Shown: piece after piece, positions 1-64,000 of the stretch | How positions within the stretch are numbered: position 1 is the stretch's first letter | Layout of the letters: each line of letters opens with the position of its first letter | NCBI RefSeq assembly: GCF_026162645.1 | Contig: NZ_JAOTBE010000001.1 | Span: forward strand, 124,001-188,000 | Direction: 5' to 3' | DNA: 64,000 nt | Source of the DNA: Paracoccus rhizosphaerae | GTDB lineage: Bacteria; Pseudomonadota; Alphaproteobacteria; Rhodobacterales; Rhodobacteraceae | Program-made: the position numbers and the translations under genes | Notes under the pieces: generated by a model | Seen by the model: only the letters and a program-made list of their open reading frames with translations | Told to the model about the DNA's origin: nothing | Database searches by the model: none

Positions 1-812
1 CCCAGCGACAGGATCACGTCGGCCTCGCGCAGGGCTTCGCCCAGGGCCGGGTTCATGCCGATGCCCAGATCGCCCACGTAATGCGGCAGGGTGTTGTCCA
101 TCCGGTCCTGCCGCCGGAAGGGAACTGCCACGGGCAGATCCCAGCCCTTTGCGAAAGCCGCAAGGTCGTCCGCCGCCTGCTGGGACCAGAGGCTGCCGCC
201 AGCGACCACGAGGGGGCGCTTTGCGCCTGCCAGCGCCTGGGCGATGGCGGAAGCAGCCTCTGGCGCGACCTCTGCCAGCGGCTTGCGGGCAGGGGGCTGG
301 TCGGGGATGTCGGCGCGGCCCGACAGCATGTCCTCGGGCAGCGCCAGCACGACGGGACCAGGGCGGCCCGAGCAGGCGACATGGAAGGCGCGGGCGACGT
401 ATTCCGCAATGCGGTCGGTCTGGTCGATCTGCGCCACCCACTTGGCCAGCGGGCCGAACATCGCGCGATAGTCGACCTCCTGGAAGGCATCGCGGTCGGT
501 GTCGCCGCGGGCGATCTGGCCCACGAACAGGATCATCGGCGTCGAATCCTGCAGCGCCACATGCACGCCCGCGCTGGCATTGCTGGCGCCCGGCCCGCGG
601 GTCGCGAAGCAGATGCCGGGACGGCCGGTCAGCTTGCCCTCGGCCTCGGCCATCATCGCGGCGCCGCCTTCGTGGCGGCAGACGATGTTGGCGATGCCGC
701 TGTCGTAAAGCCCGTCCAGCGCCGCGAGAAAGCTTTCACCGGGGATCGAGAAGACCCGCTTGACCCCGTTCGCCCTCAGCGCCTCGACCAGGATCTGCCC
801 GCCGTGCCGCAT
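1..812 (-). CDS. Thiamine-diphosphate-dependent enzyme, acetolactate synthase-like (N-terminal part)
   Basis: The frame opens with ATG at 812-810 behind an AAAGGATG-like ribosome site and runs off the left edge, leaving about 270 residues. It begins [17 protein letters not shown], the usual opening of the pyrimidine-binding domain of acetolactate synthase-like enzymes. The [18 protein letters not shown] stretch carries the expected catalytic Glu, and [11 protein letters not shown] follows as in this family. The visible part covers the PYR domain and the start of the central domain; the diphosphate-binding domain lies outside. Family members decarboxylate 2-oxo acids and join or release the product. 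Which substrate is used cannot be told from this half. Biosynthetic acetolactate synthase usually sits next to its small subunit, which is not seen here, so a catabolic or uncharacterised paralogue is more likely. Confidence 0.85.
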
Positions 813-1003
813 CTGTCATCCTTTCATGGCTTTCAACATCGCATGCGGACCTGCCGCATCGCCCCGATCATGAAGGCCATCATCGGCGGAAAGTTCAATA
901 TCGCATTTGCCACGGCCGTGCAGTCCGATCCCGCCCGCAGGACCCGGCGCAGGGTGCGACGGAACCTTTACACGGACGGCGCCCGACCCTATCTGACACA
1001 GCC

Positions 1004-1477
1004 ATGGCCAAGGACGACGACAGCAAGAACTACAAGGTGATCGCCGAGAACCGGCGTGCCAGGTTCGACTATTTCATCGAGAGCGATCTCGAGGTCGGCA
1101 TCATGCTGACCGGGTCCGAGGTGAAGTCGCTGCGCGTCGGGCAGTCCAACATCGCCGAAAGCTATGCCTCGGTCGAGGATGGAGAGCTTTGGCTGATCAA
1201 CGGCTATATCGCGGCCTTGGCCCGCGCCGGCGTTTTTGGCCACGAGGAACGGCGCCGCCGCAAGCTGCTGGTCAACAAGCGTGAGCTGTCGCGCCTGTGG
1301 CAGGCCACCGCCCGCGAGGGTATGACGCTGGTGCCCCTGGTGATGTATTTCAACCACCGCGGGATCGTGAAGCTGAAGATCGGCGTGGCCAAGGGCAAGA
1401 AGCTGGCCGACAAGCGCGAAACCAGCGCCAAGCGGGACTGGAACCGCCAGAAACAGCGCCTGTTGAAGCAGGGTTAG
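1004..1477 (+). CDS. smpB: SsrA-binding protein SmpB
   Basis: This 157-residue protein binds tmRNA and brings it to ribosomes stalled on broken messages, so that the nascent chain is tagged for destruction. Length and sequence match the family throughout: the [11 protein letters not shown] start of the barrel, [10 protein letters not shown], the central [10 protein letters not shown] basic patch, and the Lys-rich tail [20 protein letters not shown] that folds in the decoding centre. No strong ribosome site precedes the ATG. The tmRNA gene itself is not in this window. The next gene starts 68 bases on and is functionally unrelated. Confidence 0.97.
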
Positions 1478-1545
1478 CGCCCGCACGCCATTGCAGCCTT
1501 GCGTCCGTCCCTGTAGATCGGGGCGGCACAGGCAAGGGGGACGCT

Positions 1546-2397
1546 ATGGACGATCCAAGGACTCTGGTCTCGACCGACTGGCTGGCGGCGCATCTGGACG
1601 ACCCCGACCTGCGCATCCTGGATGCCAGCTGGCACATGCCCGCCACCGGCCGCGACGCCCGCGCGGAATACGATGCCGCCCATATCCTCGGCGCGCGCTT
1701 CTTCGACATCGACGCGATCAGCGACAAGCGCAGTGCGCTGCCGCACATGGCCCCCCCGGTCGAGATGTTCATCAGCCGCATGCGCGCGATGGGCGTGGGC
1801 GACGGGCACCAGGTGGTGATCTATGACAACTCGGACGTCCGCAGCGCCTTCCGCGTCTGGTGGCTGTTCCGCCTGATGGGCAAGACCGACGTGGCGGTGC
1901 TAGACGGCGGTTTTCCCAAGTGGCAGGCCGAGGGCCGCCAGACCGAGGACATGGCCCCCGTCATGCGCGACCGCCACATCACCGTCCAGCGCCAGGCCGC
2001 GCTGGTGCGCGACGTGACCCAGGTCGCCGCCGCCAGCAAGCTGGCCGATCACGAGATCATCGATGCCCGCGCCCCCGAGCGTTTCCGCGGCGATGCGCCC
2101 GAACCCCGGCCCGGCCTGCGCGCCGGCCACATCCCCGGCGCAAAGAATCTGCCCTTCGGGCGGCTCTTCAACGACGACGGCACAATGATCGACCCGGACG
2201 CGATCCGCGTCGCCTTCGAGGATGCGGGGGTGGACCTGTCGAAGCCCGCCATCACCACCTGCGGCAGCGGCGTCACAGCCGCTGTCCTGTTCCACGCGCT
2301 GGAGCGGATCGGCCACCGCAACCATTCGCTCTATGACGGAAGCTGGACCGAATGGGGCAGCTTTCCCGACCTGAATATCGCAACCGGAGACGCCTGA
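1546..2397 (+). CDS. sseA: 3-mercaptopyruvate/thiosulfate sulfurtransferase
   Basis: A 283-residue two-rhodanese-domain enzyme that moves a sulfane sulfur from 3-mercaptopyruvate or thiosulfate to an acceptor through a cysteine persulfide. The N-terminal rhodanese domain (about 1-140) is inactive-type; the C-terminal domain carries the catalytic loop CGSGVTA with Cys239, the loop typical of mercaptopyruvate sulfurtransferases. The LRAGHIPGAKNLPF motif before it is diagnostic. The chosen ATG follows AAGGGGG with good spacing; a longer open frame upstream overlaps smpB and is not supported. Its TGA overlaps the ATG of the aminotransferase gene by one base, so the two are probably co-translated. 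Since aminotransferases can make mercaptopyruvate from cysteine, the pairing may be functional (inference). Confidence 0.93.
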   Translation: MDDPRTLVSTDWLAAHLDDPDLRILDASWHMPATGRDARAEYDAAHILGARFFDIDAISDKRSALPHMAPPVEMFISRMRAMGVGDGHQVVIYDNSDVRSAFRVWWLFRLMGKTDVAVLDGGFPKWQAEGRQTEDMAPVMRDRHITVQRQAALVRDVTQVAAASKLADHEIIDARAPERFRGDAPEPRPGLRAGHIPGAKNLPFGRLFNDDGTMIDPDAIRVAFEDAGVDLSKPAITTCGSGVTAAVLFHALERIGHRNHSLYDGSWTEWGSFPDLNIATGDA

Positions 2398-3578
2398 TGC
2401 TGTCCAACCTGCAACCGCAAGCCCCAGACAAGATCCTGATGCTGATCGAGGAGTTCAAGGCCGACACCCGCCAGGGCAAGATCGACCTGGGCGTGGGCGT
2501 CTACAAGGACCCGCAGGGCGTGACGCCGGTGATGCGCGCCGTGAAGGCGGCCGAACAGCGGATCTGGGAGACGCAGACGACCAAGGCCTATACCGGCCTT
2601 GCGGGCGAGGCGGATTACCGCAACGCGATGGCGCGGATGGTGCTGGCGGACGTGCCGGCCGACCGTCTGGCCTCGGTCGCATCGGTCGGCGGCACCGGCG
2701 CGATCCGGCAGGCGCTGGAACTGGCGCGGCTGGCCAACCCCGAGGTCCGGGTGTTCGTCTCCGACCCGACCTGGCCGAACCACCTGTCGATCATGAAGTT
2801 CATGGGCCTGCCGTTCACCGAGTACCGTTACTTTGACAGCGAAACCCGCGGTGTTGATTTTGACGGTATGAAGGCGGACATCGCAAAGGCGGGCAAGGGC
2901 GACATCGTCCTGCTGCACGGCTGCTGCCACAACCCGACCGGGGCCAACCTGACCCTGGATCAGTGGTCCGAGGTCGTGGCCGTCCTGGAGAAATCTGGCG
3001 CCATCCCGCTGATCGACCTGGCCTACCAGGGCTTCGGCGACGGTCTGGATGCCGATGCCGAGGCGACTCGCCTGGTCGCCCGCAGCCTCCCCGAGGTGCT
3101 GATCGCGGCCTCATGCTCCAAGAACTTCGGCATCTACCGCGAGCGCACCGGCATCCTGATGGCGCTGGCGGAAAATACTTCCGCGCGCGACTTGGCGCAG
3201 GGGTCGATGGCCTATCTCAACCGCCAGAACTTCTCGTTCCCGCCGGACCACGGCGCGCGGATCGTCAGCACCATCCTGACCGACGACGCGCTGCGCGCCG
3301 ATTGGGCGGCCGAGCTTGAGGAGGTCCGCAACACCATGCTGGGCCTGCGCGACCAACTGGCGTCCGAGCTGCGCGACCTGTCGGGCAGCGACCGCTTCGA
3401 TTTCATCGCCCGGCACCGCGGCATGTTCTCGCGCCTCGGGGCGACGCCCGAACAGGTGCAGAAGCTGAAGACCGACGCCGCGATCTATATGGTGGGCGAC
3501 TCGCGGCTGAACATCGCCGGCCTCAACCGCGACACCGTCCCGGTCCTGGCACGCGCCATCATCGACGCCGGCATTTGA
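2397..3578 (+). CDS. tyrB: Aromatic amino acid aminotransferase (class I, PLP)
   Basis: A 393-residue fold-type I aminotransferase that exchanges amino groups between aromatic or acidic amino acids and 2-oxoglutarate. Visible landmarks are IDLGVGVYKD, VGGTGAIRQALE, the CCHNPTGANLT cofactor loop, DLAYQGFGDGL, and the Schiff-base lysine Lys242 in SCSKNFGIYRER. The whole chain is strikingly like the Paracoccus denitrificans aromatic aminotransferase as I remember it, down to the GVDFDGMKAD region, which also helps place the organism. The start ATG overlaps the sseA stop (TGATG). A perfect 34-base palindrome lies 32 bases past the stop and could end transcription. Substrate preference between aspartate and aromatic amino acids is inferred from this resemblance. 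Confidence 0.93.
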   Translation: MLSNLQPQAPDKILMLIEEFKADTRQGKIDLGVGVYKDPQGVTPVMRAVKAAEQRIWETQTTKAYTGLAGEADYRNAMARMVLADVPADRLASVASVGGTGAIRQALELARLANPEVRVFVSDPTWPNHLSIMKFMGLPFTEYRYFDSETRGVDFDGMKADIAKAGKGDIVLLHGCCHNPTGANLTLDQWSEVVAVLEKSGAIPLIDLAYQGFGDGLDADAEATRLVARSLPEVLIAASCSKNFGIYRERTGILMALAENTSARDLAQGSMAYLNRQNFSFPPDHGARIVSTILTDDALRADWAAELEEVRNTMLGLRDQLASELRDLSGSDRFDFIARHRGMFSRLGATPEQVQKLKTDAAIYMVGDSRLNIAGLNRDTVPVLARAIIDAGI

Positions 3579-3609
3579 CCCTTCTGTATCCGAGTTTTGC
3601 TAAACTAGT

Positions 3610-3643
3610 CCCGCCATCGGCCCCGGCCGGGGCCGATGGCGGG
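3610..3643. repeat. Perfect 34-bp palindrome
   Basis: Bases 3610-3626 are the exact reverse complement of 3627-3643, with no spacer. In RNA this would fold into a very stable hairpin closed by a CCGG core. There is no T-run after it on either strand, so it is not a textbook intrinsic terminator, although it lies just behind the aminotransferase stop. It also borders the IS110 remnant that begins about 70 bases further on. Confidence 0.85.
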
Positions 3644-3714
3644 GTGGTGCGCGACGTCTGACCCTTGTGGCATGACCACGCCTCTCAGCCTATCGGCACC
3701 GCCTCTCTTCATCG

Positions 3715-4436
3715 TCTTGGAAGCATGACGTTCATTGTCTCCCTGCTGGGCACTGCTGCAGAGCGCCAGACACCCCGGCAGGTCATGCTGCCGTAGCAAG
3801 TCTTGCCAAGGACCGGGCTGCCGTCGCCTGTTGTGAATCGGCTGGCGGTCAGGAATGGCAGCTGTGGACGCTTCTGGAGATTGAAGGCGTTGCGGCCCGC
3901 CAGGTGCCCCTGCTCAGGTGAAGGCGTTTGCGCAAAGCCGTGGCACACGCGCCAGGACCGACCGGATTGATGCGGAACTCATCGCCCGCATCTTCGCGTT
4001 CCGACCCGAAGCAGGCCGCAGTCTTCCTGCGAAGAAGATACGCCTTCTCAGAGCCTTGATGTCCAGAAGGGCGCAGCTGGTCGAAATGGGACCGGTCCGG
4101 TTGCCAGCGATGCTGATCGCCGAGATGCCCAAGATCGGCACCATCATCGACGAAGAGGCTGCGGCACTCACTGGATTGGCTCCGGTCGCGCATGACAGCG
4201 GAACCCTCCGCCGAAAACGGGCCACCGCTGGAGGTCGCCGGGCCCTGCGGCGTGTGATGTTCCAGGCGGCACTGGTCGCGGCACATCACCGCCCAAGCCT
4301 GAACTCCTTCGCAGACCGCCTCCGCAAGGCCGGAAACCCGCACAAGGTGATCATCACCGCCGTTGCCAGAAAGCGCGTCACCATCGCGAACGCCCTGTGC
4401 AAGAGCCGTCGAAAATGGGCCGCCGCGACAGCCTGA
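3715..4436 (+). pseudogene. IS110-family transposase, frameshifted and internally deleted
   Basis: Two frames together spell an IS110-type transposase. Frame A, about 3715-3906, reads DVHCLPAGH..DTPAGHAAVASLAKDRAAVACCESAGG..LEIEGVAARQV and then stops at 3919-3921. Frame B continues from about 3909 as PAQVKAFAQSRGTRARTDRIDAELIARI. Adding one C to the C-run at 3907-3910 rejoins them, so a single-base deletion explains the break. Near 4086-4090 RAQLVEM is fused straight to GPVRLPAMLIAEMPKIG, where intact relatives have roughly 60-70 residues of coiled coil; this looks like an in-frame deletion. The C-terminal Transposase_20 part (LTGLAPVAHDSGTLR, GGRRALRRVMFQAALVAAHH) is well kept to the stop at 4436. 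The true N-terminus with the first catalytic Asp is not recognisable, so the element is dead. Confidence 0.9.
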
Positions 4437-4452
4437 GAGATACAGCTGCTAG

Positions 4453-4540
4453 GCGGGGGCAAGGCTCTGCCCCTGCGACGGCCAGAAAATATCCTTGGGG
4501 GAGTTCCCGCAGGGGACGGGGGGCGGAAAGCCCCCTTCTT
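4453..4540. repeat. Hairpin repeat, two facing copies behind IS110 remnant and minus-strand gene
   Basis: On the minus strand, immediately after the stop of the gene at 4543-4872, a G-run/C-run hairpin (4518-4535) is followed by a C-rich stretch and GGATATTTTC. On the plus strand, after the transposase stop, GGGGC..GCCCC (4456-4473) is followed by GCCAGAAAATATCC. The arrangement resembles the facing pair at 20246-20513, although the sequence match is looser. Confidence 0.6.
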
Positions 4541-4542
4541 CG

Positions 4543-4872
4543 TCAGCGACGGGCGAGCCGCTGCTCGATATAGTCCCGCAACTCCTCGATCTCGTTCCGC
4601 GACGACCGCAGCGCTTCCATCGTGGCGCGGTTCTCGGCCTCGACCCGCGCCAGATCGTTCCTCAGCGCCGCCTCACGCTCGACATGCGCCGCAAGGGTGC
4701 GGGTATGCTGATCCTCGGCCTCGTGCAACTGGTGCGCCATGCGGTCCAGATCCGTCATGTTCGACTTGCGGGGGCGGGCGATGCGATGCACCAGCCAGCT
4801 GGCCAGCCACCCCAGAGCAAAGGCCCCGAACAGAATCAGGGCGGTCGCGGCGATGAATTCGGTGCGGGTCAT
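4543..4872 (-). CDS. Small membrane-anchored coiled-coil protein of unknown function
   Basis: A 109-residue protein with one N-terminal membrane helix (about residues 7-30, IAATALILFGAFALGWLASW), a short basic stretch HRIARPRKS, and then a charged helix of about 65 residues rich in Glu, Arg and Leu with few prolines, which should form a coiled coil in the cytoplasm or periplasm. I do not recognise a named family. Its ATG overlaps the stop of the OmpA-like gene by four bases (ATGA), so it is translated from the same message and may work with that envelope protein. A hairpin repeat follows its stop directly. Confidence 0.8.
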   Translation of the reverse strand: MTRTEFIAATALILFGAFALGWLASWLVHRIARPRKSNMTDLDRMAHQLHEAEDQHTRTLAAHVEREAALRNDLARVEAENRATMEALRSSRNEIEELRDYIEQRLARR

Positions 4873-7070
4873 TCGTCAGTGCTTCCGTCTTGTGCGGGAT
4901 CAGGATCGGCCAGGTCGCCCGGCCGGGGTCCGGGGCGCGGGGTGGTCTCGTCGGCGATCTGCACCGGAACGCGCAGGCTCTCCTCGCGTTCGGCCGCGCT
5001 TGGTGCTTCCTCCTGCACCCCCAGGGTCAGGGGCGTCGTCCCGGCTGAGGCAAGATCGGGCGGCAATTGCGGTCCCTGGATCGGCGGCAGCGGCTCGGGC
5101 ACCTGCATGGGTCCCTGGACCGGTGGCAGGCGCGGCCCCTGCATCTGGGCAGGCATCGGTGCAGGCAAGGCCGGCTCTGGCTCGGACTCGGGGGAAGGCA
5201 GCGGCTGGCCGGTGACGCCCGTGACAGGCTGGGGCGGCTGGGGCGCCTCCGCGCGGACCGGGTGGGGGGACAGCAGGCGGAACTCGATCCGCCGGTTCGC
5301 CTCGCGCCCGGCCTCGGTGTTGTTGGGCGCGATGGGCTGGCTTTCGCCATAGCCCCTCGCCGTCATGTTCGACACTTCGATCCCGGCCCACTGCATCGCC
5401 ATCAGGATCGCCTGCGCCCGGCTGCGCGACAATTCGGCGTTGAACTGGTCGGACCCTTGGGAATCCGTGTGGCCGGCGGCCTCGAGCTGGTACTCGCTGC
5501 ATTCCGCCATCGTGTCAGACAGCAGCGCCAGCGTGGGGTTGGGATCGCCCGCGATGGACGAGCCGCCGGGTTCGAAGCCCAGCTCGCTTTCGGACATGAT
5601 GACGTTCAGGCGGCGGGCGCATTCCTCGCCGTCGGGCAGGTCCAGCGACGGGTCGAGGCGGCGGTCATAGCCGATGGCCAGCTCGAACCGCGCGCCCGCG
5701 CCCAGACGCTCGGTCAGCAGCGCGGCCGCGCGTTCGCTGGCGGCGGGCGATCCTGACATGCCGCGCAGCGTGATCAGCTGGGGCGTGACATCCACCGTGC
5801 CGGACTGCAGCGCAGCCATCGCCTCGAGGCCCGCGATCACGCGCACGGTCCAGCCCTCGGGGACGCGGGGGTCTGCGCGCAGGCCGCTTTGCGCCACGTC
5901 GAAGCGGGCGGCAGCGAAACTGGAGACCGCCTCGCGCATGGCGGCATCGGCGATGCGGCCCTGCATCGTCAGCGCGCCGCGGTCCGACAGGCTGGCGTGG
6001 AACTCGATCGGCCGCGGGGACTGCTTGGGCTCCTGCAGCCGGGCTTCCAGGGTGTAGGCCTGGGGCAGGGCGGCCTGCAGCTCGGCCACGGCGCTTTCGA
6101 AGCGCGCCCGCGCGACACCCTCCGGCGCAGTTAGCGCGATCTGGGCGTTCGACAGCGTGACGCTGCCGCGGCCCATCGTGCCCACAGCGCGGATCGCCGC
6201 CGCCGCCGCATCGCCCCAGTCGGCCGAAGGGGCGCCAAGGCCCAGCAGGCAGTCGGGGCTTCCCCGGAGACCCGCCTCGGCCGCGGCGGCGAGGATCTGG
6301 TCGCGCGCCTCCTCGGTATCGGCGACGCAGGCTTCGAACTCGGCCCCCGTCCCGCTGACCGCGAAGCTGAGCGTAAACGGAGAGATGACCGGCCGTGGCG
6401 CGGTGACCTGCAGGTCAAGCGTCACGCCGGCCGGGGCGGCGGCACGAAGCGCCGTCTCGAGCCGCGCCTGGTCGGCGGCATCGCGCGCCAGGGCCGCGAC
6501 CTGGACATGGCCCGGCGCAACCGAAATCTTGGATTGCCCCGTCATCCCCACGGCCTGCAGGCCGAAGCGCAACGCATCCTCCCAGCCGTCGGGCGCCGGA
6601 TGGTCGGCAGCCTCCAGCAGGTCCGACAGCTTGCGATCCGGGGCGGTGGGCCGCAGCTGCTGCAGGATCGCCTCGCGGTCGGTCCCGGCCGGGATCAGGC
6701 CGATCAGCGACACGCCCATGTCGCCGCGCAGGAACTCGATCTGGAAATCGGGGGGCGCCATCTCCTCGACCGAGGCGACGGTCATCTGGTCGATGATCCG
6801 GGCCGTGCCGGCGGCCGCGGCGGCGCGGGACATGGCTCGGAAACGCTCGACCTCGGACGGGGCGGTGCCGGTCAGGCGGACCTGCAGCCCGTCGGTCTCG
6901 ATCTGGACCCAGTCATGCCCTTCCGTCTGCAGCGCTTGCCCGACCGCGGCGGCGGTGCGATCCTCGACAAAGGTGGCGGCCGCCTCGGCACCGACCCAGG
7001 CCAGCCCCCCGGCGCCTGCCAGCACCAGGATGGTGGCCAGAGAGGTGGTGATGCGACGCGACGAAGCCAT
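4869..7070 (-). CDS. OmpA-family envelope protein with long N-terminal region and Pro-rich tail
   Basis: A 733-residue protein that should sit in the cell envelope and hold peptidoglycan. An N-terminal signal-anchor (ATILVLAGAGGLAWVGAEAA) is followed by about 450 residues of repeated alpha/beta units resembling BON or SRP-type modules, judging by recurring patterns such as DGLQVRLTGTAPS. The OmpA C-domain spans roughly residues 490-610, with the peptidoglycan-binding signatures AAGHTDSQG, LSRSRAQAI and EANRRIEFR. A tail of more than 100 residues rich in Pro, Gln and Glu follows, which is unusual since the OmpA domain normally ends the protein. The ATG at 7070 is preferred over an upstream TTG because it gives a clean signal sequence. 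It overlaps the next gene by ATGA. Confidence 0.88.
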   Translation of the reverse strand: MASSRRITTSLATILVLAGAGGLAWVGAEAAATFVEDRTAAAVGQALQTEGHDWVQIETDGLQVRLTGTAPSEVERFRAMSRAAAAAGTARIIDQMTVASVEEMAPPDFQIEFLRGDMGVSLIGLIPAGTDREAILQQLRPTAPDRKLSDLLEAADHPAPDGWEDALRFGLQAVGMTGQSKISVAPGHVQVAALARDAADQARLETALRAAAPAGVTLDLQVTAPRPVISPFTLSFAVSGTGAEFEACVADTEEARDQILAAAAEAGLRGSPDCLLGLGAPSADWGDAAAAAIRAVGTMGRGSVTLSNAQIALTAPEGVARARFESAVAELQAALPQAYTLEARLQEPKQSPRPIEFHASLSDRGALTMQGRIADAAMREAVSSFAAARFDVAQSGLRADPRVPEGWTVRVIAGLEAMAALQSGTVDVTPQLITLRGMSGSPAASERAAALLTERLGAGARFELAIGYDRRLDPSLDLPDGEECARRLNVIMSESELGFEPGGSSIAGDPNPTLALLSDTMAECSEYQLEAAGHTDSQGSDQFNAELSRSRAQAILMAMQWAGIEVSNMTARGYGESQPIAPNNTEAGREANRRIEFRLLSPHPVRAEAPQPPQPVTGVTGQPLPSPESEPEPALPAPMPAQMQGPRLPPVQGPMQVPEPLPPIQGPQLPPDLASAGTTPLTLGVQEEAPSAAEREESLRVPVQIADETTPRPGPRPGDLADPDPAQDGSTDE

Positions 7071-7129
7071 AATCGGACCCTGGTCTATGAAAGCGCACAA
7101 CCTCTAGCTGCGGGGTCCCCCCTGCGCAA

Positions 7130-8068
7130 TCATGCCAACCCGGCTACGGCAAGAAAAAGCGCAAGAATCAGGCCGCTGTCGCGGTTCGACCGGAACAGGC
7201 GCAGGCAGACATCGCCCTGTTCCGGCTGGAAATTCCGCAACTGCCAGGCCAGGTGGGCGCCAAAGGCCAAGACGCCCGCCCAGGCGATCAACAGGTTGCG
7301 ACCGGGCAGGGCGACCGCGACCGCCAGCACCGCCACCGCCGCCAACGCGAATCCTGCCAGGATGCGCGGGCTGTGCGCGCCAAACAGGCGGGCGGTGGAC
7401 TTGACGCCGATCAGCGCGTCGTCCTCGACGTCCTGGTGGGCATAGATCGTGTCGTAGAAGATCGTCCAGGCGATCGCGCCCAGCCAGGCGATCACGGGCG
7501 CGGGATCGACGCGGCCCATATGCGCTGCATAGGCCAGCATGACGCCCCAGTTGAAGGCCAGCCCCAGGAAAATCTGCGGCCACCAGGTGAAGCGCTTGGC
7601 GAAGGGATAGATCGCCACCAGCGCCAGCGACGCGACGCCCATCCAGATCGCTGCCCGGCCAAGCGTCAGCAGGATCACCAGCCCGGCCAGCCCCTGCAGC
7701 ACCAACCACAGATAGGCCCCCCGCAGCGTGACCTGACCCGAGGGCAGGGGCCGCGAGCGGGTCCGCGCGACCTGCGCGTCGATCTTGCGGTCGGTGATGT
7801 CGTTCCAGGTGCAGCCCGCGCCGCGCATCACGAAGGCGCCGATGGTGCAGGCCAGCGCGATCCACAAGTCGAACACCCGCGGCCCGTCGGCCATCATCGC
7901 CAGCCCGATCCCCCACCAGCACGGCAGAAGCAAGAGCCATGTCCCGATCGGCCTGTCAGCGCGGGACAGACGCAGCCAGGGCCGCGTGGAGGGCGGCGCC
8001 AGGCGGTCGACCCAGTTGCCCTTGGGCGCGTCGAAAACGGTGTCTGGCCTTTCGGTCCGGCTTTGCAT
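7130..8068 (-). CDS. ubiA: 4-hydroxybenzoate polyprenyltransferase UbiA
   Basis: A 312-residue integral membrane enzyme that attaches the polyprenyl tail to 4-hydroxybenzoate, an early committed step in ubiquinone synthesis. Both Mg-diphosphate-binding motifs are present: NDITDRKID (Asn89 to Asp97) and the second DTIYAHQDVEDD loop. About eight or nine membrane helices can be counted. The start ATG at 8068 lies only 15 bases from the start of the divergent rsmE gene. The OmpA-like gene begins about 60 bases downstream on the same strand and might be read from the same message. The product supplies the quinone pool that accepts electrons from the ETF-ubiquinone oxidoreductase encoded further along. 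Confidence 0.96.
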   Translation of the reverse strand: MQSRTERPDTVFDAPKGNWVDRLAPPSTRPWLRLSRADRPIGTWLLLLPCWWGIGLAMMADGPRVFDLWIALACTIGAFVMRGAGCTWNDITDRKIDAQVARTRSRPLPSGQVTLRGAYLWLVLQGLAGLVILLTLGRAAIWMGVASLALVAIYPFAKRFTWWPQIFLGLAFNWGVMLAYAAHMGRVDPAPVIAWLGAIAWTIFYDTIYAHQDVEDDALIGVKSTARLFGAHSPRILAGFALAAVAVLAVAVALPGRNLLIAWAGVLAFGAHLAWQLRNFQPEQGDVCLRLFRSNRDSGLILALFLAVAGLA

Positions 8069-8083
8069 AGCGTCGCGTCCATC

Positions 8084-8803
8084 ATGTCCAGGATCAGACT
8101 GTTCATAGATCACCCGCTGGCCGAGGGACAACCCGTTCCCCTGGACGGACCGCAGGCGCATTACCTGTCGGGCGTCATGCGCCTGAAGGCGGGCGACGAC
8201 CTGCGCGTCTTCAACGGCCGCGACGGCGAATGGGCGGCCACCCTGGCCGAGGCCGGCAAGCGCGGCGGCAGCCTGATGGTGGGCGGGCAGACCGCACCGC
8301 AGCAGGACCCGCCGGACCTGTGGCTGATCTTCGCGCCGATCAAGAAGGCCCGCACCGACTTCATCGTCGAGAAGGCGGCCGAGATGGGCGCCGCCCGCAT
8401 CCAGCCGGTCCAGACCGACCACACCAATTCCGAACGCATCCGGCAGGACCGCCTGCAGGCCCATGCCGTCGAGGCGGCCGAGCAATGCGGCGGCACCTTC
8501 GTTCCTCCGGTGGCCGAGCTCCTCCCCCTGTCGCGGCTTCTGGATGGCTGGGACCCCACGCGTCGCATCCTCTGGGCCGACGAGGAGCGGGTCGGTCCGG
8601 CCGAGACGCTGTCGGGGCTGCCGCAGGGGCCCTGGGCGATCCTGATCGGCCCCGAGGGTGGCTTCTCGCCCTCCGAACGCGCGCAACTGTCGCGCCTGCG
8701 ATTCGTCCATCCCGTCAGCCTGGGGCCGCGGATCCTGCGCGCCGATACCGCGGCGGTGGCGGCGCTGGCGCTGTGGCAGGCCACCTTGGGCGACTGGCGC
8801 TAG
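8084..8803 (+). CDS. rsmE: 16S rRNA (uracil1498-N3)-methyltransferase RsmE
   Basis: A 239-residue SPOUT-class methyltransferase that methylates N3 of U1498 in 16S rRNA using S-adenosylmethionine. The N-terminal PUA-like part (HYLSGVMRLKAGDDLRVFNG) is followed by the trefoil-knot domain with the hallmark strings KKARTDFIVEKAAEMG, LIGPEGGFSPSE and GPRILRADTA. The length fits the family. The ATG at 8084 gives the normal N-terminus MSRIRLFIDHP; a much longer open frame upstream runs antisense through ubiA and is not real. The gene is divergent from ubiA with almost no room between the two start codons. Confidence 0.96.
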   Translation: MSRIRLFIDHPLAEGQPVPLDGPQAHYLSGVMRLKAGDDLRVFNGRDGEWAATLAEAGKRGGSLMVGGQTAPQQDPPDLWLIFAPIKKARTDFIVEKAAEMGAARIQPVQTDHTNSERIRQDRLQAHAVEAAEQCGGTFVPPVAELLPLSRLLDGWDPTRRILWADEERVGPAETLSGLPQGPWAILIGPEGGFSPSERAQLSRLRFVHPVSLGPRILRADTAAVAALALWQATLGDWR

Positions 8804-9003
8804 ATCAGGCAGCGGCTTGATGCTGCAATGCGGCATCGTGTGACGCAAATACGACATCGGCACCGGCTAAGGCCCTTTCTTCATTGCGCAAAGCGCATAG
8901 CGGGTCTGTCGCTTTCGCGGCTACTCTTCGCCTGGTGCGCAAACTATCTGCTGGGTATCCGAAAACTGCCTCTGGACGGGGCAATCTGAAAACAGGTGAT
9001 ATG

Positions 9004-9198
9004 ATGTCGACGATCGAGACGAACCGCAGCATTGCTGACGGAGGCCTGGGCCACGTCGTCGCGCACCTCTCCTCGCTGTTTGCGTCGTGGAAAGACACCC
9101 GCGTGACGCGCCGCGAGCTGAGCCGCCTGTCCGACCGCGAGCTGGACGATATCGGTCTGTGCCGCGGCGACATCGAGCGGATTGCGCGCGGCCTCTAA
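9004..9198 (+). CDS. Short DUF1127 protein
   Basis: A 64-residue basic protein ending in the DUF1127 signature RRELSRLSDRELDDIGLCRGDIERIARG. Proteins with this motif are common in Rhizobiales and Rhodobacterales; some studied members bind RNA and influence stress or carbon metabolism. AGGTGA at 8994-8999 suits the second of two adjacent ATG codons (9004) better than the first (9001). A strong intrinsic terminator follows about 20 bases after the stop, so the gene is probably a single-cistron unit. The 197 bases upstream of it hold no recognisable gene and presumably carry its promoter. Confidence 0.93.
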   Translation: MSTIETNRSIADGGLGHVVAHLSSLFASWKDTRVTRRELSRLSDRELDDIGLCRGDIERIARGL

Positions 9199-9218
9199 GC
9201 CAGCCTCTCTTATGGACG

Positions 9219-9254
9219 AACCCCCGAAAGCCGAAGCGCTCGCGGGGGTTTTTT
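9219..9254 (+). terminator. Intrinsic terminator of the DUF1127 gene
   Basis: AACCCCCG at 9219-9226 pairs with CGGGGGTT at 9243-9250, with a 16-base interior, and six T residues (9249-9254) follow on the plus strand. This is a standard Rho-independent terminator. It lacks a T-run on the minus strand, so prmA is not clearly served by it. Confidence 0.9.
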
Positions 9255-9270
9255 CATGCCCGGCTGCGCG

Positions 9271-10140
9271 TCAGTCTCGCGTCATCACCAGTGTCGACCA
9301 GTCGCCCAGGTCGTCGCGGCGATCCAGCCCGAAGCCGGCCGCGCGATAGGCCCCGACCACCTCGTCGGCCTGGGTGGTCAGGATGCCCGACAGGATGATC
9401 TTGCCACCGCTGGCCATATAGCGCACCATCTCGCCCGTCAGGTCGATCAGCGGTTGCTTGAGGATGTTGGCCACCACGAGGTCATAGGGCGCGGCTTCCT
9501 CCAGCACGGGATGGTCGAAGCCCGCCGCCTCGATGCACTCGACGCGGCCGGACAGGCCGTTGGCGATGACATTCGCGGCGGCCGTGTCGACCGCAATTCG
9601 GTCGATGTCGCTGGCCAGAACCGTGACGTGCCACAGCCGCGCGGCCGCCATCGCAAGCACGGCCGTGCCGCAGCCGATATCGGCGATGCGGCCGGCCTGG
9701 AAGCCGTCAGACGCCAGCCGGTCCAGCGCCTCGAGGCAGCCCTTGGTCGTGTTGTGATGGCCGGTCCCGAACGCCATCGCGGCGTCGATGCACAGCCCCT
9801 CGGCCCCCTCCGGGACGGTGTCGGCGTCATGGCTGCCATAGACATAGAAGCGGCCGGCCCTGACCGGCGTCAGTTCGCGCCGCACATGCGCGACCCAGTC
9901 CACCTCGGGCAGTTCCGAGACGACGAAGGGCTGCGCCCCATGCGCGGCGGCCAGCAGCGCCAGCGCGATCTCGTCGGGGGATTCGGTGAAATAGACGCCG
10001 ACCTCCCACCGTTCCGACCCGTCCTCGATCTCGAAGGTGCCGGTGCCGACGGGTTCGGGGGTCAGATCCTCGCAGGCCTCTGACAGGGCTTCGGCGGCCT
10101 CGCGGCCTTGGACATGGGTCAGGGCGGTGTACGTGGGCAT
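9271..10140 (-). CDS. prmA: Ribosomal protein L11 methyltransferase PrmA
   Basis: A 289-residue S-adenosylmethionine enzyme that trimethylates ribosomal protein L11. An N-terminal L11-binding domain (about 1-110) is followed by a class I methyltransferase fold with motif I DIGCGTAVLAMAAA, preceded by AMAFGTGHHNTTKGCLE, and motif IV VVANILKQPL. These are characteristic of PrmA rather than of small-molecule methyltransferases. The ATG at 10140 overlaps the msrA stop by one base (TGATG); a longer frame upstream lies within msrA. The pair would be translated together from the msrA promoter. Confidence 0.95.
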   Translation of the reverse strand: MPTYTALTHVQGREAAEALSEACEDLTPEPVGTGTFEIEDGSERWEVGVYFTESPDEIALALLAAAHGAQPFVVSELPEVDWVAHVRRELTPVRAGRFYVYGSHDADTVPEGAEGLCIDAAMAFGTGHHNTTKGCLEALDRLASDGFQAGRIADIGCGTAVLAMAAARLWHVTVLASDIDRIAVDTAAANVIANGLSGRVECIEAAGFDHPVLEEAAPYDLVVANILKQPLIDLTGEMVRYMASGGKIILSGILTTQADEVVGAYRAAGFGLDRRDDLGDWSTLVMTRD

Positions 10141-10715
10141 CAGATCGGGTCCGGATTGGGCATGGAGGCCTCTACCCCGGTGCCTTTGAGGCCGCAATAA
10201 CCGTCGGGGTTCTTTTCCAGGTACTGCTGGTGCGCCTCGTGCGCGGGCCAGAAGGGGCCGGCGGGCAGGATCTGCGTTGTGATGTGACCATAGCCCTGGA
10301 CGGCCAAACGGTTGTCATAGTCGATCTTCGACGCCTCGGCCGCGGATTCCTGCATGTCGGTGAAGGTCATGATCAGGCTGCGGTACTGCGACCCCACGTC
10401 GTTGCCCTGCCGGTCGCCCTGCGTCGGGTCGTGGTTTTCCCAGAACAGCTGCAGCAGGTGGTCATAGCTGATCAGCGAGCTGTCATAGATGACGCGCACG
10501 ACCTCGGCATGGCCGGTGTCGCCGCGCTTGACCTGATCATAGGTGGGGTTCTGCGTCTCGCCCCCCGCAAAGCCGACCTCGGTGAGCCAGATGCCGTTCT
10601 GCTGCCAGAACAGCCGCTCGACCCCCCAATAGCAGCCCATGCCGAAGATTGCCTGGTCATAGCCGGCGGGCGGGTTGGCACCCAGGGGGCGGTGGAAGAT
10701 GGCGTGATCGGTCAT
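10140..10715 (-). CDS. msrA: Peptide-methionine (S)-S-oxide reductase MsrA
   Basis: A 191-residue repair enzyme that reduces methionine-S-sulfoxide in damaged proteins with electrons from thioredoxin. The catalytic Cys28 lies in GMGCYWGVERLFW (the family has GCFWG or GCYWG). The conserved EVVRVIYD and HDPTQGDRQGNDVGSQYRS blocks and the C-terminal YCG follow as expected. The start is supported by GAGAGGGTCC just upstream. prmA overlaps its stop by one base. xerC ends about 55 bases upstream on the same strand, so read-through from that cluster is possible. Confidence 0.96.
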   Translation of the reverse strand: MTDHAIFHRPLGANPPAGYDQAIFGMGCYWGVERLFWQQNGIWLTEVGFAGGETQNPTYDQVKRGDTGHAEVVRVIYDSSLISYDHLLQLFWENHDPTQGDRQGNDVGSQYRSLIMTFTDMQESAAEASKIDYDNRLAVQGYGHITTQILPAGPFWPAHEAHQQYLEKNPDGYCGLKGTGVEASMPNPDPI

Positions 10716-10769
10716 CGGACCCTCTCGTTCAATGCGTCGCCGTTGGAACGCGGCAGGAATGGGCGTGGT

Positions 10770-11696
10770 TCACCCGCGCGGATGGGCGGCACGATAGACG
10801 GCCATCAGCCGCGCGTCATCCACCCCGGTATAGACCTGGGTCGTCGACAGGCTGGCATGGCCCAGCAGCTCCTGGATGGTGCGCAGATCGCCGCCCGCGG
10901 CCAGCAAATGCGTGGCAAAGCTGTGGCGCATGGCATGCGGCGTGGCACTGGCCGGCAGGCCAAGCGCGGCGCGCGCCTTGCGCATGGCACCCGAAATTGC
11001 CCCAGGGTCCAGCCGGCCGCCGCGGACGCCGCGGAACAGGGCCGCATCGGCGGCGATGCCCCAAGGCGACTGGCGCAGGTAATCCTCGACCGCGGCGCGA
11101 GCTACCGGCAGGACCGGCACCTGACGTTCGCGGCCGCCCTTGCCACGGATGGTCAGCGCCTCGGGGAAGGGCCAGTCGCGGCCGTCCAGTCCAAGCGCCT
11201 CGGAGATGCGCAACCCGCACCCCCAAAGCAGCGTCAGCACCGCCATGTCACGCGCCGCTATCCAGGGCGTGTCGTGCAGCGCCACCTGCGCCAGCGCATC
11301 CTGCGCCTGTGCGGGCGTCAGCGGGCGGGGCAGCGACCGGGCATAGCGCGGGCTGCGCGCCGACAGCGCCGCCGACAGGTCGAACTCCTCGCGATCCGAA
11401 ATCCAGCGCAGAAAGGACCTGACTGCCGACTGCCGCCGCGCCAGGGAGCGCGCGCCGAGACCCCGTCCGCGTTCGACGGCGGCAAAGGCGCGCATGTCCG
11501 ACTGCGTCAGCGCCGACAGCGCCTTGGGCGCCACGGGCTGACCCCAATGGGCGCCCAGAAAGTGCAGGAAGGCGATCAGGTCCGCGCGATAGGCGGTGAC
11601 GGTATGCGCCGACAGATCGCGGGTGGCGGCCTCGGTCTCCAGCCAGCGGGCCAGCGCATCGCTGGTGGCCGGGGCGAGGGCCAGATGGTGGCTCAT
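10770..11696 (-). CDS. xerC: Tyrosine recombinase XerC
   Basis: A 308-residue site-specific recombinase that resolves chromosome dimers at dif together with XerD. All catalytic residues are in place: Arg163 (GLRISEAL), Lys186 (RGKGGRER), His254 and Arg257 (HAMRHSFATHLL), His280 (LGHASLSTTQ) and the nucleophile Tyr289 (VYTGV). The N-terminal SAM-like core-binding domain occupies about residues 10-105. It is read as XerC rather than a phage integrase because it follows a DUF484 gene with a four-base overlap, the same neighbour order as in many proteobacteria. No dif site is recognised nearby. Confidence 0.93.
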   Translation of the reverse strand: MSHHLALAPATSDALARWLETEAATRDLSAHTVTAYRADLIAFLHFLGAHWGQPVAPKALSALTQSDMRAFAAVERGRGLGARSLARRQSAVRSFLRWISDREEFDLSAALSARSPRYARSLPRPLTPAQAQDALAQVALHDTPWIAARDMAVLTLLWGCGLRISEALGLDGRDWPFPEALTIRGKGGRERQVPVLPVARAAVEDYLRQSPWGIAADAALFRGVRGGRLDPGAISGAMRKARAALGLPASATPHAMRHSFATHLLAAGGDLRTIQELLGHASLSTTQVYTGVDDARLMAVYRAAHPRG

Positions 11697-12376
11697 CCCC
11701 GCAGCCGCTCTAGCAGGATAAGCCGGAAGACCTGCGCGAAGAACCGCAGCAGGTCGGTGCCGTGGGCGGGCATGAACCGCGTCGCCTCGACGCTGCCCAT
11801 CAGCAGCAGGGCGCGGGGCCGCCCGCCGCCCAGGTCCAGCGGCAGCAGCGCTTCCGACCCGACCGACCGGCCATGCAGCGGGCGCGTGACGACCATCGCG
11901 GGGCGCAGGACGATGTCTGTGCCGCGCGGGGCCCGCCGCCCGGCGGCGACGATGCGTTCGATCAGACCCTCGGGGGCGACGATGACGTCTTCGGGCAGGC
12001 TCAGCGGCGGCGCCTCCTCGACGATCAGACGCAGCGTCTCGATCCGCAGAAGGGGTGCGATGTCGGATTGCAGGCTGGCCACGAACTCGGCCAGGTCGAC
12101 CGATTCCAGCAGTCCCAGCACCGCGCGATGCACCATCGCCACGCCCGACTGGTTGTCGAAGGCGGCAGCGATGACGCTTTCGTGAGTCGCCTCCAGCCGG
12201 TCGAGGCGGTGTTCCAGCGCCTCCATCGCGCGGCCTCGGATGTCGATGACATTCGCGCCCAGTTCCTCCTCTCGGGCGCTGACCAGGGCGCGCATCAGGT
12301 CGCGGTCGCCAAGGATCGCGGCGGGATCGGCCAGCAGCCGTTCCCGCATCACCGGATCAAGACCCGTGTCCGACAT
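11693..12376 (-). CDS. DUF484 family protein
   Basis: A 227-residue cytoplasmic protein of the DUF484 family, whose members precede xerC across proteobacteria and look like catalytically plain GAF-like domains. A coiled stretch (RAMEALEHRLDRLEATHESVI) leads into the GAF-like part, which ends with RALLLMGSVEATRF and FFAQVFRLILLERL. The function is not established; the constant pairing with xerC suggests a role near chromosome resolution. It overlaps xerC by ATGA, and its own ATG overlaps the fsa stop by one base, so the three genes form a tight translational chain. Confidence 0.93.
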   Translation of the reverse strand: MSDTGLDPVMRERLLADPAAILGDRDLMRALVSAREEELGANVIDIRGRAMEALEHRLDRLEATHESVIAAAFDNQSGVAMVHRAVLGLLESVDLAEFVASLQSDIAPLLRIETLRLIVEEAPPLSLPEDVIVAPEGLIERIVAAGRRAPRGTDIVLRPAMVVTRPLHGRSVGSEALLPLDLGGGRPRALLLMGSVEATRFMPAHGTDLLRFFAQVFRLILLERLRG

Positions 12377-13029
12377 CAGCCGATCTTCTGGCCGGTCGCC
12401 TTCCAGTCGGCGTCGAACTGGGCCAGGCCCTTGTCGGTCAGCGGGTGGCTGACCATCGACTTGATGACCGAGGGGGGCGAGGTGATCACGTCGGCGCCGA
12501 TCTTGGCGGCCTCGACAATGTGGTTCACGCTGCGGATCGATGCGGCCAGGATCTGGGTCTTGTAGCCGTAGTTGTCATAAATCTCACGGATGTCGGCGAT
12601 CAGGTCCATGCCGTCCAGGTGGATGTCGTCCAGCCGGCCGATGAAGGGGCTGATGAAGGTCGCGCCAGCCTTGGCGGCCAGGATCGCCTGCGCCGCGCTG
12701 AAGCACAGCGTCACGTTGACCATGCGGCCTTCGTCCGACAGCACCCGGCAGGCCTTGAGGCCGTCCCAGGTCAGCGGCACCTTGACGGTGATGTTGTCGG
12801 CGATCTTGGCCAGGTGGCGGCCCTCGCGGATCATCTCGTCCGCGGTTGGCGACACGACCTCGGCCGAGACGGGCCCTTCGACCAGTTCGCAGATCTCTCG
12901 CGTGACCTCGGCGATGTCGCGGCCGGACTTGAGGATCAGCGACGGGTTGGTCGTGACGCCGTCCACCATCCCGTGATCGTTCAGTTCCTTGATGGCGGCG
13001 ACATCGGCGGTATCGACGAAGAATTTCAT
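12376..13029 (-). CDS. fsa: Transaldolase / fructose-6-phosphate aldolase family (TalC/Fsa)
   Basis: A 217-residue TIM-barrel aldolase of the small transaldolase class. It starts [10 protein letters not shown] and has the substrate loop [10 protein letters not shown], the Schiff-base lysine Lys83 in [10 protein letters not shown], and the conserved [24 protein letters not shown] segment. Family members either move dihydroxyacetone units between sugar phosphates in the pentose phosphate pathway or cleave fructose-6-phosphate; this sequence alone does not settle which. It is first in a minus-strand cluster with DUF484 and xerC, divergent from priA across about 105 bases. Confidence 0.93.
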
Positions 13030-13135
13030 GGCCGGCTCCTCTGGTGCGGTTCGGACCCGTCATACTGCAGACGTCTTCGCGCGGGAAGGGGCAGGGGGCT
13101 TGCAACCGGCGGCGGGGCCGTCTTTATCGTGGGCG

Positions 13136-15337
13136 ATGAACCGCGTCCCCGCCTTTTTCGCCCCCCGTGACCGCATCGCGGTGCTGACCTGCGAACCCGT
13201 AGGTGTGCTGGATTACCTGGCGCCCGAGGGCGGCGTCAGGCAGGGCCAACTGGTGCTGGTGCCACTGGGTCCGCGCCGGGTGCTGGGGCTGGTCTGGGGC
13301 GAAGGGACCGGCGATTTCGACCTGGCCAAGCTGCGCCCCGTCGCGCGGATCCTGGACGCCGAACCCTTCAGCCCCGGCTTTCTGGATTTCCTCACGCGCG
13401 CCGCCGACTACACACTGACGCCGCTGCCCCTGATGCTGCGCATGGCGACGCGGGCGCCCGACATCGACCAGCCGCCCGCCGCGCGCCGCATCGTCGTGCC
13501 CGGATCGGGCGAGGTCAGCCGCCAGACCGAGGCCCGCGCCCGCGTCCTGCAGGTCGTGGCCGAACACGGCGGCGCCAGCTTCGCCGCGTCCGAGCTGGCG
13601 CAGCTGGCGGGGGTCGGGACGTCGGTCGTCAAGGGCCTCGTGGCCCAGGGTGCGCTGGCCGAGATCGAGGCGCCGCGCGACCAGCCCTATCCGCGACTTG
13701 ACCCGGCGCTGCCCGGCAAGCCGCTGGCCGCCGATCAGCAGGCGGCCGCCGACAGGCTGCGCGGCGCGATCCGGGGCGGCAGCTATGGCACGACCCTGCT
13801 GCGCGGCGTCACCGGGTCCGGCAAGACCGAGGTCTATCTGGAGGCCGTGGCCGAATGCCTGGCGCAGGGGCGGCAGGCGCTGGTCCTTCTGCCCGAGATC
13901 GCGCTGTCGGCCGAGTTCCTGGACCGGGTCGAGGCCCGCTTCGGCGCGCGTCCCGGTGAATGGCACAGCGGCATCACCCGCACCGAGCGTCGGCGCCTGT
14001 GGCACATGGCGGGCCGCGGAGAGGTCGGCCTGGTCGTCGGCGCGCGGTCGGCGCTGTTCCTGCCCTTCCGCGACCTTGGCCTGATCGTCGTCGATGAGGA
14101 GCATGACAGCAGCTATAAGCAGGAAGACGTCGTCTATTACAGTGCCCGCGACATGGCGGTGCTGCGCGCGTCCATTGGCCAGGCACAGGTTGTGCTGGCC
14201 TCGGCCACGCCGTCCTTGGAAAGCTGGGTGAACGCGGCGGCGGGTAAATACACCCGGCTGGACCTGCGGTCGCGCTATGGAGAGGCGGAGCTGCCGCAGA
14301 TGGCCGCCATCGACCTGCGGGCCGAGGCGATGGAGGCAGGGCGCTGGATATCGCCCACGCTGGCGCAGGCGGTGACGGCGCGGCTGCAGAAGGGGGAACA
14401 GTCGCTGATCTTCCTCAACCGGCGCGGATTCGCGCCGGTAACGGTCTGCCGCGCCTGCGGCGAACAGATCGGCTGCCACCAATGCGACGCGCGGATGGTC
14501 GAACACCGCTTCCAGAACCGCCTGGTCTGCCACCAATGCGGCGAGACGCGGCCCATCCCGCAGGCCTGCCCGTCCTGCGGCGTGGAAGGCAAGCTGGCCC
14601 CCATCGGCCCCGGCGTGGAACGCATCGCCGAGGAGGTCGCGGCCCGCTTCCCAGACGCCAAGGCGACGGTCCTGTCATCGGACCTATTCCACTCGGCCCG
14701 CGCTCTGAAGGAGACCATCGCCCAGATCGCCGAGGGCGACACCGACATCATCATCGGCACCCAGATCGTCGCCAAGGGCCACAACTTCCCGCGCCTGACA
14801 TTGGTAGGCGTGGTCGACGCGGACCTGGGCTTGCAGGGCGCCGACCTGCGCGCGGCGGAACGCAGTTTTCAGCTGATGCGGCAGGTGGCGGGGCGTGCCG
14901 GTCGGCAGTCCGGCGCTGCGCCGGGGGTGGCGCTGTTGCAGACGCACCAGCCCGACCATGCGGTGATCCGGGCGATCCTGTCAGGTCAGGACGAACAGTT
15001 CTGGGACGCCGAGGCGGCAGGCCGGCAGGCCGCCGGGATGCCGCCCTTCGGCCGGTTGGCCGGGATCATCCTGTCGCACCCGGATCTGGGCGCGGTCAGC
15101 GATTTCGCACGCCATCTGGCCGCGCAGGCAATGCCGCTGGCCGAGGTCGGGGCCGAGCTGTGGGGGCCAGCGCCCGCGCCCATCGCGCGGGTCCGGGGGC
15201 GACACCGGATGCGGATGCTGATCCGCGCGCCCCGTCAGGCGCCGCTGCAATCGGCCATCGCCGATTGGCTGGCACCTGTGAAGTTGCCCACGAACATGCG
15301 CCTGTCGGTCGATATCGATCCGCAGAGTTTCCTCTGA
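13136..15337 (+). CDS. priA: Primosomal replication restart helicase PriA
   Basis: A 733-residue superfamily 2 helicase that recognises abandoned forks and reloads the replisome. The N-terminal fork-binding domain (EPVGVLDYLAPEG) is followed by Walker A GVTGSGKTEVYL near residue 225, the DEEHDSSYKQED box near residue 320, and the zinc-binding insert with paired cysteines (CRACGEQIGCHQC .. CHQCGETRPIPQACPSCG) around residues 438-482. The helicase C-domain ends with GRAGR. The ATG at 13136 gives the normal family start; an open frame continuing upstream is fortuitous. The gene stands alone, divergent from fsa. Confidence 0.97.
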   Translation: MNRVPAFFAPRDRIAVLTCEPVGVLDYLAPEGGVRQGQLVLVPLGPRRVLGLVWGEGTGDFDLAKLRPVARILDAEPFSPGFLDFLTRAADYTLTPLPLMLRMATRAPDIDQPPAARRIVVPGSGEVSRQTEARARVLQVVAEHGGASFAASELAQLAGVGTSVVKGLVAQGALAEIEAPRDQPYPRLDPALPGKPLAADQQAAADRLRGAIRGGSYGTTLLRGVTGSGKTEVYLEAVAECLAQGRQALVLLPEIALSAEFLDRVEARFGARPGEWHSGITRTERRRLWHMAGRGEVGLVVGARSALFLPFRDLGLIVVDEEHDSSYKQEDVVYYSARDMAVLRASIGQAQVVLASATPSLESWVNAAAGKYTRLDLRSRYGEAELPQMAAIDLRAEAMEAGRWISPTLAQAVTARLQKGEQSLIFLNRRGFAPVTVCRACGEQIGCHQCDARMVEHRFQNRLVCHQCGETRPIPQACPSCGVEGKLAPIGPGVERIAEEVAARFPDAKATVLSSDLFHSARALKETIAQIAEGDTDIIIGTQIVAKGHNFPRLTLVGVVDADLGLQGADLRAAERSFQLMRQVAGRAGRQSGAAPGVALLQTHQPDHAVIRAILSGQDEQFWDAEAAGRQAAGMPPFGRLAGIILSHPDLGAVSDFARHLAAQAMPLAEVGAELWGPAPAPIARVRGRHRMRMLIRAPRQAPLQSAIADWLAPVKLPTNMRLSVDIDPQSFL

Positions 15338-15355
15338 CCGCGAGGCAAGCGGTCG

Positions 15356-16300
15356 TCAGTTCTTCAGCACGATGCAGCGCCCGCCCAGTGACTTAAACCG
15401 GGTGCAGAACCGTGCCGCCTCGCTTCGCGAACTGTACCCGACCTGCGCCGTATAGACGGCCTTCGGCATGCCGTTCATGCGCTTGCGGACATAGCCGACC
15501 CTCGCGCCGCCATCGAGGATCGGGCGGAGCGTGCGGTTCAGCCGCGCCACCTGCTGGGCGGCACCGGCCTGGCTGGGATGACTGGCGACGATCACGCCCC
15601 AAGGCATGACGGGCGGCTGGGTCTGGAACTCTCGTAGGCTGCGGTCGCCGGCCATCTTCTCGCAGGCAGGGCGGAAGGCCATGTCGGCGGCCAGCGCCAG
15701 CCGCAGATCGGAGGGCGCCGGCGGGTTGTCGCGCCAGCGATGGGCGCTGAAGCCGGTGATCGACTCGACGTAATCGACCGTCTCGAAGGGCAGGGTCGTC
15801 TGCTGGGCGACGAAGCGGGCCGCGCGGTTTTCCCCACCGTTATAGGCAACTGCGGCCAGGCCGATATTGCCGAAACGCTCGCTCAACTGCGCCAGATACC
15901 AGGCCGCCTTGCGGATCGCCTGCGCCGGATTGAACGGATCGTCCAGCCAATAGAGCTCGGCCGTGCCCGGCATGAACTGGGCGATGCCGATGGCGCCAGC
16001 CGGGCTGATGGCCGAAGGTTCGAACCGGCTTTCCTTCCACAGCAGCCGCGCAAGAAACGCAGGGTCGAGCCCTTGTTCAGAGGCGTTCCTCTCGATCAGC
16101 TTGCAGACGTCCGAGGCATAGGTGGCCTTGGCGATGCAGTCGCGGCCGTCGTCGCTGCAGCGGTAATCCTCGGAGACGCGAGGCGCGGGCCGGCCATGCA
16201 CGGCATCGACGGCGGGACGCGCCAAGGCCGGCTGCAGCCCGGCCAGGCACAGCACCACAGCAGCGCCGAGGCGGGTCGCGGCCCGCCATGCCCTGGTCAT
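15356..16300 (-). CDS. Secreted lytic transglycosylase with C-terminal SPOR-like region
   Basis: A 314-residue exported enzyme predicted to cleave peptidoglycan glycan strands. A signal peptide (TRLGAAVVLCLAGLQPALA) precedes the SLT domain, where the catalytic Glu90 sits in LLWKESRFEPSAISPAGAIGIAQFMPGTA and the substrate motif AVAYNGGENRA follows. The last 75 residues (WGVIVASHPSQAGAAQQVARL .. YTAQVGYSSRSEAARFCTRFKSLGG) look like a SPOR-type glycan-binding module, which would steer the enzyme to septal wall. The ATG at 16300 is chosen because it begins directly before the signal peptide and follows ACAGGACGG. It is downstream of the H1-like gene on the same strand. Confidence 0.88.
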   Translation of the reverse strand: MTRAWRAATRLGAAVVLCLAGLQPALARPAVDAVHGRPAPRVSEDYRCSDDGRDCIAKATYASDVCKLIERNASEQGLDPAFLARLLWKESRFEPSAISPAGAIGIAQFMPGTAELYWLDDPFNPAQAIRKAAWYLAQLSERFGNIGLAAVAYNGGENRAARFVAQQTTLPFETVDYVESITGFSAHRWRDNPPAPSDLRLALAADMAFRPACEKMAGDRSLREFQTQPPVMPWGVIVASHPSQAGAAQQVARLNRTLRPILDGGARVGYVRKRMNGMPKAVYTAQVGYSSRSEAARFCTRFKSLGGRCIVLKN

Positions 16301-16331
16301 CCGTCCTGTCCGTTGCCGTGCCAGTGTAAAC

Positions 16332-17105
16332 CTACTTGTTCTTCTTGCCACTGCCGGACTTCTTGCCGGACTTCGCGGCCTTGGGCTTGGCGGACTTCAC
16401 CTCGAGCGCTGCATCGTCGGCGGACTTGGCGGCCTGCTTCAGGGCGTTCTTCTCGGCCTTGCGGGCGGCCTTGCGCTCGGCCTTGGCAGCCTCCTTCTCG
16501 GCGGTCTTGCGCGCTTTCTCCGCAGCCTTCAGGGCGTCCTTCTCGGCCTTGCGGGCGGCCTTGCGTTCGGCCTTCGCGGCCTCCTTCTCGGCGGCTTTCG
16601 CGGCCTGCTTTTCGGCCCGGCGGGCCGCCTGTTTTTCGGCCTTGTCATTCGCGGGCACCTGGGCGGGCGCCGCTGCCACGAGGACCTCGGCCGTGGCCTC
16701 CTCGGCCGGCGGGGCGGGGCGCTTGGGGACACGATGGGGTTCGGTCCGCAGATCGGTCTTGCGGGCTTCGGCGGGCTTGCGTCCGGCGGGCTTGCGCGTC
16801 TGCGTCGCCGGCTTGCGCTTGGCCGAGGCCGGCTTGGCCGGAGCCTTCGCGGCTGCCGCGGGCTGCGCCGGAAGCCCGCGCTTGTGACGTTCGGCATCCA
16901 GGCGGCGCAGGGCGGCGCGCATGATCCCTGCCTCCTCGTCCTTGTCGGCGGCGACGGCCTCGTCGCGCCACCCGCGCAGGCGGGATGCAAGGTCGTGAAG
17001 CTCGGCCTCGGCCATCTGCGCAAGGGCCGGTTGCCGGCTGCGCCCGATCAGTTCGCTCTGATCGTCGCTCAACAGTTCCTGTTCGCGCTTGGCGTAGTTC
17101 GGCAT
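16332..17105 (-). CDS. Histone H1-like Lys/Ala-rich protein
   Basis: A 257-residue strongly basic protein. The first 85 residues (from MPNYAKREQELLSDDQSE) form a non-repetitive, mostly helical head containing GRSRQPALAQMAEAELHDLASRL. The rest is low-complexity Lys, Ala, Arg and Glu, first a Pro/Lys stretch like bacterial H1 homologues, then tandem AEKEAAKAERKAARK units. It ends SGSGKKNK. The tail could bind DNA or RNA non-specifically in the manner of H1-like nucleoid proteins; the head is not a family I can name. The ATG at 17105 is preferred to one 57 bases upstream because it opens the conserved-looking head. It precedes the transglycosylase gene by 31 bases, with no evident link. Confidence 0.82.
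   Translation of the reverse strand: MPNYAKREQELLSDDQSELIGRSRQPALAQMAEAELHDLASRLRGWRDEAVAADKDEEAGIMRAALRRLDAERHKRGLPAQPAAAAKAPAKPASAKRKPATQTRKPAGRKPAEARKTDLRTEPHRVPKRPAPPAEEATAEVLVAAAPAQVPANDKAEKQAARRAEKQAAKAAEKEAAKAERKAARKAEKDALKAAEKARKTAEKEAAKAERKAARKAEKNALKQAAKSADDAALEVKSAKPKAAKSGKKSGSGKKNK
16439..16596. repeat. Direct repeat inside the H1-like gene
   Basis: A segment of about 68 bases at 16439-16506 recurs at 16529-16596 with only a few changes, giving a period of 90 bases (30 residues). It encodes the repeated units around KAERKAARKAEK. Such near-identical copies could expand or contract by slippage or recombination. Confidence 0.8.
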
Positions 17106-17232
17106 GAAAGGGTCCCTTGGTGCAGAGATGGCGTTGCGCGCCGACTTTGCCGCCGAAGGCACGGCATTGCAATTGGAAAGGCGCCGACGCGATGCGCGGG
17201 GCCGGGGTGTTCTTTCCGCAGGGGCGCCGGAA

Positions 17233-18177
17233 TCAGCGGGCGGGAACCGCGCTTTCCACAGGCGAGACCCAGCCTGCGTCGGCCGTCGCGAAAGGATCGG
17301 TCACCACCGCCGGCTCGACCGGGGCGGCGACCTGCGAGGCGGACATCGCGGCATAGGGGTCCATGACCGGCTGCGTCTGCACCTGCGCAGTGGCGGGAAC
17401 CGCGGATTCGACGGGCGATCCGCTGACAGCCACGACATCGGCGGTCGGCGCGGCCTGCGACGCCGGGACGACGTAACCCTCGGGCGTTTCGACCATCGGG
17501 CCTTCCATCTGCAGGCTCAGCGCCTCGGACCGGACCAGCACCTCGGTTCCGGTCGGCACGTTCTCGAACAGGTCGATGATGTCCTGGTTGAACAGGCGGA
17601 TGCAACCGGCCGAGGTGGCCTTGCCGATCGACGAGGGGTCAAGCGTGCCGTGGATGCGGTAATAGGTGTCCGTGCCGCCCTGATAGAGATAGAGCGCCCG
17701 CGACCCCAGCGGATTCTGCGGACCACCCTCGAGGCCACCGGCAAACTGGCCATAGAGCTCGGGCTCGGTCTGCAGCATGTTGTCGGTCGGGCGCCAGCTG
17801 GGCCACGCGGCCTTGCGCGCGATGGTCGCGCGCCCCTCGAAGCCCTTGCCGGCGCGCCCGACCGCCACGCCATAGCGCATTGCCTGCCCGCCCGGCTGGA
17901 CGTGATAGAGAACACGCGCATAGGGATCGACGACGATCGTGCCCGGCGCTTCGGACCCGTTGTAGGGGACCAGCTGGCGGGTGTTGCGATCGGTCAGATA
18001 GGCCGGGCGCACCGCCTGGATCGGGATCGGCTGTCCATTCGGACCCTTATCGACGCGGGCCTTGTAGATGTCGGGAACCTCCACCGGCCCCTGCGGTGCA
18101 GGGGCGGCGGTTTCCTGGCTGGGACCACAGGCCGCCAGCCCAAGGGCCAGCGCCGCGAAGATAAAAGCGAGGCGCAT
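17233..18177 (-). CDS. L,D-transpeptidase lipoprotein (YkuD family)
   Basis: A 314-residue lipoprotein expected to make 3-3 cross-links in peptidoglycan or to attach proteins to it. The signal MRLAFIFAALALGLAAC has a clear lipobox with Cys17. The YkuD catalytic domain (about 85-210) contains His176 in YYRIHGTLD and the nucleophile Cys192 in SAGCIRLFNQD. A further 100 residues after the domain are Ala, Pro and Val rich and carry a duplicated SPVESAVPA motif, probably a flexible linker. The start at 18177 directly opens the signal peptide; an ATG 21 bases upstream is an alternative. The gene is monocistronic in appearance. Confidence 0.92.
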   Translation of the reverse strand: MRLAFIFAALALGLAACGPSQETAAPAPQGPVEVPDIYKARVDKGPNGQPIPIQAVRPAYLTDRNTRQLVPYNGSEAPGTIVVDPYARVLYHVQPGGQAMRYGVAVGRAGKGFEGRATIARKAAWPSWRPTDNMLQTEPELYGQFAGGLEGGPQNPLGSRALYLYQGGTDTYYRIHGTLDPSSIGKATSAGCIRLFNQDIIDLFENVPTGTEVLVRSEALSLQMEGPMVETPEGYVVPASQAAPTADVVAVSGSPVESAVPATAQVQTQPVMDPYAAMSASQVAAPVEPAVVTDPFATADAGWVSPVESAVPAR

Positions 18178-18583
18178 CGTTGCACATTCCTTGTTCATCG
18201 TCGGATCCACCGGCAGAGGCGGACACGAGGCAGCAGTTTGATTCCATCGCCGGACGGGCCGGACCCGCGTCGCGATTCGCACATCGTTCCATGAGGCCCA
18301 GTGCCAAGCCGCGTCAACCCCGCCGCCAGGGTTCGGGTGATCCCTGGCGCAATTGTTTACGACCCATGTGGCGCTGCAGCGTCAGCCTGTTCAACTTTGC
18401 GCATCAGGGGAACAACTTGGCGTGTGATCCGGTTTCATCCCCGCGTCGTGCACCCCGGCACGATCTTCGGCAACTGTTGCCGATTCGGCGCAGCCGCGCA
18501 ACCCTGCGCGATTGCCCGCAGGACGTCCACGGCCTAGCCTGTGTCCAATGCCGGACCACCCGGCGATCCCAAGAAGGCCCGAC
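18178..18583. other. Intergenic region, no gene recognised
   Basis: About 400 bases between the divergent L,D-transpeptidase and MFS genes. It must hold both promoters. Short open frames exist here but have no ribosome sites or recognisable products. I see no tRNA, no terminator and no riboswitch. Confidence 0.6.
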
Positions 18584-20245
18584 GTGAAGAGCTTGACCGA
18601 TCCCAGCACGCCCAGCCCCGACAGGACCGGCGGCGCGCTTGCCCCCTTCCGCTATCGCGACTTCCGCCTGCTGTGGGGCGCGACGCTGGTCTCGAACTTC
18701 GGCGGGCTTGTGCAGGCGGTGGGCGCGGCCTGGCTGATGACGCAGCTGACCGACAGCGCGACGCTGATCGCACTGGTGCAGGCCTCGAACACGCTGCCGG
18801 TCATGCTGCTGGCGATCGCCTCGGGCGCGCTGGCGGACATCTTCGACCGCAAGTCGCTGCTGACCGCGGCACTGATCTTCATGAGCGTCGTGTCGGTGGC
18901 TCTGGCTGTGGTCGCCTGGTCGGGCGCGCTGACACCGTGGCTGCTTCTGGCCTTTACCTTCCTGCTGGGCGCGGGGCAGGCCGTGTACAACCCCCCCTGG
19001 CAGGCCAGCATGGGCGATCTGGTCGCACGACAGGATCTTCCCGCGGCCGTCAGCCTGAACTCGGTCGGCTTCAACCTGATGCGCAGTGTCGGTCCCGCCG
19101 CGGGCGGCCTGATCGTGGCGACCCTGGGGGCGGCGGCCGCATTCGCGGTCAACGCGGTGTCCTATCTGCCGCTGGTCGGCGCCATGCTGCGGTGGAAGCC
19201 GAACCTGGCCCCCCGCGTCACCACGCCCGAGCCGTTCCTGGCCGCGATGGGCGCGGGACTGCGCTATGTGGTGCTGTCGCCGAACCTGATGCGGGTCATG
19301 CTGCGCGGGGCGCTGTTCGGATTTGCGGCGATCTCGGTGCTGGCGCTGCTGCCGCTGGTCGCCAAGAGCCACCCCGAGGGCGGGTCCCTGCTGTTCGGCG
19401 GCCTGCTGGGCTGCTATGGGATTGGCGCCATTGCGGGCGCGCTGCTGAATCCGCGCATCCGGGCGCGCATGGACAACGAACATGTTGTCCGCATGGCCTT
19501 TGCCGGCTTCGCCGTCGCGGCGCTGGTGCTGGGACAGACCGAATCCGTCTGGCTGCACGCGCTGGCCATGCTGCCGGCCGGGGCGGCCTGGGTGCTTGCG
19601 CTGTCGCTGTTCAACGTGACGGTGCAGCTGTCCACGCCCCGCTGGGTCGTGGCGCGGGCGCTGGCGTTCTATCAGACGGCGACGTTCGGCGGCATGGCCG
19701 CCGGCGCCTGGGCCTGGGGCGCCATCGCCGGGGCCCAGGGGCTTGACATGGCGCTGACTGCGGCGGGTCTTCTGCTGATTTTGGGTGCAGTTCTTGGGTT
19801 CTGGCTGCGCGCGCCCGAGTTCGGCACGCTTGACCTGGAGCCGGTGAACCGCTTCCGCGAGCCTCCGCTGCGTCTGGACCTGAAGGGCCGGTCGGGGCCG
19901 ATCATGGTGATGGTCGACTATCGCATCGACCAGAAGGACGTCCCCGAATTCCTGCGCCTGATGCGCCGGCGCAGGATCATCCGACGCCGTGATGGCGCGC
20001 GCAACTGGGCCCTTCTGCGCGACTTGGAACATCCGGACCTGTGGAGCGAGAGTTATCATATCGCCACTTGGGACGAGTATGTCCGCCACAACCTGCGCCG
20101 GACGCGAACAGACGCCGAGGTGACGGTCGCTCTCCGCAATCTCCACCAGGGCGAGGGCGACCCGCTGGTCCACCGGATGATAGAGCGCCACAACGTCGGC
20201 CCCCAGGACGACATGCCGCTGGTCGGGAAGATCGAGATTCCCTGA
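18584..20245 (+). CDS. MFS exporter with C-terminal ABM-like domain
   Basis: A 553-residue major facilitator of the MFS_3 (enterobactin exporter-like) type with about 12 membrane helices. FRYRDFRLLWGATLVSNFG at the start and ADIFDRKSLL in loop 2-3 are typical. After the last helix, near residue 420, a soluble domain of about 115 residues follows (MVMVDYRIDQKDVPEFLRLMRRRR .. WSESYHIATWDEYVRH), which looks like a dimeric alpha/beta barrel of the antibiotic-biosynthesis-monooxygenase type. The exported compound is unknown. GTG at 18584 is preceded by AGAAGG at a 6-base distance; an ATG at 18548 is possible but lacks a ribosome site. A hairpin repeat follows the stop. Confidence 0.88.
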   Translation: MKSLTDPSTPSPDRTGGALAPFRYRDFRLLWGATLVSNFGGLVQAVGAAWLMTQLTDSATLIALVQASNTLPVMLLAIASGALADIFDRKSLLTAALIFMSVVSVALAVVAWSGALTPWLLLAFTFLLGAGQAVYNPPWQASMGDLVARQDLPAAVSLNSVGFNLMRSVGPAAGGLIVATLGAAAAFAVNAVSYLPLVGAMLRWKPNLAPRVTTPEPFLAAMGAGLRYVVLSPNLMRVMLRGALFGFAAISVLALLPLVAKSHPEGGSLLFGGLLGCYGIGAIAGALLNPRIRARMDNEHVVRMAFAGFAVAALVLGQTESVWLHALAMLPAGAAWVLALSLFNVTVQLSTPRWVVARALAFYQTATFGGMAAGAWAWGAIAGAQGLDMALTAAGLLLILGAVLGFWLRAPEFGTLDLEPVNRFREPPLRLDLKGRSGPIMVMVDYRIDQKDVPEFLRLMRRRRIIRRRDGARNWALLRDLEHPDLWSESYHIATWDEYVRHNLRRTRTDAEVTVALRNLHQGEGDPLVHRMIERHNVGPQDDMPLVGKIEIP

Positions 20246-20329
20246 CCGGACCGGCAGTTTTTGTCCGGAGGCGCCGGGGGCTGTCTGCCCCCGGACCCCC
20301 GGGGATACTTCAAGACCAAAGCAGGAGCT
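20246..20329 (+). repeat. Post-stop hairpin repeat, copy behind the MFS gene
   Basis: CCGGAC/GTCCGG (20246-20251 and 20263-20268, enclosing a T5 run) is followed by an 8-base perfect stem CCGGGGGC/GCCCCCGG (20274-20281 and 20287-20294), then a C-run, GGGATACTT and GACCAAAGCAGG. The same module appears in mirror image at 20455-20513 behind nadE. It could act as a terminator or a REP-like element. Confidence 0.8.
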
Positions 20330-20454
20330 TTAGCCTTCGATTAATCATCTTCGGGTATAAGCATTCTACGGTACAGGCGGGGACGCCGATGACCGTGGCC
20401 GAAGCAGGCGCCCTGTCTGACGCTGGAGCGATCCCCGGCAGGCAGGGTATTCTC

Positions 20455-20513
20455 TTCCTGCTTTGGTCGTCAAGTATCCCGGGGGAGTCCGCAGGACGGG
20501 GGCAGAGCCCCCA
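20455..20513 (-). repeat. Post-stop hairpin repeat, copy behind nadE
   Basis: Read on the minus strand this copy follows the nadE stop: GGGGGC-tct-GCCCCC stem (plus-strand 20498-20512), then GGACTCCCCCGGGATACTTG and GACCAAAGCAGG. It matches the copy at 20274-20329 closely in the opposite orientation. The 125 bases between the two copies contain no gene. Confidence 0.8.
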
Positions 20514-20522
20514 TCCGCCCGC

Positions 20523-22184
20523 TCAAGGTTCGTCTCGCCAGCGGTTCACCAGCGGGTAGCGCCGGTCCAGCCAGAATGCGCGCGTCGATATCCGGGGTCC
20601 GGGGGCGGCCTGATACCGCTTCCATTCGCTGATGTAGAGCAACCTTTCGACCTGCCGGACCGTCTCTGCGTCGAAGCCCTGCGCCACCAGTTCGGCCAGC
20701 GACAGATCCTTCTCGACCAGGCCGTCGAGAATCGCGTCCAGCACCTCGTAGGGCGGCAGCGAATCCTCGTCCTTCTGGTCGGGGCGCAGTTCGGCCGAGG
20801 GCGGTTTGGTGATGATCTGCGGCGGGATCACCTCTCCGGCGCGCCCCAGCATCCAGTCGCGGTGGTTCGCGTTCCGCCAGCGGCAGGTTTCGAAGACCCG
20901 CGTCTTGTAGAGGTCCTTGATCGGGTTATAGCCGCCGGCCATGTCACCGTAGATCGTGGCGTAGCCGACGCCCACCTCGGACTTGTTGCCGGTGGTCAGC
21001 AGCATCTCGTTGAACTTGTTCGAGATCGCCATCAGCATCACGCCGCGAAGACGGGACTGGATGTTCTCCTCGGTGATGTCGGGGCTGGTCCCCTCCATCA
21101 GATGCGCCAGTGCGTCCTCGACCGCGTCGCGGGCGCCTTCGATGTGCACGGTGTCGAGGCGCGCGCCCAGCCGGGTGGCGCAGTCGGCGGCGTCATCGAG
21201 GCTGGCCTGCGACGTGTACTCGGAGGGCAGCATCACGCAGCGGACGTTCTGCGGGCCGACCGCGTCTGCGGCGATGGTCGCCACCAGCGCGCTGTCGATG
21301 CCGCCCGACATGCCCAGGACGACCTTCGAGAAGCCCGACTTGCGCAGATAGTCGCGCAGGCCCAGCATCATGGCGAAGTAATCCTGTTCCCATGCATCGG
21401 GCTGGGGCGCCATCGGGCCTGGCTCGGCCAGCCAGCCGTCCGCCGAGCGGGTGAAGTCGACATGTGCGACGGCTTCCTGAAAGGCAGGAAGCTGCACGAC
21501 CTTCCTGCCACCGGGGTTCAGGACGAAGCTGGCCCCGTCATAGATCTGGTCGTCCTGCCCGCCCACCAGGTTCACATAGACCAGCGGCAGGCCGGTTTCG
21601 ACGACACGCCCGACCATGTGGCCCATGCGCAGGTCCAGCTTTTCGCGGTGATAGGGGCTGCCGTTGGGAACGATCAGGATCTCGGCGCCGGTTTCAGCCA
21701 GCGTCTCCGCCACGTCGGGATACCAGCCGTCCTCGCAGATCGGGCTGCCGATGCGGGCGCCGGCGACGGGATAGGGGCCGCTGATCGGACCCGAATGAAA
21801 CAGGCGCAGCTCATCGAACAGCTGCTGGTAGGGCAGGTGGTGCTTTAGCACCCGCGCGACCAGGGTGCCGCGGCTGAAGACCCACCACGCATTGTAGAGC
21901 TTGCCGCCCTCGTCACGCCACGGCCCGCCGATGCCGATGGCGGGGCCGTCGGCCAGCGTCGCGCCCAGTTGCATGAGGGCCGCCATGGCCTGGTCGGTGA
22001 AGGCGGGCTTCAGCACAAGGTCCTGCGTCTGGTATCCGGTGATGAACATCTCTGGCAGAGCCAGCATGTCGGCGCCCGCATCGCGCGCCTGTTCCCAAGC
22101 GTCCCGCGCTTTTGCGGCGTTGCCCGCCAGGTCGCCCACGGTCGCGTTCAACTGGCCGATGGTCAGGCGGAAGCGGTCTGTCAT
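20523..22184 (-). CDS. nadE: Glutamine-dependent NAD+ synthetase
   Basis: A 553-residue two-domain enzyme that makes NAD+ from nicotinate adenine dinucleotide, ATP and glutamine. The N-terminal nitrilase-type amidase (about 1-265) has the full triad Glu45 (LPEMFITG), Lys114 (VLKHHLPY) and Cys150 (PICEDGWYP), so ammonia comes from glutamine. The C-terminal synthetase domain has the PP-loop GMSGGIDSALVAT and further family blocks such as NKSEVGVGYATIYGDMAGG. The ATG is supported by AAAGGGGA. It is convergent with the MFS gene and divergent from the MORN gene. Confidence 0.97.
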   Translation of the reverse strand: MTDRFRLTIGQLNATVGDLAGNAAKARDAWEQARDAGADMLALPEMFITGYQTQDLVLKPAFTDQAMAALMQLGATLADGPAIGIGGPWRDEGGKLYNAWWVFSRGTLVARVLKHHLPYQQLFDELRLFHSGPISGPYPVAGARIGSPICEDGWYPDVAETLAETGAEILIVPNGSPYHREKLDLRMGHMVGRVVETGLPLVYVNLVGGQDDQIYDGASFVLNPGGRKVVQLPAFQEAVAHVDFTRSADGWLAEPGPMAPQPDAWEQDYFAMMLGLRDYLRKSGFSKVVLGMSGGIDSALVATIAADAVGPQNVRCVMLPSEYTSQASLDDAADCATRLGARLDTVHIEGARDAVEDALAHLMEGTSPDITEENIQSRLRGVMLMAISNKFNEMLLTTGNKSEVGVGYATIYGDMAGGYNPIKDLYKTRVFETCRWRNANHRDWMLGRAGEVIPPQIITKPPSAELRPDQKDEDSLPPYEVLDAILDGLVEKDLSLAELVAQGFDAETVRQVERLLYISEWKRYQAAPGPRISTRAFWLDRRYPLVNRWRDEP

Positions 22185-22305
22185 GTCGGTCCCCTTTCGA
22201 TCGTCCGACCGGATAGAGGATCGTGACCCAGAGGAAAAGTCAGGCTTTGCGCGCGGGCGCCTGCTGGGCTAAAGCTGCCGCAAACACGGGCAAGGGCACA
22301 GGCGG

Positions 22306-23754
22306 ATGAAAGCGGCACTCGGCACGGCGATGGTTCTGGCGGTTCTGGCAGGCGCTGCGGCGGGCCAGGTCGTCACGAAGCAGTACGATGACGGCGGCGT
22401 CTATGAGGGCACGTTCCGCAACGGCGTGCAGCACGGGCGCGGCAGCTATGAACTGCCAAGCGGCTATCGCTATGAGGGCGACTGGGTCGAGGGCCAGATC
22501 ATGGGCCAGGGCCGGGCCGAGTTCCCGAACGGATCCGTCTACGAAGGCCAGTTCGTCCGCGGCAAGCCGGACGGGCTTGGCAAGATCACCTATGCCGATG
22601 GCGGCACCTACGAGGGCGAGTGGGTCGAGGGCGAGATCACCGGTCAGGGCATCGCGCGCTATGCCAACGGGTCCGTTTACGAAGGCCAGTTCGTCAAGGG
22701 CCTGCATGACGGCACGGGCGTTCTGACCCAGTCGAACGGCTATCGCTACGAAGGCGACTGGAAGGCCGGCGTCAAGGAGGGGCAGGGCCGGATCACCTAT
22801 CCCGACGGCGCGACCTACGAAGGCGGGATGCTGGCCGGCCAGCGGGCCGGGCAGGGCAAGCTGGTGATGGCCGACGGGCTGACCTATGACGGGATCTGGG
22901 CCGCCGGCCAGATGTCGGGCAGCGGTGTTCTGGTCCAGCCCACCGGCGACCGCTACGAGGGCGAGATGGAAGGCGGCCGGCGTCAGGGCAAGGGCGTCGC
23001 CACCTATGCCAACGGCGATGTGTATGACGGCGAATTCGCCGACGACCGCCGCCACGGGCAGGGCACCTTCACCGGTGCCGACGGCTATGTCTATGTCGGC
23101 GAATGGGCCGAGGGGCGGATGCAGGGGCGTGGCCAGATTACCTACCCCGACGGGGCGGTCTATCTGGGCCAGATGCGCGCCGACCGCCCGCACGGGACCG
23201 GGAAGATCACCTATGCCGACGGCTCGACCTATGACGGCCAGTGGTCCGAGGGGGTGATCGAGGGCGATGGCCGCGCCACCTATGCCAATGGCATGGTCTA
23301 TGAAGGCAGCTTCCGGAACGCGCGCAACGAAGGCCAGGGGCGGATGTCCTATCCCGACGGCTATGTCTATTCCGGCGCCTGGAAGGATGGACAGCGCCAC
23401 GGCGAGGGGCAGGCGACCTATCCCGACGGCACGGTCTATACCGGCAGCTTCGTGAACGGGTTGCGCGAGGGCCAGGGGCGGCTGACCACGCCGGACGGCT
23501 TCGTCTATGAAGGCGGCTGGAAGGGCGGAGAGATCGACGGCGCAGGCGTCGCGACCTATGCCAACGGCGACCGCTATGAGGGGAACTTCACCGCCGGCAA
23601 ACGCCAGGGACAGGGCGTCATGCAATATGCCACCGGCCAGGTCGCCTCTGGCGAGTGGGAGGACAACCGCCTTGTCGATGCTGACGAGGCTCCCGCGGAT
23701 GCGCAGCCCGCCGAGGCGCCTGACCTGCCCGGCGAAAGCGGGGCGACCCCCTGA
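22306..23754 (+). CDS. Secreted MORN-repeat protein
   Basis: A 482-residue protein with an N-terminal signal peptide (LGTAMVLAVLAGAAAG) followed by 18 consecutive 23-residue MORN repeats (pattern YEGxWxxGxxxGxGxxxYxDGxx) and a partial nineteenth. A short acidic Ala/Pro tail ends it. MORN arrays fold into an elongated beta-sheet ribbon and serve as scaffolds or lipid-interacting surfaces, and in bacteria some are fused to enzymes; no enzymatic domain is present here. The location should be the periplasm or outside. AGGCGG precedes the ATG closely. Its stop overlaps the following GNAT gene by one base, so the two are co-translated. No specific role can be assigned. Confidence 0.92.
   Translation: MKAALGTAMVLAVLAGAAAGQVVTKQYDDGGVYEGTFRNGVQHGRGSYELPSGYRYEGDWVEGQIMGQGRAEFPNGSVYEGQFVRGKPDGLGKITYADGGTYEGEWVEGEITGQGIARYANGSVYEGQFVKGLHDGTGVLTQSNGYRYEGDWKAGVKEGQGRITYPDGATYEGGMLAGQRAGQGKLVMADGLTYDGIWAAGQMSGSGVLVQPTGDRYEGEMEGGRRQGKGVATYANGDVYDGEFADDRRHGQGTFTGADGYVYVGEWAEGRMQGRGQITYPDGAVYLGQMRADRPHGTGKITYADGSTYDGQWSEGVIEGDGRATYANGMVYEGSFRNARNEGQGRMSYPDGYVYSGAWKDGQRHGEGQATYPDGTVYTGSFVNGLREGQGRLTTPDGFVYEGGWKGGEIDGAGVATYANGDRYEGNFTAGKRQGQGVMQYATGQVASGEWEDNRLVDADEAPADAQPAEAPDLPGESGATP
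22402..23643 (+). repeat. 18 tandem 69-bp MORN-coding repeats
   Basis: Each unit is 69 bases and encodes 23 residues, beginning at a Tyr codon. Units are diverged (commonly sharing YANG, YPDG or YADG segments), but the period never slips across the whole array. The periodicity also creates a long open frame on the opposite strand, which is not a gene. Confidence 0.9.
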
Positions 23755-24200
23755 TGCCCACCTTCCGCCGCGCCACTGCCGACGACCTGCCCGGCATCGT
23801 CGCCATGCTGGCGGACGATGCCCTGGGAGCCGCGCGAGAAACCAATGATATTGCGCCTTATCGCCAGGCCTTCGCCGCGATCGACGCCGATCCCAACCAG
23901 TTTCTCTGCGTTCTGGAGGAGGAGGGTCGGGTCATCGGCACGATGCAGCTGACCTTCATCGCGGGCCTGTCGCGGCGCGGCGCACGTCGTGGCCAGATCG
24001 AGGGCGTCCGCGTCCATCGCGACCATCGCGGCGGGGGCCTGGGGCGGCAGATGATCCTCTGGGCCATCGACCGCTGCCGGGCCGAGGGCTGCGCGCTAGT
24101 CCAGCTGACCACCGACCGCTCCCGCACCGACGCCCACCGGTTCTACGACAGCCTGGGCTTCAAGGCGTCGCACCTGGGGTACAAGCTGCCTTTGGACTAA
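23754..24200 (+). CDS. GNAT family N-acetyltransferase
   Basis: A 148-residue acetyltransferase of the GNAT fold. The acetyl-CoA loop is seen in EGVRVHRDHRGGGLGRQMILWAI, followed by a C-terminal ALVQLTTDRSRTDAHRFYDSLGF typical of small-molecule acetylating members. The acceptor substrate is unknown. The ATG overlaps the stop of the MORN gene (TGATG), which suggests coordinated expression but not necessarily a shared function. Confidence 0.9.
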   Translation: MPTFRRATADDLPGIVAMLADDALGAARETNDIAPYRQAFAAIDADPNQFLCVLEEEGRVIGTMQLTFIAGLSRRGARRGQIEGVRVHRDHRGGGLGRQMILWAIDRCRAEGCALVQLTTDRSRTDAHRFYDSLGFKASHLGYKLPLD

Positions 24201-24410
24201 GATCCAACAACAAGCACCGGCAGCCGGTTTCCGTGGTTCTGCAGGTTTGACCATCACCCTGCGTCGCATTCGGTGTAGGCGCGCCTTGATAGTCGGAACG
24301 GCGGGCGGCGCGGGCATGGCACGGATTGCCGCCACGTCTCACGCCTGTCCGGCGGCAGTGTCCGGACCGGCTTCAGTCCGCCGCCGCCAGAGCATGGACG
24401 GACAGCACGA

Positions 24411-24605
24411 TCAGATGACCGCGATATTTTCGGCAGACCACGCCAACAGCCGTCCACAGCGGCCCCGGAACAATGGCGACAAGTTCTGGGGTTCTGGATT
24501 GCTGGGCAGGGCCCCGAACGTATCGAACAGCAGGATGACAAGCACCTGCTATACGGGCATCGACACCAGCACGACCGCCAGCGCGGCTGAACCGATGGTC
24601 TCCAT
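24411..24605 (-). pseudogene. Possible small membrane-protein remnant with in-frame amber
   Basis: Directly behind the DUF697 gene (gap of 0 bases after its stop) an ATG at 24605 opens METIGSAALAVVLVSMPV, then TAG, then the same frame continues QVLVILLFDTFGALPSNPEP and on to a TGA at 24411. The first part and the start of the second look like membrane helices. It may be a decayed third gene of the ycjX/DUF697 operon. No homologue comes to mind. The remaining 210 bases to the GNAT stop (24201-24410) show nothing recognisable. Confidence 0.35.
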
Positions 24606-25676
24606 TCAGGAACTCCGCCGTTCGTCGTCGTCGAAAAGACCTGTCACCGCGCGGCCGATCAGGTTGCCGACCTTGGGGCGGGGCTGGGACAGGAAGGGCA
24701 GCGGGCGGCAAACCTCCATCGCGGCGATGCCGACGCGGGCCGTCAGGGCGCCGTTGACCAGGCCTTCGCCGAAGCGGCGCGACAATTTGGACAGGATGCC
24801 GCCGCCGGCCATCGTGTGGACCAGGTCGTCGCCCGCCGCGACCGCGCCGGTGGCGATCAGGTGGGTCATCACCGTTCGGGCCAGCCGCCAGCCGCCCACG
24901 GCCCCGGCGCGGCCGCCATAGATCTCGGCCATGCGGCGGATCATCCGCAGGTTCGCTGCCAGCGCCGCCGCCACGTCGGCGAAGGCCAGCGGCACCAGCG
25001 CTGTTGTCGCGGCGACGGTGCGGGCCGCGGCCTCGATCTCGCGCCGGGCCTGCTGGTCCAGGCCGGACAGCAACTCGGATTCGGCCATCGTCAGCAGGGA
25101 GTGCGCGTCCAGCGGCTCGGCGCGCCTCTCGGCCAGTCGGTCGCGCTGCCATTTCAGATCAGCCCGGCGCGCGAACAGCACCATCAGCCCGTCGGTGACG
25201 GCCCGCGCCTGATCCAGGCTGCCATCGGCCAGGGCCGCGCCCGCCTGACGCTGCAGGTGGTCGATCCGCCCCAGACGCCGCCATGCCCACCACTCTCGCA
25301 GCGCCAGGCCAAGACAGGACAGCGTGAAGAGGGCAAACAGCGCCACAGCGATCCAGCCCAGCAGGGGATAGCTGGTCAGCAGCCGGTTGATGAAATCGAG
25401 CGCCGCCACCCCCAGCAGAAAGGTGAAGAGCGCGATCCCGCTGTTGATGAAGAACCGCGTCAGCCGGGACGGGCCGCGCCCGACCAGCCTGGTCACCATC
25501 TCCATGGTGCGCGGGCGGGGCAGGGGGGCGTCGCTGGTGTCGATGGGCGGCGCATCGGCGGGGCTGGGGGCCTCGTCTGTCGGTGTGCGAAGCTGGGGGC
25601 CGCGGGCCGGGGCCTTTGCGGCGGCGTCCAGATCCAGGATCACCGGACGGCGGGGGCGCTTCGGATCCTGGTTCAT
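24606..25676 (-). CDS. YcjF/TIGR01620 family inner-membrane protein (DUF697)
   Basis: A 356-residue membrane protein of the YcjF type. A Pro-rich disordered N-terminus (about 1-75) precedes two membrane helices (FFINSGIALFTFLLGVAALDFI and LLGWIAVALFALFTLSCLGLAL), then a mostly helical DUF697 domain containing LVPLAFADVAAALAANLRMIRRMAEIYG and a Gly-rich VGGWRLARTVMTHLIATGAVAAGDDLV. The E. coli counterpart lies next to ycjX and both respond to envelope stress; the molecular role is unclear. Its ATG overlaps the ycjX stop by four bases. Confidence 0.9.
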   Translation of the reverse strand: MNQDPKRPRRPVILDLDAAAKAPARGPQLRTPTDEAPSPADAPPIDTSDAPLPRPRTMEMVTRLVGRGPSRLTRFFINSGIALFTFLLGVAALDFINRLLTSYPLLGWIAVALFALFTLSCLGLALREWWAWRRLGRIDHLQRQAGAALADGSLDQARAVTDGLMVLFARRADLKWQRDRLAERRAEPLDAHSLLTMAESELLSGLDQQARREIEAAARTVAATTALVPLAFADVAAALAANLRMIRRMAEIYGGRAGAVGGWRLARTVMTHLIATGAVAAGDDLVHTMAGGGILSKLSRRFGEGLVNGALTARVGIAAMEVCRPLPFLSQPRPKVGNLIGRAVTGLFDDDERRSS

Positions 25677-27043
25677 AGCCGGTCTCCGATCAGGAACTCG
25701 GCCGCGCGGTCCAGCCGGATGTGGGGCGGGCCGTCGCCCGGACGGGTCGTCAGGGGGGCGGGGGCGAAGTTCATCACGGCATAGTCCTGGTCCAGCCAGG
25801 CCACGGCTCCCTGCCGCGCCGGATGCAGCAGCATCGAGGGATCTGCGGGCAGTTCCCCCGCGAAGAAGGCCGCCTGCCGCCCATCGAGCAGCCGGCCGCG
25901 TACGGCGGGCAGTTCCTCGTCGCCCTGGGCAATCGTCTCCTCGGTCGTGGCGCGCAGGGCGGCGATGGCCATCGCCTCGGTCCGGGCGCCCTGGAAGTCG
26001 GCGCGGTCGCGCGCCTCTCTCAGCATGGATGACAGGATTGCGGTCAGCCGGTTGTGCTGGACGTGGTGCAGGTGGTCGGCCTTGGTCGCGGCGAACAGGA
26101 TGCGTTCGACCCTGCGGCTGCCCAGAAGCTGGCCCAGCCAGCCAGCCCGGCCCGGACGAAAGGCCGACAGGATGTCGGCCATGGCGCGGCGCATGTCCTC
26201 GACCGCCTGGGGGCCCTGATGGATGGCGCCCAGCACGTCGACCAGCACCACCTGCCGGTCGATCCGGGCGAAATGGTCGCGGAAGAACGGCCGCACCACG
26301 CGGGACTTGTAGGCGTCGAAGCGGCGGCGAAACTCTCGGCCCAGCTTGCTGTCCATCAGGTCTGGCGGCAGCGGCGCAAAGGTCAGCGCCGGAGAGCCGG
26401 CAAGCTCTCCGGGGATGAGGAAGCGGCCGGGGGTGCAGTCTGACCAGCCGGCCTCTCGGGCGGCGTTCAGATGGACAGTATAGATGTCGGCCAGTTCCTG
26501 CGCCTGGGGTTCGGTGAAGGCGTCGCTTCGCGGCAGGGCCGCCAGCGCGGCGGTGAAGCGGTCCGCGCCGGGTCGGCCGGCGATCCGGTCCAGAACCTCG
26601 GCCGACCACTGGGCGAAGTCACGCTCCATCAGGCGCAGGTCCAAGAGCCATTCGCCGGGATAGTCGACGATGTCGAGATGCAGCGTCCGCGTCCCGCGCA
26701 GGCCCCCGAAGAGGCCGCCGCTTTCCAACCGCAGCGACAGGCGCAGCTGGCTGACATGGCGGGTCCCGTCCGGCCAGTGCGGGGCGGGGCCGGTCAGCGC
26801 GGCCAGGTAACGCTCGAAGTCGAAGCGCGGGATCGTGTCGTCGGGCTGCGGCTGAAGCCAGACCGCCTTGAGCCGACCGTCGGCGGCCGCCCGCAGCGAC
26901 TGCATGCGCCCACGTTCCAGCAGGTTGGCGACCAGCGAGGTGATGAACACCGTCTTGCCCGCCCGCGACAGGCCGGTCACGCCGATCCGGACCACCGAAT
27001 CCGAGAGGCCAAGCCCCTCCAACACGTCGCTTCGGATGCCCAA
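25673..27043 (-). CDS. ycjX: YcjX family P-loop GTPase/ATPase
   Basis: A 456-residue predicted nucleotide-binding protein of the YcjX (DUF463) family. The P-loop GVTGLSRAGKTVFITSLVANLL lies about 20 residues from the chosen start, as in E. coli YcjX, and further family blocks include LHLDIVDYPGEWLLDL, RFLIPGELAGSPAL, RQVVLVDVL, FAATKADHLHHVQ and the end PHIRLDRAAEFLIGDRL. I choose TTG at 27043 because CAGGGG precedes it by six bases and the N-terminus then has the family length; upstream ATGs at 27157 and 27202 would add a tail and the latter collides with hrpB's start. Operon with DUF697. Confidence 0.9.
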   Translation of the reverse strand: MGIRSDVLEGLGLSDSVVRIGVTGLSRAGKTVFITSLVANLLERGRMQSLRAAADGRLKAVWLQPQPDDTIPRFDFERYLAALTGPAPHWPDGTRHVSQLRLSLRLESGGLFGGLRGTRTLHLDIVDYPGEWLLDLRLMERDFAQWSAEVLDRIAGRPGADRFTAALAALPRSDAFTEPQAQELADIYTVHLNAAREAGWSDCTPGRFLIPGELAGSPALTFAPLPPDLMDSKLGREFRRRFDAYKSRVVRPFFRDHFARIDRQVVLVDVLGAIHQGPQAVEDMRRAMADILSAFRPGRAGWLGQLLGSRRVERILFAATKADHLHHVQHNRLTAILSSMLREARDRADFQGARTEAMAIAALRATTEETIAQGDEELPAVRGRLLDGRQAAFFAGELPADPSMLLHPARQGAVAWLDQDYAVMNFAPAPLTTRPGDGPPHIRLDRAAEFLIGDRL

Positions 27044-27200
27044 TCGCCGCCCCTGTCGTTTCTGCCGCACCACCCAACGCCCGGTGGCGCGGATGGTTCG
27101 GACGATATCCCCTGCCGATTGGCTAATCCCGGTGGGGCCGGGTGGCAATGGCGCCATTGCCGATTGTGCTGTCAGTCCGCCAGGCGGTATCAGCGGTCGC

Positions 27201-29693
27201 ATGTCACATGCGCTGCCGATCGACGATGTCCTGCCTGCCCTTCGCGACGCCGTCGCCCGTCACGGGCGGGCGGTGCTGGTCGCGCCGCCGGGCGCGGGCA
27301 AGACGACGCGGGTGCCGCTGGCGCTGATGGAGCAGATCGACGGCCGGATCGTTATGCTCGAGCCGCGGCGCCTGGCCGCGCGCGCCGCCGCCGAGCGGTT
27401 GGCCGAGAGCCTGGGCGAAGCCGTGGGCGGGCGCGTCGGCTATCGGATGCGGGGCGAGTCGGTGCGCGGATCGCGAATCGAGGTGGTGACCGAGGGCATC
27501 CTCACGCGGATGATCCAGTCCGATCCCGCGCTGGCGGGCGTCGGCTGCGTGATCTTCGACGAGTTCCACGAGCGCAGCCTGAACGCCGACCTGGGCCTTG
27601 CGCTGGTCTGGGAGGCGCGTGGGGCGCTGCGCGAGGATCTGGCCGTCGTGGTGATGTCGGCGACGCTGGATGCGGGGCCGGTGGCAGCCCTTCTGGACGA
27701 TGCGCCCGTAGTAGTGTCGGAAGGGCGGGCTTTTCCGGTCGAGACGCGATGGCTGGAGCGTCCGATGCCCCCGGGTCTACGGCTGGCCGAGGAGGCCACG
27801 CGGCTGATCCTGCGGGCCGAGGGGGAAACGCGCGGCCTGGGCGGCACGATCCTGGCGTTCCTGCCGGGCGAGGGAGAGATTCGCCGGATGGCGGCTGCCT
27901 TGGGCGCATCCGGCTGCGAGGCGCTGCCGCTGTTCGGCGCGCTGCCGGCGGCGGCCCAGAGGGCGGCGCTGGCCCCGCCGGGACAGGTGCGGCGGATCGT
28001 CCTGGCGACGGCCATCGCCGAGACCTCGCTGACCATCCCCAAGGTGCGGGTCGTGGTCGATGCGGGCCGGGCGCGCCGGGCACGTTTCGATGCGGGCAGC
28101 GGCATGTCGCGACTGGTGACCGAGCGCGTCAGCCGCGCCGAGGCTGACCAGCGCCGTGGCCGCGCCGGGCGGGTCGCGCCGGGGATCTGCTATCGCATGT
28201 GGGCGCGGGCCGAGGAGGGGGCGCTGCCGGACTTCGCTCCGCCGGAAATCGCCGTGGCCGACCTCTCGGGCCTTGCACTGGAGCTGGCGGCCTGGGGGGC
28301 GGCGCCGGACGATCTGGCCTTCCTGACGCCGCCGCCCGAAGCGGGGATGGCCGAGGCGCGGGCCTTGCTGGCATCGCTCGAGGCGTTGGACCGCGACGGC
28401 CGGATCACCGACCACGGTCGGGCGATGGCGCGCCTGCCGCTGCATCCGCGGCTGGCGCACATGCTTGTTCGTGCAGGGCCGCAGGCGGCCGAACTGGCGG
28501 CGCTACTGTCGGAGCGTGACCCGTTGCGCGGCATCGGCGTGGATCTTCACCCGAGGCTGGAGGCGATCCGCGATCCGCGCGGGGCCTTCGCCCGGATCGG
28601 CCAGGAGCCGAACCGGGCGGCGGTGGAGCGCATCCGCAGCGAGGTCAAGCGCCTTGGCCGGGTGATTGCGTCCCGCGACGGCGGGGGGGACGAGGTCCCC
28701 CCCGCACCCCCCCTGCGGCGCCCCGAGCCCGCGGCCGAGGCGCGGCTGTCGGCTGGAGCGATGGCCTCACTGGCCTATCCGGACCGCATCGGGCTGCGGC
28801 GCCCTGGCAGTGATGCGCGGTTCGTCCTGTCCGGTGGCAAGGGTGCCGTCATCGACAATGACGATGCGCTGGCCGGCCAACGGCTGATCGTCGCGCTGGA
28901 CCTGGACGGCGATCAGCGTGAGGCCAGGATCAGGCTGGCCGCGCCCCTGGACGAGGCGGACTTGCGGGCGATGCATGGCGACCGCATCGCGTTAGTCGAG
29001 CTTTGCGAGTGGTCCCGCCGAGAGGGTCGCGTGCTGGCGCGCGTGCAGGAGAGGCTCGGGGCGCTGGTCCTGTCGGAGCGGCCCTGGTCCGACGTTCCGC
29101 CGACGGCGATTGCCGAGGCCGCGCTGCAGGGGTTGCGGCAGGACGGGCTGCGTTGGAGCGCTGCTGCGGCAAGGCTGCGGGCGCGGATCGCGTTGCTGCA
29201 CGCCACGGGCGCTGAGGTGGCGCCGGTGGACGATGCCAGCCTGCTGGCGGATGGCGATTGGCTGCTGCCATGGCTGGTCCGCGCAAGGACGTTGCAGGAC
29301 CTGCGGGCGCTGGACCTGTCAGAGCCGTTGAAGGCGCGGCTTGGCTGGGACGGCCAGCAGCGGCTGGATCGGGAGGTGCCGGCCCATTTCGAGACCCCGC
29401 TGGGGCGGCGGGTGGCCATCGACTATGACGGCGACGAGCCGTCGATCGAGCTGCGCCTGCAGGAACTGTTCGGTGTGACGCGGCATCCGGTCGTGGGTGG
29501 CAGGCCGCTGCGCATCACGCTGCTGTCGCCGGGGCAGCGCCCCGTGCAGGTGACGATGGATCTTCCCGGCTTCTGGGCAAGTTCTTATGCCGATGTCAGG
29601 AAGGACATGCGCGGGCGGTACCCCCGCCATCCCTGGCCCGAGGATCCCACGGCCGCCGATCCGACGCTGCGCGCCAAGCCGCGCGGTACCTGA
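27201..29693 (+). CDS. hrpB: ATP-dependent helicase HrpB
   Basis: An 830-residue DEAH-type RNA helicase-like protein. Motif I APPGAGKTTRVPLAL, motif II DEFHERS (a DEFH variant normal for HrpB), motif III MSATLD and motif VI RRGRAGR are present, followed by the HA2 region and the HrpB C-terminal domain ending GRYPRHPWPEDP. Its cellular role is poorly defined. The ATG at 27201 lies in a divergent arrangement with ycjX. Codons about 494-508 (GGGDEVPPAPPLRR) are encoded by a perfect 10-base stem hairpin that resembles the post-stop repeats of this window, apparently an in-frame insertion in the linker before SAGAMASLAYPDRIGLRR. Confidence 0.95.
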   Translation: MSHALPIDDVLPALRDAVARHGRAVLVAPPGAGKTTRVPLALMEQIDGRIVMLEPRRLAARAAAERLAESLGEAVGGRVGYRMRGESVRGSRIEVVTEGILTRMIQSDPALAGVGCVIFDEFHERSLNADLGLALVWEARGALREDLAVVVMSATLDAGPVAALLDDAPVVVSEGRAFPVETRWLERPMPPGLRLAEEATRLILRAEGETRGLGGTILAFLPGEGEIRRMAAALGASGCEALPLFGALPAAAQRAALAPPGQVRRIVLATAIAETSLTIPKVRVVVDAGRARRARFDAGSGMSRLVTERVSRAEADQRRGRAGRVAPGICYRMWARAEEGALPDFAPPEIAVADLSGLALELAAWGAAPDDLAFLTPPPEAGMAEARALLASLEALDRDGRITDHGRAMARLPLHPRLAHMLVRAGPQAAELAALLSERDPLRGIGVDLHPRLEAIRDPRGAFARIGQEPNRAAVERIRSEVKRLGRVIASRDGGGDEVPPAPPLRRPEPAAEARLSAGAMASLAYPDRIGLRRPGSDARFVLSGGKGAVIDNDDALAGQRLIVALDLDGDQREARIRLAAPLDEADLRAMHGDRIALVELCEWSRREGRVLARVQERLGALVLSERPWSDVPPTAIAEAALQGLRQDGLRWSAAAARLRARIALLHATGAEVAPVDDASLLADGDWLLPWLVRARTLQDLRALDLSEPLKARLGWDGQQRLDREVPAHFETPLGRRVAIDYDGDEPSIELRLQELFGVTRHPVVGGRPLRITLLSPGQRPVQVTMDLPGFWASSYADVRKDMRGRYPRHPWPEDPTAADPTLRAKPRGT
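28681..28716 (+). repeat. Hairpin-repeat copy inside hrpB
   Basis: GCGGGGGGGA (28681-28690) pairs perfectly with TCCCCCCCGC (28696-28705) around a 5-base loop, then ACCCCCC follows. The minus-strand copy at 57723-57778 has the same order: G-run, short loop, CCCCCCGCACCCCCC. The frame through this copy is open. Confidence 0.6.
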
Positions 29694-29973
29694 GGTCTTG
29701 CGATCCGCAGGCAGCGGCGCACCTGATGCCGGAGGAGCGGCGTCGATGTGGCCATGCAGACTGGCGGCATCGGCCTCAGCGCGGTGCGCTCATGGCCGAG
29801 GTGGATCGGCCGGAACCTCGTCTCGAAGCGGTTCAGGCGCCCCAAGCTGAACATCAATCCGGGCATCCGTCAGTCGCGCCGCCTTGTCGCCGGCGTCTTC
29901 TGCAGGCTGCAGGAACCTGTCGCGTGGCACCTCTGCAAGAAGCGGAGCCGACCGAAGGCAGCTCTGACAGCGC
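29694..29973. other. Intergenic region, no gene recognised
   Basis: About 280 bases between the convergent ends of hrpB and the DUF2794 gene. Open frames cross it on both strands but none has a ribosome site, a family match or codon use that convinces me. No terminator hairpin with a T-run is seen. Confidence 0.55.
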
Positions 29974-30309
29974 CTAGTCGATGGCGCGGATCAGCTTCCT
30001 GTCCAGCACCCGCAGCACCTGCGCAAGGTCGTGGCCGCGCTTGAGGACGCGGCCGTCCATGCCGATCACGGCATAGGCGCCCTGGGCGGCACGTAGGCGC
30101 GGGCGCTTTTCGATCCGGTAGAGCGGATGTTCGGCGGCGCGGCGGAAGACGCTGAAGATCGCCACGTCGCGCAGGAACGACATGCCATAATCGCGCCATT
30201 CGCCGGCGGCGACGAAACGGCCATAGGTCGACAGGATCAGCCCAAGCTCTTTTCGGTCGAAGACGACGCGGTCGGGATCGGCCTGGAGCGGCGGGCTTGC
30301 ATTCATCAT
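29974..30309 (-). CDS. DUF2794 family protein
   Basis: A 111-residue cytoplasmic protein matching the alphaproteobacterial DUF2794 family: VVFDRKELGLILSTYGRFVAAGEWRDYGM, FLRDVAIFSVFRRAAEHPLYRIEK, QGAYAVIGMDGRVLKRGHDL and LRVLDRKL occur in order. The function is unknown. Two adjacent ATG codons (30309 and 30306) are possible starts; a longer frame upstream is not supported. It is a single gene, 46 bases downstream of the inhibitor pair on the same strand. Confidence 0.92.
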   Translation of the reverse strand: MMNASPPLQADPDRVVFDRKELGLILSTYGRFVAAGEWRDYGMSFLRDVAIFSVFRRAAEHPLYRIEKRPRLRAAQGAYAVIGMDGRVLKRGHDLAQVLRVLDRKLIRAID

Positions 30310-30355
30310 GATGGGATGGTGACACCCCGCCCGCCGCAAATCAATGCCGAACGGA

Positions 30356-30649
30356 TCAGTAGCAGCTGACCTTCGAGATGCGGCCGTTCGGCGCATATTC
30401 GATGTTCAGCCGCTCGGGCCGGAAATCGGCAGTGACCATGTCCTCGGGGCCGATGACGCGGGTGTTCAGCGGGAAGTTCATCCGCTCCAGCACGTCGCGG
30501 GGCTGGCCGATCAGCCCCTGATAGCCTTCGGCGCCGCACTGGTCGGGGGCCTCGACCGGGGGTTCGGGCTGGACCGGAACGGGTTCGCAGGCGGCAAGGA
30601 GGCCGGCTGAAAGGGTCAGAAGAAGGGCTGTCTGGCGCATATGTTTCAT
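30356..30649 (-). CDS. I78-family peptidase-inhibitor-like lipoprotein (copy 1)
   Basis: A 97-residue lipoprotein with signal RQTALLLTLSAGLLAAC. The mature part matches the Inhibitor_I78 pattern: CGAEGYQGLIGQPRDVL near the start and a closing NGRISKVSCY, so that two cysteines can pair and the loop between them would insert into a serine protease. Members are related to the fungal inhibitor of subtilisin-like enzymes. ATG at 30649 overlaps the stop of the upstream paralogue by four bases (ATGA). A periplasmic role against proteases is inferred from the family. Confidence 0.85.
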   Translation of the reverse strand: MKHMRQTALLLTLSAGLLAACEPVPVQPEPPVEAPDQCGAEGYQGLIGQPRDVLERMNFPLNTRVIGPEDMVTADFRPERLNIEYAPNGRISKVSCY

Positions 30650-31098
30650 CCGCAATCCACCTTGGTGATGATGCCCGCCGCGTCGAGGCGGAAGACGATC
30701 CGGTTAGGGTCGTAGTCCTGCGGCTCGATGCCGCGGTATTCGACGACGCGATAAGTCTTGGTCAGGCCCAGTCCGGCGATGGCGCTGGAGGGTTGGCCCA
30801 CCGCCGCCGAATGCGTGCGCGCGCCGCAGAGGTCGGGCTCACGCTCGGTCAGGCCGCTGATTCCGTCAACCGGGGCGGGCGCCGGGGCGGCGACGGGAAT
30901 GGTCGCAACTGCAGCGGGCAGCGCCGGAGCGGGGGCATAGGCCGGCGCGGGGTAGGGGGCCGGAGCATAGGGGGCAGCAGGTGCCGCATAGGGCGCCGCG
31001 CCCGGCGGAGGCATGCGATAGCCGGATGAGGCGCAGCCCGCGACCGCGCCGATAACCGCCACCATGGCGGCGCGTGAAATCAATGCCTTGCAGCCCAT
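30646..31098 (-). CDS. I78-family peptidase-inhibitor-like lipoprotein (copy 2, with Ala/Pro linker)
   Basis: A 150-residue lipoprotein with signal and lipobox MVAVIGAVAGC. A stretch of about 45 residues of Ala, Pro and Tyr (repeated YAPAP) separates the anchor from a C-terminal I78-like domain: LCGARTHSAAVGQPSSAIAGLGL, then YRVVEYRGIEPQDYDPNRIVFRLD and a final ITKVDCG. The linker would let the domain reach away from the membrane. AGGTGACGGGCA precedes the ATG. It is co-transcribed with its shorter paralogue, most likely a tandem duplication that diverged. Confidence 0.82.
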   Translation of the reverse strand: MGCKALISRAAMVAVIGAVAGCASSGYRMPPPGAAPYAAPAAPYAPAPYPAPAYAPAPALPAAVATIPVAAPAPAPVDGISGLTEREPDLCGARTHSAAVGQPSSAIAGLGLTKTYRVVEYRGIEPQDYDPNRIVFRLDAAGIITKVDCG

Positions 31099-31313
31099 TG
31101 CCCGTCACCTCTGCCGGTCCTGTCCCGGACCTTGTTCTTGCCTCACCATAGAAGCAGCCACCCGCCTTGAGAAGTCGCCGCCCGCATCACGTTTCGATCA
31201 TCGCAGGAATGCCACAGTGCCTGCCCGGCGTCATCGGTGGTGGCGGCGGGTTCCGCTTTGCCCTAGCCTCGGCCTAGCAACGGCCTGCGATGACATCAGG
31301 AGGAGTAGCAGCC

Positions 31314-32741
31314 ATGTCAGTCAATACCACCTCGTTCCGCGAATCAGTCGAGCGCATGTTCACCCACGCCGCCGGGCTGATGGAGCTTGCGCCGGGGCTG
31401 GAGGAGAAGATCCGGGTCTGCAACTCGACCTATACCGTCCGCTTCGGCGTCCGCCTGCGCGGGCAGATCCACACCTTCACCGGCTATCGTTCCGTTCATT
31501 CCGAACATATGGAGCCCGTGAAGGGCGGCATCCGATATTCGCTGGACGTGAACCAAGACGAGGTCGAGGCGCTGGCCGCGCTGATGACCTATAAATGCGC
31601 GCTGGTCGAGGTGCCGTTCGGCGGGTCGAAGGGCGGGCTGCGGATCGACCCCCGCGCCTGGAACGAGGACGAGCTGGAGCGGATCACCCGCCGTTTCACC
31701 TACGAGCTGTCGCGCCGGAACCTGATCTCGCCCAGCCAGAACGTGCCCGCCCCCGACATGGGTACGGGCGAGCGCGAGATGGCTTGGATGGCCGACGCCT
31801 ACAAGCGGCTGCATCCCGACGACATCAACGCCAAGGCCTGCGTGACCGGCAAGCCCCGCCATGCCGGCGGCATCGACGGACGGGTCGAGGCGACCGGACG
31901 GGGCGTACAATATGCCCTGCGGGAGTTCTTCCGCCACGACGACGTGATGAAGAAGGCGGGCCTGGCCGGCACGCTGGCCGGCAAGCGGGTCATCGTGCAG
32001 GGCCTGGGGAACGTGGGCTACCACGCCGCCCAGTTCCTGTCGGTCGAGGACAAGGCGCTGGTCACCTGCGTGATCGAGCGTGACGGCGCCATCGTGAACC
32101 CGCAGGGCATCAACATCGACGCGTTGCGCGGCCATATCCGCGCCACGGGCGGCATCAAGGGCTTTGTCGGCGGCGACTATCGCGAAAACGGTCTGGCGGC
32201 GCTGGAGGATGAGTGCGACATCCTGGTTCCCGCCGCGGTTGAAAGCGTGATCCATGCCGGCAACGCCGAGCGGATCAACTGCAAGCTGATCATCGAGGCT
32301 GCGAACGGTCCTGTCACCGCCGACGCCGACGAGATCCTGCGCCGCAAGGGCATCGTCATCATCCCCGACATGTATGCCAACGCCGGCGGCGTGACCGTGT
32401 CCTACTTCGAATGGGTCAAGAACCTGTCGCAGATCAGCCTGGGCCGGCTGGAGCGTCGCCACGAGGAGGCCCGCGCGCGGATGCTGGTCGAGGAGCTGGA
32501 GAGGATTTCGGCCGATACCGGCACGAACTTTGAACTGGCCCACGGCTTCAAGGAGGCGTTCCTGCACGGCGCCGACGAGCTGGACCTGGTCCGGTCGGGC
32601 CTGGACGACACGATGCGCGAATCCTTCAAGAAGATGAAGGAGGTGTGGATGAGCAATCCGAAGGTCGGGGACATGCGCACCGCCGCCTATGTCGTGGCGA
32701 TCCGGCGGATCTCGAACGTCTATCACTCGCTGGGGCTGTAA
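31314..32741 (+). CDS. Glu/Leu/Phe/Val dehydrogenase (glutamate dehydrogenase type)
   Basis: A 475-residue enzyme that interconverts glutamate and 2-oxoglutarate plus ammonia, using NAD(P). The substrate and catalytic lysines are seen at Lys70 (EPVKGGIRYS), Lys94 (YKCALVEVPFGG) and Lys106 (GGSKGGLRID). The Rossmann domain begins near residue 215 with VIVQGLGNVGYHAAQFL. EAANGPVTADAD and IPDMYANAGGVTVSYFEW are typical of the family. AGGAGGAG lies 8 bases before the ATG, a strong ribosome site. The gene stands alone with a 215-base upstream region. The close spacing of stops with sua5 (convergent, 26 bases) leaves no room for a terminator. Confidence 0.93.
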   Translation: MSVNTTSFRESVERMFTHAAGLMELAPGLEEKIRVCNSTYTVRFGVRLRGQIHTFTGYRSVHSEHMEPVKGGIRYSLDVNQDEVEALAALMTYKCALVEVPFGGSKGGLRIDPRAWNEDELERITRRFTYELSRRNLISPSQNVPAPDMGTGEREMAWMADAYKRLHPDDINAKACVTGKPRHAGGIDGRVEATGRGVQYALREFFRHDDVMKKAGLAGTLAGKRVIVQGLGNVGYHAAQFLSVEDKALVTCVIERDGAIVNPQGINIDALRGHIRATGGIKGFVGGDYRENGLAALEDECDILVPAAVESVIHAGNAERINCKLIIEAANGPVTADADEILRRKGIVIIPDMYANAGGVTVSYFEWVKNLSQISLGRLERRHEEARARMLVEELERISADTGTNFELAHGFKEAFLHGADELDLVRSGLDDTMRESFKKMKEVWMSNPKVGDMRTAAYVVAIRRISNVYHSLGL

Positions 32742-32767
32742 GGACCTGCGGGACGCGCGGCGGGGCG

Positions 32768-33715
32768 TCAGTCCCGCGGCGCGGCGGCGCGGCGCAGGCG
32801 GTCGTTGATCGCCGCGCCGAGGCCGTGGTCGGGGATCGGCGCGACCGAGATCGGGCGCCCGAACTCATCGGCGCGGCGCAGAAGGTCGAAAAGCCGCGCC
32901 GCCGCCTGCGTCAGGTCGCCGCTGTCTGACAGGCTGAACGGTCCGGGCTGGCCGAAACCCAGATGCGTCTCTCCCGGCCGGGGCGACGCGTTCAGCCGCA
33001 GCGGTGCGTTCGGCGCGTAATGGCTGGTCAGCTGCCCCGGCGCGCTTGGCGCCGAGGGATCGCCGTGATGCGCGGCGAGGGGCTGGCCGAGGGCGGCCTC
33101 GATTTCTTCGGCGGCGATGCCTCCGGGGCGGAGCAGCGTCGCGCGGCCGTCTGGCCAGCCGATGATGGTCGATTCGACGCCGACCGGGCAGGGACCCGCG
33201 TCCAGCACCGCGGCGATGCGACCGTCGAGCCCGCCCTGCGGGTCGAGGACGTGATCGGCGCTGGTCGGGCTGATCCGACCCGACGCATTGGCCGAGGGCG
33301 CCGCAAGCGGCGCACCGCTGGCCCGCAGCAGCGCCTGAGCCGCCGGATGGGCGGGAACGCGCAGGCCGATGGTGGGCAGCCCCGCCGTCACCAGCGACGC
33401 AATGCGGCTGTCCGCCCGCAGCGGCAGGACCAGCGTCAGCGCCCCCGGCCAGAAGCGTTCGGCCAGTAGCCGCGCCTGCGGATCAAGATCGGCCAGCGCC
33501 TCGGCCGCGGCAATGTCGGCGACATGCACGATCAGCGGGTTAAAGCTGGGCCGCCCCTTGGCCTGATAAATGCGGGCCACCGCCTCTGCGTTGCGGGCAT
33601 CGGCGGCAAGGCCATAGACCGTCTCGGTCGGAATTGCGACGCATTGGCCCTGCGCCAGCAGGTCAGCGGCGCGGGCCAGGCCAGTGGCATCGGCTGACAG
33701 TCGCAGGGTCTGCAT
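32768..33715 (-). CDS. L-threonylcarbamoyladenylate synthase (Sua5/YwlC/YrdC)
   Basis: A 315-residue enzyme that builds threonylcarbamoyl-AMP from threonine, bicarbonate and ATP, the first step of the t6A modification of tRNAs read by ANN codons. The YrdC domain (about 1-200) shows PTETVYGLAADA, KGRPSFNPLIVHV, FWPGALTLVLP, PTIGLRVPAHP, APSANASGRISPT and GVESTIIGW. The last 100 residues form the Sua5-specific C-domain beginning near GQLTSHYAPNAPL. It is therefore the long Sua5 version rather than the short TsaC. Divergent from the acyl-CoA dehydrogenase gene across about 110 bases. Confidence 0.95.
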   Translation of the reverse strand: MQTLRLSADATGLARAADLLAQGQCVAIPTETVYGLAADARNAEAVARIYQAKGRPSFNPLIVHVADIAAAEALADLDPQARLLAERFWPGALTLVLPLRADSRIASLVTAGLPTIGLRVPAHPAAQALLRASGAPLAAPSANASGRISPTSADHVLDPQGGLDGRIAAVLDAGPCPVGVESTIIGWPDGRATLLRPGGIAAEEIEAALGQPLAAHHGDPSAPSAPGQLTSHYAPNAPLRLNASPRPGETHLGFGQPGPFSLSDSGDLTQAAARLFDLLRRADEFGRPISVAPIPDHGLGAAINDRLRRAAAPRD

Positions 33716-33826
33716 CGTGACGCGGGGTTCCGGTTGAGCCTGAATGGGTCGCGGCCCAAGATGCCGCCTGACCGTCGTTCATAGTTGCGCAGGCGCCCGA
33801 TGCCAAGGCGCCAGGAGGAGAACCCG

Positions 33827-35524
33827 ATGAGCTACAAGGCCCCGGTCGAGCAGATCGACTTCATCCTGTCCCACGTCGTGCCCTTTGGCGAGCTTGCCCG
33901 CACGGAGCGCTTTGCCGAAGCCACGGCAGAGACGGCAACCGCCATCCTGTCTGAGGCCGGCAAGCTGGCCCAGAACATGCTGGCGCCGCTAAACCGGGCC
34001 GGCGACGAACATCCGGCGCGGCTGGAGAACGGCGTGGTGCGGGCCTCTCCGGGCTTCGCCGATGGATTCAGGGCGATCGCCGAGGGCGGCTGGGTCGGCG
34101 TGTCGGCCGATCCCGAATACGGCGGCATGGGCCTGCCGCAGGCGCTGAACATGGCCGTGGCCGAGATGATGTCGGGCGCCTGCCTGTCGTTGCAGCTGAA
34201 CCCGCTGCTGACGCAGGGGCAGATCGAGGCGCTGGAGCATCACGCCAGCGACGAGCTGAAGTCGCTCTATCTGCCCAAGCTGATCGGCGGCGAATGGTCG
34301 GGGACCATGAACCTGACCGAACCGGGTGCGGGCAGCGATGTGGGTGCGCTGACGACGCGGGCGGAACCGGCAGGAGACGGCACCTACCGGATCACGGGGC
34401 AGAAGATCTATATCACCTGGGGCGACAGCGACGTGACTGCCAATACCTGCCACCTGGTGCTGGCGCGGCTGCCTGGGGCTGCGAAGGGCACGCGCGGCAT
34501 CAGCCTGTTCATGGTGCCAAAGCTGATCCCCGACGACCGGGGCGAACCGGGCGTCTTCAACAGCCTCAAGGTCGTCAGCCTGGAGGAGAAGCTGGGCATC
34601 CACGGCAGCCCGACCTGCGTGATGTCTTACGAAGGCGCCACCGGCTGGCTGGTCGGAGAAGAGCACAAGGGCATGGCCGCGATGTTCACGATGATGAACG
34701 TCGCCCGCCTTGGCGTCGGCATGCAGGGCGTGGGCGTGGCCGAGGCGGCGCTGCAGAAGGCCGTGGCCTATGCCATCGACCGCGACCAGGGCGGCGCAAT
34801 TATCGGTCATCCCGACGTGCGCCGCATGCTGGCCACCGGCCGTGCCGAGGTCTTTGCGGCCCGTGCCATCGGGCTGGCATGCGCGACAGCCATCGACATG
34901 GCCCGCGCGACCAGCGAGTCCGACCATGCCGCCCGCGCCGCGTTCCTCACGCCCATCGCCAAGGCCTATGGCACCGATGTCGGCATCCGCGTGGCCGACA
35001 TGGGCGTGCAGGTGCACGGCGGCATGGGCTATGTCGAGGAGACGGGCGCCGCGCAGTACCTGCGGGATGTGCGCATCACCTCGATCTATGAAGGCACCAA
35101 CGGCATCCAGGCGATGGATCTGGTCGGGCGCAAGCTGGCCGACGGCGGCGACGCCGCCATGCGCCTGGTGGACGAAGTGACCGACGGGGCCAAGGCTGCG
35201 CAGTCGGCGCATCCGGACCTGGCGCACCAGCTGTGGCAGGCGGCCGAGACGCTGCGCGAGGCGACGCAGGCCCTGCTGGACCGGGACATGCCTGATCGCT
35301 TCGCCGGCGCGGTGCCCTTCCTCAACGCCTTTGCGCGGGTGCTGGGCGGGCACTACCACCTGCGGGCGGCGCTGGCGGGCGGCAAGGCGCATCAGGCGCT
35401 GGCGCGCACCTTCATGGCCCGCGTCCTGCCCCGCTATGCCGGTGATCTGGCCGAGGTTCAGGCCGGCGTGGCCGACCTTCTGGCGCTTGACGATGCGGCG
35501 CTGGCGGGCGATCAGGCGGCATGA
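33827..35524 (+). CDS. Acyl-CoA dehydrogenase with C-terminal extension (FadE/DmdC-like)
   Basis: A 565-residue FAD enzyme that oxidises an acyl-CoA to the enoyl-CoA, passing electrons to ETF. N-terminal SYKAPVEQIDFIL, the flavin loops MNLTEPGAGSDVGALTT and KIYITWGDSD, and MGVQVHGGMGYVEE and ITSIYEGTNGIQAMDLVGRKL near the C-terminal half are seen. The extra C-terminal domain of about 110 residues marks the larger bacterial class that also contains the methylmercaptopropionyl-CoA dehydrogenase DmdC. Substrate cannot be assigned. AGGAGGAG supports the ATG at 33827. The stop overlaps the MBL hydrolase gene by ATGA. Confidence 0.93.
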   Translation: MSYKAPVEQIDFILSHVVPFGELARTERFAEATAETATAILSEAGKLAQNMLAPLNRAGDEHPARLENGVVRASPGFADGFRAIAEGGWVGVSADPEYGGMGLPQALNMAVAEMMSGACLSLQLNPLLTQGQIEALEHHASDELKSLYLPKLIGGEWSGTMNLTEPGAGSDVGALTTRAEPAGDGTYRITGQKIYITWGDSDVTANTCHLVLARLPGAAKGTRGISLFMVPKLIPDDRGEPGVFNSLKVVSLEEKLGIHGSPTCVMSYEGATGWLVGEEHKGMAAMFTMMNVARLGVGMQGVGVAEAALQKAVAYAIDRDQGGAIIGHPDVRRMLATGRAEVFAARAIGLACATAIDMARATSESDHAARAAFLTPIAKAYGTDVGIRVADMGVQVHGGMGYVEETGAAQYLRDVRITSIYEGTNGIQAMDLVGRKLADGGDAAMRLVDEVTDGAKAAQSAHPDLAHQLWQAAETLREATQALLDRDMPDRFAGAVPFLNAFARVLGGHYHLRAALAGGKAHQALARTFMARVLPRYAGDLAEVQAGVADLLALDDAALAGDQAA

Positions 35525-36543
35525 TCCGCACCCCGCATCCCGCGCCGCCCGCCGAGGGCGAGGCGATGACCATCGCACCAGGCGTGCTGTGGATGCGGCT
35601 GCCGCTGCCCATGGCGCTGGACCACGTCAACGTCTATGCGCTGGAGGATGACGACGGCTGGACCGTCGTCGACACCGGTTTCGACAGCCGGCGCGGGCGC
35701 GCGATCTGGGACGGGCTGCGGGACGGACCGCTTCAGGGCCGTCCCATCCGGCGCGTGATCGGCACGCATCACCACCCCGACCATATCGGCCTGGCCGGCT
35801 GGTTCATGGACCGCGACGGGGCCGAGCTGATGATCAGCCGCACCGCCTGGCTGATGGCGCGGATGCTGGTCCTGGACGTGCAGGACGCCGCCACCCCTCA
35901 GGCGCTGGACTTCTGGCGCCGTGCCGGGATGCCCGCCGACCTGCTGGCCCGCCGCCAGGCCGAACGTCCGTTCAACTTCAACGACGTCGTCCACCCGCTG
36001 CCGCCCGGCTTCACCCGGCTGAGCGAGGGAGATACCGTGGCCTTCGGTCGCCGCCGCTGGCGCGTGGCGATGGGTCACGGGCACGCGCCCTGCCACGCGA
36101 CCTTCTGGTCGCTGGACGACAACCTGGTGATCGGCGGCGACCAGCTTCTGCCCTCGATCTCGCCGAATCTCGGCGTCTATCCGACCGAGCCCCTGGCCGA
36201 TCCGGTGGGCGAGTGGCTGGAAAGCTGCACCCGCCTTCTGGGGCAGGCGCGGGACGACCAACTGGTCCTGCCGGGGCACAAGCTGCCCTTCACCGGGCTG
36301 CCCTTCCGCCTGTCTCAGCTGATCCAGAACCACCTGACCGCGCTGTCGCGCCTGACGGACGCGCTGACGGCGGGACCGCGCACCGCGGTCGGCTGCTTCG
36401 ATGTCCTCTTCAAGCGCCGCATCGGCGACAGCGAATTCGGGCTGGCCATGGTCGAGGCCGTGGCCCATGTGAACCATCTGCATCGCGCTGGCGTGATCCG
36501 GCCCGTGGGCGAAACGGATGGCGCGGTGCTGTGGGGGGCGTGA
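35521..36543 (+). CDS. Metallo-beta-lactamase fold hydrolase
   Basis: A 340-residue MBL-fold protein with the zinc motif THHHPDHIG (HxHxDH), preceded by TVVDTGFDSRRG and followed by MGHGHAPCHATFW and VIGGDQLLPSISPNLG, which supply the other metal ligands. A helical C-terminal region of about 70 residues is like the winged-helix end found in the RNase/hydrolase BLACT-type members. Its four-base overlap with the acyl-CoA dehydrogenase suggests the two enzymes share a pathway, perhaps with this one cleaving a thioester; that is inference. Confidence 0.88.
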   Translation: MIRTPHPAPPAEGEAMTIAPGVLWMRLPLPMALDHVNVYALEDDDGWTVVDTGFDSRRGRAIWDGLRDGPLQGRPIRRVIGTHHHPDHIGLAGWFMDRDGAELMISRTAWLMARMLVLDVQDAATPQALDFWRRAGMPADLLARRQAERPFNFNDVVHPLPPGFTRLSEGDTVAFGRRRWRVAMGHGHAPCHATFWSLDDNLVIGGDQLLPSISPNLGVYPTEPLADPVGEWLESCTRLLGQARDDQLVLPGHKLPFTGLPFRLSQLIQNHLTALSRLTDALTAGPRTAVGCFDVLFKRRIGDSEFGLAMVEAVAHVNHLHRAGVIRPVGETDGAVLWGA

Positions 36544-36596
36544 CAGGCGCGGCGCTTTCGGCTATCGCACAGGCAAACCATTCCAAGAGGGCAGCC

Positions 36597-36749
36597 ATGG
36601 CCAACCAGCACGAGAAAACCGAAGCCACTCCGGGGACGATGGACCTGACCGAGCATCGCAAGACCTTCGCGGGCTTCCTGCGCATGACCCAGTGGGTGAT
36701 CATCCTGTCGCTGGTCGTGCTGATCTTCCTTGCCTTGACGAACGCCTGA
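36597..36749 (+). CDS. aa3-type cytochrome c oxidase subunit IV
   Basis: A 50-residue protein with a short charged N-terminus (DLTEHRKTFAGFLRMTQW) and one membrane helix (VIILSLVVLIFLALT). This fits the small bacterial aa3-type oxidase subunit IV family known from Paracoccus and Rhodobacter, where it is the non-essential fourth subunit of the proton-pumping oxidase. AAGAGGGC precedes the ATG by a few bases. The main oxidase genes are elsewhere, which is usual for this gene. Confidence 0.9.
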   Translation: MANQHEKTEATPGTMDLTEHRKTFAGFLRMTQWVIILSLVVLIFLALTNA

Positions 36750-36759
36750 TCGGCCGGTC

Positions 36760-37383
36760 ATGAAGAGACGCGTTTTCCTTGCTGCGGCCGCGCCGGCTGT
36801 CTTGGGGGCCTGCGGCGGCCAGAAGATCTGGGCCAGCGACGAACGGCTGCGCGCCGCCCGCTTCGTGTCTGACGAGCCGCCATCGATCACGCTGTTCACG
36901 GTGATCGGCATCCCGCGCGGCGAGGGCGGACATTCCGGGCTGATGATCAACGGCAGCCAGCGGGTCATCTATGACCCGGCAGGCAGCTGGCAGCACCCGA
37001 ACATCCCAGAACGCAACGACGTGCTTTACGGGATCACCGACAACTTCAAGAACTTCTACATCGACTACCACGCCCGCAAGACCTATTGGGTGGCCGAGGA
37101 CACGATCCCCGTGCCGCTGGAGATCGCAGACCTGGCGATCCGCCGGGCGGAACAGAACGGCCCCGGAGGAAAAAGCTTCTGCGCCGTCGAATCCAGCAAG
37201 GTCCTGTCGGGGGTTCCGGGGTTCGAGACCGTGCCGCGCGGCTTTTCGCCGCTGCGCCTGCGCCGCTGGTTCCTGGCGCAGCCGAACGTGATCTCGAAGC
37301 GTCATCAGGACGGCGACCCGGCCAACAACCACGACGTGCTTCTGCGCCAGAAGAACGGGCAGATCGTCGGCTACAACATGTAA
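36760..37383 (+). CDS. Putative lipoprotein with papain-like hydrolase look
   Basis: A 207-residue protein with signal RVFLAAAAPAVLGAC (lipobox Cys18). The mature part includes FTVIGIPRGEGGHSGLMINGSQRVIYDPAGSW, where a conserved-looking His is followed by a Gly-rich strand, and later GGKSFCAVESSKVLSG with a Cys. The His-then-Cys order is the circular permutation seen in NlpC/P60-related permuted papain-fold enzymes. I cannot name the family, so enzymatic activity is a guess. It starts 10 bases after the oxidase subunit IV gene. Its 3' end overlaps azlD on the opposite strand by 13 bases. Confidence 0.8.
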   Translation: MKRRVFLAAAAPAVLGACGGQKIWASDERLRAARFVSDEPPSITLFTVIGIPRGEGGHSGLMINGSQRVIYDPAGSWQHPNIPERNDVLYGITDNFKNFYIDYHARKTYWVAEDTIPVPLEIADLAIRRAEQNGPGGKSFCAVESSKVLSGVPGFETVPRGFSPLRLRRWFLAQPNVISKRHQDGDPANNHDVLLRQKNGQIVGYNM

Positions 37384-37697
37384 AGCAGGCCCGCCAGCGT
37401 GACGCCCCCGGCCAGGATGGCCAGCGTCACGTTGCGGGTCAGCACGCCCATGGCCACGGTGACGGCGGCGGCGGCCATGCGCGCCGGATCGGGCGCGCCC
37501 CCGGTCGCGGCGGGCCAGACGACCAGCGGCGCGACCAGCGCAGGCAGCACGGCCACCGGCGTATAGCGCAGCATCCGCATGAACCAGCCGGGCATCTGAC
37601 GGTCGCCGAGCGCGCCAAGGAACGACCAGCGGATCAGATACGTTCCCGCGCCCAGCACCAGGATGATGACCCAGATCGTCGCATCCGATATCTGCAT
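37371..37697 (-). CDS. azlD: AzlD-type branched-chain amino acid exporter subunit
   Basis: A 108-residue hydrophobic protein with about four membrane helices, the small partner of AzlC. AzlCD pairs export branched-chain amino acids or analogues. LGAGTYLIRWSFLGALGDRQMPGWFMRMLRYTPVAVLPALVAP is the family signature. It lies two bases behind the azlC stop. The last 13 bases, including its TAG, overlap the end of the convergent lipoprotein gene. Confidence 0.92.
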   Translation of the reverse strand: MQISDATIWVIILVLGAGTYLIRWSFLGALGDRQMPGWFMRMLRYTPVAVLPALVAPLVVWPAATGGAPDPARMAAAAVTVAMGVLTRNVTLAILAGGVTLAGLLYML

Positions 37698-37699
37698 GC

Positions 37700-38476
37700 T
37701 CAGCTTGCCCTCTGCTCGGCCCTGACCTCGACCAAGGCGCCCGCGCCCATGCCCAGGGGCGCCGCGATCAGCAGTCCCAGCCCCGATGGCAACCTCGCCA
37801 GAAGCAGCGCCGCCACGATGGCCACAAAGCAGGCGACCAGATGCGCAGGCGTCCGCAGCATGGGCGCGATCATCGCCAGGAAGGTGATCGGCATTGCGAA
37901 ATCCAGCGCTATGTCGTCCGGGATCGCCTGTCCGACCGTTGCGCCCGCCCAGGTGGAGATCATCCAGGGCACGCAGACCACCGCCGCCGCTCCCGCGAAA
38001 TAGGCCAGCCGCTGCGTGACCGACAGCTTCGGGTGGCGTTCGTAATGCTGGATGGACAACGCATAGCTCTGATCGACCAGGGCATAGGCGACCCAGGCCT
38101 TCTGTCCCGGCGTCGCATGCCGCAGCCATGGCAGCAACGAGGCCGAATACATCGCCATCCGCAGGTTCACCGCCAGCGCCGACAGGATCACGATGATCAC
38201 CGGCGCATTGTCGCTGAGCAGCTGGACAGCCGTGAACTGCGACGCGCCGGCCAGGACCAGCACCGAAAATCCCATGACCTGGGCAATGTCCAACCCGGCC
38301 TCGGTCGCAACGACCCCGAACAGCAGCGCGAATGGCACGATCACGACCATGAAGGGCAGCGACTGGACCACGCCGTGACGGAAGGCCGCGCGCGGGCTGC
38401 GCGCCAATGCGCGGGTCGAGGCGTCGTCGGCGGCTGACTGCCGGGCGGCGGCCTGTGACGGGGGCGGGGATGACAT
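37700..38476 (-). CDS. azlC: AzlC-type branched-chain amino acid exporter subunit
   Basis: A 258-residue integral membrane protein, the large subunit of an AzlCD exporter. Family landmarks are PFALLFGVVATEAGLDIAQVMGFSVLVLAGASQFTAVQLL, NLRMAMYSASLLPWL and the YALVDQSYALS helix. The chosen ATG at 38476 leaves a polar N-terminus of about 30 residues before the first helix. azlD follows by two bases, so both subunits come from one message. The GNAT gene diverges from it across 70 bases; no regulator is adjacent. Confidence 0.93.
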   Translation of the reverse strand: MSSPPPSQAAARQSAADDASTRALARSPRAAFRHGVVQSLPFMVVIVPFALLFGVVATEAGLDIAQVMGFSVLVLAGASQFTAVQLLSDNAPVIIVILSALAVNLRMAMYSASLLPWLRHATPGQKAWVAYALVDQSYALSIQHYERHPKLSVTQRLAYFAGAAAVVCVPWMISTWAGATVGQAIPDDIALDFAMPITFLAMIAPMLRTPAHLVACFVAIVAALLLARLPSGLGLLIAAPLGMGAGALVEVRAEQRAS

Positions 38477-38546
38477 GGTGCTTTCGTCCGTTCGCGGTTC
38501 GCGCCACCTTGCTTGCACGACACGCAAACCATGACAAGGCCGTCCC

Positions 38547-39023
38547 ATGCAGATCCTGCACCCGATCCCGGACGAGGCGCTGCCACGGGCGACCGCCCTG
38601 TGGCGGGCGCATTTCGGGCTTATGGCCTGGCCCCGGCATCTGCGGCCGTTGCACGGGATCGTGGCGGTGGGGCCGTCGGGGCAGGTTCTGGGCGTCATGG
38701 GGTTGCGCGACGCGTCCGGCGGGGCGCCGGCAGCGGCATTGCCTGCGCCGCCCTGGCTCTTCCGCCCGGCGCCGCCGACCGGCGATCTGGTCATCGACGG
38801 GCTTGCGGTGTCCGATCCGGGGCAGGGGACGGGACGGGCGCTGGTGGCCGAGGCGCTGCGGCGGGCGCGCCTGCGGCGTCACCCCGGCCTGCGGGCCGAG
38901 GTCCGGGCGCGCAACCGTGGGGCGCTGGCCTTCTATGACAGGCTGGGTTTCGCCGAGGAAGCCCGCGGCCGCTATGGCCTGCCCTGGTGGGGGCAGGTCC
39001 ATGTGCTGCGGCTGGCGGCCTAG
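38547..39023 (+). CDS. GNAT family N-acetyltransferase
   Basis: A 158-residue GNAT-fold protein. The acetyl-CoA binding strand and loop are in GLAVSDPGQGTGRALVAEALRRARL, and RARNRGALAFYDRLGFAEEARGRYG closes the fold. The central part contains a short Pro/Ala-rich insert (GGAPAAALPAPPW). The acceptor is unknown. AAGG lies before the ATG. Its TAG and the stop of the opposing gene share the palindrome CTAG at 39020-39023. Confidence 0.87.
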   Translation: MQILHPIPDEALPRATALWRAHFGLMAWPRHLRPLHGIVAVGPSGQVLGVMGLRDASGGAPAAALPAPPWLFRPAPPTGDLVIDGLAVSDPGQGTGRALVAEALRRARLRRHPGLRAEVRARNRGALAFYDRLGFAEEARGRYGLPWWGQVHVLRLAA

Positions 39024-39946
39024 CCGAAGACGCCCGACACGCGGCCCAGCAGCATGAAGGCGCGGGCGGTGCGGCTGTCGGCCAAGACCGCGATCTGCAG
39101 GTCGTCCAGCTTTGGCACCAGACGGGCCAGAAGGCCATCGACATGGCGCAGGAAATGGTGGGCGGTATCGCGGAAGATCTCGTCGTCGCGCATCATCGCG
39201 GCGGCGATCTCCAGCGCATCGGGCTGGCGGATGCCGCCAAGCGCCGCGACAGCGCTGCCGCGCCCGCCCTCGGCATAGCGGCGCCAGGTCTCGGGCCGCG
39301 TGGGTTCGGGCGGCAGGTCGTCCATATAGACGTCGCGCCCGGCCAGCAGCGTCACCACGTCCTGCGCCGCCCGCAGCACCTTGGAATTGGCCTTGTCGCG
39401 CAGCGCCTGGCGCAGGGCCTCGATGGCCTCGGCGTCGTCGGGGCCGTCGGGGAAGTTCAGCGCGCGGATCAGGGTCGCGGGATCGACCTCGGCCTGTTCG
39501 GCAGGGTCTGGCTGTGCCGGCGCCGGGGCAGCGGCCCGCGTCGGGGCCGGTGGCCGCGGCCGCGCGACTGGCGCGGGGCGGGCGGGCTGCGGTTCGGGGG
39601 CGGACATGCGCACCCCTTCGGGCATATCCATCCGCACACTCTCGGATATGTCCTCGTCCGGGCAGGGCGTGCGCATCTGCGACAGGTGGTGGCGCAGGTC
39701 GTCGGTCTCGGCCCGCAGGACGGCCAGTTCGCGCGCCTGCGCGACGCCCAGCCAGACCAGCGCGATGGGCAGCACGATGCCCGCCACCGACACGAGGAAG
39801 CCGACGCCGCCGCCGCTGTCGGGATCACCCGGAGACAGCAGCCAGAACAGCGCGACAAGGAACAGCCAGATGCCGGTGATGGTCAGGCCGACCGTCGTGA
39901 TACGGTCGCGATGCGACAGGCTGGCGATGCGGGCGATCAACGACAT
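39020..39946 (-). CDS. Conserved membrane protein of unknown function
   Basis: A 308-residue protein with two N-terminal membrane helices (about residues 15-37 and 48-68), a short coiled stretch (ARELAVLRAETDDLRHHLSQM), a disordered Pro/Ala/Arg linker (about 115-155), and a soluble helical C-terminal domain rich in Asp and Arg ending AFMLLGRVSGVFG. I do not know the family. It starts four bases beyond the greA stop region and follows greA on the same strand, so the two may share a transcript. The stop overlaps that of the GNAT gene within CTAG. Confidence 0.82.
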   Translation of the reverse strand: MSLIARIASLSHRDRITTVGLTITGIWLFLVALFWLLSPGDPDSGGGVGFLVSVAGIVLPIALVWLGVAQARELAVLRAETDDLRHHLSQMRTPCPDEDISESVRMDMPEGVRMSAPEPQPARPAPVARPRPPAPTRAAAPAPAQPDPAEQAEVDPATLIRALNFPDGPDDAEAIEALRQALRDKANSKVLRAAQDVVTLLAGRDVYMDDLPPEPTRPETWRRYAEGGRGSAVAALGGIRQPDALEIAAAMMRDDEIFRDTAHHFLRHVDGLLARLVPKLDDLQIAVLADSRTARAFMLLGRVSGVFG

Positions 39947-39950
39947 ATCC

Positions 39951-40421
39951 TCAACCGTAGCGGATCTCGACGATCTCGTAGCTGCGAAGACCGCCGGGGG
40001 TGGTGACGTCGACGCTGTCGCCTTCGTCCTTGCCGATCAGCGCACGGGCCAGCGGCGAGCGGATGTTCAGAAGCCCGTGCTCGATGTCGGCCTCGGCCTC
40101 GCCCACGATCTGATAGGTGCGCTCTTCCTCGGTGTCCTCGTCGATCAGCTTGACGGTGGCGCCGAACTTGATGCTGCCCGACAGCCTGGCGGGGTCGATC
40201 ACCTCGGCGCGCGACAATAGTCCCTCAAGCTCCTTGATGCGGCCCTCGATGAAGCCCTGCTTTTCGCGGGCGGCGTGGTATTCGGCGTTCTCGGACAGGT
40301 CGCCATGCTCGCGCGCCTCGGCGATGGCGCGGATGATGGCGGGACGTTCCTTGGATTTCAGCTCGCCCAGTTCGCGCTCGAGCGACTGAAAGCCGGTCGG
40401 GGTCATCGGTATCTTTTCCAT
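39951..40421 (-). CDS. greA: Transcription elongation factor GreA
   Basis: A 156-residue factor that enters the RNA polymerase secondary channel and triggers cleavage of backtracked RNA. The N-terminal coiled coil carries the acidic tip [18 protein letters not shown] needed for cleavage, and the C-terminal FKBP-like domain includes [20 protein letters not shown]. The ATG at 40421 gives [12 protein letters not shown], the normal family start; a longer frame upstream is not supported. AAGGACAGCG precedes it. A 14-base inverted repeat lies 49 bases upstream of the start. Confidence 0.97.
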
Positions 40422-40469
40422 CGCTGCCCTGTCCTTCGTGGGATGCGGTTGTCCTGCGGATGCTAAGTC

Positions 40470-40503
40470 AACGCCCCTGCCATGCAAGGATGGCAGGGGC
40501 GTT
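40470..40503. promoter_or_regulatory. 14-bp inverted repeat between greA and the ETF-QO gene
   Basis: AACGCCCCTGCCAT (40470-40483) and ATGGCAGGGGCGTT (40490-40503) are perfect complements around a 6-base loop. Only three T residues follow on the plus strand. On the minus strand the repeat runs into TTGACT, a good -35 box for greA, although no good -10 is seen at the usual distance. It could be an operator or a hairpin in the leader. A second small hairpin, CGGGTCA/TGACCCG, lies at 40515-40531. Confidence 0.6.
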
Positions 40504-40667
40504 TGACGTGTGTCCGGGTCATCGTGACCCGAATTTCTCGCCGTTTGCAAGACCGCTTGCCGAGGGCGGCAAGTTTAAGCGTGGCGCATTGCCGCGTTGT
40601 CATTGCCCCTGTGCGCGCACCGCGCTAAATCCTGTCCAGCCAGAACGCCAAGGGAGGATGCCAGCAC

Positions 40668-42323
40668 ATGACAGAGGCGGCGGGGATCGAACGCGAATCC
40701 ATGGAATACGACGTCGTGATCGTGGGGGCGGGGCCTGCGGGCCTGTCGGCGGCGATCCGGCTGAAGCAGATCGATCCCGAGCTTTCGGTGGTGGTGCTGG
40801 AGAAGGGGTCCGAGGTCGGCGCGCACATCCTGTCGGGTGCGGTGCTGGACCCCTGCGGCCTGACCCGCCTGATCCCGGACTGGAAGGACAAGGGCGCGCC
40901 GCTGAACACGCCCGTGACCGACGACAACTTCTATGTGCTGGGCGAAAACGGCCAGATGCGCATGCCGAACTGGCCGATGCCGCCGCTGATGTCGAACCAC
41001 GGCAATTACATCGTCAGCATGGGCAATGTCTGCCGCTGGATGGCCGAGCAGGCCGAGGAGCTGGGAGTCGAGATCTTCCCCGGCATGGCCGCCAGCCAGG
41101 TCGTCTGGGACGGCGACCGGGTCAAGGGCGTGGTCGCCGGCGAATTCGGGCGGAACCCCGACGGCAGCATCGGCGACGGCTATGAGCCGGGGATGGAGCT
41201 GCACGGCAAGTACGTGTTCATCGCCGAGGGCGTGCGCGGCAGCCTTGCCAAGCAGATCAACGAGCGCCTGAACCTGACCTCCGCGACCGATGCGCAGAAG
41301 TTCGGCCTCGGCATGAAAGAGATCTGGGAGGTCGCCCCCGAGAAGTTCCAGCAGGGCCGCGTCGTGCACACGATGGGCTGGCCTCTGGGCAAGAACGCTG
41401 GCGGCGGCAGCTTCATCTATCACCTGGAGAACAATCAGGTTCTGGTCGGCTTCGTCGTCCACCTGAACTACGAGAACCCATATCTGTATCCCTATATGGA
41501 GTTTCAGCGCTTCAAGCACCACCCGATGGTCGCCGAGCTGCTGGAGGGCGGCAAGCGCGTCGCCTATGGCGCCCGCGCCATCAGCGAGGGCGGCTGGCAG
41601 TCGCTGCCGCAGCTGTCCTTCGATGGGGGCGTCCTGCTGGGCTGCTCGGCCGGCATGGTCAACGTGCCGCGCATCAAGGGCAACCACAACGCCATGATCT
41701 CGGGGATCGAGGCCGCCGATGCCGCCGCCGCCGCCATCATGGCGGGCCGCGAGGGCGACCGGCTGACCGCCTATGACGACGCCGTGCGCGGCGGCGCGAT
41801 CGGCCAGGATCTCAAGCGTGTCAGGAACGTCAAGCCGATCTGGTCGCGCATGGGCCTGACGGCCAGCATGATGCTGGGCGCGGCCGACATGTGGGTGGCG
41901 AACCTGACCGGCTGGAACCCGATGGGCACGTGGAAGCACGGCAAATCCGACGCGGCTGCGACCGGCAAGGCCAAGGATCACAAGAAGATCGACTATCCCC
42001 GGCCCGACGGCGTGCTGTCCTTCGACCGGCTGACCAACGTGGCCTTTTCCTTTACCAATCACGAAGAAAGCCAGCCCTGCCACCTGAAGCTGCGCGACCC
42101 CTCGGTGCCGATCCGCGTGAACCTGCCGGAATATGCCGAGCCTGCGCAGCGCTATTGTCCCGCCGGCGTCTACGAGGTGGTCGAGGACGAGGGTGGTCCG
42201 CGCTTCGTCATCAACTTCCAGAACTGCGTCCACTGCAAGACCTGCGACATCAAGGATCCCAGCCAGAACATCGTCTGGACCACGCCGCAGGGGGGCGACG
42301 GGCCGAATTACCCGAACATGTGA
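40668..42323 (+). CDS. Electron transfer flavoprotein-ubiquinone oxidoreductase
   Basis: A 551-residue enzyme that takes electrons from reduced ETF and hands them to ubiquinone at the inner membrane. The FAD-binding fold starts at VVIVGAGPAGLSAAIRL; KGNHNAMISGIEAADAAA is the quinone/FAD region; the 4Fe-4S cluster ligands are in RYCPAGVYEV and in FQNCVHCKTCDIKDPSQNI near the C-terminus, four cysteines in all. Length matches the bacterial and mitochondrial enzyme. GGGAGG precedes the ATG by a normal distance. It would collect electrons from both acyl-CoA dehydrogenases in this window. Confidence 0.97.
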   Translation: MTEAAGIERESMEYDVVIVGAGPAGLSAAIRLKQIDPELSVVVLEKGSEVGAHILSGAVLDPCGLTRLIPDWKDKGAPLNTPVTDDNFYVLGENGQMRMPNWPMPPLMSNHGNYIVSMGNVCRWMAEQAEELGVEIFPGMAASQVVWDGDRVKGVVAGEFGRNPDGSIGDGYEPGMELHGKYVFIAEGVRGSLAKQINERLNLTSATDAQKFGLGMKEIWEVAPEKFQQGRVVHTMGWPLGKNAGGGSFIYHLENNQVLVGFVVHLNYENPYLYPYMEFQRFKHHPMVAELLEGGKRVAYGARAISEGGWQSLPQLSFDGGVLLGCSAGMVNVPRIKGNHNAMISGIEAADAAAAAIMAGREGDRLTAYDDAVRGGAIGQDLKRVRNVKPIWSRMGLTASMMLGAADMWVANLTGWNPMGTWKHGKSDAAATGKAKDHKKIDYPRPDGVLSFDRLTNVAFSFTNHEESQPCHLKLRDPSVPIRVNLPEYAEPAQRYCPAGVYEVVEDEGGPRFVINFQNCVHCKTCDIKDPSQNIVWTTPQGGDGPNYPNM

Positions 42324-42390
42324 TGCGCCGGCCGGGACCGGGGGCGTTGCGGCGCTCCGGTCCCGCCGTTAGGCTGTCCGGAACGCAAAC

Positions 42391-44220
42391 GTGATTTCGG
42401 ACAGGCCGCCCTTGACCCAGACCCAGAACCAGACCTGCCGGACGCTGTCGCGCCTTGCGCTTGTCGCGGCGCTGCTGGCCCCCATGCCGGCGCTGGCGCA
42501 GCAGGAGGATCGCCCGGACCCGCGGCCCGCGCAGGAACAGCCGGCGCCCCAGATGAAGGGTCTTGCCGGACCCTATCTTGCCGCGCGGATGGCCACGGTC
42601 GAGAACGATTTCCGCGCTGCGGCCCGCTATTATGCGCAGGCCTCGGCCAAGGATCCCGCTGATGTCTATCTGCAGGACAGCGCCCTGGTCGCGCTGTCCT
42701 CGGCCGGAGAGGTCGACAAGGCGGCCGAACTGGCCGAGAGCATGGTCGAATCCGGCCGCGACACCGAACTGGCGGGGCTTTTGCGCCGCGCCCAGCTGAT
42801 CCGCGCCAGCGACTGGGACGGCCTCCTGGCCCTGATCGCCGCCGACAGCGACCCCGCCCGTCCGATCGAGAACGACCTTCTGGACGGCACCATGCAGGCT
42901 TGGGCCATGCTGGGCGCCGGTCGCGCGCAGGACGCGCTGGCGAAGTTCGAGGAAATGGCCGCCGCCGACGGGATCGGCCCGATCGTGAACTATCATCTGG
43001 CGCTGGCCCGCGCGCTGGTCGGCGACTATGAATCCGCGGATCGCCTGCTGGAGCAGTCCGAGGCCGGAAGCCCGCTTCTGGGCGTGATCGCCCGCGTCCA
43101 GATCCTGGCGCAGCTCGACCGCCAGGACGAGGCGCTGGCCCTGCTGGAGAGCCTGCCGGGGATCGAGGCCGAGCCGCAGCTTCTGAAGCTGCGCCAACGC
43201 CTGCAAGCCGGGCAGCCGGTGCCCTTCGACGTGATCGCCGGCCCTGCCGACGGGATCGCGCACCTGCTGCTGTCCTTCGCTTCGGCACTGTCGGGCAGCC
43301 CCGACCCCGAGCCTCTGGCCCTGATCCATGCCCGGCTGGCTGCCTGGATCTCGCCCGAGAACCCCGAGGCGCGGCTGATGGTCGCCCAGCTTCTGCAGGA
43401 CCGCCTGCAGTTCGACTTGGCCGAGACAGAATTCGAGGCCGTGCGCCGCATGGGCGAGATGCGTCCGCAGGCCGAACTGTCGCGCATCGACGCCCTCTCC
43501 GGCGCCGGCCGCCACGATGAGGCGGAGCGGGCCGCGCTGGCCCTGACCGCCGCCTATCCCGACCTTGCGCAAGCGTGGATCGCGCTTGGCGATGTGACGC
43601 GGCAGCAGGAGAAGTTTCGCGAATCGATCCCCAGCTATGACAAGGCGCTGACGCTGCTGCAGGACGCTCCGGCCGAGCAGCGGTGGTTCCCGCTCTATGC
43701 TCGCGGCATCGCGCTGGAGCGGTCGGGCCTGTTCGACCGCGCCGAGGCGGACCTGCTTGCCGCCCTCGAGATCCGTCCTGACCAGCCGAGCCTGCTGAAT
43801 TACCTAGGCTATTCCTGGATCGACCGGGGCGAGAACCTGGAACGCGCACTGGGGATGATCGAACGGGCGGTCGAACTGTCACCGGGCGACGGCTACATCC
43901 TTGATTCGCTGGCTTGGGCCTATTACCGCCTGGGCCGTTACGAAGAGGCCGTCTCGCCGATGGAGCAGTCGATCGCGACCATGGCCTCGGACCCGCTGGT
44001 CAACGACCACCTGGGCGACATCTACTGGATGGTCGGCCGCGAGCGAGAGGCCCAGATCCAGTGGCGCCGTGCGCTTTCGCTGGAGCCCGGCGAAAGCGGC
44101 GAGGTCGATCCCGACCGCATCCGCGACAAGCTTGAACGCGGCCTTGATGCCGTGCTGGCCGACGAGGCCGCCACCGGGGCCGAGGAACCGCCGCGGGCCG
44201 AGGCTGACGCCAGCGAATGA
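42391..44220 (+). CDS. Secreted tetratricopeptide repeat protein
   Basis: A 609-residue protein, exported by a signal peptide LSRLALVAALLAPMPALA and then built mainly from helical TPR units. Clear repeats include the stretch around QAWIALGDVTRQQEKFRESIPSYDKAL, FDRAEADLLAALEIRPDQPSLLNYLGYSWIDRG, and AWAYYRLGRYEEAVSPMEQSI. It is probably a periplasmic scaffold. The start is uncertain: GTG at 42391 begins the frame, while TTG at 42412 lies closer to the signal peptide. It sits between the ETF-ubiquinone oxidoreductase gene and ispE, a neighbourhood I recall from other Rhodobacterales. The stop overlaps ispE's ATG by four bases. Confidence 0.88.
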   Translation: MISDRPPLTQTQNQTCRTLSRLALVAALLAPMPALAQQEDRPDPRPAQEQPAPQMKGLAGPYLAARMATVENDFRAAARYYAQASAKDPADVYLQDSALVALSSAGEVDKAAELAESMVESGRDTELAGLLRRAQLIRASDWDGLLALIAADSDPARPIENDLLDGTMQAWAMLGAGRAQDALAKFEEMAAADGIGPIVNYHLALARALVGDYESADRLLEQSEAGSPLLGVIARVQILAQLDRQDEALALLESLPGIEAEPQLLKLRQRLQAGQPVPFDVIAGPADGIAHLLLSFASALSGSPDPEPLALIHARLAAWISPENPEARLMVAQLLQDRLQFDLAETEFEAVRRMGEMRPQAELSRIDALSGAGRHDEAERAALALTAAYPDLAQAWIALGDVTRQQEKFRESIPSYDKALTLLQDAPAEQRWFPLYARGIALERSGLFDRAEADLLAALEIRPDQPSLLNYLGYSWIDRGENLERALGMIERAVELSPGDGYILDSLAWAYYRLGRYEEAVSPMEQSIATMASDPLVNDHLGDIYWMVGREREAQIQWRRALSLEPGESGEVDPDRIRDKLERGLDAVLADEAATGAEEPPRAEADASE

Positions 44221-45056
44221 CGACAACCGCAACGGCCCTGGTCGAGCCCGCCCCCGCCAAGCTGAACCTGGCGCTGCACGTCACGGGGCGGCGCGACGAT
44301 GGCTATCACCTGCTTGATTCGCTGGTCTGCTTCGCGACCGCCGGCGATGTCGTCACTGTGGAACCCGGCCCGCTGTCCCTGCAGGTCGACGGACCCTTCG
44401 CCGAAGGCCTTTCGGCCGATGACGACAACCTGTGCCTGCGCGCCGCCCGGCTGGCCGGACTGGATGCCAGGATCCGTCTGACCAAGAACCTGCCTGTCGC
44501 CTCTGGCATCGGCGGCGGCTCGGCCGATGCGGCGGCGGTCCTGCGCCTGGCCCGGCGCATGGGCCGCGAACTGCCGCAGATGCCGGAAAGGCTGGGCGCT
44601 GACGTCCCGGTCTGCGTCGCGTCGATTCCCGCCCGGATGCAGGGCACCGGAGAGATCCTGACCCCGCTGCCGCCCCTGCCGCCCCTGCACCTGGTGCTGG
44701 CGAACCCGCGCATCGCGTTGTCCACGCCGCAGATCTTCGCGCGACTGGGCCGCCGCGACAACGCGCCGCTGCCTCAGGTTCCTTCCTTCGCCGATGTCCG
44801 CGCACTGGTCGCCTGGCTTTCGGCCACGCGCAACGACCTCGAACCGGCCGCCATCGACGCCGCCCCGGTCATCGCCCAGGTCCTGCAAGCGATGACGGCG
44901 AACGGTGCCGCATTCGCCCGGATGTCCGGGTCCGGCGCGACGTGCCTGGGCATCTTTGACCGCCCACAGACGGCGCAGGCCGCCGCCGCCGCGCTGGCCC
45001 GGCACGGCTGGTGGACGGTCGCGACCGAACTGGCGCCCGCCCCGCCTGCCGGCTAA
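44217..45056 (+). CDS. ispE: 4-diphosphocytidyl-2-C-methyl-D-erythritol kinase
   Basis: A 279-residue GHMP kinase that phosphorylates CDP-methylerythritol in the non-mevalonate isoprenoid pathway. PAPAKLNLALHVTGRRDDGYHLLDSL carries the start of the active site, and LPVASGIGGGSADAAAVLR is the ATP-binding glycine loop; GADVPVCV and FARMSGSGATCLGIF complete the family pattern. Isoprenoids from this path also feed the ubiquinone tail attached by UbiA. ATGA overlap with the TPR gene; pdxJ starts 28 bases after the stop. Confidence 0.96.
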   Translation: MTTTATALVEPAPAKLNLALHVTGRRDDGYHLLDSLVCFATAGDVVTVEPGPLSLQVDGPFAEGLSADDDNLCLRAARLAGLDARIRLTKNLPVASGIGGGSADAAAVLRLARRMGRELPQMPERLGADVPVCVASIPARMQGTGEILTPLPPLPPLHLVLANPRIALSTPQIFARLGRRDNAPLPQVPSFADVRALVAWLSATRNDLEPAAIDAAPVIAQVLQAMTANGAAFARMSGSGATCLGIFDRPQTAQAAAAALARHGWWTVATELAPAPPAG

Positions 45057-45084
45057 AGTGCCTGCAACTTCAGCGGAGGATCCC

Positions 45085-45819
45085 ATGCTGCGCCTTGGCG
45101 TCAATATCGACCACGTCGCCACCATCCGTAACGCCCGCGGCACCCCTTGGCCGGACCCGCTGCGTGCCGCCCGCATCGCCGAGGCTGCCGGCGCCGACGG
45201 CATCACCGCCCACCTGCGGGAAGACCGCCGCCATATCAGCGATGCCGATATCGATGCATTGATGGCGAACCTGACGCTGCCCCTGAACCTGGAAATGGCC
45301 GCCACGGCGGAAATGCAGGCCATCGCCCTGCGCCATCGCCCCCACGCCGTCTGCCTCGTTCCCGAAAAGCGCGAGGAACGCACGACCGAGGGCGGCCTGG
45401 ACGTGGCCGGCAACGACAACATGCTGGCCGATTTCATCGCCCCGCTGCGCGATGCCGGCTGCCGCGTATCGCTGTTCATCGGTCACGAGGAGGAGCAGAT
45501 CCGTGCCGCCGCCCGCATCGGTGCCGCGGTGGTGGAACTGCATACCGGGGCCTACTGCGACCTGGACACCGAGGGGCGGCATGCGGATCGCGACGCCGAA
45601 CTGGCCGCGCTTCGCGACGCGGCGGCAATCGCCCATGACCTGGGGCTTGAGGTTCATGCCGGCCACGGCCTGACCTTCGACACCGTCGGCCCTGTCGCCG
45701 CCATCCCGCAGCTGGCCGAGCTGAACATCGGCCATTTCCTGATCGCGGAATCAGTCTTCACCGGCCTGGGCGAGGCCATCGCCCAAATGCGCCGCTGCAT
45801 GGATTCCGCACGGACGTGA
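45085..45819 (+). CDS. pdxJ: Pyridoxine 5'-phosphate synthase PdxJ
   Basis: A 244-residue TIM-barrel enzyme that condenses 3-amino-1-hydroxyacetone phosphate with deoxyxylulose 5-phosphate to form pyridoxine phosphate, the last ring-forming step in de novo vitamin B6 synthesis. [55 protein letters not shown] and [14 protein letters not shown] cover the active-site residues. GCGGAGGA before the ATG is a strong ribosome site and supports 45085. It is followed by acpS, as in many proteobacteria. The deoxyxylulose phosphate precursor is shared with the IspE pathway. Confidence 0.97.
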
Positions 45820-45850
45820 CTTCTTCTTTGTCCAAATACCCATCGGACCC
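45820..45850 (-). repeat. Partial copy of the post-stop repeat between pdxJ and acpS
   Basis: TTCTTCTTTGTCCAAATACC directly after the pdxJ stop matches the distal half of the repeat in the minus-strand orientation (reverse complement GGTATTTGGACAAAGAAG); the hairpin half is missing. The copy lies just before acpS. Confidence 0.55.
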
Positions 45851-45856
45851 ATCGGC

Positions 45857-46267
45857 ATGATCCTCGGCATCGGCACGGATCTGGCCAATATCGACCGAAT
45901 TCGAGCAACGCTCGACCGTTTCGGTGACCGCTTCCGCCACCGTGTCTTCACCGACACCGAATTGGCCAAGGCCGCGCGCCGCGCGGACGAGGCCGGGACG
46001 CTGGCCAAGCGATGGGCCGCCAAGGAGGCATGCTCCAAGGCACTCGGCACCGGGCTGGCCATGGGGATCAGCTGGCGCGACATGGCGGTGGCGAACCTGG
46101 GGTCCGGCCAGCCGGTGATGGCGCTGACGGGCTGGGCGGCCGAACGTCTGGCCGCGATGACGCCGCCCGGCCATCACGCGGTCGTGCATGTCACGTTGAC
46201 CGACGACCACCCCTGGGCGCAGGCTTTCGTGGTGATCGAGGCGCGCCCGGGGCCGGCGCAACCTTGA
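45857..46267 (+). CDS. acpS: Holo-[acyl-carrier-protein] synthase
   Basis: A 136-residue phosphopantetheinyl transferase that activates acyl carrier protein for fatty acid synthesis by moving the 4'-phosphopantetheine arm from CoA. The metal-binding Asp is in [14 protein letters not shown], and the catalytic Glu in [31 protein letters not shown] closes the fold. No good ribosome site is visible, the stretch before it being taken up by the partial repeat. Positioned between pdxJ and lepB in the conserved block. Confidence 0.95.
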
Positions 46268-46340
46268 CTTTGTCCCCCGCCGGGGACCATGAACGCGCGA
46301 TGCGGCAGGGGCCGCGCCTGACCGAAGGAACAGACCAACC

Positions 46341-47132
46341 ATGGCCGACAGCACGATCCCGAAAAAGGACGGCATCTGGGAGACGATCAAGACGATCTTC
46401 TGGGCGCTGCTGATCGCGGGCATCTTCCGCACGCTGTTCTTCCAGCCCTTCTGGATCCCGTCGGGCAGCATGAAGGACACGCTGCTGATCGGGGACTTCC
46501 TGTTCGTGAACAAGATGGCCTATGGCTATTCCGCCCATTCCTGCCCGTTCTCGGTCTGCCCGATTTCGGGCCGCCTTTTCGGCAGCGAACCCGAGCGTGG
46601 CGACGTAGTGGTCTTCCGCCACCCGACGCGCAACGTCGACTTCATCAAGCGTGTCATCGGGCTGCCCGGCGACACGATCCAGATGCGCGGCGGCCGGTTG
46701 TGGCTGAACGGAGAGGCCGTGCCGATCACCCCGGTTGCGGACTTCGTCGAGACCAAGGAACAGCAGGGCCCGCAGGGCCTGATCCCCCGCTGCGTCAACG
46801 ACCCGGTCCCCGAGGGCGGCGACTGCATCAAGGAACGCGCGACGGAAACGCTGCCCGGCGGGCGCAGCCACGACGTCCTGAACATCGTCGATGGCTGGGT
46901 TGCCGACGACACGCCGACCTTCACCGTGCCCGAGGGGCATTACTTCTTCATGGGCGACAATCGCGACAATTCCGAGGATTCGCGCTTCCCGACCGAGATC
47001 GGCGGCTTGGGATTCGTGCCGGCCGAATACCTGATCGGCCGTGCCGACCGGATCATGTTCTCGTCTGCGGGACGCTCGCTTCTCTATTTCTGGACCTGGC
47101 GTCCGGACCGCTTCTTCAAGGCGGTGGAGTGA
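46341..47132 (+). CDS. lepB: Signal peptidase I
   Basis: A 263-residue inner-membrane protease that cuts signal peptides from exported proteins. One N-terminal membrane helix ([16 protein letters not shown]) leads to the catalytic Ser43 in [13 protein letters not shown], and the general base Lys103 is in [31 protein letters not shown] is box E. Length is normal for alphaproteobacteria. Its TGA is overlapped by the GTG start of rnc. Its activity is needed by most signal-peptide proteins in this window except the lipoproteins. Confidence 0.97.
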
Positions 47133-47818
47133 CGCCGGGCGCCGACATTCGCGCCTTCATGCGCCGGCTGGGGCACGACTTCGCGCGCCCCGAACTGCTG
47201 GTGCGCGCGCTGACTCACGGCTCCATCGCCAGCGCGACCCGGCCCGACAACCAGCGGTTGGAGTTCCTGGGCGACCGCGTCCTGGGCCTTGTGATGGCCG
47301 AGGCGCTGTTTCACGCCGACACCGCCGCGAGCGAGGGCCAGTTGGCGCCACGCTACAACGCGCTGGTGCGCGGCGAAACCTGCGCCGCCATCGCCCGCGA
47401 CCTGGCCTTGGGAGAGGTGCTGAAGCTGGGCCGCTCCGAGATGCTGTCGGGCGGTCGCCGGAAAGAGGCGGTGCTGGCCGACGCGATGGAGGCGGTTCTG
47501 GCCGCCGTCTATCTGGATGCCGGCTTCGACGCCGCGCGCAAGGTGGTGCTGCGCCACTGGTCCGCACGGCTTTCGACCGTGGAGCAGGACAGCCGCGATC
47601 CCAAGACCGCGTTGCAGGAATGGGCGCAGGCCAACGGCATGCCGCCCCCGCGTTACGAACAGACCGACCGCAGCGGCCCCGACCACGCGCCGGTCTTCCT
47701 GATCACCGTGCGGCTGGAAGACGGCCGCCACGCCCAGGCCAAGGGCGGCGGCACCAAGCGGGGCGTCGAACAGGCGGCCGCGCAGGCGATGCTGGACCTG
47801 CTGGAGACCAAGACATGA
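47129..47818 (+). CDS. rnc: Ribonuclease III
   Basis: A 229-residue double-stranded RNA endonuclease that processes rRNA precursors and regulates messages. The RNase III signature [18 protein letters not shown] and the second acidic site [17 protein letters not shown] are present, followed by a dsRNA-binding domain (about 155-225) with [17 protein letters not shown]. The start is a GTG at 47129 that overlaps the lepB stop (GTGA); no ATG upstream would keep the N-terminal [17 protein letters not shown]. The era ATG overlaps its own stop in turn. Confidence 0.96.
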
Positions 47819-48747
47819 CCCCCGAATCGCAAGACGACAATCCCACCCGCGCGGGCTTCGCGGCCCTGATCGGCGAGCCGAATGCCGGCAAGTCGACGCT
47901 GCTCAATCAGATGGTCGGCGCCAAGGTCAGCATCGTGACCCACAAGGTGCAGACGACACGCGCCCGCATCCGCGGCATCGCCATGCACGGGCCGGCGCAG
48001 ATCGTCTTCGTCGACACGCCGGGCATCTTCCGCCCGCGCCGTCGTCTGGACCGCAGCATGGTCGCGGCCGCCTGGGGCGGGGCATCCGACGCCGATGTCA
48101 TCCTGCTGCTGATCGAGGCGCATCGCGGCCTGACCGACGGAGCGCAGGCGATCATCGACCAGCTGAAGGATCTGGGGCAGGGCACCCCCGTCGCGCTGGT
48201 CATCAACAAGATCGACCGCGTCAAGGCCGAGACGCTGCTGGCGCTGTCCAAGCAGCTGAACGAGGCCTATCCGTTCACCGAGACCTTCATGATCTCGGCC
48301 GAGAAGGGCTATGGCTGCCCGCAGCTTCGCGACTGGCTGGCGCGCGCCGTGCCCGCCGGGCCCTGGCTCTATCCCGAGGATCAGATCGCCGACCTGCCGA
48401 TGCGCATGATCGCGGCCGAGATCACACGCGAGAAACTGACCCTGCGCCTGCACGAGGAGATCCCCTACCAGCTGACGGTGGAAACCGAGGCCTGGGAAGA
48501 GAAGAAGGACGGCAGCGCCCGCGTGGACCAGGTCGTCTATGTCGCCCGGCAAGGCCACAAGGGCATCGTGCTGGGCAAGGGCGGGGAGACGGTCAAGGCC
48601 GTGGGCCAAGCCGCGCGGGCGGAACTGGAGGAATTCATGGGCCGCCGCGTCCATCTGTTCCTGCAGGTCCGCGTCCGCGAGAACTGGCTGAACGAGGCCG
48701 AGCGTTATGACGAGATGGGACTGAACTTCAAGGACGGCGATGGCTGA
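47815..48747 (+). CDS. era: GTPase Era
   Basis: A 310-residue essential GTPase that helps mature the 30S subunit by binding near the 3' end of 16S rRNA. G1 GEPNAGKST (residues 20-28), G3 DTPG and G4 NKID are present, and the C-terminal KH domain has [27 protein letters not shown] overlaps rnc's TGA by four bases, and the tail overlaps the DUF1491 gene by eight bases. The lepB-rnc-era order is the same as in E. coli. Confidence 0.97.
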
Positions 48748-49075
48748 GGCGCGGCTGGCGGCGGGCCTTTGGGTCGCGGCCTATCTGGCGCGGTTGGCGC
48801 AGGCGAACATCCCGGCCTATGTGCTGTCGCGCGGGGATGACACGGCGGGCGCGGTCGCGGTGAAATGCGCGCATCTGGACGGTACGGCGGCGCTGTGGAT
48901 GCGCGAATGGGACTTCGACACCGAGACCCGCCCTTGGGTCGCCGTCGAGACGGGGCCGGAGCGTGACATTGACGCCGCCATCGCCCGACAGCGCGCCCGC
49001 GACCCCGACCTGTGGGTGCTGGAGATCGAGAGCCGCGACGGCACCACGCTGCTGGACCAGCCGGGGCTTATCTGA
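48740..49075 (+). CDS. DUF1491 family protein
   Basis: A 111-residue cytoplasmic protein of the DUF1491 family, small alphaproteobacterial proteins of unknown role that often follow era. The characteristic pattern is RLAAGLWVAAYLARL, AVAVKCAHLDGTAALWMREWDFD, WVAVETGPERDIDAAIARQRARDPDLWVLEIESRDG. It begins inside the end of era (8-base overlap in another frame), so it is almost certainly co-translated. Confidence 0.93.
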   Translation: MAEARLAAGLWVAAYLARLAQANIPAYVLSRGDDTAGAVAVKCAHLDGTAALWMREWDFDTETRPWVAVETGPERDIDAAIARQRARDPDLWVLEIESRDGTTLLDQPGLI

Positions 49076-49114
49076 CCTCTGGCGCGGGTCAAACTTGCAG
49101 CCTATGCATCAGGG

Positions 49115-50053
49115 ATGAGCAGCATCCCCGCCCCCCAGATCGATTCGCCCCGCGGACTGGCCTATGCCATCGCCGCCTATCTGATGTGGGGGGTGCTGCC
49201 GATCTTCATGAAAGCGCTGGCGCACCTGCCCCCGACCGAGATCATCGCCCACCGCATCATCTGGTCGCTGCCCATCGCGGCGGCGGTCCTGGTCTGGCAG
49301 GGCCGGTCCGATGACGTTCTGGCCGCGCTGCGCCAGCCGCGGCTGCTGGCGATGGCGACGCTGACCGCGATGCTGATCTCGGCCAACTGGCTGATCTATG
49401 TCTGGGCGATCGCCAATGATCATGCGCTGGACGCGGCGTTGGGATATTACATCAACCCCCTGTTCAGCGTCTTCCTGGGCGCGACCTTGCTGGGCGAGCG
49501 TCTGAGCCGCGGCCAGTTCGCGGCCATCGCCCTGGCCGCCGCCGCCGTGATCATCCTGACGGTGCAGGCCGGTCGGCTGCCGATGGTGGCGCTTGGGCTG
49601 ACGCTCAGTTGGGGGTTCTATGCCTATTGCAAGAAGAGCCTGCCGCTTGGCCCCAACCAGGGCTTCACGCTGGAGGTGCTGCTGCTGACGCCCTTTGCTG
49701 TCGCCTTCCTGGTCTGGCAGGCGGCGCAGGGGCAGTCGCATTTCCTATCGGGCGGCTGGGGGCAGGCGCTGCTGCTCTTGGGCGCGGGGCCGGTCACGGC
49801 GATCCCGCTTCTGTTCTATGCCAACGGCGCCAAGCTGATCCGGCTGTCCACCATCGGTATCCTGCAATACATCGCGCCGACGATGATCTTCCTCTGCGCG
49901 GTGCTGCTGTTCAACGAACCCTTCGGCACCGCCCGGATGATCGCCTTCCCGATGATCTGGGCCGCGCTGGTGATCTACTCCGTGACGCTGCTGCGGCAGG
50001 CGGGCCAACGCCGCCGCGACCGGCGGCAACTGGCGGCGCAGCGGATGCAGTGA
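49115..50053 (+). CDS. rarD: RarD/EamA family permease
   Basis: A 312-residue drug/metabolite-type transporter with about ten membrane helices. GLAYAIAAYLMWGVLPIFMKAL, PPTEIIAHRIIWSLP, ALGYYINPLFSVFLG and LSTIGILQYIAPTMIFL are the usual RarD blocks. The substrate is unknown; the name comes from a chloramphenicol-sensitivity phenotype. It separates DUF1491 from recO on the same strand. The ATG follows CAGGG. Confidence 0.92.
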   Translation: MSSIPAPQIDSPRGLAYAIAAYLMWGVLPIFMKALAHLPPTEIIAHRIIWSLPIAAAVLVWQGRSDDVLAALRQPRLLAMATLTAMLISANWLIYVWAIANDHALDAALGYYINPLFSVFLGATLLGERLSRGQFAAIALAAAAVIILTVQAGRLPMVALGLTLSWGFYAYCKKSLPLGPNQGFTLEVLLLTPFAVAFLVWQAAQGQSHFLSGGWGQALLLLGAGPVTAIPLLFYANGAKLIRLSTIGILQYIAPTMIFLCAVLLFNEPFGTARMIAFPMIWAALVIYSVTLLRQAGQRRRDRRQLAAQRMQ

Positions 50054-50116
50054 TCCGCCCTCTGGTCCTTGGGGCCACACTGGCGCAAGCTGCCGGCAGG
50101 GCAGGCGGAGGCAGGG

Positions 50117-50848
50117 ATGGAGTGGCAGGCTGAGGGCACCGTCATCGGCCGCCGACCGCATGGCGAAACCGCGGTCATCCTGGACGTGCTGACCATGGAA
50201 CACGGCCGCCACAGCGGCATCGTGCCGGGAGGTGCATCGCCGCGCAGGGCCGCGATGCTGCAGCCGGGCGCGCGTCTGTCGCTGCGCTGGCGCGCGCGGC
50301 AGGCCGATCAGCTGGGCACCCTGACCGCTGAGCCGCTGCGCCTGAGGGCCGGGCTGATGGCGGACCCCGTGGCGCTGGCCGGTCTGAACGCGGTCTGCGC
50401 GCTTCTGGTCTTTGCGCTGCCGGAACGCGATCCGCATCCGAACCTTGTCGCGCGGACCGAGGCGCTTCTGGACGCGATCGAGGCGGGCCGCGACTGGCCC
50501 GCGGACTATCTGGCGTGGGAGATGCTGCTGCTGGACGAGATGGGCTTCGGGCTGGACCTGTCGGCCTGCGCCGTCACCGGCCGGCACGACGGGCTGGCCT
50601 ATGTCAGCCCGAAGTCGGGCCGCGCGGTCAGCCGCGAAGGCGCTGGCGAATGGGCCGACAGGCTGCTGCCGCTTCCGGCCCTGATGGGCGGAGCGGGTGA
50701 CAACCTCGGCAGCGATCTGGCGCAGGGACTGGCGATCACCGGGCACTTCCTGCAGCATCGCGTCGCGGCCGAACTGGTCGGCCGCAACCTGCCCGCGGCG
50801 CGGGACCGCCTGGTGCGCCGGCTGATCCGGGACGGTCAGCCGGGCTAG
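50117..50848 (+). CDS. recO: DNA repair protein RecO
   Basis: A 243-residue recombination mediator that loads RecA onto SSB-coated single strands with RecR. The N-terminal OB fold begins MEWQAEGTVIGRRPHGETAVILDVLTMEHGRHSGIVPG, followed by the helical domain with WEMLLLDEMGFGLDLSACAVTG. The Cys residues that form a zinc site in some RecO proteins are not complete here. GGCGGAGGCAGGG before the ATG supports this start. It ends a plus-strand run from the ETF oxidoreductase gene; the META lipoprotein gene converges on it 4 bases after the stop. Confidence 0.93.
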   Translation: MEWQAEGTVIGRRPHGETAVILDVLTMEHGRHSGIVPGGASPRRAAMLQPGARLSLRWRARQADQLGTLTAEPLRLRAGLMADPVALAGLNAVCALLVFALPERDPHPNLVARTEALLDAIEAGRDWPADYLAWEMLLLDEMGFGLDLSACAVTGRHDGLAYVSPKSGRAVSREGAGEWADRLLPLPALMGGAGDNLGSDLAQGLAITGHFLQHRVAAELVGRNLPAARDRLVRRLIRDGQPG

Positions 50849-50852
50849 GGCG

Positions 50853-51311
50853 TCACTGGTTGCCGCGCGCCTGCGACAGGGCGTCGGTGGCCATGGCCGC
50901 CGGGCGGCCGCTTTCATAAATCAGCCAGGTCGGGCCCTTGATGCGCAGGACGCCGCCGTAATACTCCATCTCGGTCGCCTGCTGCAGGGCGGTGAAATAC
51001 CGCTGTTCGACCGCCAGGTCCTTGCAGTCGGTGACGCCGGTGGTCTGCAGCGGCTCGAACGCGACGGCCGGCAGCTGCGCCGTGTTCTTGGCGGCATAGC
51101 CGTTGCAGGGGCCGACACCCGACACCCCCTCGGGGCGGACGGTGATGGTGATGTTGCGCAGCGGCACGGTGCCGTTGCCGATGCCGACCAGGACATAGTC
51201 GTTCGCCGGAATGCCCCCCATCGGGTCGCCCGCAGGCTGGGTGTTGCAGGCGGATAAAGCCATCGTCGCGACGGCGGCAAGGACAAGGGCGGGGCGTTGG
51301 GGCAGCGGCAT
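50853..51311 (-). CDS. META-domain lipoprotein (HslJ-like)
   Basis: A 152-residue lipoprotein with signal ALVLAAVATMALSAC. The mature domain matches the META family: GVGPCNGYAAKNTAQLPAVAFEPLQTTGVTDCKDLAVEQRYFTALQQATEMEY followed by LRIKGPTWLIYE. Two internal Cys could form a disulfide. Relatives include E. coli HslJ, induced by heat and implicated in novobiocin tolerance. A role in the periplasm under stress is inferred only from the family. Converges with recO. Confidence 0.85.
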   Translation of the reverse strand: MPLPQRPALVLAAVATMALSACNTQPAGDPMGGIPANDYVLVGIGNGTVPLRNITITVRPEGVSGVGPCNGYAAKNTAQLPAVAFEPLQTTGVTDCKDLAVEQRYFTALQQATEMEYYGGVLRIKGPTWLIYESGRPAAMATDALSQARGNQ

Positions 51312-51386
51312 GGCAAACTCCTTGGGCGGAATGCGAAACTGACGTGGAATAACCTTGTTCTGCCGTTCGTTCCAGCCTGTTAAAGC

Positions 51387-52994
51387 TTATCCTAAAAGGC
51401 GGCGCGCGATCACCTGGGCCTGAATCTCGGCCGCGCCCTCAAAGATGTTCAGGATCCGGGCGTCGCACAGCACGCGGCTGATCTGGTATTCCAGCGCAAA
51501 ACCGTTGCCGCCGTGGATCTGCAGCGCATTATCGGCGCTGGACCATGCGACGCGGGCCCCCAGAAGCTTGGCCATCCCGGCCTCGACATCGCAACGGTGA
51601 CCGTGATCTTTTTCCCACGCACTGAAATAAGTCAGCTGCCGGGCGATCATGATTTCGACAGCCATCATCGCCAGTTTGTCGGCCACGCGGGGGAAGGCGA
51701 TCAGCGGCTTGCCGAACTGCTTGCGGTCCAGCGCATATCGCAGGCCCAGTTCCAGCGCGTTCTGCGCCACACCGATGGCGCGGGCGGCGGTCTGGATGCG
51801 CGCCGATTCGAAGGTCTGCATCAGTTGCTTGAAGCCCTGACCCGTGACCCCGCCCAGAAGGTTTGCGCCGTCGACGCGGAAGCCATCGAAGCCCAGTTCG
51901 TATTCCTTCATGCCGCGATAGCCCAGAACCTCGATCTCTCCTCCGGTCATGCCGGGGGTCGGGAAGAGTTCGGCGTCGGTGCCCGGCGTCTTTTCCGCAA
52001 TGAACATCGACAAGCCGCGATAATCGTCGGTCGCGGGGTCGGTGCGGGCCAGCAGCGTCATGACATGGGTGCGCGCGGCGTGGGTGATCCAGGTCTTGTT
52101 GCCGGTCACCAGCCAGTCGTTGCCGTCGCGGACCGCGCGGGTGCGCAAGGAGCCGAGGTCGCTGCCGGTGTTGGGTTCGGTGAAGACGGCGGTCGGCAGG
52201 ATTTCTCCCGACGCAAGGCGCGGCAGCCAATGCGCCTTCTGCTCCTCCGTGCCGCCGCAGAGGATCAGCTCGGCCGCGATCTCGCTGCGCGTGCCCAAGC
52301 TGCCCACGCCGATATAGCCGCGCGACAACTCCTCCGAGACGACGACCATCGCTGCCTTCGACATGCCGAGGCCGCCCATGTCTTCAGGGATGGTCAGGCC
52401 GAAGACGCCCAGTTCAGCCAGTTCCTCGATGATCTCCATCGGGATCAGCTGGTCCTTCAGGTGCCAGTCGTGGGCGTGTGGGGCGACCTTGTCCTCGGTC
52501 CAGCGGCGGAACTGGTCGCGGATCATCTCCAGATCCTCGTCGAGGCCGGATGCGCCGACAGTCGCAGCGCCGCGGTTCCCGGCAATTAGTTCGGCCATCT
52601 CGGCCCGTGCCTCGGGCGTGTTGCCCGCCATCATGGCCCGTGCCTCGTCCGAGGGTTTCCAGTCCACGCCGAGGTCGGACAGGCGCGCGAACTCTGTCTG
52701 GCTCATCGGGATGCCGCCGGCGATCTGCGTCAGGTATTCGCCAAAGCCGATCTGCGCGATCAGCGCCTCGGTGCGGCCCTCGACGCGGGCGGACCAGGCA
52801 TGCAGCTGCCGCAGGGCAGTAACGTAGGTAGCCAGCCACGACAGCGCATGCGCCGCATGCTGGTGACGTTCCAGCAGCTCGGGATCGACGCGCCCGCCAC
52901 TGGCGACGCGGTCCCGCAGTCCTGCGGTCGCGCGGGTCAGCAGGTCCTCAAGCTCGGACAGGACGGCGGGGCCTTGGTGCTGCACGTCTTTCAT
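51387..52994 (-). CDS. mcd: (2S)-methylsuccinyl-CoA dehydrogenase-like acyl-CoA dehydrogenase
   Basis: A 535-residue FAD enzyme with a helical N-terminal extension of about 165 residues (AAHALSWLATYVTALRQLHAW, IGFGEYLTQIAGGIPMSQTEFARL) before a standard acyl-CoA dehydrogenase core. The core has AVFTEPNTGSDLGSLRTRA, GNKTWITHAARTHVM, RIQTAARAIGVAQNALELG and QIHGGNGFALEYQISRVLCDARILNIFEGAAEIQ. The extension and wording match methylsuccinyl-CoA dehydrogenase of the ethylmalonyl-CoA pathway as I recall it, which would turn methylsuccinyl-CoA into mesaconyl-CoA during acetate assimilation. Ccr and the other pathway genes are not in this window. AGGAGGACCAG supports the ATG at 52994. Divergent from the TSUP gene. 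Confidence 0.88.
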   Translation of the reverse strand: MKDVQHQGPAVLSELEDLLTRATAGLRDRVASGGRVDPELLERHQHAAHALSWLATYVTALRQLHAWSARVEGRTEALIAQIGFGEYLTQIAGGIPMSQTEFARLSDLGVDWKPSDEARAMMAGNTPEARAEMAELIAGNRGAATVGASGLDEDLEMIRDQFRRWTEDKVAPHAHDWHLKDQLIPMEIIEELAELGVFGLTIPEDMGGLGMSKAAMVVVSEELSRGYIGVGSLGTRSEIAAELILCGGTEEQKAHWLPRLASGEILPTAVFTEPNTGSDLGSLRTRAVRDGNDWLVTGNKTWITHAARTHVMTLLARTDPATDDYRGLSMFIAEKTPGTDAELFPTPGMTGGEIEVLGYRGMKEYELGFDGFRVDGANLLGGVTGQGFKQLMQTFESARIQTAARAIGVAQNALELGLRYALDRKQFGKPLIAFPRVADKLAMMAVEIMIARQLTYFSAWEKDHGHRCDVEAGMAKLLGARVAWSSADNALQIHGGNGFALEYQISRVLCDARILNIFEGAAEIQAQVIARRLLG

Positions 52995-53153
52995 CTGGTC
53001 CTCCTTTTGCGGCGTTGCAGCATGGGTAACGTCTTCGCAATCGCGGCGCAACAATTTTGCGCTGAAGGCGCAGGCGGAGTTCTTAAATGTCGCAGTGATT
53101 GGTCGCGCCGATGCGCCCTTTTCCTTCCCGCCCGCCGGCGCTAGCGTGCCGGC

Positions 53154-53921
53154 ATGTTCGGACTGGAGCCTTGGCAATTTCTGGCGGCCTTCGTTGTGAC
53201 CGCCTTCGCGGGCTTCGTGAAGGGCGCGTTAGGCTTTGCCATGCCGATGATCATGATGTCGGCGTTCGGGTCCATCATGCCGGCGACGGTGGCGCTGGCG
53301 GCGATGATCCTGCCGACGCTGTTCACCAACGTCCAGCAGGGCTTTCGCGAAGGAACCGGGGCGGCCGTCCGGTCCGTCGTCAAGTTCCGGCTGCACATCG
53401 CCATGGTCGCGATCTTCATCTGCGTATCCGCCGGGTTCGCGCAGGTCATCCCGCAATGGCTCATGTATGCGCTGCTGGGGGTGCCGATCACCGGCTTCGC
53501 GATCTGGCAGTTGTCCGGCCGCCCGCTGGTCCTGAACCTGCACCACCGCCGCCGGGCCGAGGGGATATCGGGCGTCATCGGCGGGCTCTATGGCGGCATC
53601 TCGGGGATCTGGGGGCCGCCGCTGATCGTCTATCTTCTGTCCATCGGCACGGAAAAGCGCGAACAGGTGCGGGTGCAGGGCGTTGTCTTCCTGATCGGCG
53701 CGGTCACGCTGACCGTGGCGCATCTGGTGTCGGGCCTGCTGAACGCGCAGACGCTGCCCCTGTCGGCGGTGCTGTGCATCCCCGCCTTTGCCGGCATGAA
53801 GGCGGGCTTTGCCTTGCAGGACCGATTGGATGTGGGGCAGTTTCGCCGCTGGACGCTGGTGCTGCTGATCCTGACCGGCCTGAACCTTGTCCGCCGCGCC
53901 TTGGAACTCTGGAGCCTGTGA
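53154..53921 (+). CDS. TSUP family permease (TauE/SafE type)
   Basis: A 255-residue membrane protein with about eight helices of the sulfite exporter TauE/SafE class. [23 protein letters not shown] and [26 protein letters not shown], the two half-site repeats with Gly/Pro motifs, define the family. Members move sulfite, sulfoacetate or other organic anions; nothing nearby indicates which. Its TGA is overlapped by the dapE ATG by one base. No ribosome site is obvious before the ATG. Confidence 0.9.
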
Positions 53922-55060
53922 TGCTGGATGCCGCCGACCTGACCGCCCGCCTGATCCGCTGCCCCTCGGTCACCCCCGAGGAAGGCGGCGCCCTTGTCCT
54001 GCTGGAAGAGGTGCTGAGCGGCGCAGGCTTCGAATGTCATCGCGTCGACCGGAACGGCACGTCGAACCTGTTCGCACGGTGGGGCGCCAAGGGGGCGCGG
54101 ACCTTCGGCTTCAACGGTCATACCGACGTGGTACCGCCCGGCGATCCGGCATCCTGGACCCATCCGCCGTTTTCGGGGCATCTGGACGACGACGGGGTGA
54201 TCTGGGGCCGGGGCGCCACCGACATGAAGTCAGGCGTCGCCGCCTTCGTGACCGCCGCCGTGGATTTCGTCACGCAGACCCCGCCGGACGGTGCCGTCAT
54301 CCTGACCATCACCGGCGACGAGGAGGGGCCGTCCCGCGACGGGACCATCGCCATCCTCGACTGGATGGAGGCGAACGGCGAGCGCATGGACGCCTGCATC
54401 GTTGGAGAGCCGTCGAACCCCGAGGTCATGGGCGAGATGATGAAGATCGGCCGGCGCGGCTCGGCCACCTATCACATCGCGGCAAAGGGCGTGCAGGGGC
54501 ATGCGGCCTATCCGCACCGCGCGAAGAACCCGCTGCATGCGCTGACCCGGTATCTGGCCGACCTGACCGCCGAACCGCTGGACCAGGGGACCGAGCATTT
54601 CGACCCCACCGGCCTGCAGATCACGTCGATCGACTGCGGTAACCCTGCGTCGAACGTGATCCCGGAAAGCGCTACTGCGGTGGTGAACATCCGCTTCAAC
54701 GACCTGCACACCGGCGCATCCCTGGCCGCGATGCTGACCGAGCGGGCGGCGCTGGTGACCTCCGAGACCGGCGTCACGCTGACCGTGTCGGCGCAGATCT
54801 CGGGCGAGGCGTTCATGACCCGGCCCGGCGCGTTCGTCGACCTGGTGCGCGGAGTCGTCCAACAGGAAACCAACCGCCAGCCGGCGCTCTCCACCTCGGG
54901 GGGGACGTCGGATGCACGCTTCGTCAAGGATCATTGCCCGGTGGTGGAATTCGGTCTTGTCGGTGCCCACATGCACCAGGTGAACGAACGCGTGCCCGCT
55001 CAGCAGGTCCGCCAGCTGAAGACCATCTATCAGCGCATCCTGGAAAGATATTTCGAATGA
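53921..55060 (+). CDS. dapE: Succinyl-diaminopimelate desuccinylase
   Basis: A 379-residue di-zinc peptidase-family enzyme that frees diaminopimelate from its succinyl form, a step of lysine and peptidoglycan synthesis. Metal and catalytic residues fall exactly where expected: His67 ([11 protein letters not shown]), Asp101 (GATDMKSG), Glu134 and Glu135 (TGDEEGPS) and Glu163 (VGEPSNPE). The C-terminal [14 protein letters not shown] supplies the last His. It overlaps the TSUP gene at TGATG and the following GNAT gene by four bases. Confidence 0.97.
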
Positions 55061-55473
55061 AGATCATCGAGACCAGCGACCTTGCCGCCTGCCACGCGCT
55101 GCGCCGCACCGTCTTCATCGAGGAGCAGAACGTCCCCGAGGCCGAAGAGATGGACGACCTCGACGGTCAGGCGATTCACCTGCTGGCCTGCGACGGCGAC
55201 CGGCCCGTGGGCACGGCCCGCGTCCTGATCCGCGGCGACGTCGGCAAGATCGGCCGGGTCTGCGTGTTGCCCGACCAGCGGGGGACCGGGCTGGGCGCGG
55301 CGCTGATCCGGGCGGCGCTGGACCTGCTGCGCCGGCAAAGCGTCACGCAGGCGCGGCTGGGGTCGCAGACGCACGCGCTTGGCTTTTACGAGAAGCTGGG
55401 CTTCGTTGCCGAGGGGCCGGTCTATGACGATGCCGGCATTCCGCACCGCGACATGTCCCTGAACCTGGCCTGA
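55057..55473 (+). CDS. GNAT family N-acetyltransferase (ElaA-like)
   Basis: A 138-residue GNAT protein of the ElaA/YjcF flavour. The start ([33 protein letters not shown]) is typical, with the acetyl-CoA loop in [24 protein letters not shown] and [35 protein letters not shown] closing it. The acceptor substrate is unknown. ATG overlaps dapE's TGA (ATGA), and rnr begins five bases after its stop. Confidence 0.9.
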
Positions 55474-55477
55474 GCCC

Positions 55478-57721
55478 ATGACCCAGATCCCCAGCAAGGC
55501 GCAGATCCTCAAATGGGTCGCCGACAATCCAGACGCCAATTCCAAGCGCGACATCGCCAAGGCCTTCGGCATCAAGGGCGCCGCCCGGATCGAGTTGAAG
55601 CGCCTGCTGAAGGAGCTTGAATCCGAGGGCCAGCTGGAGCGCCGCCGCCGCCACTATCTCGACGCCGAACGGCTACCGCCGGTGACGGTGCTGGAGCTGC
55701 TGGCGCCCGACGGGTCGGGCGACCTGTTCGCGCGCCCGCTGGAATGGTCGGGGCAGGGGCCGGTGCCGCGTATCCTGTATGCGCCGCGCCAGACCGATCC
55801 GGCGCTTGGTCGCGGCGACAGGTTCCTGGGCCGCCTGATCGAGGTCGTGGGCGAGGATCACCAGTACCAGGCCCGCCTGATCCGCCGCATCACCGCCCAA
55901 GCCAACCGAATCACCGGCATCTTCCGCAAGGACAGCGAAGGCGGTCGCATCCTGCCCATCGACAAGGGACAGGACAAGGAGTGGCGCATCCGCGCCGACG
56001 CCACCCTGGATGCCGAAAACGGCGAACTGGTGCAGGCCGAGCAGATCGGCCCCAAGGGCCGGATGGGCCTGCCCTATGCCCGTATCATCGAGCGCTTGGG
56101 CGACCCCTCCGCCCCCCGCGCCGTCAGCCTGATCGCCATCCACCAGCATGGCATCCCCGACGAGTTTCCGCAAAAGGCGCTGGACGAGGCCGAGGCCGCC
56201 AAGCCCGCGACCATGAAGGGCCGCGACGACCTGCGCACCCTGCCCTTGGTGACGATCGACCCCTTGGACGCGCGCGACCATGACGACGCCGTGGCGGCCG
56301 TGACCGAGGAGGATGGCGGCGCGACCATCTGGGTCGCCATCGCCGACGTTGCGCACTATGTCCGACCTGGCAGCGCCCTTGACCGAGAGGCGTGGACGCG
56401 CGGCAACTCGACCTATTTCCCCGATCGCGTCGTCCCCATGCTGCCAGAAGCGCTGTCGGCGGATCTGTGTTCGCTGCACGAGGGCGTCGACCGCCCGGTG
56501 ATCGCGGTCGAGATGCGGCTGGACGCGCAGGGCAACAAGACCCGCCACCGCTTCCATCGCGGCATGATGAACAGCCGCGCCTCGCTCTCTTATCAGCAGG
56601 CGCAGGCGGCGACGGATGGCACGCCCGACGACCGGACGACGCCGCTGATGGACGACGTCATCGCGCCACTGTGGCATGCCTACGGCCTTCTGAAGGGCGC
56701 GCGGGAACGCCGCCAGCCGCTGGACCTGGACCTGCCAGAGCGGCGGATCGAACTGACGGCAGACGGCCGCGTCAAGTCGGTGGCCTTCCGCGACCGCCTG
56801 GACGCGCACCGGCTGATCGAGGAGTTTATGATCCTCGCCAACGTCGCCGCGGCCGAGGAACTGAGCCGCCGCCAGCGACCGCTGCTGTTCCGCGTCCACG
56901 AGAAGCCCAGCCTCGACAAGATGGACGCCCTGCGCGAGGTGGCGCAGGCATCGGGCTTTACTTTGGCCAAGGGGCAGGTGCTGCACACCAGCCAGCTGAA
57001 CCGGCTTCTGGCCCAGGCCGAGGGGACCGACTTCGACGAGCTGATCAACATCAGCACGCTTCGGTCGATGACGCAGGCCTATTACCATCCCGAGAACTTC
57101 GGCCATTTCGGCCTGTCGCTGAAAAGCTATGCGCATTTCACCTCACCCATCCGCCGCTATGCCGACCTGGTCGTTCATCGCGCGCTGATCAGCGGTCACG
57201 GCTGGGGCAAGGATGGGCTGGACGACGCGCAGATCGAGCGTCTGGACGAGACCGCCAAGCATACCAGCGAAACCGAACGCCGCAGCATGGCGGCGGAACG
57301 CGACACCACCGACCGCTATCTGGCCGCCTTTCTGGCCGAACGCGTCGGCACCGAGATGACCGGGCGCATCAGCGGCATCCAGAAGTTCGGCGCCTTCGTC
57401 AAGCTGGACGAGACCGGGGCCGACGGCCTGCTGCCGATCCGCGCCATCGGGCAGGAGTATTTCCACTTCGACCCCGATGCGCAGATGCTGATCGGCAGCG
57501 ACACGGGATTAGAAATCGGCATTGGCCAGCGCGTCACCGTCCGCCTGGCCGAGGCGCTGCCCCTGACCGGCGGCCTCACGCTGGACCTTCTCGAACTTGA
57601 AGGGAAGGCCCTGCCGCGCGGCAGCGCCAAGGGCCGCCGTGGCCGCAGCCCACGCCAGATGGCGGTGAAGTCCCGCCTGGCCGAGCTCAAGCGCGCCACG
57701 AAGCGCCGCCGCAAACGCTGA
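55478..57721 (+). CDS. rnr: Ribonuclease R
   Basis: A 747-residue processive 3'-5' exoribonuclease that degrades structured RNA and takes part in tmRNA-directed decay. An N-terminal helix-turn-helix (SKRDIAKAFGIKGAARIELKRLLKELESEG) and cold-shock domains precede the RNB catalytic domain with DPLDARDHDDAVAAV, in which the Mg-binding aspartates lie. The C-terminal S1 domain (GRISGIQKFGAFVKLDETGADGLLP) and a basic tail (RATKRRRKR) follow. It may share a message with the preceding GNAT gene. With SmpB, also encoded here, RNase R is part of the trans-translation route. Confidence 0.97.
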   Translation: MTQIPSKAQILKWVADNPDANSKRDIAKAFGIKGAARIELKRLLKELESEGQLERRRRHYLDAERLPPVTVLELLAPDGSGDLFARPLEWSGQGPVPRILYAPRQTDPALGRGDRFLGRLIEVVGEDHQYQARLIRRITAQANRITGIFRKDSEGGRILPIDKGQDKEWRIRADATLDAENGELVQAEQIGPKGRMGLPYARIIERLGDPSAPRAVSLIAIHQHGIPDEFPQKALDEAEAAKPATMKGRDDLRTLPLVTIDPLDARDHDDAVAAVTEEDGGATIWVAIADVAHYVRPGSALDREAWTRGNSTYFPDRVVPMLPEALSADLCSLHEGVDRPVIAVEMRLDAQGNKTRHRFHRGMMNSRASLSYQQAQAATDGTPDDRTTPLMDDVIAPLWHAYGLLKGARERRQPLDLDLPERRIELTADGRVKSVAFRDRLDAHRLIEEFMILANVAAAEELSRRQRPLLFRVHEKPSLDKMDALREVAQASGFTLAKGQVLHTSQLNRLLAQAEGTDFDELINISTLRSMTQAYYHPENFGHFGLSLKSYAHFTSPIRRYADLVVHRALISGHGWGKDGLDDAQIERLDETAKHTSETERRSMAAERDTTDRYLAAFLAERVGTEMTGRISGIQKFGAFVKLDETGADGLLPIRAIGQEYFHFDPDAQMLIGSDTGLEIGIGQRVTVRLAEALPLTGGLTLDLLELEGKALPRGSAKGRRGRSPRQMAVKSRLAELKRATKRRRKR

Positions 57722-57722
57722 C

Positions 57723-57778
57723 GCTTCTTCTTTGCGGCAATACCTCGGGGGGTGCGGGGGGCTGGCCCCCTGCCCGTG
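57723..57778 (-). repeat. Post-stop hairpin repeat behind the short-chain fatty acid transporter gene
   Basis: Read on the minus strand directly after the transporter stop: GGGGGCCAGCCCCC hairpin (plus 57757-57770), then CGCACCCCCCGAGGTATTGC and CAAAGAAG. Orientation relative to the gene is the same as for the nadE and MFS copies. It also separates the convergent rnr gene. Confidence 0.75.
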
Positions 57779-59089
57779 TCAGGCCAGATACAGCACGCCG
57801 CCGACCACGGCGCCCACGACTACCAGGTTGATGACGCAGAATCCCATGATGTCGCGGGCCTGCAACCCGGCGATGCCCAGCATCGGCAGCGCCCAGAAGG
57901 GCTGCAGCAGGTTCGTCCAGGCATCGCCCCAGGCCACCGCCATCGCGACGCGCGGCAGGTCAGCGCCAAGCGCCTGCGCGGCAGGCAGCATCACCGGCGC
58001 CTGAACCGCCCATTGCCCGCCCCCGGAGGGTACGAAGATATTGACGATCCCGGCGGCGATGAAGCTCCAGAAGGGCAGGGTCTGCGCGGTCGAGATCGAC
58101 ACGAACCACTCCGACAGGCTGGCGGCCAAGCCGCTCTGGACCATGATCGCCATGATGCCGGCATAGAACGGGAACTGGATGACGATACCCGCGCCGCCAC
58201 GCACCGCCCCGTCCAGCGCCGCCAGCAGGCTGCGTGGCGTGCCGTGGCAAACGATGCCCAGGAACAGGAACAGGAAATTCACGACGTTCAGGTTCAGCGC
58301 CCCGCCACCCGCGAAATGCAGAAGCAGCCAAGCAAGTCCCGGAATGCCGATCAGGTACATCAGCAGGGGGCTGGTCTCCAGCCACTCGGCGGGGGTCGGG
58401 GAGGCGCTGCGTGGCGCGGGCGCCGGGTCGCGCAGTTGTTCGGGATCGACCAGCACCTGCTCCCGCTCCAGCGGCAGCATCAGGCGGTTGACCAGCGGGA
58501 CGATGACGAACAAAAGCGCGACGATCAGCAGGTTCCACCAAGCAAAGATCGTCTGGCCGGTGGGCACCACGCCGATCTGGTCTTCGGTGAAGTGCCCCGG
58601 CGTCGCGATGACCAGCGGGATCGAGCCCGAGATCCCGCCATGCCAGATCACGAAGCCGGAATAGGCGGACGCGACCAGCAGGCGATAGTCGACGCGGACC
58701 TGCCGCGCGATCTCCTTGGCGAAGATCGCGCCCACCACCAGCCCGAAGCCCCAGTTGATCCAGCTGGCCGCCAGCGACACGACGCTGACCAGCACGATTG
58801 CGCCGCCGCGGCTGCGTGCCAAGCCCGCCAGCCGCGCCAGGACCCGGCGCACGGGGGGCGAGGATGCCAGGATAAAGCCGGTCACCAGAACCAGCAGCAT
58901 CTGCATCGAGAATGACAGAAGCTCCCAGAAGCCGTCGCCCCACATCCGCACCAGCGCCACCGGGTCGGTGCCCTGGGTCAACATTGCGGCCGCGGCGGCC
59001 ACCAGCGTCAGCACGATGACGAAGATGAACGCATCGGGCAGCCAGCGTTCCATCAGCCGCGTCGCGGGCCGTGACAGGATTCTCAGCAT
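57779..59089 (-). CDS. Short-chain fatty acid transporter (AtoE-like)
   Basis: A 436-residue membrane protein with about ten or eleven helices of the AtoE/short-chain fatty acid permease class. LSFSMQMLLVLVTGFILASSPPVRR, SLAASWINWGFGLVVGAIFAKEIARQV, YSGFVIWHGGISGSIPLVIATPGH and FVPSGGGQWAVQAPVMLPAAQALG are typical. In E. coli AtoE brings in acetoacetate or butyrate-type acids. GGAGGAAGAAG before the ATG is a clear ribosome site. The hairpin repeat lies directly after its stop. Nearby methylsuccinyl-CoA dehydrogenase and acyl-CoA enzymes are consistent with use of such acids. Confidence 0.92.
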   Translation of the reverse strand: MLRILSRPATRLMERWLPDAFIFVIVLTLVAAAAAMLTQGTDPVALVRMWGDGFWELLSFSMQMLLVLVTGFILASSPPVRRVLARLAGLARSRGGAIVLVSVVSLAASWINWGFGLVVGAIFAKEIARQVRVDYRLLVASAYSGFVIWHGGISGSIPLVIATPGHFTEDQIGVVPTGQTIFAWWNLLIVALLFVIVPLVNRLMLPLEREQVLVDPEQLRDPAPAPRSASPTPAEWLETSPLLMYLIGIPGLAWLLLHFAGGGALNLNVVNFLFLFLGIVCHGTPRSLLAALDGAVRGGAGIVIQFPFYAGIMAIMVQSGLAASLSEWFVSISTAQTLPFWSFIAAGIVNIFVPSGGGQWAVQAPVMLPAAQALGADLPRVAMAVAWGDAWTNLLQPFWALPMLGIAGLQARDIMGFCVINLVVVGAVVGGVLYLA

Positions 59090-59150
59090 CTTCTTCCTCC
59101 TTGCTCGCGCGAAGGCTGCGACAGCAGGGTAGGAATGACAACCGCCCCCG

Positions 59151-60458
59151 TCAGCTTTCGCGGAAGGCGCGGTTGAAATAGTCTGCCAGCGGCTTGACCA
59201 GATAGGCCATCGGGCTGCGGTCGCCGGTCTGGATATAGACCTCGACCGGCATGCCGGGGACCAAGGCCAGCTCTCCCAGCTTGTCGAGCTCCTGCGGCGG
59301 GATCGAGATCTCGGCACGATAATAGGGCGTGCGCGTCGCCTCGTCGATCAGCGCATCGGCCGAGATGCGGTCCAGCCGTCCGTCGATCTCGGGCGTTGTC
59401 CGCGACGAGAAGGCCGAAAAGCGCAGCACCACGGGCTGGCCCAGCTGGATCTCGTCGATGTTGATCGTCGAGACCCGCGCGCCGATCACCAGCGGCCGGT
59501 CCTGAGGGATCACATACAGAAGCGGGTCCGCCGGCCTGACAACCGATCGCGGCGTGGTGACCTGCATGTTGTAAACAAGGCCTGACACAGGGGCCCTGAT
59601 CTCCAGCCGGCTGATCTGCTCGAGCAGGCTGCGCCGGCGCTCGGCAAGCTCCAGTTCGCGATAGCCTAGGTCGCGCAATTCGGTTTCCGCCTGTTCGCGG
59701 CGCTCGGCCGTCAGGCGCAGGCGCTGGATCTCAAGCTCCGTCTGGCGGATCAGTGCGGCGGCGCGGTCCGCCTGCAAGGCGCCCAGTTGACCGTCCAGTC
59801 GCGCGGCCTCTCGTTCAAGGCTCAGGACGCGGGACGACTGTGCCAGGCCCCGGTCCAGCAGGCTTCGCTGGTCGGTCAGTTCCTCTCCGATCAGCTCGCG
59901 CTGTGCGGCGAGGGCCGTGATCTGCGCGTCGATCCCCTCGACCTCGGCATCGACCTGGTCGGACTGCTTGGCCAGCTGGTCCAGCGACTGGCGGAGGGTT
60001 TCCAGACGGGTGCGGAACAGGCTTGCCTGCCCTTCCATCAGCGCCCGCAGCTCGGCAGAGCCTTCCGCGGCCTCGACGAGCAGCTGCGGGAAGGTGATGT
60101 CGTCGGCATCGGCGCGTTCGGCCTCCAGCCGACCGCGGCGGGCCAAGACCTCGAAGTACTGGCCCTCGACGATGGTATGTTCGGTCTGCAGCAGCGTGCC
60201 GTCCAGTGACAGCAGCAGGTCGCCGGCCTTCACCGATTCGCCCTCGGACACGGCGATCGCCTCGACCACGCCGCCATCGGGGTGCTGCACGATCTGGCGC
60301 TGCTGCTCGACCTCGACCTGGCCCGAGGCGACGACCGCGCCCGAGATCTGGGTGGCCATGGCCCAGGCGACGAAGCCGCCGACCAGCACGATGACGGCGA
60401 CCAGCCCCGCGATGATCGGGCCGCGCACCGGCCAGCGGTTGTCGACCGGCCCGCTCAT
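59151..60458 (-). CDS. Type I secretion membrane-fusion protein (HlyD/PrtE-like)
   Basis: A 435-residue periplasmic adaptor with one N-terminal membrane helix (GPIIAGLVAVIVLVGGFVAWAMA), a biotinyl-lipoyl hairpin (VVASGQVEVEQQRQIVQHPDGGVVEAIAV), a coiled coil of roughly 200 residues rich in Gln, Glu, Arg and Leu, and a beta-barrel domain ending PMAYLVKPLADYFNRAFRES. It should link the ABC exporter to an outer-membrane TolC-type channel. ATG at 60458 overlaps the ABC gene's stop by four bases, and an open frame upstream lies within that gene. Confidence 0.93.
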   Translation of the reverse strand: MSGPVDNRWPVRGPIIAGLVAVIVLVGGFVAWAMATQISGAVVASGQVEVEQQRQIVQHPDGGVVEAIAVSEGESVKAGDLLLSLDGTLLQTEHTIVEGQYFEVLARRGRLEAERADADDITFPQLLVEAAEGSAELRALMEGQASLFRTRLETLRQSLDQLAKQSDQVDAEVEGIDAQITALAAQRELIGEELTDQRSLLDRGLAQSSRVLSLEREAARLDGQLGALQADRAAALIRQTELEIQRLRLTAERREQAETELRDLGYRELELAERRRSLLEQISRLEIRAPVSGLVYNMQVTTPRSVVRPADPLLYVIPQDRPLVIGARVSTINIDEIQLGQPVVLRFSAFSSRTTPEIDGRLDRISADALIDEATRTPYYRAEISIPPQELDKLGELALVPGMPVEVYIQTGDRSPMAYLVKPLADYFNRAFRES

Positions 60459-62206
60459 GCGACGCCGCCCCTCTGGCCGGCGGATTGAGCCTTGAGGATC
60501 TGGGCCGAGTTCTGCACCATCTGTTCCAACACCTTGTCGCGCGGCCCGAAGGCGCGCCGCTGCCCGCCTTCCAGCACCAGCAGGTTTTCGCATTCGTTGA
60601 TCGCCGCGGGGCGGTGGGCCATGATGACCACGGCACCGCCCTCCGACTTCAGCCGCCGGATCGCCTGGTTCAGCGCCTCCGACCCCTGGTTGTCGAGGTT
60701 CGAGTTCGGCTCGTCCAGGACCAGCAGCACCGGGTCGGGATAAAGCGCCCGCGCCAGACCGATCCGCTGGATCTGGCCCCCCGACAGGCGCCCGGCGGTC
60801 TGGCTGATCCGCGTGTCATAGCCCTGCGGCAGGTCCAGGATCATCTGGTGCGCGGCGGCCGCCTGCGCGGCGCGGACGACGCGATCGGGGTCTGGCGCCT
60901 CGGCCAGCCGGGCGATGTTCTGGGCAATGGTGCCGTCGAACAGCGTCACCTGCTGCGGCAGGTAACCGATCAGCCCGCCCAGGACGTCTGGGTGAAACTG
61001 GTCCAGCGTCGCGCCTCCAAGCCGGATGCTGCCCGCGCCCACCGGCCAGGCCCCGATCAGCGCCCGCGCCAAAGTGGACTTGCCAGCCCCGGACGGCCCG
61101 ATCACGCCAAGGGCGGTTCCGGGCGCGATGCCGAAGCTGACGCCACGCAGCGTCGCCGTGCTGTCGCCGGGTGGCGCGACCGACAGGTTGCGCACCTCGA
61201 GCCGCGCTTCGGGGCGGGGCAGCGCGGTGCGCGGAGCTTCGGGCGCATGGCGCGACAGCAGGCCCGCCAGCCGTGCCCAGCCATCCTGCGCGGCCTGGAC
61301 CGCCGGCCAGCCGCCGACCAGCTGGTCCACCGGCGCCAAGGCACGGCCCATCATGATCGAGCTGGCGATCATCGCCCCTGGCGTCAGTTCCTGGCGCAGC
61401 ACCAGCCAGGCGCCGGCCGCCAGCATCGCGCTTTGCAGGAACAGCCGGAAGCTGCGCGAGAAGACGCTGAAGCCCGAGGACAGGTCGCCCGCGCGGACCG
61501 AATCCTGCTGCGCCTGTTCGCGGGCCTTGCGCCAGCGGGCGAAGGTCGCGCCGCGCATCCCCAGGGCACCGATGACCTCGCCCTCGTCGCGGTAAAGGTC
61601 GGCCATCCGCTGCGCCTGCGCCCCGGCCTGGGCCGACCCCTGCAGGGGCGCCTTGGTCAGGGTCCGGTTCGCAATCGTCGTGGCCACCAGGATTGCCCCG
61701 CCGATGGTCGCGACCACGCCCAGCAGCGGGTGGAAGATATAGACGGCCGCCAGAAACAGCGGCGCCCAGGGCAGGTCGAAAAGCGCCAGCGTCACTGGAG
61801 AACCCAGCAGCCGCTGAACCGCGTCCAGGTCGCGCATGCCGCCGGCAGTCGCGGCCGATTCGTCGCCGCGCAGGGCCCCCTCGCGCAGGGCAGCCGAGAA
61901 GACGCGCCCCTCCATCCGGTCCTGGAACCGCGCCGCGATCCGCTGCATCACACGGTTCCGGATCAGGTCGATGACGCCCATCAGCAGGAACAGGAAGATC
62001 ACCAGGATGAACAGCGCCGTCAGCGTCTCGGTGCTGCGCGACGCCAGCACGCGGTCATAGACCTGCAGCATGAAGAGCGGCCCGGTCAGCATCAGAAGGT
62101 TCACCACGGCCGAAAAGACCGCCACCGCCAGGAACAGGCGCCAGCCGGTGGAGCGGGCCGCACGCAGTTCGCGTGCCCCGTCATGAAGTGTTGTGCTTCG
62201 GACCAT
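60455..62206 (-). CDS. Type I secretion ABC transporter (PrtD-like)
   Basis: A 583-residue half-transporter: a membrane domain of about six helices (start FLAVAVFSAVVNLLMLTGPLFMLQVYDRVLASRSTETL, a PrtD/RTX hallmark) and a nucleotide-binding domain with Walker A GPSGAGKST, signature SGGQIQRIGLARAL and Walker B LLVLDEPNSNLD. It would drive export of an unfolded protein with a C-terminal signal. No RTX-type substrate gene is seen in the window; the outer-membrane channel is elsewhere as usual. It starts with ATG at 62206, divergent from mlaA. Confidence 0.94.
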   Translation of the reverse strand: MVRSTTLHDGARELRAARSTGWRLFLAVAVFSAVVNLLMLTGPLFMLQVYDRVLASRSTETLTALFILVIFLFLLMGVIDLIRNRVMQRIAARFQDRMEGRVFSAALREGALRGDESAATAGGMRDLDAVQRLLGSPVTLALFDLPWAPLFLAAVYIFHPLLGVVATIGGAILVATTIANRTLTKAPLQGSAQAGAQAQRMADLYRDEGEVIGALGMRGATFARWRKAREQAQQDSVRAGDLSSGFSVFSRSFRLFLQSAMLAAGAWLVLRQELTPGAMIASSIMMGRALAPVDQLVGGWPAVQAAQDGWARLAGLLSRHAPEAPRTALPRPEARLEVRNLSVAPPGDSTATLRGVSFGIAPGTALGVIGPSGAGKSTLARALIGAWPVGAGSIRLGGATLDQFHPDVLGGLIGYLPQQVTLFDGTIAQNIARLAEAPDPDRVVRAAQAAAAHQMILDLPQGYDTRISQTAGRLSGGQIQRIGLARALYPDPVLLVLDEPNSNLDNQGSEALNQAIRRLKSEGGAVVIMAHRPAAINECENLLVLEGGQRRAFGPRDKVLEQMVQNSAQILKAQSAGQRGGVA

Positions 62207-62351
62207 GATCCTGCCTTGAGCTTCGCGGCACTGGGGCCGCGCCAGGTTGCCGGCAAGCGACGGGGCTTGCCTCGATTTTGCGCGGACCATATCACCACGG
62301 GCAGGTAAAGATACCCCTAGTGCCGGGTGGACGAACGGAAAGGCCGTGATT

Positions 62352-63140
62352 TTGGTGAAGTTGTTACCGACAGGCCGACGCCTTGTCTGCCTTCTGGCGG
62401 GGCTTGCCGTGGCGGGTTGCGTGTCGCAATCGGTCCAGCGCGACGGCGTGACGATCAACGACCCGTTCGAGGCGCAGAACCGCCGCGTCCACGCCTTCAA
62501 CAAGGGACTGGACGCGCGGGTGATCGGCCCGGTGGCAGACCGCCTGAAGGGGGACGACGACGGTCCGCGCGACCCGGACGCGCCCATCGGGCCGCTGCAG
62601 ATGGTGATCAATGCCGGGCGCAACCTGTCACTGCCGGTCAAGGTGGTGAACGGCCTGTTGCAGGGGCGGCCGGGGGACGCCGGCCAGAACCTGACGCGCT
62701 TTGCAGTGAACAGCACCCTTGGCCTTGGCGGGCTCTTCGATCCGGCCGCCGCCAGCTTCGGCGTGACCGAGCGCGACACCGACTTTGGAGAGACCCTGGC
62801 CGTCTGGGGCGTCCCCGAGGGCGCCTATCTGGAACTGCCGATCCTGGGCCCGTCGACGCAGCGCGATGCGGTGGGGCAAGTGGTCGACCTGTTGATCGAT
62901 CCTCTCTACCATGTGCTGGACGCCAAGGGGGCGGCGGTCGTGTTCGGGCTGCGCGTGGCCTCAAAAGCCGGTGATCGAGCGCGGTTCGGGGACAGCGTGG
63001 ATGGCATCCTGCAGGGAAGTGCGGATAGCTATGCCCAGTTGCGGCTGATCTGGCTAATGAACCGACGCCACGATTTGGGAGAAGAGCGTGCCGAATATGA
63101 CCCTTATGACGATGCCGCGATCGACCCGTATGCCGAGTGA
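62352..63140 (+). CDS. mlaA: Phospholipid-binding lipoprotein MlaA (VacJ)
   Basis: A 262-residue outer-membrane lipoprotein of the Mla pathway that removes misplaced phospholipids from the outer leaflet. The signal RRLVCLLAGLAVAGC has a lipobox. The mature domain shows VTINDPFEAQNRRVHAFNKGLD, RFAVNSTLGLGGLFDPAAASFGV, FGETLAVWGVPEGAYLELPILGPSTQRDAVG, all diagnostic. The start is a TTG or GTG: GGAAAGG at 62337-62343 is best spaced for TTG at 62352, while GTG codons at 62346 and 62355 are alternatives. The stop overlaps the MlaC-like gene. Divergent from the secretion genes. Confidence 0.92.
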   Translation: MVKLLPTGRRLVCLLAGLAVAGCVSQSVQRDGVTINDPFEAQNRRVHAFNKGLDARVIGPVADRLKGDDDGPRDPDAPIGPLQMVINAGRNLSLPVKVVNGLLQGRPGDAGQNLTRFAVNSTLGLGGLFDPAAASFGVTERDTDFGETLAVWGVPEGAYLELPILGPSTQRDAVGQVVDLLIDPLYHVLDAKGAAVVFGLRVASKAGDRARFGDSVDGILQGSADSYAQLRLIWLMNRRHDLGEERAEYDPYDDAAIDPYAE

Positions 63141-63729
63141 CCGGCGCGGGTTCCTGGGCCTGCTGGCCTCGGCCGGCGTGCTGGCGGCGATGCCGCGACT
63201 GGCGCTGGCGCTGGACGCGGGCGGTGCGCGGACGCTGATCGACCGATCCCTGGGCGAGGTTTATCAGGTCATCAACTCGGGCCAGCCGGGCCCGCAGATG
63301 TATCAGCAGTTCGAGGCGATCTTTGCCCGCTATGCCGATGTCGACGTGATCGCCCGGTCCGCACTGGGGCCCGCCGCCCGTCAGGCGGGCGCGGCCGAGT
63401 TCGCGGCCTATCGGCAGGCGTTCCAAGGCTATATCGGGCGAAAGTACGGCAAGCGCTTCCGCGAGTTCATCGGGTCCCGCATCGAGGTGACGGGCGCGCG
63501 CCCGCTGAAGAGCTTCTATGCCGTGACCTCGGTCGCCTATCTGAACGGGCGTGCGCCGATGGAGGTGGAATGGCATGTCTCGGACCGGTCGGGCCGGGAT
63601 CTGTACTTCAACATCATCATTGAGGGCGTGAACATGCTGGCCAGCGAACGGGCCGAGATCGGCGCGATGCTGGCCCGCCGTCAAGGCAGCCTGCCGGGAC
63701 TGACGGCCGACCTGCAGCAGGCGGGCTGA
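63130..63729 (+). CDS. MlaC-like phospholipid-transport substrate-binding protein
   Basis: A 199-residue exported protein of the MlaC/Ttg2D family that should carry phospholipids across the periplasm. The N-terminus SDRRGFLGLLASAGVLAAM is a twin-arginine signal. The mature part has FEAIFARYADVDVIARSALG, YRQAFQGYIGRKYGKRF, AVTSVAYLNGRAPMEVEWHVSDRSG and LYFNIIIEGVNMLASERAEIGAML. ATG at 63130 overlaps the mlaA end by 11 bases but lacks a ribosome site; GTG at 63088 has GGGAG at a good distance and would lengthen the signal's N-region by 14 residues. MlaA and this gene are together, with the ABC parts elsewhere. Confidence 0.9.
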   Translation: MPSDRRGFLGLLASAGVLAAMPRLALALDAGGARTLIDRSLGEVYQVINSGQPGPQMYQQFEAIFARYADVDVIARSALGPAARQAGAAEFAAYRQAFQGYIGRKYGKRFREFIGSRIEVTGARPLKSFYAVTSVAYLNGRAPMEVEWHVSDRSGRDLYFNIIIEGVNMLASERAEIGAMLARRQGSLPGLTADLQQAG

Positions 63730-63764
63730 AGCCCGCTCCACCCATCCTGCACTGTCCCAAAAGA

Positions 63765-63794
63765 AAGCCCCGTCCGAAACGTCGGACGGGGCTT
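63765..63794. terminator. Bidirectional terminator-like hairpin
   Basis: AAGCCCCGTCCGA (63765-63777) pairs perfectly with TCGGACGGGGCTT (63782-63794) around a 4-base loop. It lies between convergent genes. A-rich sequence (AAAAGAAA) precedes it, so on the minus strand it is followed by TTTCTTTT, a good T-run; on the plus strand only weak T-richness follows. Confidence 0.88.
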
Positions 63795-63815
63795 CGTCTT
63801 GCTCACCGCGGGGCG

Positions 63816-64000
63816 TCAGTTATTGCCCAGGATCCCATTCAGCGCCCGGCTGAGCGCATCGTCCGAGCTGGCCCCGGCGCTGTCGCCGGGTGTCTGCGGG
63901 GCCGTCACCTCGGTGGGGGCGGTGACGACGCGGCCAGAGCGTTCGGCCTCGACCCCGTTCATCACCCCGGCCAGCGCCGCCGCCAGCGGATCGTCGGCGG
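63816..64000 (-). CDS. Unidentified protein, C-terminal end only
   Basis: The minus-strand frame entering from the right edge ends at a TGA at 63818-63816 and spells about 60 residues: DDPLAAALAGVMNGVEAERSG, then a Thr/Pro/Ala-rich stretch, then SSDDALSRALNGILGNN. The two helical pieces look alike (DPLAAALAGVMNG and DDALSRALNGILG), as if a short unit were repeated. The frame is open throughout and the hairpin at 63765-63794 with a T-run on this strand fits as its terminator. No family can be assigned from the tail. Confidence 0.7.
   Translation of the reverse strand, partial: ADDPLAAALAGVMNGVEAERSGRVVTAPTEVTAPQTPGDSAGASSDDALSRALNGILGNN

Follow-up and report, generated by a model that had tools for sequence, protein, structure and literature searches.

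An in-frame copy of a dispersed Paracoccus hairpin repeat in the helicase gene hrpB

Rickettsia palindromic elements (RPEs) are dispersed palindromic repeats, many copies of which lie in frame in protein genes, and a review that describes them regards events of this kind as conceivable elsewhere (PMC10969869). In-frame palindromic repeats as such are already known from Rickettsia, and by analogy the RPEs would be the closest precedent for the hrpB insert described here. Like them, the Paracoccus repeat is dispersed (88 of 101 genomes) and palindromic, with an in-frame copy in hrpB; it differs in being shorter, about 48-70 bp as opposed to about 150 bp, and in that hrpB alone holds it in frame (0 of 89 further copies examined), whereas RPEs are in frame in many unrelated genes. 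REP elements with their RAYT transposases are short, G+C-rich hairpins that occur dozens of times in a genome, at the ends of genes. The Paracoccus repeat resembles them as a short palindrome of many copies at gene ends, but one of its copies is coding, and a search for the RAYT marker Y1_Tnp (PF01797), positive in 5 of 14 control genomes, gave no match in the genome studied here.

Other systems place inverted repeats within genes in different ways. Intragenic copies of bacterial MITEs can form in-frame fusions with their host genes, as the same review relates (PMC10969869). MITEs are marked by terminal inverted repeats, a target duplication and a parent transposon. The junctions of the Paracoccus insert, judged by eye, are not sharp. 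A study of Coxiella reportedly found intragenic MITE copies and in-frame host-gene fusions. In the mitochondria of Nematomorpha, inverted repeats of up to 284 bp are kept inside protein-coding genes (PMC6649704); those palindromes encode conserved protein regions, whereas the Paracoccus element is a short dispersed repeat in a linker. We found no description of the Paracoccus repeat or of the hrpB insert in the open-licence PMC literature, and what is new here is a gene-end repeat of another genus, in one gene, probably from one old insertion, that is still spelled as a repeat.

The hairpin in hrpB and the protein it encodes

The window, a stretch of 64,000 nucleotides from the 4.06-Mb genome of Paracoccus rhizosphaerae, contains the complete helicase gene hrpB (Table 1), whose product also matches Pfam HrpB_C, other Pfam domains and E. 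coli HrpB (6EUD, E = 1.2e-159). By HrpB, the closest named relative of the genome is Paracoccus beibuensis at 87% identity. The original prediction, made from the letters of the window, had described a perfect ten-base-pair hairpin within this coding sequence, and the hairpin is real; its stem, however, has 11 bp, with GCGGGGGGGAC paired to GTCCCCCCCGC around the loop GAG, and is followed by one A and seven C. The frame stays open across it, as was claimed, and the hairpin region encodes GGGDEVPPAPP in the frame of hrpB. The hairpin stands as the core of the repeat, but the repeat itself is larger: its conserved 5′ block, TTGCGTCCCGCGACGGC, lies mostly outside the predicted span of 28681-28716.

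Table 1. Features of the window discussed in the text
Feature	Coordinates	Strand	Basis
hrpB, DEAH-box ATP-dependent RNA helicase	27201..29693	+	NCBIfam TIGR01970, E = 5.5e-262, above cut-off; start ATG at 27201, stop codon ending at 29693
Paracoccus gene-end repeat, recognisable part of the copy in hrpB frame	28666..28713	+	covariance model R1
5′ conserved block of the repeat, TTGCGTCCCGCGACGGC	28666..28682	+	common to non-hrpB copies
5′ stem arm	28681..28691	+	sequence pairing
3′ stem arm	28695..28705	+	sequence pairing
ACCCCCCC after the stem	28706..28713	+	A-C run (mostly ACCCCCC) after the stem, common in the family
Weak relative with GCCGGGGG, CTGTCTG and CCCCCGG	20258..20316	+	R1, E = 0.0056
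Weak relative between two apparent convergent gene ends	57732..57797	-	R1, E = 0.008

Recognition of this copy rests on covariance model R1, built from 20 copies of this genome, none of them from hrpB, which matched the hrpB copy at window positions 28665-28728 with E = 1.9e-5. The A/T-rich 3′ part of the family, here called the tail, is not recognisable in the window's own hrpB copy. A pattern for the hairpin layout occurs at two sites in the window (five overlapping matches), and not one of 100 dinucleotide shuffles produced any. Single-copy RNA folding was tried as a criterion and set aside as indecisive, since z ranged from -2.74 to +0.73 among six copies, the upper value belonging to a copy of another species; the hrpB copy, at -1.17, folds no better than its shuffles.

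In the protein (residues numbered from codon 27198), alignment with E. coli HrpB skips query residues 441-514, and an AlphaFold2 model of moderate quality (mean pLDDT 70.9, pTM 0.47, 23 sequences) leaves residues 492-518 without secondary structure between helices 473-491 and 519-526, with pLDDT near 48 over residues 491-510. If this predicted disordered loop is real, it would explain how HrpB tolerates the insert. Four loci of other species (L101, L256, L259, L263) have longer linkers of unrelated sequence at the same place, so the loop of HrpB tolerates changes of length. Loci L035 and L091 are 96% identical yet differ by 15 residues at the insert site, and the full insert thus seems dispensable. 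Might the segment in the window, then, be an ordinary Gly/Pro-rich linker that resembles the repeat by chance, as the four unrelated linkers could suggest? That is hardly credible given the match to a covariance model at the DNA level, the result of the layout shuffles and the third-position conservation described below.

A genus-wide repeat of gene ends

Exact CCCCCNCACCCCC sites number ten in the genome, and six of them, that of hrpB included, have TTGCGTCCCGCG upstream of the stem; as a counter of the family this pattern was rejected as an undercount, against 39 R1 matches at E <= 0.1 (training copies included). When the block was searched for with up to three mismatches, 29 sites matched, of which some twenty were judged on visual inspection to be clear copies; the reversed pattern matched seven. 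Many copies run on into the tail (e.g., GAGGGTATTTGGGCAAAGAAGAAG), which brings the whole element to about 70 nt. Across the genus, R1 has matches at E <= 0.001 in 88 of 101 Paracoccus genomes, with a per-genome maximum of at least 50 where 50 candidates were scored per genome, and its best listed matches include hrpB copies of other species (for instance those of G010, G100, G024, G047, G072, G052 and G003). Among genomes spread over the bacterial family, 58 of 149 have a match, as do 56 of the 147 outside the genus; the listed matches outside the genus are weaker (best 1.9e-6 vs 3.4e-11). Seven loci searched against Rfam gave no match at the gathering score. The first ten bases of the block, GCGTCCCGCG, are near-invariant in 32 hrpB copies and in 82 of 89 non-hrpB copies, these 82 having been picked for carrying the block with at most two substitutions.

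The family also has weak relatives in the window itself. The original prediction had held the hrpB hairpin to mirror a copy at 57723-57778; a site of the same layout does lie there (57748-57770, minus strand, the second of the two pattern sites), but it belongs to a weak relative that is not the closest, since closer relatives with the block TTGCGTCCCGCGACGGC exist elsewhere in the genome. By eye, a stop codon stands on either side of this copy, which as a 3′-end element may serve both of the apparently convergent genes. The other relative (20258-20316), with CTGTCTG as its loop and GATACTTCAAGACCAAAGCAGG as its tail, lies closely downstream of a TGA.

For the position of copies outside hrpB we used 89 of them, 29 from this genome (30 of the 39 own matches were retrieved) and 60 from other species, drawn from the best listed R1 matches, together with 356 control positions; codon usage learned from hrpB genes served to call gene ends. 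Of the 89 copies, 68 began no more than 120 nt downstream of a gene's 3′ end, vs 10 of the 356 controls, and 51 vs 5 began within 12 nt of it. On the far side, 47 of the 89 have a convergent gene end, and 34 combine both features. The 29 own copies alone gave 18 within 120 nt and 11 within 12 nt. Copies often start right at the stop codon (offset 0 or -1), and those at gene ends may supply or overlap it. An identity as intrinsic terminators was considered and rejected, as the stem is typically followed by GGACCCCCCGAGGATATTT without an adjoining T run (by eye).

A copy was counted as in frame where codon usage was coding-like on both sides and one frame stayed open. None of the 89 passed, whereas all 33 hrpB inserts did, as did the window's own hrpB copy, which makes hrpB the exception among the copies examined. 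The repeat belongs to a genus-wide family found mainly between genes, and it follows that such a repeat contributed to the reading frame; the suggestion that an intergenic repeat contributes protein sequence here is thereby supported.

Distribution and descent of the hrpB insert

HrpB is present in 99 of the 101 Paracoccus genomes (G034 and G041 have no match, and G001 has pieces away from the insert site only). We gathered 100 hrpB loci, aligned 98 and built a tree without the insert columns, by a quick search in which SH-aLRT was the sole measure of support, leaving out L146 and L147 (frame breaks or stops) as well as L149 and L150 (fragments). The insert was scored by DNA pattern, with L039, L141 and L148 corrected by eye (L148 as present) and L091, a remnant, unscored. 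On this basis it is present in 34 of 95 hrpB genes and absent from 61, in each case between flanks that can be aligned, with the end of an R-rich helix ahead of the site and LAYPDRI behind it, in keeping with its predicted place between conserved parts of HrpB. Distances from an upstream column to PDRI are bimodal: 47-56 residues where the insert is present (one 64, one 70) and mostly 33-39 where it is absent (one 30, one 48). In most species it adds about 13-22 residues, up to about 36, and in many the tail is also in frame (e.g., VASRDGGGSSAPRTPRGYLREEE in L017). Named carriers include P. beibuensis, P. nototheniae, P. acridae, P. benzoatiresistens, P. marinaquae, P. haematequi, P. salsus, P. 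saliphilus, P. fontiphilus, P. aerius, P. siganidrum, P. gahaiensis, P. tibetensis and P. bogoriensis, while P. denitrificans, P. chinensis, P. sediminilitoris, P. amoyensis and P. caeni are without it; these records overlap partly with the main genome set. Locus L038 (also L311, P. tibetensis) has two tandem hairpins, both in frame. In genome G087 hrpB is split over two contigs, L148 (G087:C229) and L149 (G087:C95), the first piece ending within the insert, as might be expected at a repeat.

All 34 insert rows fall into one clade of 48 rows (SH-aLRT 100), the rest of which are 13 insert-free genes and the remnant L091, and none of the 48 rows outside it has the insert. The tree requires at least 7 changes of insert state, against a mean of 28 and a minimum of 22 when states are shuffled. 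Seven changes would fit one gain and six losses, a history that parsimony alone cannot tell from several gains at one site; the insert-free genes of the clade have nearly the length of the outgroup, as could also be expected had the insert been gained in parallel or hrpB been replaced. The check put forward with the original prediction, that an alignment of Paracoccus HrpB would show the insert to be absent or variable between conserved flanks, thus came out in its favour, with the correction that the insert is old and not strain-specific. Among HrpB genes of other genera, the same residues, the finding that would have refuted the prediction, were absent from 28 of 28 (the best 28 of 138 other-genus genomes with a match), and the insert was likewise absent from other-genus records among 80 named loci.

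Could the repeat have originated within hrpB and dispersed from it? Many of its best-scoring copies are in genomes of the insert-bearing clade, yet such an origin is very improbable, as the other-genus HrpB genes examined have no insert while weaker matches occur in 56 of 147 genomes outside Paracoccus, and as the insert-free genomes G075, G018 and G082 have at least 50, 44 and 41 matches, respectively.

Kinship among the copies bears on whether the insert was inherited or renewed. We compared each hrpB insert with copies sampled from its own genome (22 in this genome, G000, and 1-6 elsewhere, the best-scoring matches), leaving L038 (two hairpins) and L148 (cut by a contig end) out of this and of the loop and spacing comparisons. 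In 20 of 20 species the insert is closer to the hrpB insert of another species than to any copy sampled from its own genome; when all 82 sampled copies are pooled for the comparison, an hrpB insert of another species is closer in 18, tied in one (L086) and farther in one (L089, where a copy of another genome is closer than any hrpB insert). The loop CGCTTCG, present in 46 of 82 non-hrpB copies (4 of 22 in G000 alone), occurs in 0 of 32 hrpB copies. On the hrpB tree, loop types as grouped by eye need a minimum of 12 changes (mean 18.4 and minimum 14 with shuffled types), more turnover of the hairpin than plain inheritance would lead one to expect. A hot spot, at which other copies re-insert or convert the gene and so account for the conservation of its nucleotides, would fit this turnover, the patchy presence, the case of L089 and that of G100, whose single sampled copy is 2 edits from its own hrpB insert; it is nonetheless unlikely, because all 20 nearest-neighbour comparisons favour the hrpB of other species, the commonest sampled loop never appears in hrpB, and the distribution is bound to one clade.

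We therefore favour, with a probability of roughly 0.87, the reading that the hrpB insert is a copy of the dispersed Paracoccus hairpin repeat that entered once, in the ancestor of one clade, and was inherited vertically and lost about six times. It would have entered in a frame free of stops, at a point that in HrpB follows a helical domain and precedes the next conserved part, and the insert is presumably translated. One stretch of DNA in hrpB thus seems to serve at once as coding sequence and as repeat.

Frame, nucleotide spelling and a possible second role

The reading frame has left its mark on the insert. Of 32 hrpB copies, 25 have a recognised tail, and in these the distance from block to tail takes the values 40, 43, 46 and 49, which differ by whole codons, whereas elsewhere the spacing runs from 42 to 48 through all classes (70 of 82 non-hrpB copies, 48 of these at 46). 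The nucleotide spelling shows an excess of conservation as well: over the first seven codons of the insert, 32 genes have a pairwise third-position identity of 0.912, above every one of 699 comparison windows of the gene (mean 0.638, maximum 0.842). Codon positions 1 and 2 of the insert are not unusual, with 200 of the 699 windows within 0.03, and those 200 have a third-position mean of 0.662 and a maximum of 0.828. With L038, L148 and L091 included the value is 0.867 (0 of 688 windows as high), and in the 20 genes outside a subclade of 12 species it is 0.919 (0 of 701); within that subclade taken by itself the effect is weak, 26 of 709 windows reaching at least the same value. By a five-codon measure of synonymous codon use, the block ranks sixth of 246.

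The MAFFT alignment of hrpB inserts (L038 left out) was too uneven in the stem, and stems were sought copy by copy. All 33 hrpB copies searched have a stem of 7 bp or more, G-T pairs allowed, L148 left out and no shuffled control applied; L039 has an interrupted G run, and its stem lies in another register. Inspected by eye, copies differ in the base pair at the foot of the stem, which may be G-C or C-G, L016 adds a neighbouring T-A pair, and at least six copies (L014, L020, L027, L028, L035 and L084) have a mismatch there. In L015 and L092 the arms reach a perfect 21 and 19 bp by eye, through an exact complement of the 5′ block (a scripted window gave 15 and 13 bp). Template switching within palindromes can maintain stems without selection on them, according to one study (PMC8794818), and these two long palindromes look as such switching inside a palindrome would make them, an origin that we infer from their sequence.

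It is possible, if tentatively so, and compatible with the single-entry reading, that the coding copy persists because, in addition to its coding role, it still acts at the level of nucleic acid, be it as a hairpin or as a binding site in the DNA or mRNA of hrpB. The third-position identities, which top all windows in the main comparison, in the one with three genes put back and in the one restricted to the 20 genes outside the subclade, and the stems found in every copy point in this direction. The weak effect in the 12-species subclade and the sixth rank by the five-codon measure point away from it, as do template switching, which could hold the stems without selection, the folding of the hrpB copy no better than shuffles and the lack of Rfam matches at gathering scores; at least six losses and in-frame shortening further argue that the insert is dispensable. 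More doubtful is a specific dual use, in which the hairpin and the GCGTCCCGCG block would be under selection as a signal in hrpB, possibly as an mRNA hairpin acted on by the encoded helicase. Under the single-entry reading, nucleotide selection, hairpin-templated mutation or both may have kept the hairpin spelling.

The single entry and vertical inheritance favoured here would mean that, outside Rickettsia as well, a palindromic repeat usual between genes can become established in frame in a conserved helicase and last there, while its identity as a repeat stays evident in dozens of species. Since related genomes are at hand in number, some with the insert and others lacking it, both the tolerance of a protein for an in-frame repeat and a retained nucleic-acid role become testable.
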